Below, piece after piece: positions 1 to 45,963 of a DNA stretch of 45,963 nucleotides. The notes beneath the pieces are model-generated. The model saw only the letters and a list, made by a program, of their open reading frames with translations. It was not told the DNA's origin and did not search any database. The first letter of the stretch is position 1. Every line of letters begins with the position of its first letter. This DNA is from Burkholderiales bacterium (GTDB taxonomy: Bacteria; Pseudomonadota; Gammaproteobacteria; Burkholderiales; Burkholderiaceae_D), in NCBI GenBank assembly GCA_947475815.1, contig CANJOT010000005.1:1-45963 (forward strand), in the 5' to 3' direction. The position numbers and the translations under genes are program-made.

Positions 1-283
1 GGCCGGACAGCTGGTGCTCGATGAGGGCGCGGCGCGCGCCCTGGCATCGGGCGGCAAGAGTCTGCTGCCCATCGGTGTGCTCGAAGTGACCGGTGAATTC
101 GGCCGCGGTGAAGTGGTCTCCTGCCTCGATGGTCAGCGGCGTGAGATTGCCCGCGGTATCGTCAATTACAGCAGCAGCGAGGCGCGCCGCATTGCGCGCA
201 AACCGTCCTCGGAAATCGAGGCCATCCTCGGTTTTGTCGAAGAGGCGGAACTGATCCACCGCGACAATCTGGTTCTGGTCTAG
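1..283 (+). CDS. proB: Glutamate 5-kinase, C-terminal part (PUA domain)
   Basis: This is the 3' end of a gene entering from the left edge in frame 2; only about 93 residues are visible. The visible part is the C-terminal PUA domain of glutamate 5-kinase, recognisable from [14 protein letters not shown] and the run [14 protein letters not shown]. ProB phosphorylates glutamate in the first step of proline synthesis; the amino-acid kinase domain lies outside the window. The next genes (CNP1-like, rppH) are convergent on the other strand, and rppH and proS follow; this is the usual betaproteobacterial order downstream of proB. The first in-frame GTG (position 14) is internal, not a real start. 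Confidence 0.93.
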
Positions 284-305
284 AACCGCCCCCGGTGCAG
301 AAGGG

Positions 306-878
306 TCAGGGCAGGGTGGGCTTTGGGGTGCGCAGGCGTGAAATGATCTCGGCCGGTGTGCGTACCGGCGAGCCGGCCTCGCACATGACGTCAAACAGCG
401 CCGAATGCTGGCGATTGCGGTTGGCTTCGCGGATGGGCTCCCACGCATTGCGGCGCGATTTGCTCCAGCTGCCATCAGGCCGGCCAAAGGCGTACAACTT
501 TTTTTCGCCGGTCGAACAGCGGATCCCTTCGTAGCTGACGTTGCGCGCACCCTGCTCGCTGATGCTCACCAGGGTGTAACGCACGACACCGTCGGTGGCC
601 ACGCTGATCGAGTTGCGGTCCAGACGGAACACGTAGGCGGTGGCGGCGCTGACGTAGAGCGGCTCCAGGGCGCCCGGCTCGGGCTTGGGGGGCATGCGCA
701 GTTCGATTTCAGCCCAGGGCTTGAACTCGTCATCAAAGTCGTCGTCGAAGGCGCTTGATTGCGCAGCGACCGCCGCCAGCGGTCCGGCCAGCAGACCCAG
801 CAGGAGGACGCGAACCAGCAGTGCGCGCACGGGACCGGTACGAACCCCGGCCGGAAACAACGAGGGCAACACAGGCAT
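306..878 (-). CDS. CNP1-like family exported protein
   Basis: A 190-residue protein of the CNP1-like family, which is found mostly in betaproteobacteria and has no established biochemical role. Residues 1-40 look like a signal peptide with a long n-region, a Leu/Ala-rich core and an AAVAA-QS type cleavage site, so it is probably periplasmic or outer-membrane associated. The mature part begins with an acidic stretch (FDDDFDDEF) followed by PWAEIELRMP, typical of the family. I chose the ATG at 878 because it gives the signal peptide; the frame stays open far upstream but that extension is antisense to rppH. Only 1 nt separates it from the rppH stop, so the two are almost certainly cotranscribed and translationally coupled. 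Confidence 0.85.
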   Translation of the reverse strand: MPVLPSLFPAGVRTGPVRALLVRVLLLGLLAGPLAAVAAQSSAFDDDFDDEFKPWAEIELRMPPKPEPGALEPLYVSAATAYVFRLDRNSISVATDGVVRYTLVSISEQGARNVSYEGIRCSTGEKKLYAFGRPDGSWSKSRRNAWEPIREANRNRQHSALFDVMCEAGSPVRTPAEIISRLRTPKPTLP

Positions 879-879
879 G

Positions 880-1437
880 TCAGTTTTCACCACTGGAAGA
901 TTCGATCGCCGCCGGTTGCGACGGTACTGCAATGCGGTTTCGCATGGGGCGTGCCTGCTCCGGCTTGCGGAACAGGTACCGCGCCAGTTCGTTGAGGGCG
1001 AGTTCGTAGACCTCGCGTTTGAAGTCGATGACCGCATCCAGCGGGATCCAGTAATCGTGCCAGCGCCAGGCGTCGAATTCGGGGTGTTCGGAGGCGCGCA
1101 GCGAGACGTCGCTGTCGCGCCCGACCAGACGCAGCAGGAACCAGATCTGCTTCTGGCCGCGATAGGCGCCGCGCCACTCGCGCCGCACCCAGTTCTGCGG
1201 CACTTCATAACGCAGCCAGGCACGCGTGCGGCCAATGATGCGTACGTGCTCGGGCCGCAAGCCGATTTCCTCGTGCAATTCACGATACATCGCCTGCTCG
1301 GGGGTTTCCCCGTGCTTGATCCCGCCCTGCGGGAACTGCCACGAATGCTCGCGCAATCGTTTGCCCCAAAATACCTCGTTTCTGGCATTGGCCAGAATGA
1401 TGCCGACGTTGGGGCGATAGCCTTCTCTGTCCAACAT
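880..1437 (-). CDS. rppH: RNA pyrophosphohydrolase (Nudix)
   Basis: RppH removes pyrophosphate from the 5' triphosphate end of mRNA and so starts RNase E-dependent decay. The 185-residue protein begins [17 protein letters not shown], the standard RppH N-terminus, and carries the Nudix box around residues 37-60 ([20 protein letters not shown], with the conserved Glu residues of the REXXEE core). The frame extends 25 codons upstream, but those residues are not family-like and the start at 1437 fits the conserved N-terminus. A perfect TATAAT on the reverse strand at 1477-1472 gives a leader of about 28 nt. It is divergent from proS and cotranscribed with the CNP1-like gene. Confidence 0.94.
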
Positions 1438-1471
1438 GTCGGTCAACCTGCGATCCGTTAGAATTGAAACC

Positions 1472-1477
1472 ATTATA
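1472..1477 (-). promoter_or_regulatory. -10 box for rppH
   Basis: Read on the reverse strand this is a perfect TATAAT, 34 nt upstream of the rppH start codon. No convincing -35 is visible 16-18 nt further upstream, so this is a -10 match only. Confidence 0.5.
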
Positions 1478-1508
1478 ACCAAGGACATGCTGGAATCATC
1501 AGGCGATT

Positions 1509-1550
1509 CCAAAGTCCTTTTACCAAAGTCCTTTCACCAAAGTCCTCTCC
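1509..1550 (+). repeat. Three tandem 14-bp repeats before proS
   Basis: Three head-to-tail copies of CCAAAGTCCTTTTA-like units: 1509-1522, 1523-1536 and 1537-1550. Copies 1 and 2 differ at one position; copy 3 diverges in its last four bases. The array ends 13 nt before the proS start codon and so falls in the proS leader. Confidence 0.9.
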
Positions 1551-1563
1551 GTAAAGCTCACCC

Positions 1564-3306
1564 ATGCGCGCCTCACGATTTTTCATTTCCACCAAGAAGG
1601 AAGCCCCGGCCGACGCCGAGGTGGTCAGCCATCAGCTCATGACGCGTGCCGGCATGATCCGCAAGCTTGCCGGCGGCATCTACAGCTATCTGCCCATCGG
1701 CCTGCGCGTCATCCGCAAGGTCGAGGCCATCATCCGCGATGAAATGAATCAGGCCGGCGCGGTGGAACTGCTCATGCCGCTGATCCAGCCGGCCGAGCTC
1801 TGGCAGGAATCTGGCCGCTGGGCCAAGTACGGTCCCGAGCTGCTGCGTCTGAAAGACCGCCACGACCGGGAATTCGTCTTCCAGCCGACCTCGGAAGAGG
1901 TGATCACCGACATCGCCCGCGGCGAGATTCATAGCTACCGGCAACTGCCGAAGAATTTCTACCATATCCAGACCAAGTTCCGTGACGAGCGCCGACCGCG
2001 CTTCGGGGTCATGCGCGGCCGCGAGTTCACCATGAAGGATGCCTATTCCTTTGACCGCGATGAAGCCGCTGCGCAACGCAGCTACGACGCCATGTACGCC
2101 GCCTATTTGCGCATTTTTACGCGCATGGGCCTGAGCTTCCGCGCGGTCGCAGCCGACACCGGCGCCATCGGCGGTTCACGCTCGCACGAGTTCCAGGTGA
2201 TCGCCGAAACCGGTGAAGACGCGATTGCCTATTGTCCCGATTCCGACTTTGCCGCCAACATCGAGCTGGCCGAGGCTTTGCCCCTGATCGCGGCGCGTGG
2301 CACACCTGGCAGCCCTCTGGTCAGGGCGGCCACACCCGGCATGGCGCGCTGCGAAGACGTGGCCCAGTTTCTCAAGCTGCCGCTCACGCAGACGGTCAAG
2401 TCGCTGGTGCTGGCGGCGGACCGCGACCAGCAACCGCCGGCCATTTGGCTGTTGTTGATTCGTGGTGATCATGAGCTCAACGAAGTGAAGGCCGGCAAGC
2501 TGGCGGGTCTGGAAGGCGGGTTCCGGTTTGCCACCGAAGCCGAAATCGTTGAACATTTTGGCAGCCCACCCGGGTATCTCGGGCCGCTGCAGACCGTCAA
2601 GCCGGTGCGTATCGTGGCCGATGCGACGGTCGCGCGCATGAGCGATTTTGTCTGCGGCGCCAACGCCGAGGGTTTTCACTACACCGGGGTCAATTGGGGG
2701 CGCGACCTGCCCGAGCCTGATCAGGTTGCCGACCTGCGCAATGTGGTGGTGGGTGACCCCTCACCGGATGGCAAGGGCCGTCTCGACATCCAGCGCGGCA
2801 TTGAAGTCGGACATGTGTTTTTTCTCGGCACGCGCTATTCCGCCGCCATGAAAGCCACCTACCTCGACGAAACCGGCAAGCCGCAGCCGATGGTCATGGG
2901 TTGCTACGGCATCGGCGTGACGCGCCTGTTGGGTGCGGCCATCGAGCAGAATCACGATACGCGCGGCATCATCTGGCCGCGCTCGATCGCGCCCTTTGAG
3001 GTGGTCATCTGTCCGGTGGGCTGGGGCAAGAGTGAGGCCGTTCGCACCGCCGCCACGGACCTGTATGAGCAATTGCTGGCAGCAGGCATCGACGTTGTGC
3101 TCGATGACCGCGACGAGCGTCCCGGGGTGATGTTTGCCGACTGGGAGCTGATCGGTGTGCCGATGCGGGTGACGGTCGGTGATCGCGGTCTCAAAGAGGG
3201 CATGCTCGAAGTCCAGGGGCGGCGCGAAGCGGCGGCCAGCAGCGTACCGCTGGCCGAAGTGTTCGCACGGGTGCAGGCATGGGCTGCTTCGGGCGTCGGC
3301 GTTTAA
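1564..3306 (+). CDS. proS: Prolyl-tRNA synthetase, bacterial type with editing domain
   Basis: ProS charges tRNA-Pro with proline in the cytoplasm. At 580 residues it has the usual length of the bacterial (E. coli) type. Class II motif 1 lies near residues 36-60 ([13 protein letters not shown]), motif 2 near 139-168 ([20 protein letters not shown]), then the inserted cis-editing (YbaK-like) domain at about 225-385, motif 3 near 446-458 ([12 protein letters not shown]) and the anticodon-binding domain from about 475. The ATG at 1564 gives the standard MRASRFFI N-terminus. Its leader contains the 14-bp tandem repeats. A lytic transglycosylase gene follows 5 nt after the stop. Confidence 0.97.
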
Positions 3307-3311
3307 GTCCG

Positions 3312-3953
3312 ATGGCCTGGCGCATCATCGGCGTGGCCTTGCTGTGTCTGTTGCCCCTGAGCGGGCAGGCCGGCAACCAGCAGTACGAACCGCTTTCGGC
3401 CAGCGTGCGCGGCGCGCTGTCGGCGGCGGTTGCCGAAGCGCCGCAGCTGCGCGTGCAGCACAAGGACTATCCTGAGCGTCTGGCTTACCTGAGCTGGCTT
3501 GGTTCGATGTCTGACCGCCTCCAGCGCAACAAGCCGGATTTTGGCGCGCGGCGCAATTTTCTCGAGATCGTTTATTACGAAGCCAAACGTGCCGGCCTCG
3601 AACCCGAGCTGGTCATCGGCCTGATTCAGGTCGAGTCCAATTTTCGCCAGCATGCGGTCAGCTCGGCCGGGGCGCGTGGCTACACGCAGGTGATGCCGTT
3701 CTGGGCGAAGTTGATCGGTGACGGCGAGGTGCGCAAGCTGTTCGATACGCGCGTCAACATCCGCTTTGGCTGCGTGATCCTGCGTCATTACCTTGATATC
3801 GAACAGGGTAATCTGTACCGCGCGCTGGGGCGGTACAACGGCAGTCTGGGCAAACCCGATTACCCCAATCTGGTGCTGGGGGCCTGGAAACGCTGGCAGC
3901 TCACGCCCGAAACACTGGCTGCACCTTCGGTCACCAGCTCTCTGTCGCGCTGA
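3312..3953 (+). CDS. Lytic transglycosylase, SLT domain
   Basis: A periplasmic muramidase-type enzyme that cleaves peptidoglycan glycan strands to 1,6-anhydro ends. From the ATG at 3312 the protein has 213 residues, with a signal peptide at 1-21 (hydrophobic core followed by SGQA). The SLT domain contains the catalytic Glu at about residue 108 in IQVESNF, then SSAGARGYTQVMP and a late RYNGSLGKPDY motif typical of family 1 transglycosylases. A start at 3279, inside the end of proS, would add 11 residues with a basic tract and cannot be excluded. The gene follows proS by 5 nt, the usual betaproteobacterial arrangement. Its last 94 bp overlap the 3' end of the convergent GNAT gene. Confidence 0.9.
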   Translation: MAWRIIGVALLCLLPLSGQAGNQQYEPLSASVRGALSAAVAEAPQLRVQHKDYPERLAYLSWLGSMSDRLQRNKPDFGARRNFLEIVYYEAKRAGLEPELVIGLIQVESNFRQHAVSSAGARGYTQVMPFWAKLIGDGEVRKLFDTRVNIRFGCVILRHYLDIEQGNLYRALGRYNGSLGKPDYPNLVLGAWKRWQLTPETLAAPSVTSSLSR

Positions 3954-4507
3954 CAATCGGCCTGCGCACGCAGGGGGGCCCGCAGCATGTGCAGGCGCCG
4001 GTCGGTCAGCGCGTACATCACTTCATCAACAACCTGTCCGTCCTTGACGGCGCTGCGCTCGAGCACCGCTTCACGCACGAAGCCGGCTTTTTCGAGCACG
4101 CGCATCGAGGCCGGGTTCCAGGCGAACACGTAGGCCTGCATGCGGTGCAACTGATGTTCGGCCATGAAATAACGCGTGAAGGCGATGGCGGCGGCGGTGC
4201 CGATGCCGCGGCCCCACCAGGGTTCGCCCATCCAGTAACCGAACTCGGCCGTTTTGGCGAAGATCCCCTGACCAATGACGGCACCGATGCTGCCAATGAC
4301 GCGGCCGTCTACCTCAATGGCCAGATTGCTCGACTCCGGCAGTGTGGCGATGAACGCCAGCCACTGGTCGGCGTCTTTTTCCGTATCGACCAGCTGGCGA
4401 AACAGCTGGTCGCGCTCGGCTGTGCTCATCGGCACGGGCGCCGCGGTCAGGACAGACTCGGGGTTTGCGCCGCGCTGCGTTGGCAGGGGATCAAGTTCGG
4501 ACGTCAT
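3860..4507 (-). CDS. GNAT family N-acetyltransferase, RimJ/RimL-like
   Basis: A 215-residue acyl-CoA-dependent acetyltransferase; substrate unknown. The core is clear: AIEVDGRVIGSIGAV, AEFGYWMGEPWWGRGIGTAA (the acetyl-CoA-binding Q/RxxGxG/A region) and NPASMRVLEKAGFVRE. The start at 4507 has a TGAGG Shine-Dalgarno sequence. The first ~40 residues do not resemble the first strand and helices (LRPWR-type) of RimJ-like proteins, so the N-terminus may be diverged or damaged. About 45 C-terminal residues extend beyond the usual end of the domain and overlap antisense the 3' end of the transglycosylase gene. It lies 49 nt after the preceding hypothetical gene on the same strand. Confidence 0.82.
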   Translation of the reverse strand: MTSELDPLPTQRGANPESVLTAAPVPMSTAERDQLFRQLVDTEKDADQWLAFIATLPESSNLAIEVDGRVIGSIGAVIGQGIFAKTAEFGYWMGEPWWGRGIGTAAAIAFTRYFMAEHQLHRMQAYVFAWNPASMRVLEKAGFVREAVLERSAVKDGQVVDEVMYALTDRRLHMLRAPLRAQADCQRDRELVTEGAASVSGVSCQRFQAPSTRLG

Positions 4508-4556
4508 GAGCCTCAGGCGGGCTGGTAGGCAGTGTGGTTGATCGGAAAGGACACGA

Positions 4557-5165
4557 CTATTCGCGCGACGTCGGAAAGACCTCCCTGCGCAGGGCTTCGT
4601 CGAGCCAGGCCTGCATGCGCACCGTGTCGACCGGCGATTCGCCATTGATCAGGGCTGCCTGAAAGCGACGCTGGATATCGGTGTCGATGCGGCCACGGGT
4701 TTCGCCCGAGACCGAACTGGCATCAATTCCCAGCCTGCTGCAGGCCTCGTCGAAGTTGCGGCCGCGGGCCATGGCCGAGCTCTGCAACCGGGTCAGGAAG
4801 TCGACGCCGGACAGGGCGGTCAGACTGCGATCGGCCATTTCGAGGGCCAGGGTGACGGTGCGTGCCGACAGGGGTTTGCCCGGGCTCAGGTCGCTGAAGT
4901 TTTCCTTGACCGCCTCGGTCAGGCGCTGGCCGTAATGTTTCTGGAAGACGCTCAGGTAGATAGAGGTGGCATCGGGCTCGTCGTTGGCGATCCACGAGAC
5001 ATCGCGACCCGTGGCAGTGCGGCCATGGGCGAGTACCAGAAAGTTCTGGCCATCGAGCCTGACGTGCACTTCGCCCTGTTCTCCCGCAGCGCGGGCTGCG
5101 GTGATGAAGGCATCCAGAGTGGGAGTGCCGGCGGCGGCGTGATTGGACTGAGATTGGGTCGTCAT
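4557..5165 (-). CDS. Hypothetical protein, family not recognised
   Basis: I do not recognise this 202-residue protein. It has no signal peptide and no membrane segment, so it is likely cytoplasmic. Residues 1-60 start polar and then form a possible beta region (GEVHVRLDGQNFLVLAHG); the remainder looks mostly helical and acidic (for example FDEACSRLGIDASSV and MQAWLDEALRREVF). There are no cysteine clusters, P-loops or other obvious catalytic motifs. Codon use and GC content look like those of the neighbours. It lies 199 bp downstream of ffh on the same strand, with its own A/T-rich possible -10 around 5315-5325, and upstream of the GNAT gene. That it is a real gene is inferred from clean reading-frame statistics and the absence of any better frame. 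Confidence 0.7.
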   Translation of the reverse strand: MTTQSQSNHAAAGTPTLDAFITAARAAGEQGEVHVRLDGQNFLVLAHGRTATGRDVSWIANDEPDATSIYLSVFQKHYGQRLTEAVKENFSDLSPGKPLSARTVTLALEMADRSLTALSGVDFLTRLQSSAMARGRNFDEACSRLGIDASSVSGETRGRIDTDIQRRFQAALINGESPVDTVRMQAWLDEALRREVFPTSRE

Positions 5166-5291
5166 AGTATGGTCGATCTCTGAATCAAAGCGTGTGGTCC
5201 CAAACTAGGTAACAGCGCTTCGCCCATGGTTCCGTGCCAAACCGTGCAAAGTGTCCAGCCCGCCGGTTTTTCAAATACCTCCGACGCGCCG

Positions 5292-5314
5292 CGGCAAGCG
5301 ACATGCGCTTGCCG
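5292..5314. repeat. Perfect inverted repeat downstream of ffh
   Basis: CGGCAAGCG-acatg-CGCTTGCCG: a 9-bp perfect stem with a 5-nt loop, in the 199-bp gap between the ffh stop and the hypothetical gene. Read on the ffh strand it is not followed by a U-run; on the forward strand it is followed by ATTATTCTAT. It may be an ffh 3' end structure or an operator; undecided. Confidence 0.7.
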
Positions 5315-5364
5315 ATTATTCTATACCCAGTCCGCTGACTTGAGTGTGCTGCCCGCGAGCTTGC

Positions 5365-6720
5365 CTAGCGCTGAAAATTCTTCATGCCGCGCATCAGTTT
5401 GGCCATGCCACCCTTGTTCATCTGTTTCATCATCGAGCGCATTTGTTCAAACTGCGTGAGCAGTCGGTTGACTTCCTGCACCTGCACACCGGCGCCGGTG
5501 GCGATGCGACGTTTGCGTGAGGCCTTGATCAGTTCGGGTTTGGTGCGCTCCTGCGGCGTCATGGAGTTGATGATGCCTTCCATACGCCGCACGTCGCGCT
5601 CGGCGCGACCCATGTCGGCTTGACCGGCGGCGGCCTGCATCTGTGCGGGCAACTTGTCGATCAGTCCGCCAAGGCCGCCCATTTTTTTCATCTGCACGAT
5701 CTGCGCCTTGAAGTCGTCCAGGCCGAAGCGCTCGCCCGACTTGACCTTTTGCACCAGTCGCTGTGCTTCGGACAGATCAACGGTACGCTGCGCTTCCTCG
5801 ACCAGCGCGAGGATGTCGCCCATGCCGAGAATCCGGTTGGCCATGCGGTCCGGGTAGAACGCTTCCAGCCCCGTGAGTTTTTCGCCGACGCCGACAAACT
5901 TGATCGGCTTGCCGGTGATGTGGCGCACCGACAGGGCGGCGCCGCCGCGGGCGTCGCCATCCAGCTTGGTGAGCACCACGCCGGTGAGCGGCAGTGCGTC
6001 GCTGAAGGCCTTGGCCGTATTGACCGCGTCCTGGCCCAGCATGGCGTCGACCACAAACAGGGTTTCGGCGGGCTTGAGGGCGGCGTGCAGGGCGCTGATC
6101 TCGGCCATCATCTCGGCGTCGATCGCCAGCCGGCCCGCGGTATCAACCAGCAACACATCGTGATAATGCTTGCGTGCCCAGTCGACGGCGGCCAGAGCGA
6201 TGTCGACCGGTTTCTGGCTCAGGTCGGAGGGGAAGAAATCAACACTGGTCTGTGCGGCGAGCGTTTCAAGCTGGGCGATGGCGGCCGGACGGTAGACGTC
6301 GACCGAGACCACGAGCACTTTCTTTTTCTGTTCGCGCAACAGCCGCGCAAGCTTGCCGACACTGGTGGTTTTACCGGCGCCCTGCAGGCCGGCCATGAGA
6401 ATCACGGCCGGTGGCGTGACGGCCAGATTGAGTTCGGAGGCGGTCGGGCCGAGGTCGCCGCCAATCACGGCGGTCAGTTCACGCTGCACCACGCCGACCA
6501 GCGCCTGACCGGGTGAGAGGCTGCCGATGACCTCGGCGCCCATGGCTTTTTCCTTGACGCGATTGATGAAATTGCGCACCACAGGCAGGGCGACGTCCGC
6601 CTCGAGCAGGGCGAGGCGCACTTCGCGCAGCATCTCCTGCGTGTTGGCTTCGGTCAGGCGGGCCTGGCCGCGCATGGTCTTGACGACCCGCGCCAGGCGT
6701 TGTGAAAGATTATCCAGCAT
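5365..6720 (-). CDS. ffh: Signal recognition particle protein Ffh (SRP54)
   Basis: Ffh binds 4.5S RNA and the signal sequences of nascent inner-membrane proteins and delivers the ribosome to FtsY, using GTP. The 451 residues match the family length. The N domain is at about 1-95. The G domain has its P-loop at 111-119 (GLQGAGKTT), then DVYRPAA, DTAGR and TKLDGDARGG. The M domain follows from about residue 300 with methionine-rich helices (MKKMGGLGGL, MRSMMKQMNKGGM). The start codon at 6720 has a weak GGAA Shine-Dalgarno. It is divergent from the CcsA/YpjD-type gene, a common pairing in proteobacteria. Confidence 0.98.
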   Translation of the reverse strand: MLDNLSQRLARVVKTMRGQARLTEANTQEMLREVRLALLEADVALPVVRNFINRVKEKAMGAEVIGSLSPGQALVGVVQRELTAVIGGDLGPTASELNLAVTPPAVILMAGLQGAGKTTSVGKLARLLREQKKKVLVVSVDVYRPAAIAQLETLAAQTSVDFFPSDLSQKPVDIALAAVDWARKHYHDVLLVDTAGRLAIDAEMMAEISALHAALKPAETLFVVDAMLGQDAVNTAKAFSDALPLTGVVLTKLDGDARGGAALSVRHITGKPIKFVGVGEKLTGLEAFYPDRMANRILGMGDILALVEEAQRTVDLSEAQRLVQKVKSGERFGLDDFKAQIVQMKKMGGLGGLIDKLPAQMQAAAGQADMGRAERDVRRMEGIINSMTPQERTKPELIKASRKRRIATGAGVQVQEVNRLLTQFEQMRSMMKQMNKGGMAKLMRGMKNFQR

Positions 6721-6786
6721 GATGGTTCCAGTGGCGAATAGCGCCCGCCGCCAACCCCGGAGGTCGGCTTGATGGCGCGGCTGGTG

Positions 6787-6792
6787 TAGACT
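6787..6792 (+). promoter_or_regulatory. Possible -10 box for the CcsA/YpjD-type gene
   Basis: TAGACT, 4 of 6 matches to TATAAT, lies 3 nt before the ATG at 6796 and 6 nt before the ATG at 6799. If used, transcription would begin at about the second ATG, giving little or no leader. Weak evidence on its own. Confidence 0.25.
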
Positions 6793-6795
6793 TCA

Positions 6796-7713
6796 ATGAT
6801 GTCGATTCTAATGCATGCCCCGGTTGCCGGGGCTTATCTGGCTCTGGTTGTCTGGGCCTGGCGTGGCGCAGCGCGCACCCGCACCCTGTCCGAGCAGCCC
6901 GAAAGTGCTGCGTCGGGGGGCGTAACACGTCAGGCTATGTCTCATGAACTGCCCGCCATTGAACGCCTGCTGTTGCTGTTTGTCTGGCTGGGTCATGGCA
7001 TGCTGCTGTTTCTGAGCATGTTCCGCCCGGACGGTCTGCAATTCGGTTTTGCCCTTGCCCTGTCGGCGACGATGTGGCTGGCGGTGGCGGTTTATTGGGT
7101 GGAAAGTCTGTATTTCAACCTCGCCAGCATGCGTTTGCTGGTCTTGCCGCTGGCGGCGTTTTACGTCATCTTGCCGGCCTGGTTTCCAGGCAGTCTGGCC
7201 GCGGTGCCGCCGGGCAATCACGCATTCCAGTTGCATCTGCTTGTGGCCATGTCGGCATATGGCCTGCTGACCATTGCCGCCCTGCATGCGCTGCTCATGG
7301 CGGCGCTCGATCGCTGGCTGCATGGCCACGATGCCATGGGCATCGGGCCGGGCTCGCGTCGTACCGGCTGGGCCGGCCTGCAGCAGGTGGTGCTGGGGCA
7401 GTTGCCCTCCCTCATGACCATGGAGCGGCTTCTTTTTCGCACCCTGTTTGCCGGATTTGTCCTGCTCAGCCTGACGGTGGTTTCGGGCCTGATGTTTTCC
7501 GAAGAACTGTTTGGCCGCGTCTTCCGGTTGGAACACAAGACCGTGTTTGGCCTGATCGCCTGGCTGATTTTTGGCGCTTTGTTGATGGGCCGAAAGGTCT
7601 ACGGCTGGCGCGGCCGGGTGGCCCTGCGCTGGACCCTGGCGGGCTTTACGTCGTTGTTGCTTGCGTATGTCGGCTCGCGCTTCGTGCTTGAAGTCATTTT
7701 GCACCGCATCTGA
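6796..7713 (+). CDS. CcsA/YpjD-type inner membrane protein (cytochrome c assembly family)
   Basis: A 305-residue polytopic membrane protein of the CcsA/CcmC superfamily, closest in layout to E. coli YpjD, which is also encoded beside ffh. About eight hydrophobic segments are visible (for example around 61-80, 84-104, 110-130, 147-172, 215-238, 248-265 and 273-297). Family-type histidines occur in GHGMLLFLS, HLLVAMSAYG and HKTVFGLIAW. The tryptophan-rich WWD heme-handling motif of true CcsA/CcmC is not visible, so a role in heme delivery should not be assumed. ATGs at 6796 and 6799 are both possible starts. A PP0621-like gene follows 8 nt after the stop. Confidence 0.85.
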   Translation: MMSILMHAPVAGAYLALVVWAWRGAARTRTLSEQPESAASGGVTRQAMSHELPAIERLLLLFVWLGHGMLLFLSMFRPDGLQFGFALALSATMWLAVAVYWVESLYFNLASMRLLVLPLAAFYVILPAWFPGSLAAVPPGNHAFQLHLLVAMSAYGLLTIAALHALLMAALDRWLHGHDAMGIGPGSRRTGWAGLQQVVLGQLPSLMTMERLLFRTLFAGFVLLSLTVVSGLMFSEELFGRVFRLEHKTVFGLIAWLIFGALLMGRKVYGWRGRVALRWTLAGFTSLLLAYVGSRFVLEVILHRI

Positions 7714-7721
7714 CGCCGGCC

Positions 7722-7973
7722 ATGGGAAAATTTCTGTTCTGGATCATCGTGCTGGGCCTGGCCTGGATGGTGCTGCGTTATCTGGTCATCCGCGGCCGTA
7801 GCGTGGCGCCGACCGAGCCTGCCGCACCCGCGCAGGCGCCTGCCGAAGCGATGCTGCAATGCGCCTGGTGTGGTGTACACATGCCAGCCTCCGAGTCCGT
7901 CAGTGCTGCGGATGGTCGGGTCTATTGTGGTCGTGAGCATCTCGATGCGGCCCGCAATGCTGCGGGCTCCTGA
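7722..7973 (+). CDS. PP0621-like small membrane protein
   Basis: An 83-residue protein with one N-terminal membrane helix (residues 3-23), a Pro/Ala-rich linker and a C-terminal Cys/His cluster: C47-A-W-C50 and later Y-C69-G-R-E-H73. This resembles a small zinc ribbon (CxxC plus CxxxH). The arrangement matches the PP0621 family, which commonly sits between the YpjD-like gene and pilS; its function is unknown. It overlaps the start of pilS by 29 nt, which argues for translational coupling. Confidence 0.8.
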   Translation: MGKFLFWIIVLGLAWMVLRYLVIRGRSVAPTEPAAPAQAPAEAMLQCAWCGVHMPASESVSAADGRVYCGREHLDAARNAAGS

Positions 7974-9612
7974 CGGATCGCTGATCCTGCCGGGAGAAAC
8001 CCACTGGGTTTCGCTGCGATATTTTTCCGGCACGCGTCTGGCCATCGCCGGCCTGTTGCTGGTGGCCGAAGCCGTGTTTGGCGAGCAACTCTCGCTTGGG
8101 GAGTTTGCGCCGGCCCTGTTTCTGCAGGCGCTGTTCGGGTATGTCCTGGTGGGTGCGCTGTTCCTGTTTCTGTCGATCTTCCGGCCGGCCCGTTTTTATG
8201 TGCAACTGGTTGCCCAGCTGGTGCTCGACCTGACCGTATTGACGCTGCTGATGTATTCCAGCGGCGGGCCGCGCAGCGGCATGGCGGCGCTGTTCCTGTT
8301 GCCCGTGGCCGGTGCGGCGATACTCGGGCCCACGCCGATGGCGCTGTTTTTTGCCGCCCTGTCTTCGCTGGTGATCCTGGGCGAGGCGGTCTGGCGTGAA
8401 CTGACCTTCAGCGTTGGCTCGGTCAGTTTCGTGCAGGCTGGACTGTACGGTGCGTCGTCGTTCGCCATCGCCTGGGTCATGAATCGGCTGGCGGCACGCC
8501 TGATTTTGCAGGAGAAGATTGCGCTGCAGCGCGGTTATGCGCTGCAGAGCCAGATCGAAATCAATCGCGCTGTGGTGGCCGAGATGCAGGATGGCGTGCT
8601 GATCCTGTCGTCGGAAGGTCAGCCGCGTGCTCTCAATCCGGCCGCTGCGCGCTTGCTGCGTGTTGATGATCCGGTCAGCGTCGTTGCCCATGGCTGGGGG
8701 CGTCATGACGCCGGCGCCGAAATATCGCGCCATTTTCTCGACTGGCATGCCGAACCCTCGCGTGGTTTGGCGATGCTCGAGATCAATGTGCCGTCCGCGC
8801 ACGGCCGTGGACCGGCCCTGCGCCTGCGTGTGCGGTTTGCGCCTTCAACCGGTCAGACGGCGGGCCGCGACCACGTGGTCTTTCTGGAAGATCTGCAGCA
8901 TGTCGAGGAGCGCGCCCAGCAGCTCAAGCTGGCTTCGATGGGCCGGCTCACCGCCAGTATCGCCCACGAGATCCGCAATCCGCTTGCGGCCATCAGCCAC
9001 GCTTCGGCGCTGCTTGCCGAGGAAGACGCCGGTTCGGGCGCGGCGCGCCTGCTGCGCATCGTGCAGGACAATACCCTGCGGCTGAACCGCATCGTCGAAA
9101 ACATCCTGCAGCTGTCGCGTCGCGCAGCGGTGGCGCAGGAATCAATCAGTCTGACAAGCTATCTGCCTGAACTGGTGGAGGAATTTTGTCGCGAGCAGGG
9201 CTGTCCGGCCGATGCCATCGAACTGTCGGTGTACGGCAATCCAGTGGTGCAATTCAACGGCGAGCATTTGCGTGCTGCCCTGTTCAATCTGCTGCAAAAT
9301 GCGCAGCGTCACGGTCTGGGTGTGGCGGGCAGTATCGCCGTGACCGTCGTGCCGCAGGGGCGTGACCGTCAGGGTCGCGGCGCAGCGCGTCTGGACATCA
9401 TCGTCGAGGACGATGGCCCCTTCATTGAGCGCGCCGCGCGCCAGCAGTTGTTCGAGCCGTTCTATACCACGCACGCACGCGGCACCGGTCTGGGGCTGTA
9501 TCTGGCGCGTGAGTTGTGCATCGCCAACGGCGCCACCCTTGCGTATGTGCCGGACGCCGATGAGACCAAAAAAGGTGGCTTTGTGATCAACGCTTCGGGT
9601 ACCCTGCTGTAA
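7945..9612 (+). CDS. pilS: Sensor histidine kinase PilS
   Basis: PilS is the membrane kinase that phosphorylates PilR and so controls type IV pilin transcription. From the ATG at 7945 it has 555 residues: about six transmembrane helices in the first ~190 residues, a PAS-like region at about 205-320, the dimerisation/phosphoacceptor domain with the conserved His at about 341 (SIAHEIRNPL), and the catalytic ATPase domain with N-box NLLQNAQRHG, DDGPF, FEPFYTTHARGTGLGL. An ATG at 7957 is an alternative start; the frame is open further upstream but lies inside the previous gene. pilR follows 13 nt after the stop. Confidence 0.93.
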   Translation: MRPAMLRAPDGSLILPGETHWVSLRYFSGTRLAIAGLLLVAEAVFGEQLSLGEFAPALFLQALFGYVLVGALFLFLSIFRPARFYVQLVAQLVLDLTVLTLLMYSSGGPRSGMAALFLLPVAGAAILGPTPMALFFAALSSLVILGEAVWRELTFSVGSVSFVQAGLYGASSFAIAWVMNRLAARLILQEKIALQRGYALQSQIEINRAVVAEMQDGVLILSSEGQPRALNPAAARLLRVDDPVSVVAHGWGRHDAGAEISRHFLDWHAEPSRGLAMLEINVPSAHGRGPALRLRVRFAPSTGQTAGRDHVVFLEDLQHVEERAQQLKLASMGRLTASIAHEIRNPLAAISHASALLAEEDAGSGAARLLRIVQDNTLRLNRIVENILQLSRRAAVAQESISLTSYLPELVEEFCREQGCPADAIELSVYGNPVVQFNGEHLRAALFNLLQNAQRHGLGVAGSIAVTVVPQGRDRQGRGAARLDIIVEDDGPFIERAARQQLFEPFYTTHARGTGLGLYLARELCIANGATLAYVPDADETKKGGFVINASGTLL

Positions 9613-9625
9613 ACATCATGGCATC

Positions 9626-11122
9626 ATGGCAACTTCCAATTCCTCAATGAACAATACTGCTGCTGGCCCGCTTCAAATTCCGCGCGTGTTGGTCGTCGAT
9701 GACGAACCCGACCTGCGCGAACTGCTCGACCTGACTCTGGTGCGCATGGGACTGGATGTGGACAGTGTGGGCACCGTCGGCGAGGCGCTCGACAGTCTGC
9801 GTAGCAATCGTTATGCGCTCTGTCTGACCGACATGCATCTGCCGGACGCCAGCGGCATGGAACTGGTCGAGACCGTGGCGCGCGATTATCCGTCGACGGT
9901 GATCGCCGTCATCACCGCCTACGGTAGCGCGGACAACGCCGTGGCCGCGCTCAAGGGTGGCGCCTTCGATTATCTGTCCAAGCCGGTGGCGCTTGATCAG
10001 TTGCGCAGCCTCGTGCAGGCCGCCGTACGGGTGTCGCGCGATGCGTCGGACAAGGCGCAGGACAAGGCGCCGCTGCGCGCCAGCGGCAGCGTGCCCGAGG
10101 ACCGTGTCGACAAGGCGCCAGTGGCGCGCCTGCTTGGCGATTCGCTGGCCATGCGAGAGGTGCGCGCCATGATCGCGCGTGTGGCGCGTTCCCAGGCGCC
10201 GGTGGTGATTGCCGGCGAGTCGGGTTGCGGCAAGGAACTGGTGGCGCGCGCCATCCATGACAGCAGTGGACGGCACGCCGAGCCCTTTGTTGCGGTCAAC
10301 TGCGGCGCGATTCCGGAACACCTCATGGAGGCCGAATTTTTTGGCTACCGCAAGGGGGCGTTCACCGGCGCCGACAGCGATCGGACCGGTTTTTTCCAGG
10401 CCGCGCGTGGCGGCACGCTGTTCCTCGACGAGGTTGCCGAGCTGCCCCTGCCCATGCAGGTCAAGCTGCTGCGCGTCATCCAGGAACGGTCGGTACGGCG
10501 CATCGGCGGCTCGATCGAAGAACCGGTTGATGTGCGTCTGGTCAGTGCCACGCACCAGAATCTGGGCAATTGTGTTGCGCAGGGTCGCTTCCGTCACGAC
10601 CTCTATTACCGCCTCAATGTGATCGGCATCCACATTCCACCGCTGCGTGAGCGGCGTAGCGACATTCCTTTGCTTGCCCGTCATCTGCTGAAGCGCATCG
10701 CGCCCGAAATGGAACTGACCGACGCTGCGCTCGAACGTTTGGTCAGCCATGAATTCCGCGGCAACGTGCGTGAACTGGGCAATGTGCTCGAGCGCTCGGC
10801 GGCGTTTGCCGAATCGAGCCGGGTCGACGCCGGCGACATCCATTTTGGTTCAGCGCCGGTGCAGGCCGACGTTCCGCTGGCGCCCGCCATGATCGAGGCG
10901 GCCGGTGCGGTGGGTGCCGCGATTGCGCCGCTCGGCGCTCCAGCGGGCGCTGCCGGCCTGAACATCAACGGTACCCTGCCCGAATATCTCGATGGCATTG
11001 AACGCGAGGTGATTGAGAGTGCCCTGACCCTGACCCGTTTTAATCGCACGGCAGCGGCCGAGTTGCTGGGCATCACCCTTCGCCAGCTGCGCTATCGCAT
11101 GCAGCGGCTCAATATCCAGTAA
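9626..11122 (+). CDS. pilR: Sigma-54-dependent response regulator PilR
   Basis: PilR activates pilin promoters with RpoN after phosphorylation by PilS. The 498 residues show the receiver domain (acidic VVDDEPD; phosphoacceptor D69 in LTDMHLPD; KPVALDQL), the AAA+ sigma-54 interaction domain with Walker A near 195 (GESGCGKE), the GAFTGAD loop near 246, Walker B GTLFLDEVAE near 262, and a C-terminal Fis-type helix-turn-helix from about 455 (FNRTAAAELLGITLRQLRYR). The start at 9626 has a poor ribosome site; an in-frame ATG lies at 9647. No pilA gene is visible in this window, so the main target lies elsewhere. Confidence 0.95.
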   Translation: MATSNSSMNNTAAGPLQIPRVLVVDDEPDLRELLDLTLVRMGLDVDSVGTVGEALDSLRSNRYALCLTDMHLPDASGMELVETVARDYPSTVIAVITAYGSADNAVAALKGGAFDYLSKPVALDQLRSLVQAAVRVSRDASDKAQDKAPLRASGSVPEDRVDKAPVARLLGDSLAMREVRAMIARVARSQAPVVIAGESGCGKELVARAIHDSSGRHAEPFVAVNCGAIPEHLMEAEFFGYRKGAFTGADSDRTGFFQAARGGTLFLDEVAELPLPMQVKLLRVIQERSVRRIGGSIEEPVDVRLVSATHQNLGNCVAQGRFRHDLYYRLNVIGIHIPPLRERRSDIPLLARHLLKRIAPEMELTDAALERLVSHEFRGNVRELGNVLERSAAFAESSRVDAGDIHFGSAPVQADVPLAPAMIEAAGAVGAAIAPLGAPAGAAGLNINGTLPEYLDGIEREVIESALTLTRFNRTAAAELLGITLRQLRYRMQRLNIQ

Positions 11123-11131
11123 GAGCCTGCC

Positions 11132-11740
11132 ATGAGCGGCGACAGCGCGATTGTCTTGGTCCCCGAGTGCGCATTGCTGATCGATGCGGCCGGCTGGTGT
11201 CCCGGCGCCGTGCAGCGGCGTTCGCCCAATTGCGATGCCCGTCCCGCAGGCGTTGTCGCCGACCTGCTGGTGATTCATAACATCAGCCTGCCGCCCGGGC
11301 AGTTTGAGGGCGATGCGGTCGCCGCCCTGTTTACCAACAGTCTGGACTGTGACAGCCATCCGTATTACGACAGCTTGCGCAGTCTGCGTGTGTCGGCGCA
11401 TTTTCTGATCCGCCGCGATGGCTGCCTGTGGCAGTTCGTGGCCTGTGGCGAGCGCGCCTGGCATGCCGGCCTGTCGCGGCATCGCGGGCGCGCCCGCTGC
11501 AATGATTTTTCGATCGGCGTTGAACTCGAGGGCAGTGACGATCTGCCCTTTGAGCGCGCGCAATACGGGACCCTGGCGGCGCTCACGCATGCACTGGTCC
11601 GGGCTTGTCCATTGACCGCGGTCGCCGGTCACAGCGACATTGCGCCAGGGCGCAAGACTGATCCGGGACCGTGCTTTGACTGGGATGGATACTTGCAGTC
11701 GATCGGGAACACGCTGCTGCGCGACGGCCCGGATGCCTGA
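11132..11740 (+). CDS. ampD: 1,6-anhydro-N-acetylmuramyl-L-alanine amidase AmpD
   Basis: AmpD is the cytoplasmic zinc amidase that removes stem peptides from anhydromuropeptides in cell-wall recycling; its loss induces AmpC-type beta-lactamases where AmpR is present. The 202 residues carry the expected zinc ligands H49 (VIHNIS), H167 (AGHSDIAPGRKTDPG) and D177, with K175 and the Glu of IGVELEG (about 131) as catalytic residues. No signal peptide is seen, which separates it from AmiD/AmpDh2. It starts 9 nt after pilR, as in many betaproteobacteria. Within this window it belongs functionally with mpl and the lytic transglycosylase. Confidence 0.95.
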   Translation: MSGDSAIVLVPECALLIDAAGWCPGAVQRRSPNCDARPAGVVADLLVIHNISLPPGQFEGDAVAALFTNSLDCDSHPYYDSLRSLRVSAHFLIRRDGCLWQFVACGERAWHAGLSRHRGRARCNDFSIGVELEGSDDLPFERAQYGTLAALTHALVRACPLTAVAGHSDIAPGRKTDPGPCFDWDGYLQSIGNTLLRDGPDA

Positions 11741-12276
11741 GCGCCGGATCCATTTCCCCCGCTGCAAACCTTTTTGGGCTACGCCCGGGAAGCCCTGACA
11801 CGAGCGGCAGCGGTCCGGGCGGTGGCCTGAAGTTGCCCCTGATGCGCTGGTCGATCAGGCATGGCGCAGGCTTCCAAATACCTGTGGCGTCCGTTGAAGA
11901 AATTCACAAACAACGCTTGCGCGGGTGCGCTGTAGCTACTACACTTAGTGTCAGCACTCTGGGTATGCCACTACATCTAGTGGTATCCGGTAAATCCGAA
12001 AATATGGGTCCTGCAGGCAAAATGCCTTGCACGGAGCTGTTGTACAAGGGGAGCGGATCCGCTATGGCTTTGATACAGCGATGTAGTGAAGAGTTCTGCG
12101 TTCTGTCTTTATCAGCTTGGGCGGATGCCGTTCTTCTGTGCGCGCCGCAAGGCGCTTCCTTCCCGTCTTCCATCGTGCGACCTTGCTCGTTGTCTTGAGG
12201 ATGGGCCCAATTTCGCTTCGTGATGCGTGTGGGCGATTCACGCGTGGTCAATTAATACAGTTTTCTGGAGGTTTTT
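11741..12276. other. 536-bp intergenic region between ampD and nrdA
   Basis: Apart from the NrdR boxes I see no convincing gene here. Short open frames exist on both strands but none has family-like residues. A possible promoter is TTGCGC (11917-11922), 17 nt, TACACT (11940-11945), overlapping NrdR box 1. If it is used, the nrdA leader is about 325 nt, which is long. The leader contains small hairpins (for example GCGCcgcaaGGCGC around 12140) but I recognise no riboswitch class. The nrdA ribosome site TGGAGG at 12266-12271 is strong. Confidence 0.6.
11936..11983 (+). promoter_or_regulatory. Pair of NrdR boxes upstream of nrdAB
   Basis: Two imperfect 16-bp palindromes, CTACTACACTTAGTGT (11936-11951) and CCACTACATCTAGTGG (11968-11983), match the NrdR box consensus ACACTATATATAGTGT at 11 and 12 of 16 positions. 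Their starts are 32 bp apart, about three helical turns, as is usual for NrdR box pairs. NrdR represses ribonucleotide reductase genes in response to dATP/ATP. Box 1 overlaps a possible -10 (TACACT, 11940-11945). nrdA starts 293 bp downstream. Confidence 0.8.
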
Positions 12277-15222
12277 ATGCAATGGGCTAATCAGGCAGTC
12301 GTGCCGGGTCAGGGTGAATCTTTGGCGGGTGGTGTCCCGATGTCGTCGGGTTCGAGCCTGAGCGGCGGTGTGCACACCGGCCGGGCCGAATTTTCGGATT
12401 ACAAGATCATCCGTCGCAATGGTTCGGTGGTCGGCTTTGAACCGGCCAAGATCACCATCGCCATGACCAAGGCCTTTCTGGCTGTCAATGGCGGGCAGGG
12501 CGCCGCTTCAGCCCGCGTGCGTGAAGTTGTTGAGCAGTTGACTGTGGGTGTGGTGGGTGCGCTCATGCGTCGCCAGCCACAGGGTGGCACCTTCCACATT
12601 GAAGACATCCAGGATCAGGTCGAACTCGCACTCATGCGTGGCGGTGAACATGAAGTGGCGCGTTCTTACGTGCTGTATCGCGAGCGCCGTGCCCAGGAGC
12701 GCGCCCAGGCCAGGCAGGGTCAGGTAGACGTCGCGCTCGAGACCATGCTGCATGTCACGGAAAACGGCCAGCGTGTGGAGTTTGATCCGCGCCGTGTTCA
12801 CGAGTTGGTCGCCGCGGCCTGTGAAGGCCTGGGCGACTTCGTCAATCCGGCGGTGATTGTCGACCAGACCATCAAGAATCTGTATGACGGCGTGCCCATC
12901 GAGGAGGTCTACAAGTCGGCCATCCTCGCAGCGCGTTCGATGATGGAAAACGATCCAGCCTATAGCCAGGTGTCCGCGCGCCTGCTGCTGCATACAATCC
13001 GCAGCGAGGTGTTCCGCCGCGACGTCGCCCAGGCCGAGACGGCCGGTGCCTACGTCGACTATTTCCCCAAATTCATCAAGCTGGGCATCGAGCATGGCTT
13101 GCTCGATGAGCGCCTGGCCCAGTACGACCTCAAACGTCTGTCTGCCGCTCTGGTCGCCAGCCGCGATCTGCAGTTTGGCTATCTTGGCCTGCAAACCCTG
13201 TACGACCGCTACTTTCTGGTCGACCGCCACGACAGCTATCGCAAGGATGGTCGCCGTCTCGAGATGCCGCAGGTGTTTTTCATGCGCGTCGCCATGGGTT
13301 TGGCCATCGCCGAGGTGGATCGCGAAGCGCGCGCCATCGAATTTTACGAAGTGCTCTCGCGTTTCGACCTGATGTCGTCAACGCCGACCCTGTTCAATGC
13401 CGGTACGCGCCATTCGCAGTTGTCGTCGTGCTACCTGACGACCGTGTCGGATAATCTGGATGGCATCTACGAAGCCATCAAGGAAAACGCCCTGCTCGCC
13501 AAGTACGCCGGCGGCCTGGGCAATGACTGGACACCAGTGCGCGCCATGGGTTCGCACATCAAGGGTACCAACGGCGAAAGTCAGGGTGTGGTGCCCTTCC
13601 TCAAGGTGGTCAACGATACCGCCGTGGCGGTCAATCAGGGTGGCAAGCGCAAGGGCGCGGTCTGCGCCTACCTCGAAACCTGGCACCTCGACATCGAGGA
13701 ATTCCTCGAGTTGCGCAAGAACACCGGTGACGACCGCCGCCGCACGCACGACATGAACACGGCCAACTGGATTCCCGACCTGTTCATGAAGCGTGTCATG
13801 CAAGGCGGTGACTGGGTGCTGTTTTCGCCTTCGACCGTGCCTGATCTGCACGACAAGGTCGGCCGTGCTTTCGAAGAGGCCTACACCGGTTACGAAGCCA
13901 AGGTCGAGCGTGGCGAGATCAAGCTGTTCAAGAAATTGCCGGCGCAGAGCCTGTGGCGCAAGATGCTGTCAATGCTGTTTGAAACCGGCCATCCGTGGAT
14001 CACCTTCAAGGATCCCTGCAACATCCGCTCGCCGCAGCAGCATGTCGGCATGGTGCATTCGTCCAACCTGTGCACCGAAATCACCCTCAACACCAACGAC
14101 GATGAAATCGCCGTCTGCAACCTCGGCTCGGTCAATCTGGTCGCCCACCTGAGGGATGGCAAGCTCGACCACGTCAAGCTGCAAAAGACCATCTCGACGG
14201 CCATGCGCATGCTCGACAACGTCATCGACATCAATTATTACGCCGTCGGCAAGGCGCGCAATTCCAACCTCAAACACCGTCCGGTTGGTCTGGGTGTGAT
14301 GGGTTTTCAGGATTGCCTGCATATCCTGCATATCCCGTATGGCTCCGATGCAGCGGTCGAATTCGCCGACCGCTCGATGGAAGCGGTCTGTTATTACGCC
14401 TACGCCGGTTCGAGCAAGCTCGCTGCCGAACGCGGTCGTTATCCCTCGTATCGCGGCTCGCTCTGGGACCGTGGCATCCTGCCGCAGGACACCCTCAAGC
14501 TGCTGGAAGAAGAACGCGGCGGTTATGTCGAGGTCGACAGTTCGACCAGCATGGACTGGGACAGCCTGCGTGCCACCATCGCCAAGAACGGCATGCGCAA
14601 CTCCAACTGCGTGGCGATTGCGCCGACCGCGACCATCTCCAACATCGTCGGTGTGTCGGCCTGCATCGAGCCGAGCTACCAGAACCTGTACGTCAAGTCG
14701 AACCTCTCGGGCGAGTTCACCGAGGTCAATGAGTATCTGGTCCGCGACCTGAAAAAGATCGGCCTGTGGGACGAGGTGATGGTTGCCGACCTGAAGTACT
14801 TTGATGGCAGCCTGGCGCGCATCGATCGCGTGCCGGCCGAGTTGCGTCGCGTTTATGCGACCGCCTTCGAGATTGAACCGAAGTGGCTGGTGGAAGCCGC
14901 CTCCCGTCGCCAGAAATGGATCGACCAGGCGCAGTCGCTCAATATCTACATGGCCGGTGCATCGGGCAAGAAACTCGACGACACCTACAAGCTGGCCTGG
15001 CTGCGTGGTCTCAAGACAACGTACTACCTGCGTACGCTGGGCGCCACGTCGGCCGAGAAGTCGACTGGCCGCGGCGGTGAACTCAACGCGGTCGGCGTCG
15101 ATGGCAGCAGCAACAGCATGGCGGCCGGACCTCAGGCCATGCCCGAACCGGAAATTCTCGGTGCCGCCTGCATGATGCGGCCGGGGGATCCTGGTTTTGA
15201 AGAGTGCGAGGCGTGTCAGTAA
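12277..15222 (+). CDS. nrdA: Ribonucleoside-diphosphate reductase class Ia, alpha subunit
   Basis: NrdA reduces ribonucleoside diphosphates to deoxy forms with the radical supplied by NrdB. The protein has 981 residues, longer than E. coli NrdA because it carries two ATP-cone domains (about 43-140 and 158-248); the first is the usual allosteric activity site. The catalytic set is intact: C599 with N597 and E601 (NLCTEI), the redox pair C385 (LSSCYL) and C614 (AVCNLGS), and the C-terminal shuttle cysteines C977 and C980 (ECEACQ). The start is supported by TGGAGG 6 nt upstream. nrdB follows after 65 bp. Regulation by NrdR is expected from the boxes at 11936-11983. Confidence 0.98.
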   Translation: MQWANQAVVPGQGESLAGGVPMSSGSSLSGGVHTGRAEFSDYKIIRRNGSVVGFEPAKITIAMTKAFLAVNGGQGAASARVREVVEQLTVGVVGALMRRQPQGGTFHIEDIQDQVELALMRGGEHEVARSYVLYRERRAQERAQARQGQVDVALETMLHVTENGQRVEFDPRRVHELVAAACEGLGDFVNPAVIVDQTIKNLYDGVPIEEVYKSAILAARSMMENDPAYSQVSARLLLHTIRSEVFRRDVAQAETAGAYVDYFPKFIKLGIEHGLLDERLAQYDLKRLSAALVASRDLQFGYLGLQTLYDRYFLVDRHDSYRKDGRRLEMPQVFFMRVAMGLAIAEVDREARAIEFYEVLSRFDLMSSTPTLFNAGTRHSQLSSCYLTTVSDNLDGIYEAIKENALLAKYAGGLGNDWTPVRAMGSHIKGTNGESQGVVPFLKVVNDTAVAVNQGGKRKGAVCAYLETWHLDIEEFLELRKNTGDDRRRTHDMNTANWIPDLFMKRVMQGGDWVLFSPSTVPDLHDKVGRAFEEAYTGYEAKVERGEIKLFKKLPAQSLWRKMLSMLFETGHPWITFKDPCNIRSPQQHVGMVHSSNLCTEITLNTNDDEIAVCNLGSVNLVAHLRDGKLDHVKLQKTISTAMRMLDNVIDINYYAVGKARNSNLKHRPVGLGVMGFQDCLHILHIPYGSDAAVEFADRSMEAVCYYAYAGSSKLAAERGRYPSYRGSLWDRGILPQDTLKLLEEERGGYVEVDSSTSMDWDSLRATIAKNGMRNSNCVAIAPTATISNIVGVSACIEPSYQNLYVKSNLSGEFTEVNEYLVRDLKKIGLWDEVMVADLKYFDGSLARIDRVPAELRRVYATAFEIEPKWLVEAASRRQKWIDQAQSLNIYMAGASGKKLDDTYKLAWLRGLKTTYYLRTLGATSAEKSTGRGGELNAVGVDGSSNSMAAGPQAMPEPEILGAACMMRPGDPGFEECEACQ

Positions 15223-15287
15223 ACGCATTGTCCGTCGCTGCAGAGTGTGCAAAAGATTTTTTGTCGATCAAACATTGAGGATCACCA

Positions 15288-16472
15288 ATGCTTTCCTGGG
15301 ATGATGAACCCCGCAGTACCCCCGAGCAGCAAACCGGCATGTTGAATCCCGCACTGGCCAGCCACGATCGTCTGAGCAGTATGCCCATGCCCGAAGTGCC
15401 TGCCGGCGCCATGCTCGACACTGCTCTGGGCGGGCCGATGATTGCTCCCGGCACCGGCCGCGTCAATGCCTCGGACAAGCGCATCATCAACGGTACGACC
15501 GACGTCAACCAGCTCGTGCCCTTCAAGTACAAATGGGCCTGGGAAAAGTATCTGGCTGGCTGCGCGAATCACTGGATGCCCCAGGAAATCAATATGTCGC
15601 GCGACATCGCCCTGTGGAAAAATCCGGCGGGCCTGACCGACGACGAGCGCCGCATCGTCAAGCGCAACCTCGGCTTTTTCGTGACCGCCGATTCGTTGGC
15701 CGCCAACAACATCGTGCTCGGCACCTATCGCCACATCACCGCGCCCGAGTGCCGTCAGTATCTGTTGCGCCAGGCCTTCGAGGAAGCCATCCACACGCAT
15801 GCCTACCAGTACATCGTCGAGTCGCTCGGCCTGGACGAGGGTGAGGTGTTCAATGCCTACAACGAAGTGCCGTCGATTCGCGCCAAGGATGAATTTCTGA
15901 TTCCTTTCATCAACGTGCTCACTGATCCGCATTTCAAGACGGGCACGGTGGCCAACGACCAGGCGCTGCTCAAGTCGCTGATTGTCTTTTGCTGCCTGAT
16001 GGAAGGTTTGTTTTTCTACGTCGGCTTCACTCAGATTCTCGCGCTCGGCCGCCAGAACAAGATGACCGGTGCTGCCGAACAGTATCAATACATTTTGCGT
16101 GACGAGTCGATGCACTGCAATTTCGGCATCGATCTGGTGAACTCACTCAAGATGGAAAATCCGCATCTGTGGACGCCTGAATTCCGCGAGGAAATCTGCG
16201 TACTGTTCAAGCGCGGCGTGGAGCTGGAGTATGCTTATGCGGAAGACACCATGCCGCGTGGAGTGCTCGGATTGAACGCGCCGATGTTCAAAGGCTATCT
16301 GCGCTACATCGCAAATCGTCGCGCACAGCAAATAGGTATTGACCCAATGTATGCACAGGAGGAAAATCCGTTTCCGTGGATGGCCGAGATGATCGACCTG
16401 AAAAAGGAACGCAATTTTTTTGAAACACGCGTGATCGAATATCAAACAGGTGGCGCGTTGAGTTGGGATTGA
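15288..16472 (+). CDS. nrdB: Ribonucleoside-diphosphate reductase class Ia, beta subunit
   Basis: NrdB holds the di-iron centre and the tyrosyl radical. In the 394-residue protein the iron ligands E166 and H169 and the radical Y173 fall in [13 protein letters not shown], spaced exactly as E115, H118 and Y122 in E. coli; a second ligand pair sits in [10 protein letters not shown]. This places it in the class Ia tyrosyl-radical type, not the Ic type that lacks the Tyr. The C-terminus ends GGALSWD, the peptide that docks to NrdA; oddly, the N-terminus also begins MLSWDDE. A GAGG ribosome site precedes the ATG. A strong intrinsic terminator lies 264 nt after the stop. Confidence 0.97.
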
Positions 16473-16980
16473 GTGGCAGTGCAGCAGCTTGGGTAATCGA
16501 GTGGTGTAAGGAGCGGAAGCCTTTCGCACGCATGCAGAGTCAAACGAATCGCACCAGAGAAAATATGAACCGCAGTGCGCGGCTCAAGGGAAGTGTGCCC
16601 TCTGCGTTTCGTTTCCTGCCATGCCAGCCACTCGACCGGATGCGCACAGCGCTCTGGTCCGTGCGTGTGATGTTTGCCTCCCTGAAACATGGCGTGGACT
16701 CAGCGCACTCAGGGACGGGGTTGATGGATACTGATGCCGGCACGCGTGCCGGCGTTTTTTTTGGCCGATTGAATCGTCGGTTTGCCGGTGTGCCGAGCCG
16801 TCGATTCAGCGGGCCAAGTGCCGAATTCATTAGCGTAAACGAATTGCAGACGCGTTTTTGCGTGCTGCGGTTTGCGCCGATGAATAATCCGTATCGTTGT
16901 TTGCGTGCCCACGGGGCGCAAGGGCGCGAACGGGTTTCTTTAACCCTGGTACTTAGTCACTTCGCGTGAAGGAGAATCAA
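16473..16980. other. 508-bp intergenic region between nrdB and the histone-like gene
   Basis: The first part is a 263-nt 3' untranslated stretch ending in the intrinsic terminator at 16736-16762; it contains a stem CCCTGA (16680-16685) / TCAGGG (16709-16714) just before it. The second part (16763-16968) is the likely promoter and leader of the histone-like gene, but I see no clear -35/-10 pair. An open frame spans most of the region on the forward strand, but its residues look random and Arg-rich and it lacks a ribosome site, so I do not call it. Confidence 0.55.
16736..16762 (+). terminator. Intrinsic terminator of nrdAB
   Basis: GCCGGCACGCGTGCCGGC is a perfect 18-bp palindrome (7-9 bp stem), followed by G and eight T residues. 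It is a strong rho-independent terminator separating nrdAB from the histone-like gene. Confidence 0.9.
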
Positions 16981-17625
16981 ATGGCAACTGCCAAGCCCGC
17001 AGCAAAAAAACCGGCCGCTAAAAAAGCGCCGGCCAAGAAAGCCGTAGCAAAGAAGGCTGCTCCGGCCAAAAAGGCCCCGGCCAAGAAGGTCGCCGCCAAG
17101 AAAGTCGTAGCCAAGAAAGCCGTAGCCAAGAAAGTCGTAGCCAAAAAGGCTCCGGCCAAAAAGGCTCCGGCCAAAAAGGCTCCGGCCAAAAAGGGTGCAG
17201 CCAAGAAGGTCGTAGCCAAAAAGGCGCCGGCAAAAAAGGCCGCTGCCAAGAAGGCTGTAGCGAAGAAGGCTCCGGCGAAAAAAGCTGCTGCCAAGAAGGC
17301 TGTAGCGAAGAAGGCCCCGGCGAAAAAGGCCGCTGCCAAAAAGGCCCCGGCTAAAAAGGCCGCAGCAAAAAAGGCGGTAGCCAAAAAGGCTCCCGCTAAA
17401 AAAGCTGCTGCCAAGAAGCCTGCCAAGAAGGCCGCTGCCAAAAAGCCTGCTGCCAAAGCGCCTGCAAAACCCGCGGCCAAAAAGCCTGCCGCGGCGAAGA
17501 AGGCTGCTCCTGCCGTCAAGCCCGAAGCCGCTCCTGCGGTGACGAGCGCGGCGTCCGCCGAACCGGCCAAGCCCGCTCTCAATCCGGCCGCAGCATGGCC
17601 GTTTCCGACGGGTGGTCGTCCGTAA
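16981..17625 (+). CDS. Histone H1-like DNA-binding protein (Lys/Ala/Pro-rich)
   Basis: A 214-residue, very basic low-complexity protein composed almost entirely of PAKKA, AAKK and VAKK repeats up to about residue 175, followed by an Ala/Pro tail. It resembles eukaryotic histone H1 tails, AlgP of Pseudomonas and the H1-like proteins of Bordetella and Burkholderia, which bind DNA non-specifically and may compact the nucleoid. There are no globular domains. The start at 16981 is set by AAGGAG at 16969-16974; an upstream in-frame ATG at 16966 overlaps that site and is rejected. It is a single-gene unit with terminators on both sides. The repeat region is prone to length variation by recombination or slippage. 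Confidence 0.9.
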
Positions 17626-17702
17626 CATCACGCTGTTGGGCGCGCCTTCACCGGTGCGTTGAACCGGTCCGTGGTGGGTGGGTTGCAGTCTGACGCACCG
17701 GT

Positions 17703-17735
17703 CCCGCGAAGGCTCGCGCCTTCGCGGGATTTTTT
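17703..17735 (+). terminator. Intrinsic terminator of the histone-like gene
   Basis: CCCGCGAAGG-ctcgcg-CCTTCGCGGG, a perfect 10-bp stem with a 6-nt loop, followed by A and six T residues. It lies 77 nt after the stop codon and upstream of the yggT promoter. Confidence 0.93.
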
Positions 17736-17767
17736 GTGCCCACGTACCGGTGGGTGCGCGCGGCGGC

Positions 17768-17773
17768 TACAAT
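17768..17773 (+). promoter_or_regulatory. -10 box for the yggT-like gene
   Basis: TACAAT, 5 of 6 matches to TATAAT, 45 nt before the yggT start codon and just after the terminator at 17703-17735. No strong -35 is visible. Confidence 0.45.
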
Positions 17774-17818
17774 GCGCAACGCCAGCCCCGCGCTCTGAAT
17801 ACGTTTGCCGGAACCGCC

Positions 17819-18373
17819 ATGCTTTATAAAATCGTTCACCTCATTATCGACTTCGCCGGCACACTGTTGGCGGGCGCCTGCCTGTTGCGCGCCTGGATGC
17901 AGCGCCAGCGCGTGGCCATGCGCAATCCGCTCGGCCAGTTTGTCATGACGCTGACCGACTGGCTCATCAAGCCCCTGCGGCGCCTCATCCCGGGCTATGC
18001 CGGCATAGACTGGGCCAGTCTGGTGGCCGCTCTGCTGGTGAGCCTGTGTGCCGTGCTGGTGCTGGTCTCGCTGCGGGCGGCTTCCTTTGATGTCGGGTTT
18101 CCAGCCGTCGGCAGCATCATCGGCATGGCGCTCACCTGGCTGCTCAAATGGGCGATCTATCTGGCACAGGCTCTGGTGCTGATTGGCGTGGTGCTGAGCT
18201 GGGTCAATCCCTTCTCGCCCCTGTTGCCGGTGGTAGATGCCCTGTCGGGCCCACTGCTGCGGCCGATCCGGCGTGTCTTGCCCATGATGGGTCGCCTCGA
18301 TCTGTCGCCGTTGGTGTTTCTGCTCGGCACGCAGATTGCACTGATCGTCTTGCAGGATGTGGGCTTGTCCTGA
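17819..18373 (+). CDS. YggT family inner membrane protein
   Basis: A 184-residue membrane protein made of two YggT repeats, each a pair of helices followed by a loop with PLGQFVMTLTDWLIKPLRRL (about 38-57) or NPFSPLLPVVDALSGPLLRP (about 128-147). YggT proteins occur in nearly all proteobacteria and are related to the plastid CCB3/YlmG proteins; the exact role in bacteria is unclear. The ATG at 17819 gives a hydrophobic first helix; the upstream extension overlaps the terminator. The DUF167 gene follows 5 nt after the stop, the conserved yggT-yggU order. Confidence 0.9.
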   Translation: MLYKIVHLIIDFAGTLLAGACLLRAWMQRQRVAMRNPLGQFVMTLTDWLIKPLRRLIPGYAGIDWASLVAALLVSLCAVLVLVSLRAASFDVGFPAVGSIIGMALTWLLKWAIYLAQALVLIGVVLSWVNPFSPLLPVVDALSGPLLRPIRRVLPMMGRLDLSPLVFLLGTQIALIVLQDVGLS

Positions 18374-18378
18374 AACTC

Positions 18379-18699
18379 ATGGATGAGGTGCCCTGCTGGT
18401 TACGGCGCACCGCCACGGGTTGGTGCCTGCAGATACATGCTGTGCCGGGGGCTGGGCGTACTGAGGCGGTGGGGGTGCATGGTGAGGCGCTCAAGGTGCG
18501 CATCGCCGCGCCGCCGGTCGAGGGTCGAGCCAATGCCGCGCTGACCGATTATCTGTCTGAATGCCTGAATGTGCCGCGTCGCGCTGTGGTGGTGGGCCTT
18601 GGTGTGAGCGCACGCAGCAAACGCATCGATGTCGCCGCACCCCAGTTGAGTGCACAGCAGGTGGTCGAGTGCCTGCTACCCTCCCGCAGCACCCGCTGA
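18379..18699 (+). CDS. DUF167 (YggU) family protein
   Basis: A 106-residue protein of the DUF167/UPF0235 family, small alpha/beta proteins of unknown function usually encoded after yggT. The family signature is clear: VPGAGRTEAVGVHGEALKVR followed by APPVEGRANAALTDYL and a SARSKRIDV end. The ATG at 18379 is 5 nt after the yggT stop, so the two are cotranscribed. The next gene is convergent, 40 bp away, with no visible terminator. Confidence 0.9.
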   Translation: MDEVPCWLRRTATGWCLQIHAVPGAGRTEAVGVHGEALKVRIAAPPVEGRANAALTDYLSECLNVPRRAVVVGLGVSARSKRIDVAAPQLSAQQVVECLLPSRSTR

Positions 18700-18739
18700 A
18701 CCAGCGTGGGCGCATTGGGCTTCAGGACGCCGGTTCTGC

Positions 18740-19204
18740 TCAGTGCGTCACGCGGCTCGTGCCGCCGCTGGAGAGAATGCGCACGCGCTCACCGGGTCGG
18801 AACGCCTCGTCGGCCTCCTGAACGATGGCACGTGTCTCGCCGCCGTCCAGGCGGACGATGATTTCCAGGCCTTTGTGCTGGTTCTGCGAATTCTCGATAG
18901 CCTGTCCTGCCATGCCGCCCGCGACCGCGCCGAGCACGGCCGTGATGCTGCTGCCACGGCCACCGCCCATGCCGCCGCCGGCGATGCCACCGACCAGACC
19001 GCCAGCAACCGTACCGGCACCATTGTTTTGTCGCTGGATGGTGATTTCACGCACGCTCTCGACCGTGGCCAGGCGCACGATCTGTTCGCGCTGTACCTGG
19101 CCGGCGCTGTAGACGTTGGAAGAATTGCTCTGCGTGGCGCAGCCGGCGGCGCCGAGCAGCGCCGCGACGATCAGGGGAACAACGAGGCGTGAGCGGGTAT
19201 TCAT
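18740..19204 (-). CDS. Glycine-zipper 2TM lipoprotein, SlyB/Pcp-like
   Basis: A 154-residue envelope protein. The N-terminus has a lipoprotein signal ending LLGAAGC (Cys at about 22), so it is probably lipidated. The centre is a glycine-zipper double helix (AGGLVGGIAGGGMGGG and LGAVAGGMAGQAIE, about residues 65-105) typical of the Rick_17kDa/SlyB family, followed by a small beta domain (IIVRLDGGETRAIVQ). The start at 19204 is fixed by GGAG 8 nt upstream; an ATG 12 nt earlier contains that ribosome site. It is the last gene of the long reverse run, 31 nt after the kinase stop. Confidence 0.88.
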   Translation of the reverse strand: MNTRSRLVVPLIVAALLGAAGCATQSNSSNVYSAGQVQREQIVRLATVESVREITIQRQNNGAGTVAGGLVGGIAGGGMGGGRGSSITAVLGAVAGGMAGQAIENSQNQHKGLEIIVRLDGGETRAIVQEADEAFRPGERVRILSSGGTSRVTH

Positions 19205-19235
19205 GAGATTCTCCATTCAAAATGTCTGGCAGGGC

Positions 19236-20183
19236 TTACCAAGGGGTACTGCCAAATGCGGTCTTGAATACTTCGGCAATTTCGGCGCGCAAAGGTTCAT
19301 GGTTCTGCGGTCCCTTGCTGGCAATTTTGATCGATCCCATCGTGCTTGCCAAGCGTCCCGTCGTGGTCCAGTCGTAGCCCTGGGCAATGCCGTAGAGCAG
19401 GCCGCCACGATAGGCGTCGCCGCAGCCGGTCGGGTCGGCCAGCGCGCGCGCCGTCACGCAGGGAATCTCAAGCACCTTGTTGTCGGCATAGATCAGCGAA
19501 CCTTCGCCACCGCGCGTGATGATCAGGGCCTTGAGTGAACGCGCCAGTTGCTCCGGCGAGCGGCCGGTGCGGTCGCACAGGAGCTTGGCTTCGTAGTCGT
19601 TGACGGTAACATAGGTGGCCTGCTCCACCAGAGCCAGCAGATCGGGCCCGTCGAACATCGGCAGGCCCTGGCCCGGATCGAAAATGAAGGGCACGCCGGC
19701 TTCAGCAAATTCACGCGCGTGGTTCACCATGCCTGAACGTCCGTCCGGAGCAACGATGCCCAGGCCGATCGGATTGCCCGATGTGTGGGCATCGCTGACA
19801 TGATTCTGTTCGGAGAAGTTCATCGCACCCGGATGAAAGGCCGTAATCTGGTTGTCCGCCAGATCGGTGGTGATGAAGGCCTGAGCCGTGAAACTGCCAG
19901 CGACCTGACGGATGTGGCTGGTGTCCAGACCGACCTTGGCCAGACGCGCGAAATACGGCGCGGCATCATCACCAACGGTGGCCATGGGCACGGCGTCGCC
20001 CCCAAGAAGCTTCAGGTTGTAGGCGATGTTGCCGGCGCAGCCACCAAACTCGCGACGCATTTCCGGCACCAGAAAGGCGACATTGAGAATGTGCACCTGG
20101 TCGGGCAGGATCTGGTCCTTGAAGTGACCGGCAAAAACCATGATGGTGTCATAGGCGATGGAACCGCAGATCAGGGTACGCAT
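19236..20183 (-). CDS. PfkB-family carbohydrate kinase (adenosine kinase-like)
   Basis: A 315-residue ribokinase-superfamily sugar/nucleoside kinase. The N-terminal strand LICGSIAYD, the GGCAGNIAYNLKLLGG region (about 46-61) and the C-terminal anion-hole motif DPTGCGDAYRGG with catalytic Asp at 256 are present; the usual GAGD is GCGD here. Similar betaproteobacterial proteins are often annotated as adenosine kinase, but the substrate cannot be read from the sequence. It lies 63 nt downstream of the PrmA-DUF3426 gene and upstream of the glycine-zipper gene, all on the same strand. Confidence 0.88.
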   Translation of the reverse strand: MRTLICGSIAYDTIMVFAGHFKDQILPDQVHILNVAFLVPEMRREFGGCAGNIAYNLKLLGGDAVPMATVGDDAAPYFARLAKVGLDTSHIRQVAGSFTAQAFITTDLADNQITAFHPGAMNFSEQNHVSDAHTSGNPIGLGIVAPDGRSGMVNHAREFAEAGVPFIFDPGQGLPMFDGPDLLALVEQATYVTVNDYEAKLLCDRTGRSPEQLARSLKALIITRGGEGSLIYADNKVLEIPCVTARALADPTGCGDAYRGGLLYGIAQGYDWTTTGRLASTMGSIKIASKGPQNHEPLRAEIAEVFKTAFGSTPW

Positions 20184-20246
20184 GAAGAGACTCGTGGTGG
20201 GCAGTGATGAAGTGGAAGAGCCGTCCGCGCCGGCAAGGCGGGGCAG

Positions 20247-22103
20247 TCAGGGATAGAACAGAACACTGCGAAAGCCGGTTGCGTGCGTGCCGTGCAACTC
20301 GAAACTGATCCGCACCGGCAATTCACTGTTGGCGGCAATGCCGTCCCGGATGGTGGCGTGCTGTTCCGGTGCCAGGTATTGCGCCGGTGTCAGCACGCGG
20401 CGCACCAGCGGCTGGTTTTGGGTATCGAGCAGAGTCAGTTCGACATGCGGGTAACGCAAGGCAATCGCGCCGCGGTTACGCAACAACGCGACGTAGGCAA
20501 AAGCATCGTGCTGCTGCGGCAGCAATTGCAGCTCGGCGGATTCAATCGACAGGCTTTCAATGCCGGCGGGCGCTTCAATCTGGCAGGCAAAGTTCTGGCA
20601 GATCTCGCTGAGGGCTGGCTTGAGTACGGGCCAGTGGGCTGCGACCTCGTTGCGCCAGATGTACAGCGCTTGTACGCCGCCGACCAGAGAGAGCAGCACG
20701 ATGAGCACCGCGAACAGCCGGCGTCGTGCCGGCCGGGCTGCGGCGATGGCCCCGGAATTGCGCAGAAAACCGGGTTCGGCGAGGGTTTCCATGGGCGCCG
20801 GGTTGCTGGCGTCGTTGGCCGCCTGGGCCAGAGTGCTGGGTAGTGGTGTGCTGCCTGAGGCCGGGGAGGGCGCCGCCGCCGGCGTGGCGCTCGGCGCGGG
20901 TGTTTCGGCCGCAGTGCTGGCCGGCGCTGGCGCGCTTGCCGCCGTGTCGGGTGTCCCGATTTGCACGGGCAGGGTCAACGGCTCTGCGAGTTCCGGCGCC
21001 GCATCGCCGCTGGCGCTCAGCAGACCCGCGCCGCTCGGGAAGGCTTCGATTTCGACCGCGTGCTCGAGGGCGTTGAAGACTGCGTTGCAGATGCCGCAAC
21101 GCACCTGGCCCGCATGGCTGCGGATGGCTTCCGATTCAAAACCAAACACGGTTTCACATTCAGGGCAGCGCGTCGCGCGCTCTGGCTGCGCCGTGCCGGC
21201 GCGGCTGCCCACCAGACAGACCCAGCCGTCCTCGACGCGCCACAGATCCATGTTGATCATCGGTGCATAGACCGCGGCGACCTCCTGCCACTGACGTTCG
21301 AGGATGCCGGAGAGCACCAGCGTGCCGCCAGGGGCGACCAGATCGCACAACAGTGGCGCAAGAACCTTCAGCGGGTTGGAGAGGATGTTGGCGACCACCA
21401 CGTCGGCCGGTTCGGCGTGGAAGTCATCGGGCTCGTAAAACTGCGCCGTGACGCCATTGATCTGGGCGTTGCTGATCGAAGCGCTGACCGCGTGGCTGTC
21501 AATGTCGGTGCCGATGACGTGGCCGGCACCCAGCAAGCTGGCTGCAATGGCCAGGATGCCCGAACCGCAACCGTAGTCGATGACCTGCGCGCCGGGCTGC
21601 ATGTTCTTTTCCAGCCAGGCCAGGCACAGCCGCGTGGTGGGATGGCTGCCCGTGCCAAAGGCCAGACCGGGGTCGAGTTGCAGCAGCACAGCATTGCTCT
21701 GCGCCACCGCGGCGACCGGCGTGGCATGCCAGGAGGGCACGATCCAGACGCGTTCACCGACGTGGATGGGTTCAAACTGCGATTGCGTCAAACGGACCCA
21801 GTCCTGCTCGGCCACCGTGCGCCGCGACGGTGCCGGCAGGCTCGTTGTGCCGGCGTCGGCACAGGCTGCGGCATAGATGGCATCGACATTGGCCTGATCG
21901 TCAAACAGGGCGATGATGATGCTGTGGTTCCAGGCTGCTTCGGAGGGTTCGCCGCCCGGCTCGCCGAACAGCGGCTGCTCGTCCTCGCTGCCGGCATCGG
22001 CATCCTCGATGGCCGCCGACAGCGCGCCGGCCTCCAGCAAGGCGTCCGAGAGGGCCTCGGCGTCGTCGCGGGTGACCCGGATGATCAGTTCGATGTAGGC
22101 CAT
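20247..22103 (-). CDS. prmA: Fusion: ribosomal protein L11 methyltransferase (PrmA) + DUF3426 zinc-ribbon membrane protein
   Basis: One uninterrupted 618-codon frame holds two proteins that are normally separate neighbours. Residues 1-301 are PrmA, which trimethylates ribosomal protein L11 using SAM: FGTGSHPTTRLCL (149-161), SAM motif IDYGCGSGILAIAA (175-188), ANILSNPL (238-245), and the usual end EDGWVCLVGSR. Residues 311-350 are an N-terminal zinc ribbon (C313-x2-C316, C336-x2-C339), then a Pro/Ala-rich linker, one membrane helix (about 463-483) and the DUF3426 domain to the end. No stop codon and no ATG lies at the junction. The only in-frame alternative start is GTG at 21212-21210, with a poor ribosome site. 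Start at 22103 gives MAYIELIIRV, the standard PrmA beginning. It follows accC by 13 nt. Confidence 0.92.
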   Translation of the reverse strand: MAYIELIIRVTRDDAEALSDALLEAGALSAAIEDADAGSEDEQPLFGEPGGEPSEAAWNHSIIIALFDDQANVDAIYAAACADAGTTSLPAPSRRTVAEQDWVRLTQSQFEPIHVGERVWIVPSWHATPVAAVAQSNAVLLQLDPGLAFGTGSHPTTRLCLAWLEKNMQPGAQVIDYGCGSGILAIAASLLGAGHVIGTDIDSHAVSASISNAQINGVTAQFYEPDDFHAEPADVVVANILSNPLKVLAPLLCDLVAPGGTLVLSGILERQWQEVAAVYAPMINMDLWRVEDGWVCLVGSRAGTAQPERATRCPECETVFGFESEAIRSHAGQVRCGICNAVFNALEHAVEIEAFPSGAGLLSASGDAAPELAEPLTLPVQIGTPDTAASAPAPASTAAETPAPSATPAAAPSPASGSTPLPSTLAQAANDASNPAPMETLAEPGFLRNSGAIAAARPARRRLFAVLIVLLSLVGGVQALYIWRNEVAAHWPVLKPALSEICQNFACQIEAPAGIESLSIESAELQLLPQQHDAFAYVALLRNRGAIALRYPHVELTLLDTQNQPLVRRVLTPAQYLAPEQHATIRDGIAANSELPVRISFELHGTHATGFRSVLFYP

Positions 22104-22116
22104 GGTTACCCGGAGT

Positions 22117-23469
22117 TTATGCCTTCTTGGTTTCGGCCAGCCGGTTTTCGAGGTAATGGATGCTGGTGCCCCCCTCGATGAAGCGCGCATCCGTCAAGAG
22201 TTCCCGATGCAGCGGGATGTTGGTCAGGATGCCCTCGACCACCATTTCGGAGAGGGCGACACGCATGCGCGCCAGCGCCTGGGCACGGTCGGTGCCGTAA
22301 GTGATCACTTTGCCGACCATCGAGTCATAGTGCGGCGGCACGAAATATCCCGAATAGGCATGCGAATCAACACGCACGCCCGGGCCACCCGGCGGATGCC
22401 AGGCCGTGATGCGACCCGGCGAGGGCGTGAAGAGGAACGGATCTTCGGCGTTGATGCGGCATTCGATGGCATGGCCGCGCAGCACAATGTCCTTCTGGCG
22501 GTAACGCAGGCGTTCGCCGGCGGCGACGCGGATCTGCTCCTGAACGAGGTCGATGCCGGTGATGGCTTCGCTGACCGGATGTTCCACCTGGATGCGGGTG
22601 TTCATCTCGATGAAATAGAACTCGTTGTTCTCATACAGAAATTCAAAGGTGCCGGCGCCGCGGTAACCCATCTTGCGGCAGGCCTCGGCGCAGCGGTCGC
22701 CGATGCGCTCGATCAGGCGCCGTGGAATGCCCGGTGCCGGGGCCTCTTCAATGACCTTTTGATGGCGGCGTTGCATCGAGCAGTCGCGTTCTCCAAGCCA
22801 GATGGCATTTTTGTGACTGTCTGCGAGGATCTGGATTTCGATGTGGCGCGGGTTTTCCAGGAATTTCTCCATGTAAACCTCGGGATTGCCAAACGCGGCC
22901 CCGGCCTCGGTGCGTGTCATGATGACGGCGTTGACCAGCGCCGCCTCGGTGTGCACGACGCGCATGCCGCGGCCGCCGCCGCCGCCCGCCGCCTTGATGA
23001 TCACCGGATAGCCGACCTGACGACCGATACGCACGATTTCTTTCGCATCGTCGGGCAGGGCGCCTTCAGAACCGGGCACACAGGGCACGCCTGCGGCAAT
23101 CATGGTGCGCTTGGCATTGACCTTGTCACCCATGGTGCGGATGGTTTCCGGCGTCGGTCCGATGAAGGTAAAGCCGCTTTGCTCCACCCGTTCGGCGAAG
23201 TCGGCGTTTTCCGCCAGAAAGCCATAGCCGGGATGGATGGCTTCGGCGTCGGTCACTTCGGCCGCGCTGATGATCGCCGGCATGTTGAGGTAACTCAGCG
23301 CCGAGGGTGCCGGGCCGATGCAGACCGACTCATCGGCCAGCTTGACGTATTTTGCTTCGCGATCAGCCTCGGAATGTACGACCACGGTGCGGATGCCCAT
23401 TTCGCGGCAGGCACGCTGGATGCGCAAGGCAATTTCGCCGCGATTGGCGATGAGGATTTTTCCGAACAT
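22117..23469 (-). CDS. accC: Acetyl-CoA carboxylase, biotin carboxylase subunit
   Basis: AccC carboxylates biotin on AccB with ATP and bicarbonate, the first half of malonyl-CoA synthesis for fatty acids. The 450 residues match the family: N-terminal [13 protein letters not shown], the ATP-grasp glycine loop [11 protein letters not shown] (159-169), the catalytic region [14 protein letters not shown] and YDSMVGKVI near the C-terminus. It lies 12 nt after accB and 13 nt before the PrmA fusion, in one operon. Confidence 0.98.
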
Positions 23470-23481
23470 GACAGCCTTTGA

Positions 23482-23943
23482 TTAAGCGATGATGAACAGT
23501 GGCTGGCCGAACTCGACCGGCTGACCATTCTCGACCAGGATTTGCTGGATCACGCCGTCAAAGCCGGCTTCGATTTCATTGAGCAGTTTCATGGCTTCGA
23601 TGATGCACACATGGTCGCTGGCGCGCACGGTCGAGCCGAGTTCGACGAAGGTCGGTTTGTCCGGTGCTGGCGAGCGATAGAAGGTGCCGACCATGGGCGA
23701 GGTCACCGTTTTGCCGGCGGGCACGGGCGCCACCACCGGTTCGTCCGGGGCCGGTGCAGCCACGGTCGCTGCCTGTGACGGCATCTGCATCATGGGTGCC
23801 GTCTGGAAGGCATAGCCCTGCGGGGCCTGTTGCGGGGTCGAGCGAACGATCCTGACCTTGCTTTCACCTTCGGTGACTTCGAGTTCGGCAATGCCGGACT
23901 CGGCGACGAGGTCTATGAGCGTCTTCAGCTTTCGCAAATCCAT
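23482..23943 (-). CDS. accB: Acetyl-CoA carboxylase, biotin carboxyl carrier protein
   Basis: AccB carries the biotin that shuttles carboxyl groups between AccC and the carboxyltransferase. It has 153 residues: a short N-terminal domain (MDLRKLKTLIDLV), a Pro/Ala-rich mobile linker (about 45-80) and the biotinyl domain with the modified K119 in IIEAMKLLNE. GTGGAG upstream of the start is a good ribosome site. A reverse-strand TAAAAT at 23991-23986 may be a promoter, so accBC could be expressed apart from aroQ, which ends 91 bp upstream. Confidence 0.97.
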   Translation of the reverse strand: MDLRKLKTLIDLVAESGIAELEVTEGESKVRIVRSTPQQAPQGYAFQTAPMMQMPSQAATVAAPAPDEPVVAPVPAGKTVTSPMVGTFYRSPAPDKPTFVELGSTVRASDHVCIIEAMKLLNEIEAGFDGVIQQILVENGQPVEFGQPLFIIA

Positions 23944-23980
23944 GGTAGCTCCACGTACTAATCAGAAAATGAATGAACAT

Positions 23981-23995
23981 CGCCTATTTTAGGCG
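23981..23995 (-). promoter_or_regulatory. Possible accB promoter -10 within an inverted repeat
   Basis: CGCCTA-ttt-TAGGCG is a 6-bp perfect hairpin in the aroQ-accB gap. Read on the reverse strand its centre is TAAAAT, a good -10 hexamer, 43 nt before the accB start. On the forward strand it is followed by CTTTTTG. Either a promoter with an overlapping operator-like repeat, or a weak terminator for the other strand. Confidence 0.35.
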
Positions 23996-24034
23996 CTTTT
24001 TGTTGTGGGATCGAGCAAAGTCGACCGCCTTGGC

Positions 24035-24481
24035 TTATTTCAGGGCGCCGTCCGTGAGGATGTGGCGGGCCGCGGCGAGGTAACCCGCTGCCCCCAGTCC
24101 GGCGATGACGGCCACCGCCAGATCGGAAAAATAGGAGTGGTGCCGGAACGGTTCACGCTTGTGCACATTGGACAGATGCACCTCGATGAAGGGCAGGGCG
24201 ACGCCCGCGAGGGCATCCCGCACGGCCACGCTGGTATGCGTCCATGCGCCCGGATTGATGATGATGAAGTCGGTACCATCGCGCGCCGCTGCGTGGATGC
24301 GGTCAATCATGGCGCCTTCATGGTTGCTCTGGAAGTGGGCGCACGACGCGCCGGCCTCGGTCGCGACGCGAACGACCGCCTCGTTGATGTCGGCCAGGGT
24401 GGTATATCCATACACCGCAGGCTCGCGTGTACCCAGCAGATTCAGGTTCGGACCGTGCAGCAAGAGCAGGGATTTGGCCAT
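24035..24481 (-). CDS. aroQ: 3-dehydroquinate dehydratase, type II
   Basis: AroQ converts 3-dehydroquinate to 3-dehydroshikimate in aromatic amino-acid synthesis. The 148 residues are the normal type II length. The start motif [15 protein letters not shown] contains the flexible catalytic loop with the active Tyr in [23 protein letters not shown] and [20 protein letters not shown] complete the active site. The start at 24481 gives the standard beginning [12 protein letters not shown]; an upstream in-frame ATG would add 22 unrelated residues. A possible promoter (CAAAAT with TGGACG 18 nt before it) lies in the 124-bp gap after tlpA. It precedes accBC, a widely conserved order. Confidence 0.96.
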
Positions 24482-24605
24482 GAGGGAGATCGGATGGAAG
24501 TCCGAATTGTCGATAATTGGACGCATTTTGCCCGAAGAAGCGTGCAATCGTCCAGCGATTTGCGCTGCCCCCCGGTGTTTGAGGGGCGGCAGCGGCGGAC
24601 GGCGC

Positions 24606-25142
24606 TCAGGGGCGTGCCAGCAGCGGGGCGAGGGCGGCGCGCAGTGCGCGCTCCTGCAACCGGCCCAGGTGGCGGCTGCTCAGGTGACCCTCGCGGTCGA
24701 GGATGAGGGTGTAGGGCAGAGCACTCTGGTCATCGCCCAACATGCGTGCCAGTTCGATGGCGTTCGTGCCGCCCACGAGCATGGGATAGCTGGCGGGTAC
24801 TTCACTGACGAATTTGGCGACGTTCTCGGCGGTATCGACGGCGATGCCGAGAAATTGCACGCCCTGGCTCTGCAGTTCGGTGTGTACGCGGGAAAATTCC
24901 GGGATTTCTTCGACGCAGGGAGGGCACCAGGTCGCCCAGAAATTGAGCACCACCACCTTGCCGCGAAACTGCTCGAGGCTGACCGGCTTGCCGCCGGCAT
25001 CGGGCCAGGTCTGTTTGAACAGCAGTTGGGTCGTCGTGTCATGGACCTGATCGTCTGGAGATCGGCTGCCAACCCAGAATCCCGCGCTGGCAGCGAAGAG
25101 GGCGCAGGCGATAATGGCCACCCAGGTGGTGCGGTTGTTCAT
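24606..25142 (-). CDS. TlpA/ResA-type thiol-disulfide oxidoreductase
   Basis: A 178-residue membrane-anchored thioredoxin-like protein facing the periplasm. Residues 7-25 form an uncleaved or cleaved hydrophobic anchor; the thioredoxin fold follows with the redox site W72-C73-P-P-C76 in [10 protein letters not shown], then [10 protein letters not shown] and a cis-Pro region [10 protein letters not shown]. Such proteins typically reduce cytochrome c apoproteins or other periplasmic disulfides; the partner here is unknown. Its ATG overlaps the stop of the upstream gene by 4 nt (ATGA), so translation is coupled to it. Confidence 0.92.
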
Positions 25143-25753
25143 GATGGCTGTTCCGATTCGTCGATCAGACGTTCGAGCGCCGCGACATCGGCGCGTTCGG
25201 CGGCCCCGGCGCGGGCCGATTCGTGGGTATGAATGCTCAGGTGGGCGCCTTCCGGCTGGATGCGCCCGCGCCGGTCGGTCGGCCACATAAAGCTGAGTAC
25301 TTCGACACGGCCGCGCTCGGCGGCTACCTCCTGAGCGTCAAAGTCGATGCCCTGATTGAGCAGGAAGATTTCCACATCCTTGGCGCTGTCTGTGAATAAC
25401 TGCAGATGAATATCGCTGTGCGTGCTGGCCGTGCCGTTCAGGACGGCGCCAGTCAGGTAGGGCTGAAACGGCTTGAGCAGACGCATCAGGGCTAGCGCTG
25501 TGCGGCGCAGTGCGGCGAGTCGTGCCGGTTGTGTGTCGGCCTGAAATAGTTGCTGATAAATCCGCACTTCCTCGGCGATCTCTTCGTTATCCGGCATCAA
25601 CTCCCCCTGAACTTTTGAGCTGCCCAGCACTTCGCGCACGGCTTTGCGTTTTGCGCCGGCATAATCAAGGCCGTCTTCGGCGATCAGGCGTGCGGCGCGC
25701 GCGGCGATTTCCTGGCGTGCCAGTTGCTGGGCTTCGGGAGTAGTGCGGGGCAT
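25139..25753 (-). CDS. Conserved hypothetical protein, nucleotidyltransferase-like
   Basis: A 204-residue cytoplasmic protein conserved in betaproteobacteria next to tlpA and mpl. The N-terminal third is helical (AARAARLIAEDGLDYAGAKRKAVREVLG, described here by its key residues LIAEDG and AGAKRKA); the central part TGAVLNGTASTHSDIHL resembles the GS...DxD active region of small nucleotidyltransferases, but the second catalytic Asp is not certain. A low-complexity Ala/Glu tail follows. No function can be assigned. It is the first gene of the reverse operon and overlaps tlpA by 4 nt; mpl is divergent 154 bp away. Confidence 0.75.
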   Translation of the reverse strand: MPRTTPEAQQLARQEIAARAARLIAEDGLDYAGAKRKAVREVLGSSKVQGELMPDNEEIAEEVRIYQQLFQADTQPARLAALRRTALALMRLLKPFQPYLTGAVLNGTASTHSDIHLQLFTDSAKDVEIFLLNQGIDFDAQEVAAERGRVEVLSFMWPTDRRGRIQPEGAHLSIHTHESARAGAAERADVAALERLIDESEQPS

Positions 25754-25894
25754 GGGTGGGGCAGGGGTGGCTACGGCGCGGTCGGGGCAGCGGTCAGGTC
25801 GGACGGGCCAGGAAATATCGGAAACAGATCCCGGTGCAGACTTCTTGCCTGAGTGTAGCCCAAAGTCGGCGCCTCGTCGCGACCGGGCGATCCG

Positions 25895-25900
25895 CTACAA
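25895..25900 (+). promoter_or_regulatory. -10 box for mpl, 7 nt before the start codon
   Basis: TACAAT ends 7 nt before the mpl ATG at 25908. A transcript starting the usual 6-8 nt downstream would begin at or beside the A of the ATG, implying a leaderless mRNA. No clear -35 is visible, and no Shine-Dalgarno precedes the ATG. Confidence 0.5.
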
Positions 25901-25907
25901 TTGCGGC

Positions 25908-27260
25908 ATGCATATTCATATTCTTGGCATTTGCGGCACCTTCATGGGCGGCATCGCCGTGCTGGCGCGGGCCGCCGGCCATCGCGTCACAGGCTGTGAC
26001 GCCGGCGTTTATCCGCCCATGAGCCTGCAACTGCAGGCCCAGGGCATCGATCTGATCGAAGGTTACGATGCTGCCCAGATCGCGCTTGCGCCCGACCTCT
26101 GGGTGATCGGCAATGTCGTGTCGCGCGGCAATGCGCTGATGGAAGAGATCCTCAACCGCGGTCTGCCTTACGTCTCCGGTCCGCAGTGGATCGGTGAACA
26201 TGTGCTGCGCGAGCGCTGGGTGCTGGCCGTGGCCGGCACGCATGGCAAGACCACCACTTCGGCCATGCTGGCCTGGTTGCTGGAGGACGCCGGTCTCGCA
26301 CCGGGCTTTCTGATTGGCGGCGTGCCGCGCAATTTTGATGTCTCGGCGCGCCTGCCGGGTGCGGATTCGCCATTCTTCGTGATCGAGGCCGACGAATACG
26401 ACACCGCCTTTTTTGACAAGCGTTCGAAATTTGTCCACTACCGTCCGCGGACTGCCGTGCTCAACAACCTTGAGTACGATCATGCCGACATCTTTCCTGA
26501 TCTTGCAGCTATCGAGACGCAATTTCACCATTTTGTGCGCACCGTCCCGGCGCTCGGCAAGATTATTGCAAACGGCAGGGAAGTTGCGCTGGAACGGGTG
26601 CTGTCGCGTGGCTGCTGGAGTCCGGTCGAGCACTTTGGCGTTTCTGCTGGCTGGCATCTGCGTCGCGACGCAGATCAGGATGCGGCCATGGTCTGCTTGG
26701 GTTCACGTTGCTTTGGGGCCCTCCACTGGAGCCTGCAGGGCGAACACAATGAACTCAATGCGCTCGCTGCGATCGCCGCGGCGCGTCATGCCGGTGTGGC
26801 GCCGGAGCAGTCCATCGCCGCGCTGGAACGGTTTGAGTCCGTGCGCCGGCGCATGGAATTGCGCGGTACGGTCAACAACATCGCGGTATATGACGACTTC
26901 GCCCATCATCCTACGGCAATTGCCACCACCATCGCGGGTTTGCGGCGGGCTGCGGGCAAGGCGCGCATCCTCGCCGTGCTCGAGCCGCGCTCGAACACCA
27001 TGAAACTGGGTGTGATGAAGGCGGCCCTGCCCGGCAGTCTCGCCGGTGCCGATCAGGTGTTTGCGTATGGAACCGACTCCATGGGCTGGAATCTGGCCGA
27101 GGCACTCGCTCCGCTGGGTGACAAGGCTGCGTGTTTTGCCGATCTCAGTGTGTTGGTGCAGGCAGTGCGCGCGGCCGCCCGTTCCGGCGACCAGATTCTG
27201 GTCATGAGCAATGGTGGCTTTGGCGGCGTACACCAGAAACTTCTGGATGCGCTGGCCTGA
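25908..27260 (+). CDS. mpl: UDP-N-acetylmuramate:L-alanyl-gamma-D-glutamyl-meso-diaminopimelate ligase
   Basis: Mpl reattaches the recycled murein tripeptide to UDP-MurNAc, a step of cell-wall recycling that uses peptides released by AmpD (also in this window). The 450 residues show the Mur ligase pattern: N-terminal Rossmann motif HILGICGTFMGG, ATP loop AGTHGKTTT (109-117), IEADEYDTAFFDKRSKF, and DDFAHHPTAI in the C-terminal half. The start at 25908 gives the standard MHIHILGICG beginning. The gene overlaps the esterase gene by 1 nt (TGATG). It is divergent from the reverse operon. Confidence 0.96.
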   Translation: MHIHILGICGTFMGGIAVLARAAGHRVTGCDAGVYPPMSLQLQAQGIDLIEGYDAAQIALAPDLWVIGNVVSRGNALMEEILNRGLPYVSGPQWIGEHVLRERWVLAVAGTHGKTTTSAMLAWLLEDAGLAPGFLIGGVPRNFDVSARLPGADSPFFVIEADEYDTAFFDKRSKFVHYRPRTAVLNNLEYDHADIFPDLAAIETQFHHFVRTVPALGKIIANGREVALERVLSRGCWSPVEHFGVSAGWHLRRDADQDAAMVCLGSRCFGALHWSLQGEHNELNALAAIAAARHAGVAPEQSIAALERFESVRRRMELRGTVNNIAVYDDFAHHPTAIATTIAGLRRAAGKARILAVLEPRSNTMKLGVMKAALPGSLAGADQVFAYGTDSMGWNLAEALAPLGDKAACFADLSVLVQAVRAAARSGDQILVMSNGGFGGVHQKLLDALA

Positions 27261-27832
27261 TGCTTCTGTATCTGCATGGTTTCCGGTCTTCGCCACGCTC
27301 CACCAAGGCGCGTCTGCTGGGCGAGCGTTTGGCGCAGCGGGGTCATGCGGCCGATTACCTCTGTCCGCAACTCGCTGTTGCGCCCGCCGAGGCCGCGCGG
27401 CAGATCGAACAGCTGGCCCGGGCGACCGATGTGGCGCAGTTGTGCATCGTCGGCAGCTCGCTGGGCGGGTTTTACGCGACCTGGCTGGCTGAACGGCTGG
27501 GCTGTCGTGCCGTGCTGCTCAATCCCGCCACGCGTCCCGATCGCGACCTGCAGGCGCATCTGGGGGTGCAGACGGTCTATCATTCGGACGAGCGGATTGA
27601 CATCCGGCCTGAGTTCATCGACCAGCTTGCCGCGCTGCGCGTGGCCGGTATCACCCGGCCAGAACGCTACCTGCTCCTTGCTGCAACGGGCGATGAGGTG
27701 CTCGACTGGCGCGAGATGGTGGCGTTTTATGCCGGCGCGCAGCACATGGTGATCCCGGGCAGTGACCACGGGATCACGAATTTTCCCGATTACCTCGACA
27801 AGGTGCTGTCTTTTGCCGGCTATTCCACCTGA
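27260..27832 (+). CDS. YqiA/YcfP-family alpha/beta hydrolase (esterase)
   Basis: A 190-residue alpha/beta-fold hydrolase of the UPF0227/YqiA group. The oxyanion-hole motif LLYLHGFRSSP opens the protein; the nucleophile is S67 in GSSLGGFYA; the catalytic His is in GSDHGITNF near residue 171 and an Asp lies in ATGDEVLDW. The physiological ester is unknown. Its ATG overlaps the mpl stop by one base (TGATG), so translation is coupled to mpl. Confidence 0.9.
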   Translation: MLLYLHGFRSSPRSTKARLLGERLAQRGHAADYLCPQLAVAPAEAARQIEQLARATDVAQLCIVGSSLGGFYATWLAERLGCRAVLLNPATRPDRDLQAHLGVQTVYHSDERIDIRPEFIDQLAALRVAGITRPERYLLLAATGDEVLDWREMVAFYAGAQHMVIPGSDHGITNFPDYLDKVLSFAGYST

Positions 27833-27877
27833 ACGCTCCGCCGGCCCACTTTTTTTCCTCATCCCGACCCATACATC

Positions 27878-28624
27878 ATGAGATTACTCGACAAGGTTTC
27901 GATCATCACGGGCGCTGCCAACGGCATCGGTTTTGCAACTGCTGAAAAATTCGCCGCCGAAGGCGCCGTGGTCGTGGTGGTGGACCTCAACATGGGCGCC
28001 GTCGACAAGGCGGTGGAGGCCCTGCGCGCGACCAGGCCACATGGCGAGATTGTCGGCTACACCGTTGATGTCACCCAGCGTCCTCAGGTCGACGCCATGG
28101 TGGCCGATCTGGTCAAGCGCTTTGGCCGTATCGATGTGCTGGTCAACAACGCCGGCATCACGCGCGACGCGCGCCTCATCAAAATGACCGAAGACCAGTT
28201 TGACCAGGTCATCGAGGTCAATCTCAAGGCGGTGTTCCAGTGTGCCCAGGCGGTAGCCGGCATCATGATCGAGCAGGGCTCGGGGGTGATCCTGAACGCT
28301 TCGTCGGTGGTCGGCCTGTATGGCAACTTCGGCCAGACGAATTACGCCGCCTCGAAATTCGGCGTCATCGGGTTCGTTAAAACCTGGGCGCGTGAGCTTG
28401 GACCCAAGGGGGTGCGCTGCAATGCGGTCTGTCCGGGTTTCATCGAGACGCACATCCTCGATACCGTCCCCGAAACCGTGCTCGCCCAGATGCGCGAGCA
28501 TGTCCCCCTCAAGCGTCTTGGCCAGCCGCGCGAGATCGCCAATGTCTACGCTTTTCTGGCCAGTGACGAGGCGAGTTACATCAATGGCGCAGCCATTGAG
28601 GTCAGTGGTGGCATGACCGTCTGA
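27878..28624 (+). CDS. SDR-family oxidoreductase, FabG-like
   Basis: A 248-residue short-chain dehydrogenase/reductase, similar in all motifs to 3-oxoacyl-ACP reductase FabG: cofactor loop TGAANGIG (11-18), NNAG (90-93), catalytic N115, S143, Y156 and K160 (YAASK), and the late PGFIET. D37 at the end of the second strand (VVDLN) favours NAD(H) over NADP(H), whereas typical FabG has basic residues there, so a role as the essential FabG is not assured. It starts 45 nt after the esterase gene. Confidence 0.88.
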
Positions 28625-28718
28625 GTTCGGGCGTCGCCGGATGGCGCCGCCGTCCTGCTGTCCTGTCGCCGGTTTGCACCGTTTCCGTTTTCCCCGGGTC
28701 GATCTCCGACCGCAACTC

Positions 28719-28724
28719 TATAAT
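28719..28724 (+). promoter_or_regulatory. -10 box for rnb, 7 nt before the start codon
   Basis: A perfect TATAAT ends 7 nt before the ATG at 28732, the same geometry as at mpl. Transcription would begin at about 28731-28732, implying a leaderless mRNA. An ATG at 28723 overlaps the box and would lie upstream of the start point. No good -35 is visible. Confidence 0.55.
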
Positions 28725-28731
28725 GCCGCCC

Positions 28732-30819
28732 ATGAATGTATTTTACGAAGAAGATGGCGGCTTCAAGGCCGGTACCGTGCTCAGTGAGCAGGGCGGCGCG
28801 TTCCAGGTCGAATCGGCCACGGGCAAGCGCGTCAAGGTCAAGGTCAGTCATGTGCTCATTGAGTTCAGGGAACCCGAGCCTGTCGTGCTGCTGCGTGAGG
28901 CCGAGGCCATGGCCGCGGATATTGATCTCGATTTCCTGTGGGAATGCGCCCCCCAGGAAGAATTCGCCTTCGGCGATCTGGGTGCCGATTATTTTGGCCG
29001 TGCACCGACCGGCATCGAGGCCGCCGCCCTGCTGCTGCGCCTGCATGGCGCGCCCATGTATTTTTATCGCAAGGGGCGTGGCCACTACAAACCGGCGCCA
29101 GCCGAATCGCTCAAGGCGGCGCTGGCCGGCATTGAACGCAAAAAGCAGCAGGCCGTACTGCAGGCCGAATGGTCGGCCCAGCTGCAGGCCGGCCAGTTGC
29201 CTGAGGCACTCAAGGGCAAGGTCCGTGAGTTGCTGTTCCGTCCGGACAAGAATGGCATCGAATACAAGGCCCTCGATGACGCCTGCAAGGTGCTGTCCAC
29301 CAATCCGGCACGCCTGATGCTCAAGGTCGGCGGTCTGGCGTCGGCGCGCCACCTGCATCTGCAGCGTTTTCTGCTCGAACATTTTCCGCGTGGTACCGGT
29401 TTCCCGGCCGTGTCCGTGCCACAACCGCAGGACGAACTGCCGCTCGCCAGCGTCAGTGCATTCAGCGTCGACGATCACACCACTACCGAAATCGACGATG
29501 CGTTTTCGGTCGAGGTGGTGGAACGCGATGGCGTCCGTCTGCAGCGCATCGGCATCCATATTGCCGCACCGGCTCTGGCTTTCCAGCCGGGGGATGCGAT
29601 TGACGTCATGGCGCGCGAACGTTTTTCCACGGTCTACATGCCCGGGGAGAAGATCACCATGCTGCCCGACAGTGTGGTCGAGGTGTATACCCTGGCCGAA
29701 GGCCGCGCCTGTGCCGCCCTGTCGCTGTACGTCGACGTCGATCCGGCCGACTGGCGGGTGGTCGATACCCATACGCGCGTGGAGCGCGTGATGATCAGCC
29801 ACAATTTGCGTCACAACCACCTCGATGCTTTCATTACCGAGGAAAACCTCGCCAGCGGCGCCGGTGAGTATCCCTGCAAGGCCGAGATTGCCGTGCTCTG
29901 GCCGTTCGCCTGTGCCCTGCATGAGTTGCGCCAGGAGGCGCGTGTGGCCGCCGGTCTGCGGCGGGAAACCCAGAACCGTGCCGACTACAATTTTTATGTC
30001 ACCGAACTCGACGGTGAGGAGGACGTGACCATCACCGAGCGCCGCCGCGGCGCGCCGCTCGACAAGCTGGTGGCCGAACTGATGATTCTGGCCAACAGCA
30101 CCTGGGGCAAGATGCTCGCCGATCACGGCGTGCCGGGCATCTATCGCACCCAGCAGGGCTGGGGTGCCGCCGGGCGCGTGCGCATGCTGACCCATCCGGC
30201 GCCCCACCAGGGTCTGGGCGTGGCCCAGTATGCGTGGAGCACCTCGCCCCTGCGGCGTTATGTCGACATGGTCAATCAGTGGCAATTGCTGGCCTGCGTG
30301 CGCGGCCGCCCCGCGCCTTTCGTCAAGAACGATGCCGAACTGTTTGCCATCGTTTCCGGTTTTGATGGCGCGTATGCCGCCTATGCCGAGATCCAGTCTG
30401 TCATGGAACGTTACTGGTGTCTGCGCTGGGTCGAGGGACGTCTGGCCGCGGGCGAGATGCGTGTCACCGAGGCGCTGGTGCAGCGCGAGGACTGGGCGCG
30501 GCTGGTGCACATTCCCCTGCAGTTCCGCGTGCCCGGCTTGCCCGTGCTGCCGCGCGGCAACCGCATTGAGGTGGAACTGATCGCCGTCGACCTGATCGAC
30601 CTGATGCTTGAATGCCGCCTGCTCGCCGTCATCGAGGAGGTGGATGACAGCGTGCTGGACGACGACGTCCTGCCGGAGCCGGTCCTGGCGGTGTCCGACG
30701 CCGACGCGGGTACACAGGCCGCGGCCGACGAGGCGGATGGTGCCGTCGTTGGCGGCATTGTCCCGGCAACACCGGATGACGCCGTGCCGGTTTCGGCCAG
30801 CGGGCCTGAATTTGCGTAA
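28732..30819 (+). CDS. rnb: RNase II/R-family exoribonuclease (RNB domain)
   Basis: A 695-residue 3'-5' exoribonuclease of the RNB family. An N-terminal part without clear cold-shock domains (1-~240) is followed by the RNB catalytic domain with acidic cluster VDDHTTTEIDDAF (metal-binding D255, D256), IGIHIAAPA, ERFSTVYMPGEKITMLP and the RNA-clamping TSPLRRYVDMVNQ; then an S1-like region and an acidic Ala/Asp-rich tail. Length and tail match the betaproteobacterial RNase II-like group more than RNase R (usually above 750). I prefer the ATG at 28732 over 28723 because of the overlapping TATAAT. The stop codon forms part of a TAAAAT that may serve tonB. Confidence 0.88.
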   Translation: MNVFYEEDGGFKAGTVLSEQGGAFQVESATGKRVKVKVSHVLIEFREPEPVVLLREAEAMAADIDLDFLWECAPQEEFAFGDLGADYFGRAPTGIEAAALLLRLHGAPMYFYRKGRGHYKPAPAESLKAALAGIERKKQQAVLQAEWSAQLQAGQLPEALKGKVRELLFRPDKNGIEYKALDDACKVLSTNPARLMLKVGGLASARHLHLQRFLLEHFPRGTGFPAVSVPQPQDELPLASVSAFSVDDHTTTEIDDAFSVEVVERDGVRLQRIGIHIAAPALAFQPGDAIDVMARERFSTVYMPGEKITMLPDSVVEVYTLAEGRACAALSLYVDVDPADWRVVDTHTRVERVMISHNLRHNHLDAFITEENLASGAGEYPCKAEIAVLWPFACALHELRQEARVAAGLRRETQNRADYNFYVTELDGEEDVTITERRRGAPLDKLVAELMILANSTWGKMLADHGVPGIYRTQQGWGAAGRVRMLTHPAPHQGLGVAQYAWSTSPLRRYVDMVNQWQLLACVRGRPAPFVKNDAELFAIVSGFDGAYAAYAEIQSVMERYWCLRWVEGRLAAGEMRVTEALVQREDWARLVHIPLQFRVPGLPVLPRGNRIEVELIAVDLIDLMLECRLLAVIEEVDDSVLDDDVLPEPVLAVSDADAGTQAAADEADGAVVGGIVPATPDDAVPVSASGPEFA

Positions 30820-30822
30820 AAT
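30817..30822 (+). promoter_or_regulatory. Possible -10 box for tonB
   Basis: TAAAAT, whose first three bases are the rnb stop codon, lies 63 nt before the GTG start of the tonB-like gene. No clear -35. Weak. Confidence 0.3.
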
Positions 30823-30885
30823 CGCCGCACCGGTCAGTGCCGGCCGGGCATCGTTGATTTTCAGGGTAGGTGGGTAGGCTGCTTC

Positions 30886-31788
30886 GTGAACATCGCACAT
30901 TTTTCCGGCCTCGCCGTCTGGCGTGGCCCCATGAGACGCGACACGGTATTGCACGTGGCCATCGCACTGTCTCTGGTCGTGCATGCGATCCTGCTGGCGA
31001 TCCGTTTCGTGCCGGCCGATGCCCTGCGTTTCAAGTCGATGGACAACCCGCTCGAGGTCATTCTCGTCAATGCGCGTTCGCAGACCATGCCGGTCAAGGC
31101 CGAGGCGGCCGCTCAGGTCCATCTGAATGGCGGCGGTGAGCACGACAAGGGTCGGGCCCGCTCGTTTCTGCCGCGTGCCGCGACGGTCGAGGACAGCGAT
31201 GCCCTGCAGCAGTCGCAGCGCAATCTCGCCCGGCTCGAAGAGCAGCAGAAAAAGCTGCTCTCGCAAATGCAGGCCACGGCGACTGCCGTGACACCCGAAC
31301 CACCCCAGCAAAAGGCGCCCGAACCGCCCCGGCCGCGCGCGCCGCTGGATGCGCGCGAAAGCGCGCGTGCCATCGCCCGCATGGAAGCCCAGGTCGACAA
31401 GCAGATCAGCGATTACAACGCCCGGCCGCGTCGTGGTTTTATCGGCCCGAGCACCAAGGCGGTCAGCTACGCCATGTACTACAGCCAGTGGAAAGACAAG
31501 GTTGAGCGGGTTGGCACGATCAATTACCCCGAGGAAGCACGCGGCCGTCTTTATGGCGAATTGACGCTGGTGGTGGCCCTCAATCCCGATGGCACGATTT
31601 ACAATGATCACGTTGAGGTGACGCAGAGTTCCGGTTCTGCGGTGCTGGACCGTGCCGCCATCCGGATTGTTCGCCTGTCCGCGCCTTTTGGCCGTTTCGG
31701 CCCGGAGATGCGCCGTGATTATGATGTGTTCGAGATCGTCACGCGCTTCAGTTTCACGCGTGGCGACGGCTTTGAAGCCCTGAAATGA
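30886..31788 (+). CDS. TonB family energy-transducing protein
   Basis: A 300-residue protein with a single N-terminal membrane helix (about 21-38), a charged/Gln-rich coiled segment (LARLEEQQKKLLSQM, about 106-120), a Pro-rich region (PEPPQQKAPEPPRPRAP) and a C-terminal TonB domain (about 215-300: YPEEARGRLYGELTLVVALNPDG style, key residues YPEEAR and GxL). TonB couples the proton gradient through ExbBD to outer-membrane transporters; no exbBD or receptor is nearby, so this may be a paralogue. The start is GTG at 30886 with a GGGTAGG site upstream; ATG at 30931 is an alternative that still keeps the helix. The stop overlaps the aroE start by 4 nt. Confidence 0.82.
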   Translation: MNIAHFSGLAVWRGPMRRDTVLHVAIALSLVVHAILLAIRFVPADALRFKSMDNPLEVILVNARSQTMPVKAEAAAQVHLNGGGEHDKGRARSFLPRAATVEDSDALQQSQRNLARLEEQQKKLLSQMQATATAVTPEPPQQKAPEPPRPRAPLDARESARAIARMEAQVDKQISDYNARPRRGFIGPSTKAVSYAMYYSQWKDKVERVGTINYPEEARGRLYGELTLVVALNPDGTIYNDHVEVTQSSGSAVLDRAAIRIVRLSAPFGRFGPEMRRDYDVFEIVTRFSFTRGDGFEALK

Positions 31789-32633
31789 CCATGACCATGA
31801 CCACTGCCGTTCCCCCCGCTGCTGCACCCGACCGTTATGCTGTCATTGGCAATCCGGTGGCGCACAGCAAGTCGCCGCTGATCCATGCCGCGTTCGCGCG
31901 CCAGACCGGCCAGTCCCTGAGTTATGAAGCCCTGCAGGCGCCGCTCGATGGCTTTCGCCAGACGGTGCGCCAGTTTGTTGCCAGCGGTGGCCGTGGTGCC
32001 AACGTGACGGTGCCGTTCAAGCTTGAGGCGCATGGCGTGGCCACCGAACTGAGCCTGCGGGCAGCCCAGGCGGGCGCCGTCAATACCCTGAAATTTGATG
32101 GGGATGTGGTGTACGGCGACAATACCGATGGCATCGGTCTGGTGCGTGATATCGAACGCCTAGGCATCGGCGTCGGTGGCCGGCGCGTGCTGCTGCTGGG
32201 TGCTGGCGGCGCCGCGCGTGGTGTGCTTGGTCCGCTGCTCGGGCAACGTCCGGCACGGGTCTCCGTGGCGGCGCGTCGCCTGCCCAAGGCGGCTGAGCTG
32301 GCACGGCTGTTTGATGCGCCGATCGGCGTGTATGGCATCGATGATCTGCCCCCGGGGGCGTTTGACATCATCATCAATGCCACCTCGGCCAGTCTCAGCG
32401 GCGCAAGTCTGGCGCTGCCGGAGGGCGTGTTTGATCAGGCCCAACTGACCTACGACATGATGTACGGGCGCGAACTGACGGCCTTTCTGGCGATGGCTCA
32501 GGCAAGTGGTAGCGCCCAGGTCGCCGATGGTCTGGGCATGCTGGTCGAGCAGGCCGCCGAGTCCTTCGAAATCTGGCGTGGCGTGCTGCCGCGCACGGCC
32601 GAAGTGCTCAGCATGGTGCGGGCGGCCCTGTGA
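31785..32633 (+). CDS. aroE: Shikimate dehydrogenase
   Basis: AroE reduces 3-dehydroshikimate to shikimate with NADPH. The 282 residues include the substrate site NPVAHSKSPLIH, NVTVPFK with the catalytic Lys, GDNTDGIG with the catalytic Asp, and the nucleotide loop LLLGAGGAARGVL. The start region reads ATGACC three times in a row, giving in-frame ATGs at 31785, 31791 and 31797; the first overlaps the tonB stop (ATGA). aroQ in this window serves the preceding step of the pathway. The mtgA gene follows after 10 nt. Confidence 0.95.
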   Translation: MTMTMTTAVPPAAAPDRYAVIGNPVAHSKSPLIHAAFARQTGQSLSYEALQAPLDGFRQTVRQFVASGGRGANVTVPFKLEAHGVATELSLRAAQAGAVNTLKFDGDVVYGDNTDGIGLVRDIERLGIGVGGRRVLLLGAGGAARGVLGPLLGQRPARVSVAARRLPKAAELARLFDAPIGVYGIDDLPPGAFDIIINATSASLSGASLALPEGVFDQAQLTYDMMYGRELTAFLAMAQASGSAQVADGLGMLVEQAAESFEIWRGVLPRTAEVLSMVRAAL

Positions 32634-32643
32634 CGAGGCCGTT

Positions 32644-33339
32644 GTGACGCGCATTCTGCGTTACACCGGCTGGCTGGCCGGTGCGGCGCTGGTGGCGGTG
32701 CTGGCTTTGCAACTGTTTTATTTCCTCTGCATCGCCTGGTGGTCGTTCGTCAACCCGGCTTCGACCAGTTTCATGCGCGAGCAGCTTGAAGTGCAGCGCG
32801 TGCGCAATCCGAACTTCAAAATCGATCATCGCTGGGTCGATTACCGTGCCATTTCGGTCCACCTCAAGCGCGCCGTCATCACCGCCGAGGACAGCAAGTT
32901 CGCCGGGCATGAAGGGGTCGACTGGGCGGCGATCGAGAAGGCCTACGAAAACAACCAGAAAAAAGGCCGCAAGATCAAGGGGGGCTCCACCATCACCCAG
33001 CAACTGGCGAAAAACATGTTTCTGTCGGGTGAGCGCACCTATCTGCGCAAGGGCCAGGAACTGGTGCTGGCCTACATGATCGAGCTGCTCATGAGCAAAC
33101 AGCGCATCCTCGAGCTGTATCTGAACATGGTCGAATGGGGTGTGGGTGTGTTTGGTGCCGAGGCTGCGGCCCGTCATTATTACGGCATTCCGGCCGCGCA
33201 ACTCAGCGCCATGCAGGCGGCGCGCCTGGCCGCGATGTTGCCCCGGCCGCGGTTTTTTGACCGCAACCAGGGTTCGGACTGGCTGGCCGGCCGGGCCGAG
33301 TCCATCCTGCGCTACATGCCCGGCGCCGAGTTGCCTTGA
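32644..33339 (+). CDS. mtgA: Monofunctional biosynthetic peptidoglycan transglycosylase
   Basis: MtgA polymerises lipid II into glycan strands at the outer face of the inner membrane. The 231 residues show an N-terminal membrane helix (about 8-30) and a GT51 domain: catalytic E82 in ITAEDSKFAGHEGVDW, then KGGSTITQQLAKN, SKQRILELYLN and VGVFGAEAAARHYYG, with no transpeptidase domain. I chose the GTG at 32644, 10 nt after the aroE stop; no ATG precedes the helix in this frame. It is part of the aroE-mtgA pair common in betaproteobacteria. Confidence 0.94.
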   Translation: MTRILRYTGWLAGAALVAVLALQLFYFLCIAWWSFVNPASTSFMREQLEVQRVRNPNFKIDHRWVDYRAISVHLKRAVITAEDSKFAGHEGVDWAAIEKAYENNQKKGRKIKGGSTITQQLAKNMFLSGERTYLRKGQELVLAYMIELLMSKQRILELYLNMVEWGVGVFGAEAAARHYYGIPAAQLSAMQAARLAAMLPRPRFFDRNQGSDWLAGRAESILRYMPGAELP

Positions 33340-33371
33340 TAAAAGTGTTCGCCGCGGCGCCTTGGCCCGCC

Positions 33372-33377
33372 TACAAT
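33372..33377 (+). promoter_or_regulatory. -10 box for mgtE
   Basis: TACAAT, 5 of 6 matches, 61 nt before the mgtE start. An ATG that overlaps it (33376) lies at the promoter, not in the transcript, which supports the later start. No clear -35. Confidence 0.45.
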
Positions 33378-33438
33378 GGCGCTCCGTGCGATGTGTTCGC
33401 GTGCATCGCTTCTGAAATTGCGCAAGTCTGGTTCCCAT

Positions 33439-34959
33439 ATGGCTGAAAATCTTACCGAGGCGACCGAGGTCAAAAACGGCCTGCCCGAAGCGGCAGTCGG
33501 CAATGCCACGCCGCGTGATCCCGAAGATGCGCAACGTGCTCTGGATCGTGTTCAGTTCATGCTGCGCCGCGCCGACCGGGTGGAAAGCCAGGCGCGCCGC
33601 CACAATCAGGGCGGGCAGGAAGAGCGTCAGCAGATCGTCGAAAACCTCGCCCACCAGCAGAATGAGGCCGAGCTGCGCCACTTGCTCGACCACCTGCATC
33701 CGGCCGATGCGGCCTACATCCTCGAAGCCCTGCCACTGGTTGATCGCCAGTCGGTCTGGCAGCACATCAAGTCCGAACAATGCCTGATCGATTCGGGCGA
33801 AGTGTTGCTCGAGTTGTCCGATTCGGTGCGCGAATCGCTCATCGCCACCATGGACACCGACGAACTGGTGTCCGCCGCCGAAGACCTGGACGCCGACGAG
33901 CTGGCCGACCTCGCACCCGACCTGCCGCAGGAGGTCATCAACGAGTTGCAGCAAGGCCTGTCGATCGAAGAGCGCGAGCAGTTGCGCGCGGCCATGAGTT
34001 ATCCCGAAGACAGCGTCGGCGCGCGCATGGATTTCGAGATTCTCACCATCCGCGACGACGTCTCGCTGGAGGTGGTCTTGCGGTATCTGCGCCGTTTTGA
34101 CGCCCTGCCGGAGCAGACCGATCAGGTGTTTGTCGTCGACCGTGATGAAAGTCTCAAGGGTTCGCTGCCGCTCGACCGGCTGTTGCTCAACGAGCCCGAC
34201 ACCCTGGTGGTCGATGTCATGCGCACCGACCTGCTCACCCTGCAGCCGCACGACGACGCCGGCGAGGCCGCCCAGGCCTTTGAACGTTACGATCTGGTGT
34301 CGGCGCCGGTGGTTGATCGTCTGGGTAAACTGATCGGCCGCCTGACGGTGAACGAAGTGGTGGACGTCATCCGCGAAGAGTCCGACGAACAGGCCCTGTC
34401 CAAGGCCGGCCTGCGCGAGGAAGAAGACGTCTTCGCGCCGCTCAAGGATTCGATTCGCAACCGCGCGCCCTGGCTGATGCTTAACCTCGTGACGGCTTCG
34501 GTGGCGGCATACGTCGCGTCGCGTTTTGAAGGCACCGTCGGACATATCGTCATTCTGGCTTTCCTGATGTCCATCATCGCCGGCATCGGCGGCAATTCGG
34601 GCAATCAGACCATGACCCTGATCATCCGCGCCATTGCGCTCAACCGCATCAGCAGCGGTAGCCTGCGCACGCTCATCGTCAAGGAACTGTCGGTCAGCCT
34701 GACCATTGGTCTGCTCGGCGGTTTTGTTGCGGGCGGTTTTGCCTATGCCATCTCGGGGCGCATTGCGCTCTGGCCGGTGATGGCCTGCGCCATGATCCTC
34801 AACATGCTGGTTGGCGCCACGGTGGGCATGGTGGTACCGATTTTGCGTGACCGCTTCGGCAAGGACCCGGCGATCGGCTCATCGGTGTTGCTGACCTTCG
34901 CCACCGACACCCTGGGATTTTTTATTTTCCTCGGGCTGGCGACGATTTTCCTGGTGTAG
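33439..34959 (+). CDS. mgtE: Magnesium transporter MgtE
   Basis: MgtE is a homodimeric Mg2+ channel gated by its cytosolic domains. The 506 residues show the N domain (helical repeats, DELVSAAEDLDADELADLAP at about 135-154), a CBS pair (about 195-320, with LDRLLLNEPDTLV and VSAPVVDRLGKLIGRLTVNEV), the plug helix region, and five membrane helices (about 345-506) including GIGGNSGNQTMTLIIRAIAL, the conserved pore motif. The ATG at 33439 is preferred over one at 33376 that overlaps a -10 box; the ribosome site is weak. It is convergent with hemL, 13 nt apart. Confidence 0.94.
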   Translation: MAENLTEATEVKNGLPEAAVGNATPRDPEDAQRALDRVQFMLRRADRVESQARRHNQGGQEERQQIVENLAHQQNEAELRHLLDHLHPADAAYILEALPLVDRQSVWQHIKSEQCLIDSGEVLLELSDSVRESLIATMDTDELVSAAEDLDADELADLAPDLPQEVINELQQGLSIEEREQLRAAMSYPEDSVGARMDFEILTIRDDVSLEVVLRYLRRFDALPEQTDQVFVVDRDESLKGSLPLDRLLLNEPDTLVVDVMRTDLLTLQPHDDAGEAAQAFERYDLVSAPVVDRLGKLIGRLTVNEVVDVIREESDEQALSKAGLREEEDVFAPLKDSIRNRAPWLMLNLVTASVAAYVASRFEGTVGHIVILAFLMSIIAGIGGNSGNQTMTLIIRAIALNRISSGSLRTLIVKELSVSLTIGLLGGFVAGGFAYAISGRIALWPVMACAMILNMLVGATVGMVVPILRDRFGKDPAIGSSVLLTFATDTLGFFIFLGLATIFLV

Positions 34960-34972
34960 GCCGCCTGCACCC

Positions 34973-36253
34973 TTACAGCAGGGCGAAGGATTCGCCCGCC
35001 GCCCTCAATGTGGCATCGATGATGGCGTCGTCGTGTGCCGCGGAGACAAAGCCGGCTTCATACGCCGAGGGCGCCAGATACACGCCACGCTCGAGCATTA
35101 AGTGGAAAAAGCGCTTGAAGGCCTCGATGTCTGACGCCGCGACGTCTGCCAGTCTGGCCGGCAGCCTGCTGCTGAAATACAGCCCGAACATGCCACCGAT
35201 GGAGTCGGCACAAAATTCAACGCCAGCCGCTCTGGCCTGCGCGCTCAGGCCATCGGCCAGTTTGGCCGTCTGGGCGCTCAAACGATCATAGAAGCCAGGT
35301 TCCTGGATCAGCGTCAGGGTCGCCATGCCCGCCGCGACCGCGACCGGATTGCCAGACAGCGTGCCGGCCTGGTAGACCGGGCCCAGTGGCGAGAGCATCT
35401 GCATGATTTCCGCCCGTCCGCCAAAGGCTGCCACCGGCAAGCCGCCGCCGATCACCTTGCCCAGCGCCGTCAGGTCGGGCGTGATGCCATACAGTGATTG
35501 CGCGCCGCCCAGGGCCACGCGAAAGCCGCTCATCACTTCATCGAAGATTAGCAGCGCACCATGTTTCTGGCACAGGCTCTGCATGGCGGCCAGAAACTCC
35601 GCCGTGGCGCGCACCAGGTTCATGTTGCCGGCCACCGGTTCCACCATCACACAGGCGATCTGGTCGCCGTGCTGGCGGAAGGCCTCGTCGAGCTGGCCGA
35701 CATCGTTGTAGTCGAGCACGATGGTGTGCTGGGTGATCTCCGGCGGCACACCGGCCGAACTCGGCTCGTTGAAGGTGAGCAGGCCCGAGCCGGCCTTGAC
35801 CAGCAGACTATCGGAATGGCCGTGATAACAGCCGTCAAACTTGATGATTTTGGGCCGCCGCGTATAACCACGCGCCAGACGCAGGGCGCTCATGGTGGCT
35901 TCCGTGCCCGAACTCACCAGACGTACCTGCTCAATCGATGGCACGAGCCGGCAGATTTCTTCGGCCATGACCACCTCGGCCTCGGTCGGCGTGCCAAAAC
36001 CGAGGCCGCGCGCCACGGCTTGCTGCACGGCCTGCACCACCAGCGGATGGGCGTGGCCGACAATGGCCGGACCCCAGCTGTTGATGTAATCGATGTAGCC
36101 GCGGCCGTTGACGTCAAACATGCGCGCGCCCAGGGCGTGGCTCATGAAGCGCGGCGTGCCGCCCACCTGCCGGAAGGCGCGCACGGGTGAATTGACGCCG
36201 CCGGGCGTGGTCTGGCAGGCGCGTTCGAAGAGTTGTTCGTTGAGATCGGTCAT
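34973..36253 (-). CDS. hemL: Glutamate-1-semialdehyde 2,1-aminomutase
   Basis: HemL makes 5-aminolevulinate from glutamate-1-semialdehyde in the C5 heme pathway, using PLP. The 426 residues carry [16 protein letters not shown] (115-130), the DEVMSGFR motif (238-245) and the PLP lysine K266 in [13 protein letters not shown]. It starts 9 nt after thiE and is the last gene of the thiD-thiE-hemL operon on this strand, an arrangement found in several Burkholderiales. It is convergent with mgtE. Confidence 0.97.
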
Positions 36254-36262
36254 GAGAAAGAG

Positions 36263-36994
36263 TCAGGCTGCATGAGGGGTGGAGTCGTTCGGGGCGGCCG
36301 GGCGCAGGCGTCGCGCCAGTTCATAGGTGTGCCGTCGGATGTCGTTGGCGTCGTACAGATCGGAAATCAGCGCGGCGGCATCGGCGCCGGCCTCGACCAG
36401 TTGATCGATGTTGCGGGCATTGATGCCACCGATGCCGACCATGGGCAGACCGAGCGGACGGGCGCGTGCGAACAGGGCCAGATTGGCGCGTGTCGCCGCC
36501 GGTTTGGTGCGCGACTGGAACATGCTGCCAAAGGCGATGTAGTCAGCACCCGCGAGCAGGGCGTATTCGGCGCGGTCGAGACGGTCGTAACAGGAAATGC
36601 CGAGCAGGCGGTTGGGCCCGAGCAGGCGGCGTTGGGTGCTCAGGTCGCCATCGGTGTCGCCGATGTGCAGACCGTCGGCGTCGACTTCGAGTGCCAGATC
36701 GAGATGATCGTTGACGATCAGCAGGCTCTTGCGCTGGTGGCACAGCGCTACCAGCGCGCTGGCCTGTTCGTGGCGCAGCGCACGGCTGGCTGATTTGTGA
36801 CGGTACTGCACCACACGGGCGCCGCCACGCAACACCAGCAGGGTCTTGGCCAGCAGGATGTCGGTATCGTTTTCATCGGGCGTAATGGCATAAATGCCGC
36901 GGATGCGTGCGCGCAGCGCCAGCCGGGTTTCTGAAATCGCGACTTTGCCACCGGACTCGGCACCGCGTGGCGGCTCACCTGTCGGGCCGTTCAT
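36263..36994 (-). CDS. thiE: Thiamine-phosphate synthase
   Basis: ThiE joins HMP pyrophosphate and thiazole phosphate into thiamine monophosphate. The 243-residue TIM-barrel protein has IYAITPDE, VVQYRHKSAS, LIVNDHLDLALEVDADGLHIG (key residues NDHxDLA and GLHIG), FGSMFQSRTKP and VGIGGINARN. About 25 N-terminal residues precede the usual start; ATG at 36994 overlaps the thiD stop by 4 nt (ATGA), supporting this start. In the family the phosphate-binding part often reads GxxFxTxTK; here it is GSMFQSRTK. Confidence 0.94.
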   Translation of the reverse strand: MNGPTGEPPRGAESGGKVAISETRLALRARIRGIYAITPDENDTDILLAKTLLVLRGGARVVQYRHKSASRALRHEQASALVALCHQRKSLLIVNDHLDLALEVDADGLHIGDTDGDLSTQRRLLGPNRLLGISCYDRLDRAEYALLAGADYIAFGSMFQSRTKPAATRANLALFARARPLGLPMVGIGGINARNIDQLVEAGADAAALISDLYDANDIRRHTYELARRLRPAAPNDSTPHAA

Positions 36995-37884
36995 GAGGGC
37001 TGGGCCGGTCGACTGTCGGGCTCGCTCAGGGTGCCGTTCTCCTGCAATTCACGGGCCCAGAAAAAACGGTCCGGCAGATGCTGGCCCATGCCCGGACGAA
37101 AACCCGAAGACAGGGCCTGCCAGGTGTATTCCTGGGCTTCGCGCACGGCCTCGGGGATGTCCAGGCCATTGGCGAGCAGTGCCGCGATGGCCGAAGCCAG
37201 TGTGCAGCCCGAACCATGGTAGCTGCCCGGCAGACGTTCCCAGGCGTCGCTGCGCAGGATGCTGCCTTCGGTGTAGAGCGTGTTGACGACCTCGCTGGTG
37301 TTTTCGTGCGTGCCGGTAATGAGTACGAATTCGCTACCCCATTCGATCAGGCGGTCGGCGCAGACACTCAGTTCAAGACTGCTGCCATCCTCGTCGTCGA
37401 CATCCCCGCCATCCTCGCCATCGCTGTCCTGGCGCGCCAGACGGCGTGCTTCCAGACTGTTGGGCGTCAGGATGGTGGTTTGCGGGATGAGCAGTTCACG
37501 GATCGCAGCAATCACCTCGTCGTCGCCAAAGGCGTCGCCGCGGCCGCTCGCCAGCACCGGGTCGAGCACCAGCGGAATGTCCGGATAATCGGAGACGATT
37601 TCGGCGATCACGGCAACCGCTTCAACACTGCCGAGCACGCCAATCTTGAAGGCCGCCACCGGCATGTCTTCCAGAAGGCAGCGCGCCTGCGCATCGATGA
37701 AGTCGGCGTCGATGGCGATGAATTCCTCGACCCCGGCGGTGTCCTGCACCGTCAGGCCGGTGACGACCGACAGCCCATGGCAGCCCATGCTGGCCACCGT
37801 CATGAGGTCAGCCTGCAGACCGGCACCACCGGTGGGGTCGCTGGCGGCGAAGATCATTACGAGGGGCGGTGTGGCGACGGACAT
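36991..37884 (-). CDS. thiD: Hydroxymethylpyrimidine/phosphomethylpyrimidine kinase
   Basis: ThiD phosphorylates HMP to HMP pyrophosphate for thiamine synthesis. The 297 residues have the ribokinase-type start IFAASDPTGGAGLQAD (11-26), VLDPVLASGRGD and the late anion hole GSGCTLASAIAA. An acidic insertion of about 18 residues (152-169, rich in Asp/Glu/Gly) sits between the EARRLA helix and the next helix and is not part of the usual fold. No TPP riboswitch is visible upstream. First gene of the thiD-thiE-hemL operon; divergent from rubredoxin across 285 bp. Confidence 0.95.
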   Translation of the reverse strand: MSVATPPLVMIFAASDPTGGAGLQADLMTVASMGCHGLSVVTGLTVQDTAGVEEFIAIDADFIDAQARCLLEDMPVAAFKIGVLGSVEAVAVIAEIVSDYPDIPLVLDPVLASGRGDAFGDDEVIAAIRELLIPQTTILTPNSLEARRLARQDSDGEDGGDVDDEDGSSLELSVCADRLIEWGSEFVLITGTHENTSEVVNTLYTEGSILRSDAWERLPGSYHGSGCTLASAIAALLANGLDIPEAVREAQEYTWQALSSGFRPGMGQHLPDRFFWARELQENGTLSEPDSRPAQPS

Positions 37885-38058
37885 GGGGTCCCAGAGTGTG
37901 AATTGGCAATGACCTGCAACTTGTGACAGTCTTTTGCGATGTTGTCGTGCGTTACGAAGACTGCGCGGGCGCGAACTTGGTAATATCGGGGCAGATCAAA
38001 AAAAGCAAGATGACAGTCACGCTGATCTGGTGCATTGAGTATGTCCTTGATGCGGTGG

Positions 38059-38087
38059 TTGACCAAATCCGTGTGGCCTGTCATAAA
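38059..38087 (+). promoter_or_regulatory. Sigma-70-type promoter for rubredoxin / pil cluster
   Basis: TTGACC (38059-38064, 5 of 6), a 17-nt spacer, and CATAAA (38082-38087, 4 of 6). It is the best promoter match in the 285-bp thiD-rubredoxin gap and would give a leader of about 76 nt before the rubredoxin gene. Confidence 0.5.
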
Positions 38088-38169
38088 GCGCGGTGCAAAG
38101 CACTGCCCCGATTTTACTGTATGGATGGGGTTGTAGCGTGTACCAACATGGAACTCGGGAAAGAGACGT

Positions 38170-38334
38170 ATGAAAACGTGGATGTGCCTTATTTGTGGAT
38201 GGATTTACGACGAAGCAGCGGGCTTGCCGGAAGAGGATATTGCGCCGGGAACTCGCTGGGAGGATGTGCCGATCAACTGGACTTGTCCGGAGTGCGGCGC
38301 GCGCAAGGAAGATTTTGAGATGGTCGAATTGTGA
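38170..38334 (+). CDS. Rubredoxin
   Basis: A 54-residue iron protein, MKTWMCLICGWIYDEAAG at its start, with the four Cys ligands at C6, C9, C39 and C42 (CLICG and CPECG) that bind one iron. The aromatic core residues W4, Y13 and W37 are also present. Rubredoxins carry single electrons between soluble reductases and partners such as hydroxylases or oxygen-defence proteins; the partner here is unknown. GGGAAAGAG just upstream is an acceptable ribosome site. Its position directly before pilG is conserved in many beta- and gammaproteobacteria. Confidence 0.96.
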   Translation: MKTWMCLICGWIYDEAAGLPEEDIAPGTRWEDVPINWTCPECGARKEDFEMVEL

Positions 38335-38399
38335 ACGGGCCCTTACTCCAGTGCCGCATGGCCGGTTGGAGCAACGGCCACTGAGCCTCCCGTGGTCTC

Positions 38400-38417
38400 G
38401 CACCCCGGCCGGGGTGC
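38400..38417. repeat. Perfect 18-bp palindrome before pilG
   Basis: GCACCCCGGCCGGGGTGC lies 19 nt upstream of the pilG start codon and 65 nt after the rubredoxin stop. It has no U-run, so it is not a standard terminator; as RNA it would fold into a very stable stem close to the pilG ribosome site. Confidence 0.8.
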
Positions 38418-38436
38418 AACCATGGATGAATAAAGT

Positions 38437-38844
38437 ATGACCGGTAAGACTGAAAATTCCGAGTTCTCTGGCCTGAAAGTGATGGTCATTGACGATAGCA
38501 GCACCATCCGGCGCAGCGCGGAAATCTTTCTGGTCCATTCCGGTTGTCAGGTCATCCTGGCCGAAGACGGCTTCGACGCCCTCTCGAAAATCAGCGATCA
38601 CCAGCCCCATCTCATTTTCTGCGACGTCCTCATGCCGCGGCTGGATGGTTACCAGACGTGCGCGCTGATCAAGCGCAGCCCGCGGTTCCATGCCACGCCC
38701 GTGGTCATGCTGTCGAGCAAGGACGGTCTGTTCGACCGTGCGCGCGGCCGTATGGTGGGGTCGGAAGAATATCTCACCAAGCCGTTCAGCAAGGACAGCC
38801 TGTTGCTGGCGGTACGCCAGCACGCGCGGTCAGCGGCGGGGTAG
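38437..38844 (+). CDS. pilG: Twitching motility response regulator PilG
   Basis: PilG is a single-domain, CheY-like response regulator of the Pil-Chp system that promotes type IV pilus extension. The 135 residues form one receiver domain: acidic pocket D19-D20 (VIDDSST), phosphoacceptor D63 in FCDVLMPRLDG, switch Ser in MLSSKDG and conserved Lys in TKPF. No output domain. It lies 102 nt after rubredoxin; a terminator-like hairpin follows before pilH. Confidence 0.94.
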   Translation: MTGKTENSEFSGLKVMVIDDSSTIRRSAEIFLVHSGCQVILAEDGFDALSKISDHQPHLIFCDVLMPRLDGYQTCALIKRSPRFHATPVVMLSSKDGLFDRARGRMVGSEEYLTKPFSKDSLLLAVRQHARSAAG

Positions 38845-38855
38845 TGATGCTGGTG

Positions 38856-38893
38856 ACACCCTTGGTCGATGGCCGGGGTGTTGTTGTTTTTTT
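38856..38893 (+). terminator. Intrinsic-terminator-like hairpin between pilG and pilH
   Basis: ACACCC (38856-38861) pairs with GGGTGT (38876-38881) around a 14-nt loop with possible inner pairing, followed by TGTTG and seven T residues (38887-38893). It could attenuate transcription from pilG into pilHIJ-chpA. Confidence 0.6.
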
Positions 38894-38928
38894 GAGGAAA
38901 TGCGGGCTTGGCCCGCCAGGGAGGAAGC

Positions 38929-39306
38929 ATGTCGATCAGGAAAATTCTTGTCGTGGACGACTCGCCCACCGAGCGTTTCTTTTATGCTGATTTGCTGGCG
39001 CGCGCCGGTTATCAGGTTGTGCTGGCCGAGGACGGTGAGCAGGCCGTTGCGCTGGCGCTCTCGGAGAAGCCCGAACTCATTGTCATGGACGTCATCATGC
39101 CGGGACAGAACGGCTTTCAGGTCACGCGCGCCATCAGTCGCGACCCGCAGACTGCCCACATTCCCGTCATTCTGTGTACCAGCAAGGATGCCGAGACGGA
39201 TCGTTACTGGGGCATCAAGCAGGGCGCGCGCGAATATCTCGTCAAGCCTGTCGACCCCGAGCAACTGCTTGCCCGCATCGGCGCGCTGGCCACTGTGGCG
39301 AACTGA
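38929..39306 (+). CDS. pilH: Twitching motility response regulator PilH
   Basis: PilH is the second CheY-like regulator of the Pil-Chp system, thought to oppose PilG by acting on pilus retraction or as a phosphate sink. The 125 residues hold D10-D11 (VVDDSPT), phosphoacceptor D54 (VMDVIMPGQNG), the Thr switch in CTSKD and the Lys of VKPVD. The start at 38929 is fixed by GGGAGGAAG immediately upstream; an in-frame ATG at 38908 precedes that site. pilI follows after 14 nt. Confidence 0.95.
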   Translation: MSIRKILVVDDSPTERFFYADLLARAGYQVVLAEDGEQAVALALSEKPELIVMDVIMPGQNGFQVTRAISRDPQTAHIPVILCTSKDAETDRYWGIKQGAREYLVKPVDPEQLLARIGALATVAN

Positions 39307-39320
39307 GCCGAGCGTTTGCC

Positions 39321-39902
39321 ATGGACGAAATTTTCGCTGGCCCGCGCGAGCCAGAGCGCGTCGTCTTCCGACCGGGTGATCGGAGCCGCAGCCGTGATCG
39401 CCTGCGCGCCTTCCAGTCCGGCCTCGCCGAGCGTCTGCAGCAGGCGCGCGAACAGCCGGCGGGCGTCACCATGCTTGCGGTGTTTTTCGGCGCTCGGCCC
39501 TGCCTGCTGGCGCTCGATGAAGTGAGTGAAATCATGGCTCTGCCTGCGCTGACCCCTGTGCCCCATGTACAGCCCTGGTTGCTGGGTGTTGCAAACTTGC
39601 GTGGACGCCTGGTCAGCGTGGCCGATTTGTCGCAATATTGCGGGCATGAACCCCTGCCCATCGACAAAGACAGCCGTCTCATCAGCGTGGCCCTGCCCTT
39701 GCGCTGCAATGCCGCGTTCGTCGTGTCGAGTATCGCCGGGCTGCGCCATCCGGATGAGATGGAGTCGGTCGTCCCTGATCGCCCGTCGCATTCCTGGGAA
39801 GGGGCTCCCCTGCTTGACACCGCCGGGCGGATCTGGCGTCCCCTGTCGCTGCGGACGCTGGTGCGCGAAGGCACATTTCTGCGGGTGGCGCGCGGACCTT
39901 GA
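39321..39902 (+). CDS. pilI: CheW-like adaptor PilI
   Basis: PilI couples the receptor PilJ to the kinase ChpA. The 193 residues contain one CheW domain (about 45-190): EIMALPALTPVPHVQPWLLG (EVxxxxxLTPVP type), GVANLRGRLVSVADLSQYCG, and a conserved late strand. No catalytic residues are expected. A perfect 10-bp hairpin lies in the 125-bp gap before pilJ. Confidence 0.93.
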   Translation: MDEIFAGPREPERVVFRPGDRSRSRDRLRAFQSGLAERLQQAREQPAGVTMLAVFFGARPCLLALDEVSEIMALPALTPVPHVQPWLLGVANLRGRLVSVADLSQYCGHEPLPIDKDSRLISVALPLRCNAAFVVSSIAGLRHPDEMESVVPDRPSHSWEGAPLLDTAGRIWRPLSLRTLVREGTFLRVARGP

Positions 39903-39924
39903 GTGGCGGCGTACAGGCCGCACG

Positions 39925-39951
39925 GTCTTGCCCGCGACCCACGGGCAAGAC
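39925..39951 (+). repeat. Hairpin between pilI and pilJ
   Basis: GTCTTGCCCG-cgaccca-CGGGCAAGAC: a 10-bp perfect stem with a 7-nt loop, 22 nt after pilI, followed by GGTCCTTTCTCTG. It has only a weak T-rich tract and may act as a partial terminator or an mRNA stabilising/processing element. Confidence 0.65.
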
Positions 39952-40027
39952 GGTCCTTTCTCTGTGGGACTGGCCACAAGGCTAGTCACAAGGCAAGTTG
40001 TTCGAACATTTTCAATCAGAGTTCAAC

Positions 40028-42325
40028 ATGGTATTCAAACTGCCCAGGATGCCCCTGAAAAAGCATTCAGCCGGCGAGCACGAGAGCGCTGGTCCGGCCC
40101 TGCCGGCACACCCGCAGGGCGCCTCGTTTGCGGGAGAGGATGCCGGTCTGGCGGGTCCCACAGGCGACCCCGAGACGGCTGTGCCGCCGTCCGCTGCCGC
40201 CCAGCCCGGCGCCCCTGCTACCCTAGCGTTTCGTGCGCCGCTGCAACGCGCACGCCTGGCTCTGGCCCGGCAGTTGCGCAAGCCTTTGCCCCTGATCGGC
40301 GGCCGGCCCCTGACCGTGCAATTGCACGTGCTTGCCGGCTTCACTGCGGGAATGCTGGTTCTTGCGCTTCTGGTCGTTGTTTTTGACTTGCGTCAGGCTT
40401 CCAATGCGGCGGTACAGGCCGAGCTGACGGGGGAGCTGATGCTGCATTCACAACGTCTTGCCAAGGCCGTACCCAACGCCGTGCAGGGCAACCCGCAGGC
40501 TTTCGTGCTGCTGCGTGACAGCCGTCCCCGCTTTGCCGCCAGCCTGGCCTTGCTCACTGAAGGCGGGCAACAGGGCAATCGTTCCGTGGCGTCGCCCAGC
40601 GGTGACGCGGCGCAGCTGCTGGCAGAACTCGGGAAACTCTGGACCCCGACCAGTCGGGCCGCGAGCGTGGTGCTCGACAACGAAGCGATTCTGACTGGCA
40701 TTGGCACGATCGTGCGGCGCATCAACGAAGGCAATCCGCAACTGCTTGAACTGACTGAACAGATCGCGGCCGCCCGGCTGCAGGGAGGCGCCAGCGCGCG
40801 CGAGATCGCCGAGTCCAGCCGCCTGGTCATGCTCACCCAGCGAATTGCCAAGAACGTCAACGAATTGCTCACCTCTCAGGGCGACAGCCCCGAAATCGCC
40901 TTCCTGCTCGGCAAGGATACCAACAGCTTTCGTGATCTGGTCGAGTCCATGGCCCTGACGGTACGCCGCGATCCCGACATGAACGTGATGGTCGGCAACC
41001 TGCAAAAGGAGTTCGTCGACGTTCAGCGTCAGCTCGGTGGCCTGCTGGCCAACCAGCAAAGCATTACCGCCGCCAAACTTGCCCAGCAGCTGGTGTTTCG
41101 TGACAACGAAGCGCTGCGCGAGCGCATCGCCGGTCTGCAGGCGCGCTTCGCGGAGGAGGACGGCATCCGCCTGTATTACATTGCCGCGCTCATCGTGACC
41201 GGATCGCTGGCCCTGCTCGGTGCTTTGCTGATCGGCCGACTCTATCTGGACGACAGCGCCGCACGCGCTCTGGAGGCGGAACGTCGTAGTGTGCAGGCCC
41301 GGGGGGAAGAGGAACAGGCGCGCCGTCAGAATGAAGCCAACCAGACGGCCATCAAACGCCTCATGGACGAGTTGCAGGAAGTTGCTGACGGCAACCTCAG
41401 TGCCCAGGCCACCGTGTCCGAAGACATCACCGGCGCAATTGCCGATTCGGTCAACTACACCCTTGAAGAACTGCGTGGTCTGGTCGCGCGCATCAACAAG
41501 ACCGCTGCCCAGGTCACCCGCGCCACGACCGAGGCACGCGAGACCTCGGAGCGGCTGTTGCAGGCGGCACGTCAGGAAGCGCTCGAAATTCGCCAGACCG
41601 GTGAGGCTGTACTGCACATGGCAGGCCAGATCAATCTGGTCTCGACCTCGGCTGCCGAGTCTGCCGGTGTGGCGCGTGAGTCGCTCGCAGTCGCCACGCG
41701 GGGCCGCGAGGCAGTGGCCAATTCCATCTCCGGCATGGACGAGATCCGCGAACAGATTCAGGAGACTTCAAAACGCATCAAACGCCTCGGTGAGTCTTCG
41801 CAGGAGATTGGGGAAATCACCGAACTGATTTCCGACATCACTGAACAGACCAACGTGCTTGCCCTGAATGCGGCCATCCAGGCGGCTTCGGCCGGCGAGG
41901 CCGGGCGGGGATTTTCAGTGGTGGCCGAAGAAGTGCAGCGGCTCGCGGAACGGTCCGCCGAGGCGACCCGGCAAATCGGTGCTCTGGTGCGGACCATTCA
42001 GACCGATACTCAGGATGCCGTGTTCGCCATGGAAAAATCGACTGAGGGTGTGGTCGCGGGAACCCGCTTGTCGGACGCCGCAGGTCAGGCGCTGACTGAT
42101 ATTGACCGCGTGTCACGCCAGCTCGCCGGCCTGATTGAAAACATCTCGGCCACCACCTCCAGCCAGGCTGTCTCGGCCGGTGAGGTGGCACGCAGCATCG
42201 AACACATCCTGCGGCTCAGTGAAGACAATGCGGAAGGAACGCAAAATACCTCCGGTGCGATTACCCAGTTGTCGGTTCTGGTCGATGAACTCAGAATCTC
42301 GGTGGCGCGTTTCAAGGTGGCCTGA
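40028..42325 (+). CDS. pilJ: Methyl-accepting chemotaxis protein PilJ
   Basis: PilJ is the receptor of the Pil-Chp system. From the ATG at 40028 it has 765 residues: an unusually long cytoplasmic Pro/Ala-rich N-terminus (about 1-98), a membrane helix (about 101-120), a periplasmic region with two PilJ-type helical modules (about 125-375), a second membrane helix (about 383-405), HAMP-like region, and the signalling hairpin with [20 protein letters not shown] (key residues [15 protein letters not shown]) near residues 595-630. The frame allows a TTG start at 39998 that would add 10 residues. chpA follows after 76 nt. Confidence 0.95.
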
Positions 42326-42401
42326 GCGCCCACGCCATGCTCCGCCTGATTTGAAAAGTGTGTCCGACGATGCGCCAATCTGAATTCAACCCGGTCTCCC
42401 C

Positions 42402-45400
42402 ATGAACGACAGTCTTCCCAGCACGGTCGCGCTTGCTGCCGCACACCTCCCCGCGGATCTCGGGCCCTTGTCCTGGGTCATCGGTGATATCCGCTCGGCC
42501 CTTGCCGCCTCGCACACTGCACTCATGGGCTTTGCCTCGGACCGGGACGTCACTGCATTGCGTGTCGCGCGCACCTGCCTGCATCAGGCGCATGGCGCAC
42601 TGCAGATGGTCGAGTTGCAGGGCGTTACCATGCTTACTGCCGAGCTCGAACGTCTGTATGAAGTTGCCGAACATGTTTCCGCATCGCGCCTTGCCCAGGA
42701 TATTGAACTCGCCGCCACAAGCATTCACGGCCTCAATGTCTATCTGGAGGACCTGCTCGCGGGTGGAGTGCAGCGGCCACTGCGCCTGTATCCGCAGTAC
42801 AGCGCCCTGCTGACCCGGCGCGGCGCTGAACGCAATCATCCGGCCGACCTGTTTTTTCCCGATCTGAGCATACGGCCGCCGCGCCTGGCTTACGAGCTGG
42901 CCGGCATCCGCCTGGGCGCGGCCATCCCCGACCTGGCTTCCCTGCGTGCCCGCTTCGAGCGCGCTTTACTGTGTCTGCTGCGTGATGCGCAGGCGGATGC
43001 AGCCAGCGCCGAAATGCGCGCGATCGTGGCCAGCATCGTGCCGGTGCCGAGGACCGGTCAGCAGCGTGCATTTTGGTGGGTCGTGCTGGCGCTGTTTGAC
43101 GCGCTGAGTGCGGGTGCCCTGCCGCTTGATCTGCACGTCAAGCGACTCGCTGCGCGGGTCAATCTGCAGATCCGTCGTCTGCACGAGGGTTCACCGACCA
43201 TCTCCGAGCGTCTGCTGCGCGATGCCCTGTATTTTGTCGCATGTGCCCATCCCGGGACAGACCTGGTGCGCGCCGCACAGCGCGTCTATCAGCTTGAGCA
43301 CCTGGTGCCGCTCCAGAATGGATCCACTGACGGCTTATTGCTTGAGCCGGCCCAGCCGGCACTGCATCAGGCGCGTGCAATCCTGCTGTCGGTCAAGCAG
43401 GCCTGGGGCGCGCTGGTCAATGCTGGCGCCACAGACATCGCGGCACGTGCTGACGTATTCGGACGCGAGCTTGCGCGTCTGGGTCCGGTTTGCGCCGGGT
43501 TTGGTCGCACCGGCATCGGTGCTGTCATCGCGTCGCTCAGCACACTTGCTGTCGACGAATTGGCGCCACAGAAGCAGCGTGCCCTTGATGTGGCGACGGC
43601 GCTGCTGTTTCTCGAACATGCACTGGACCATGTGCACCAGCTCGATGACCGTTTCGATGCCCGCGCAGCGGAGGTGGCTGCGCGTGTTCAGGCTTCCGTT
43701 CTTGCGCCCTTGCATGCGTCGGGGCATGAAGTTGATGCGGCGGGTGACGACTGGCTCGACGACATCGCCCGGCGCGCTCAGGACCGCCTGACCACGAGCA
43801 GCGTGGTGAGCGAGTTGCGCGCCAATCTGCGTCAGGTCGAGCAGGATCTTGAGGCATGGTTTCGCGATCCGGCGCGCAGCGGCGTGCTGCCGCATGTCGA
43901 GCATCTGCTTGCTCAGGTTGGCGGCGTCCTGCGGGTCATGGGTCACGATGAGGCGGCGCAAACCGTCAGCAATGCCCGCACCTTGCTGGCGCGTTGTTTG
44001 CGCGATCAGCAGCCGGCATCTGACAGCGAATTTGATCTGCTCGCGCACAATCTGGGTGCGCTTGGTTTTTATTGCGAGGCGCTGTTGCAGCCGGGAGCCG
44101 CGGCCCACCCTTTGTATGCGCTCGACCCGTCCACCGGACGGTTTGCGCCCGCGCCGGCGGTGGTCGCGCCGGCCACCGAGGATGGTCTGGACGATGACGA
44201 AGACCCGTTCATTCAGGAGGCAGCGCTGCAGGACACGGTCGAACTGGAATTGCAGCGCCGCTGCCGTATCGCTCTGGCTCTCGGTACCGCCTGGGCACGA
44301 CAACCCGGTGATGCCGTGCTGGCCGAACGTCTGGGCACGACCCTGCGTCTGGTGCAGCAGGATGCCGTTTTACAGGATGACAGCGGATTGCGCGATCGCG
44401 CCGGGGCACTCCTGAAGCAACTGGCGCTGGTGGCCGATGACGGCACGCAACTGCCCGCCATGCTGGACGGTCTGCGTGCCATGGCGGTGCAGGTCGGAGT
44501 GGGGGACGAGGAGGGCGAAGTCACGCCCGAAGTGAAGCTCGAAGCCACAACCGAAGCCACAACCGAAGCCGCAACCGAAGCCGCAACCGAAGCCGCAACC
44601 GAAGCCGCAACCGAAATTGCGGTTCAGGAGGTGCCGCTGCCCGACCACACGCCCGTGCCCGTACTGGAGACCGCTGCGCACAGCGTCCCTTCGGCGACTA
44701 CCGTCGATGCCGAGTTGCTGGATATTTTTCTCGGTGAGGCGCAGGACGTTCTCGAATCCGTTCACGCTGCGCTGGCCGTGCTGCGGGAGCGGCCACAGGA
44801 CGATGCGGCCTTGCGGGTCGTGCGGCGTGGCTTTCACACCCTCAAGGGTAGCGGGCGGATGGTCGGTCTGCATGATGCAGGCGAGGCCGCCTGGAACATG
44901 GAACAATTGCTCAATACATGCCTGGCCGAACAGCGTCTTGCCACGTCCGGCCTCATTGATCTGATCGGGCAGGCTGCCAGCCAGTTTGCGGTCTGGATGC
45001 GCGAGATCGGCGATGGTCAGGTGCCATCGGACAGCGCTGCGTGGATGCTGCGGCGGATCCAGCAGTCCGGTCTTGAGTTGCCCGATCCCTTGCGCCCTGC
45101 TGCAGGGTTGCCGACCCAGCCGCCGCATGCGGCCGCCGTTGAGACTCGAGGTGCCAATCAAGGTGCCGATCACGGTGTGGATCCGTGCGAGGATGAGGGT
45201 CCCGTCGCTGACTGCGATCCGGACCAGACGCTGCAGACGGCCTGCGCTGACGCGGACGATTTGGTTTTCGAGTTGCCGGTGCCCGCGGAACCTTCAGCTG
45301 TGCCGCTGACCGCAGCCGTAGTGGCCAGCGGGCCGGCACCCGACGCATCGCGTGCCGAGGAGTTCAAGCGCATCGGCAGTCTGCAGATTGCGCTGGCGCT

Positions 45401-45963
45401 CTACAACATCTATCTCAACGAAGCCGATGAACTGCTGCACACACTGGCGCTGGATTTCAGTGCGTGGCGCCACGAGCCCGGCCGCGTACCTTCCGAGCCG
45501 GCCCTGCGCGCCGCGCATTCGCTGGCCGGGTCTTCGGCCACCATCCGGCTGGTCGCCGTGCAGGAACTTGCGCAGGCGGTGGAACGTGTGCTGGAAGCGC
45601 TGGCGGACGCCGGCATGCCGGTGTGGAGTACGGATATCGAAATGCTGGAGCAGGCACTGGAGGGTCTCAGAGCCATGTTGCACCGCTTTGCCGCCGGGCT
45701 GCTGCCGGCGCCTGAACCGCGTTTCACTGAAATGCTGGCCATTCTGGTCCGGTCCATTCGTTCGCGCGACTTGGCCTTGCCGGTGACATTCTCGACCGCC
45801 CGACCGGCGTTGCCGGCAAGCCCGGATGGCGCTGCCGTCATGCAAGCCGGTGCTGGCGAATCTGCTTTGGTGTCATCGAAGACGCACTCCGCCGACGGCG
45901 GGTCATGGCCGGCATCGGGCCCCTGGCACGCCGTGGCACCCATGGTGCCCGCCGAGGCGCTGA
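42402..45963 (+). CDS. chpA: Chemotaxis histidine kinase ChpA/PilL, N-terminal part (open at window end)
   Basis: The hybrid kinase of the Pil-Chp system, cut off by the window edge after about 1187 codons without a stop. The first ~700 residues are helical, with degenerate Hpt-like bundles lacking recognisable His sites. A hypervariable linker with six EATTE/EAATE-type repeats follows (residues 714-737). Two clear Hpt sites come next: H812 in RGFHTLKGSGRM and H1039 in RAAHSLAGSSAT. The ATPase, CheW-like and receiver domains lie beyond the window. The ATG at 42402 has no strong ribosome site. It is the last visible gene of the cluster. Confidence 0.93.
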   Translation, partial: MNDSLPSTVALAAAHLPADLGPLSWVIGDIRSALAASHTALMGFASDRDVTALRVARTCLHQAHGALQMVELQGVTMLTAELERLYEVAEHVSASRLAQDIELAATSIHGLNVYLEDLLAGGVQRPLRLYPQYSALLTRRGAERNHPADLFFPDLSIRPPRLAYELAGIRLGAAIPDLASLRARFERALLCLLRDAQADAASAEMRAIVASIVPVPRTGQQRAFWWVVLALFDALSAGALPLDLHVKRLAARVNLQIRRLHEGSPTISERLLRDALYFVACAHPGTDLVRAAQRVYQLEHLVPLQNGSTDGLLLEPAQPALHQARAILLSVKQAWGALVNAGATDIAARADVFGRELARLGPVCAGFGRTGIGAVIASLSTLAVDELAPQKQRALDVATALLFLEHALDHVHQLDDRFDARAAEVAARVQASVLAPLHASGHEVDAAGDDWLDDIARRAQDRLTTSSVVSELRANLRQVEQDLEAWFRDPARSGVLPHVEHLLAQVGGVLRVMGHDEAAQTVSNARTLLARCLRDQQPASDSEFDLLAHNLGALGFYCEALLQPGAAAHPLYALDPSTGRFAPAPAVVAPATEDGLDDDEDPFIQEAALQDTVELELQRRCRIALALGTAWARQPGDAVLAERLGTTLRLVQQDAVLQDDSGLRDRAGALLKQLALVADDGTQLPAMLDGLRAMAVQVGVGDEEGEVTPEVKLEATTEATTEAATEAATEAATEAATEIAVQEVPLPDHTPVPVLETAAHSVPSATTVDAELLDIFLGEAQDVLESVHAALAVLRERPQDDAALRVVRRGFHTLKGSGRMVGLHDAGEAAWNMEQLLNTCLAEQRLATSGLIDLIGQAASQFAVWMREIGDGQVPSDSAAWMLRRIQQSGLELPDPLRPAAGLPTQPPHAAAVETRGANQGADHGVDPCEDEGPVADCDPDQTLQTACADADDLVFELPVPAEPSAVPLTAAVVASGPAPDASRAEEFKRIGSLQIALALYNIYLNEADELLHTLALDFSAWRHEPGRVPSEPALRAAHSLAGSSATIRLVAVQELAQAVERVLEALADAGMPVWSTDIEMLEQALEGLRAMLHRFAAGLLPAPEPRFTEMLAILVRSIRSRDLALPVTFSTARPALPASPDGAAVMQAGAGESALVSSKTHSADGGSWPASGPWHAVAPMVPAEAL
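44541..44612 (+). repeat. Six tandem 12-bp repeats inside chpA
   Basis: GAAGCCRCAACC repeated six times without interruption: copies 1-2 have A and copies 3-6 have G at the variable position. Each unit encodes Glu-Ala-Thr/Ala-Thr, so copy-number change keeps the frame. It lies in the linker before the Hpt domain at H812. Confidence 0.97.

Follow-up and report, generated by a model that had tools for sequence, protein, structure and literature searches.

The prmA–DUF3426 locus

The window, meaning the whole stretch of 45,963 nucleotides analysed here from a Burkholderiales bacterium, harbors on its minus strand a gene in which prmA runs in frame into the coding sequence of a zinc-ribbon membrane protein with a DUF3426 domain (Table 1). 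The stop codon of this frame lies at 20247–20249, and not a single stop interrupts the 618 codons that precede it from 22103 onwards. A mechanical reading gives a longer open reading frame of 647 amino acids, as a same-frame ATG is present 87 nt upstream of 22103, within accC; position 22103 is taken as the start because it agrees with the starts of PrmA relatives. Beyond the kinase gene that follows downstream, a small protein is encoded at 18740–19216 (minus strand), which has a lipoprotein-like N-terminus and a glycine-rich GLVGGIAGGGMGGGRG stretch, and gives no Pfam match at 1e-8.

Table 1. Features of the fused gene and of its surroundings (positions are those of the window)
Feature	Positions	Strand	Basis and remarks
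accB, biotin carboxyl carrier protein	23482..23943	-	Pfam
accC, biotin carboxylase	22117..23469	-	Pfam; upstream of prmA at a distance of 13 nt
prmA–DUF3426 fused gene	20247..22103	-	618 codons plus stop; ORF reading, Pfam, NCBIfam; sole genome copy
PrmA part, residues 1–301, ribosomal protein L11 methyltransferase	21201..22103	-	PF06325, TIGR00406, 1ufk alignment, AlphaFold, Foldseek
GTG (Val298), possible yet unsupported internal start	21210..21212	-	Sequence reading; test on relatives
Joint, residues 302–310, AGTAQPERA; site of the stop and ATG of relatives	21174..21200	-	Sequence comparison
MJ0042-type zinc ribbon, residues 311–345, cysteines 313, 316, 336 and 339	21069..21173	-	PF13717, PF13719, TIGR02098
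Pro/Ala-rich linker, residues 346–461, about 100 predicted disordered (354–454)	20721..21068	-	AlphaFold
Single membrane helix, about residues 462–482, after RPARRR	20658..20720	-	Hydropathy; model helix 454–482
C-terminal DUF3426 domain, predicted periplasmic, Ig-like beta sandwich	20250..20657	-	PF11906 (1.8e-39), AlphaFold, fold comparison
PfkB-family carbohydrate kinase	19236..20183	-	Pfam, L003 translation; downstream, as in relative L003

Domain organization of the fused protein

The encoded chain consists of PrmA, a nine-residue joint, the MJ0042 zinc ribbon, a Pro/Ala-rich linker, a membrane helix and the DUF3426 domain, in this order. Pfam recognizes PrmA at residues 3–301 (PF06325, 294.6 bits, 1.2e-87), Zn_ribbon_4 at 311–344 (7.1e-8) and DUF3426 at 467–612. 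The in-frame fusion that had been claimed from the sequence in an earlier note is thus confirmed by an unbroken minus-strand frame with full-length domains on either side, and the product of about 65 kDa guessed there agrees with the calculated mass of 65.0 kDa. The genome was searched for a second copy of PrmA, PF13717 or PF11906 elsewhere, and none was found. In the AlphaFold model of the whole protein, PrmA and the C-terminal domain are predicted confidently and the ribbon reasonably so, residues 354–454 are disordered and a helix spans residues 454–482; the pTM of 0.43 leaves the mutual arrangement of the domains undefined.

The PrmA part resembles the enzymes of Escherichia coli and Thermus thermophilus in its full-length domain, SAM motif, catalytic histidine position and fold. 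Its TIGR00406 match reaches 224.7 bits against a cut-off of 183.15, the SAM motif DYGCGSG is found at residue 176, and Foldseek matches it to solved PrmA structures. His154 aligns with His104 of T. thermophilus PrmA, as counted in the 1ufk alignment, and the latter is the catalytic histidine (PMC3347575). PrmA, which usually occurs free in the cytoplasm and is about 300 residues long, here carries a membrane-protein extension. The genes for its substrate L11 (rplK, searched as the L11 N-terminal domain PF03946) and for L1 (rplA, PF00687) are absent from the assembly, while both were found in 14 of 14 control genomes; this probably means that part of the rplKAJL region failed to assemble.

The extension has the features of the separate DUF3426 proteins encoded next to prmA in Burkholderiales and other Gammaproteobacteria, that is, the ribbon, a Pro/Ala linker, one helix, the DUF3426 domain and a place directly downstream of prmA. 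These proteins start on their own just past the prmA stop, whereas the fused gene has neither that stop nor that start. All four ribbon cysteines are present in a CXXC–CXXC arrangement. The earlier note had described a 160-residue Pro/Ala-rich linker; about 160 residues do separate the end of PrmA from the helix, but these include the folded ribbon, and the disordered part covers only about 100 of them. The helix coincides with the most hydrophobic stretch of the protein (462–482). The C-terminal domain, modelled by itself, attains a pLDDT of 94. Fold comparison of this domain (20250–20747, minus strand) places it nearest to GH2 Ig-like, ApaG-like and Wzt carbohydrate-binding domains, with Z scores of 7–9 and a best value of up to 9.2 for GH2 domains; judging from the model, this Ig-like likeness is perhaps just a common arrangement that gives no clue to function.

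A single membrane helix between a cytoplasmic ribbon and a periplasmic DUF3426 domain is an architecture also known from ZitP of Caulobacter (PMC5182063, PMC5182065), in which the ribbon is cytoplasmic and the DUF3426 domain is predicted to be periplasmic (PMC5182063). Unlike the fused protein, ZitP is a free protein with no PrmA attached. Its Trp35, four residues past the last cysteine, binds PopZ (PMC5182065); in the fused protein this position is occupied by Phe343 and the PopZ-binding tryptophan is absent, so that nothing points to a PopZ-dependent role like that of ZitP.

The joint and its counterpart in relatives

PrmA ends with EDGWVCLVGSR at residue 301, and the chain continues through the joint into TRCPEC, whose first cysteine is residue 313. 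In the fused frame there is neither a stop nor an ATG between the end of PrmA and the ribbon, just as the earlier note had read it. Relatives have at this position a stop followed by M-A-L-A-T-R-C-P. Genus g9 (genomes G008, G073 and G097), the closest by this region among the matches listed, has stop-CG-ATG, and its ribbon is out of frame with PrmA. Compared with g9, the joint has lost the stop, lost the ATG and changed its frame register. One path from an ancestral TAG-CG-ATG, fitted to g9 by eye and short of proof, would be the change of TAG to CAG, of ATG to AGA, and a two-base deletion in the third codon.

The distribution of the fusion was assessed with a query of 120 residues across the joint, searched against 392 genomes of the family, 349 of the order and 369 of the class, a comparison that a very divergent fusion could escape and in which the genus of the fusion is represented by one genome. 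The order, Burkholderiales, was assigned from the sequences. The query matched in 385 of the 392 family genomes. A hand count of the family matches listed gives about 100 genomes whose ribbon shares the frame of PrmA, each of them with one stop or more. Among the matches listed for the order and the class, every joint-spanning alignment contains a stop as well. As two full-length conserved domains are joined, and all of those same-register family genomes keep a stop, the fused frame is not a chance event. Long open frames in some relatives had also been suspected of being fusions, such as one of 761 amino acids in G018. In G018, however, PrmA terminates 25 nt ahead of the codon for the first ribbon cysteine, PrmA and ribbon use different frames, and the extra length is upstream.

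A search of genome contigs gave two relatives only, an Alcaligenaceae MAG and a Chromatiales MAG, and in both loci the prmA stop is present and the genes are separate. No relative of the fused gene was found in the viral contigs searched, and no paper naming PrmA and DUF3426 together was found in the literature searched. The statement that the two genes are normally adjacent yet separate is therefore borne out in the loci compared, and the alignment with relatives that the note had proposed as a check finds the fusion in one genome, every other listed joint-spanning alignment having a stop. In the sequence the fusion is genuine, and it is apparently lineage-specific. It is a curious gene fusion of one genome and not a new kind of system; its absence from all relatives checked points to a local, perhaps neutral, event.

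Probable translational coupling of the ancestral pair

Most of the 74 relative loci compared, which include some genomes twice, have the prmA stop and the following start −4 to +6 nt apart, and the ribosome-binding site of the second gene is weak (mean −2.2 kcal/mol). Termination–reinitiation requires a stop very close by and drops sharply with distance from it (PMC10666635). Short gaps and weak ribosome-binding sites make a layout that suits this mechanism, and the ancestral prmA–DUF3426 pair looks translationally coupled. The tight spacing is seen order-wide (loci L003–L077, most at −4 to +6 nt), which suggests that translational coupling has been conserved, perhaps together with a functional link.

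Loss of the stop removes the termination–reinitiation route, and a 65 kDa fusion made by read-through becomes the most likely outcome. The ribbon–DUF3426 codons are presumably still translated, given that about 300 of them stay open and keep conserved residues in spite of having neither the stop nor the ATG.

Alternative explanations

It could be argued that one frame yields two proteins, the ribbon–DUF3426 part being made also, or mainly, from an internal start, either the GTG at 21212 or a rare ACG at 21194. In-frame GTGs near the joint are found at 21212 (V298), 21149 (V319) and 21104 (V334), the latter two inside the ribbon. The first would give a product beginning near the start position of the relatives, and it is preceded by an anti-Shine–Dalgarno pairing of −6.0 kcal/mol, which was considered as a sign of initiation and rejected after comparison with 61 relatives: pairing at the homologous codon is equal or stronger in 37 of the 61, and none has a start codon there. 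The match thus reflects conserved PrmA codons and is not evidence of a start, and its spacing to the GTG is long; the separate start at 21212 suggested by the earlier note is left unsupported. Ribosomes usually initiate only weakly within a frame that is being actively translated, and an internal start in a gene deprived of the prmA stop leaves a free PrmA unexplained. This alternative is unlikely, although it is the least unlikely of those considered.

Another explanation is a sequencing or assembly error, the true organism having the stop and the start of its relatives. The assembly is a draft of 377 contigs (98.65% complete) with an estimated contamination of 5.44%, and the fusion is unique among the genomes searched, both of which would fit an error. 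Several independent errors would be required, however: the loss of the stop, the loss of the ATG and the change of register relative to g9 cannot be explained by any single base. Of the one-base shifts in the joint, one opens an alternative frame without a stop and the other leads to stops only within the ribbon codons, so that neither restores a normal gene pair. The hidden stop or frameshift that had been named as a refutation is weakened by this, and an error is unlikely. Scarcely more credible is that the fused chain is made and then cut in the Pro/Ala linker, leaving PrmA soluble and the tethering without meaning. About 100 disordered residues offer many potential cleavage sites, but the similar linkers of the separate DUF3426 relatives are presumably stable.

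Proposed origin and product of the fusion

The best explanation, and a likely one, is a lineage-specific fusion of a coupled gene pair that gives one 65 kDa protein by read-through. The proposed model starts from an ancestor with tightly spaced prmA and DUF3426 genes, the second of which would have been read by ribosomes coming straight from the end of prmA. The stop of prmA would have been lost in this lineage, both frames brought into register and the ATG of the second gene allowed to decay, so that ribosomes would read straight through into a single protein. In this product, a cytoplasmic L11 methyltransferase and the zinc ribbon would be linked by about 100 flexible residues to an inner-membrane helix, with the DUF3426 domain in the periplasm. 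We infer that the fused chain is the main product, that it adopts this topology with PrmA still active, and that the fusion is neutral or slightly beneficial.

PrmA is predicted to be made tied to the inner membrane, probably, and by the predicted topology it would be held on the cytoplasmic side, a placement that the ZitP-like architecture supports. In E. coli, PrmA modifies unbound L11, before its assembly, and prmA mutants of this species show no pronounced phenotype (PMC3347575), which makes the fusion tolerable. Since PrmA acts on free L11, a tether made up of the ribbon and about 100 disordered residues does not have to block methylation, and the enzyme can probably still work on such a long flexible tether.

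Implications for PrmA and its DUF3426 neighbours

The DUF3426 neighbours of prmA are widespread and little studied. Gene fusions often join proteins that cooperate. In addition, very short intergenic gaps are enriched among complex-forming proteins (PMC10666635). On both grounds, the fusion is a first hint at the function of these neighbours, and a functional PrmA–DUF3426 link, resting on one genome, is possible. A bolder proposal takes the fusion as a Rosetta stone, according to which the two proteins of the pair cooperate, PrmA being normally recruited to the inner membrane via the zinc-ribbon DUF3426 protein, and the link has become permanent here; we regard it as improbable. The 65 kDa protein, if it is indeed made, would be a natural membrane-tethered L11 methyltransferase, with which the need of PrmA for free diffusion could readily be tested.
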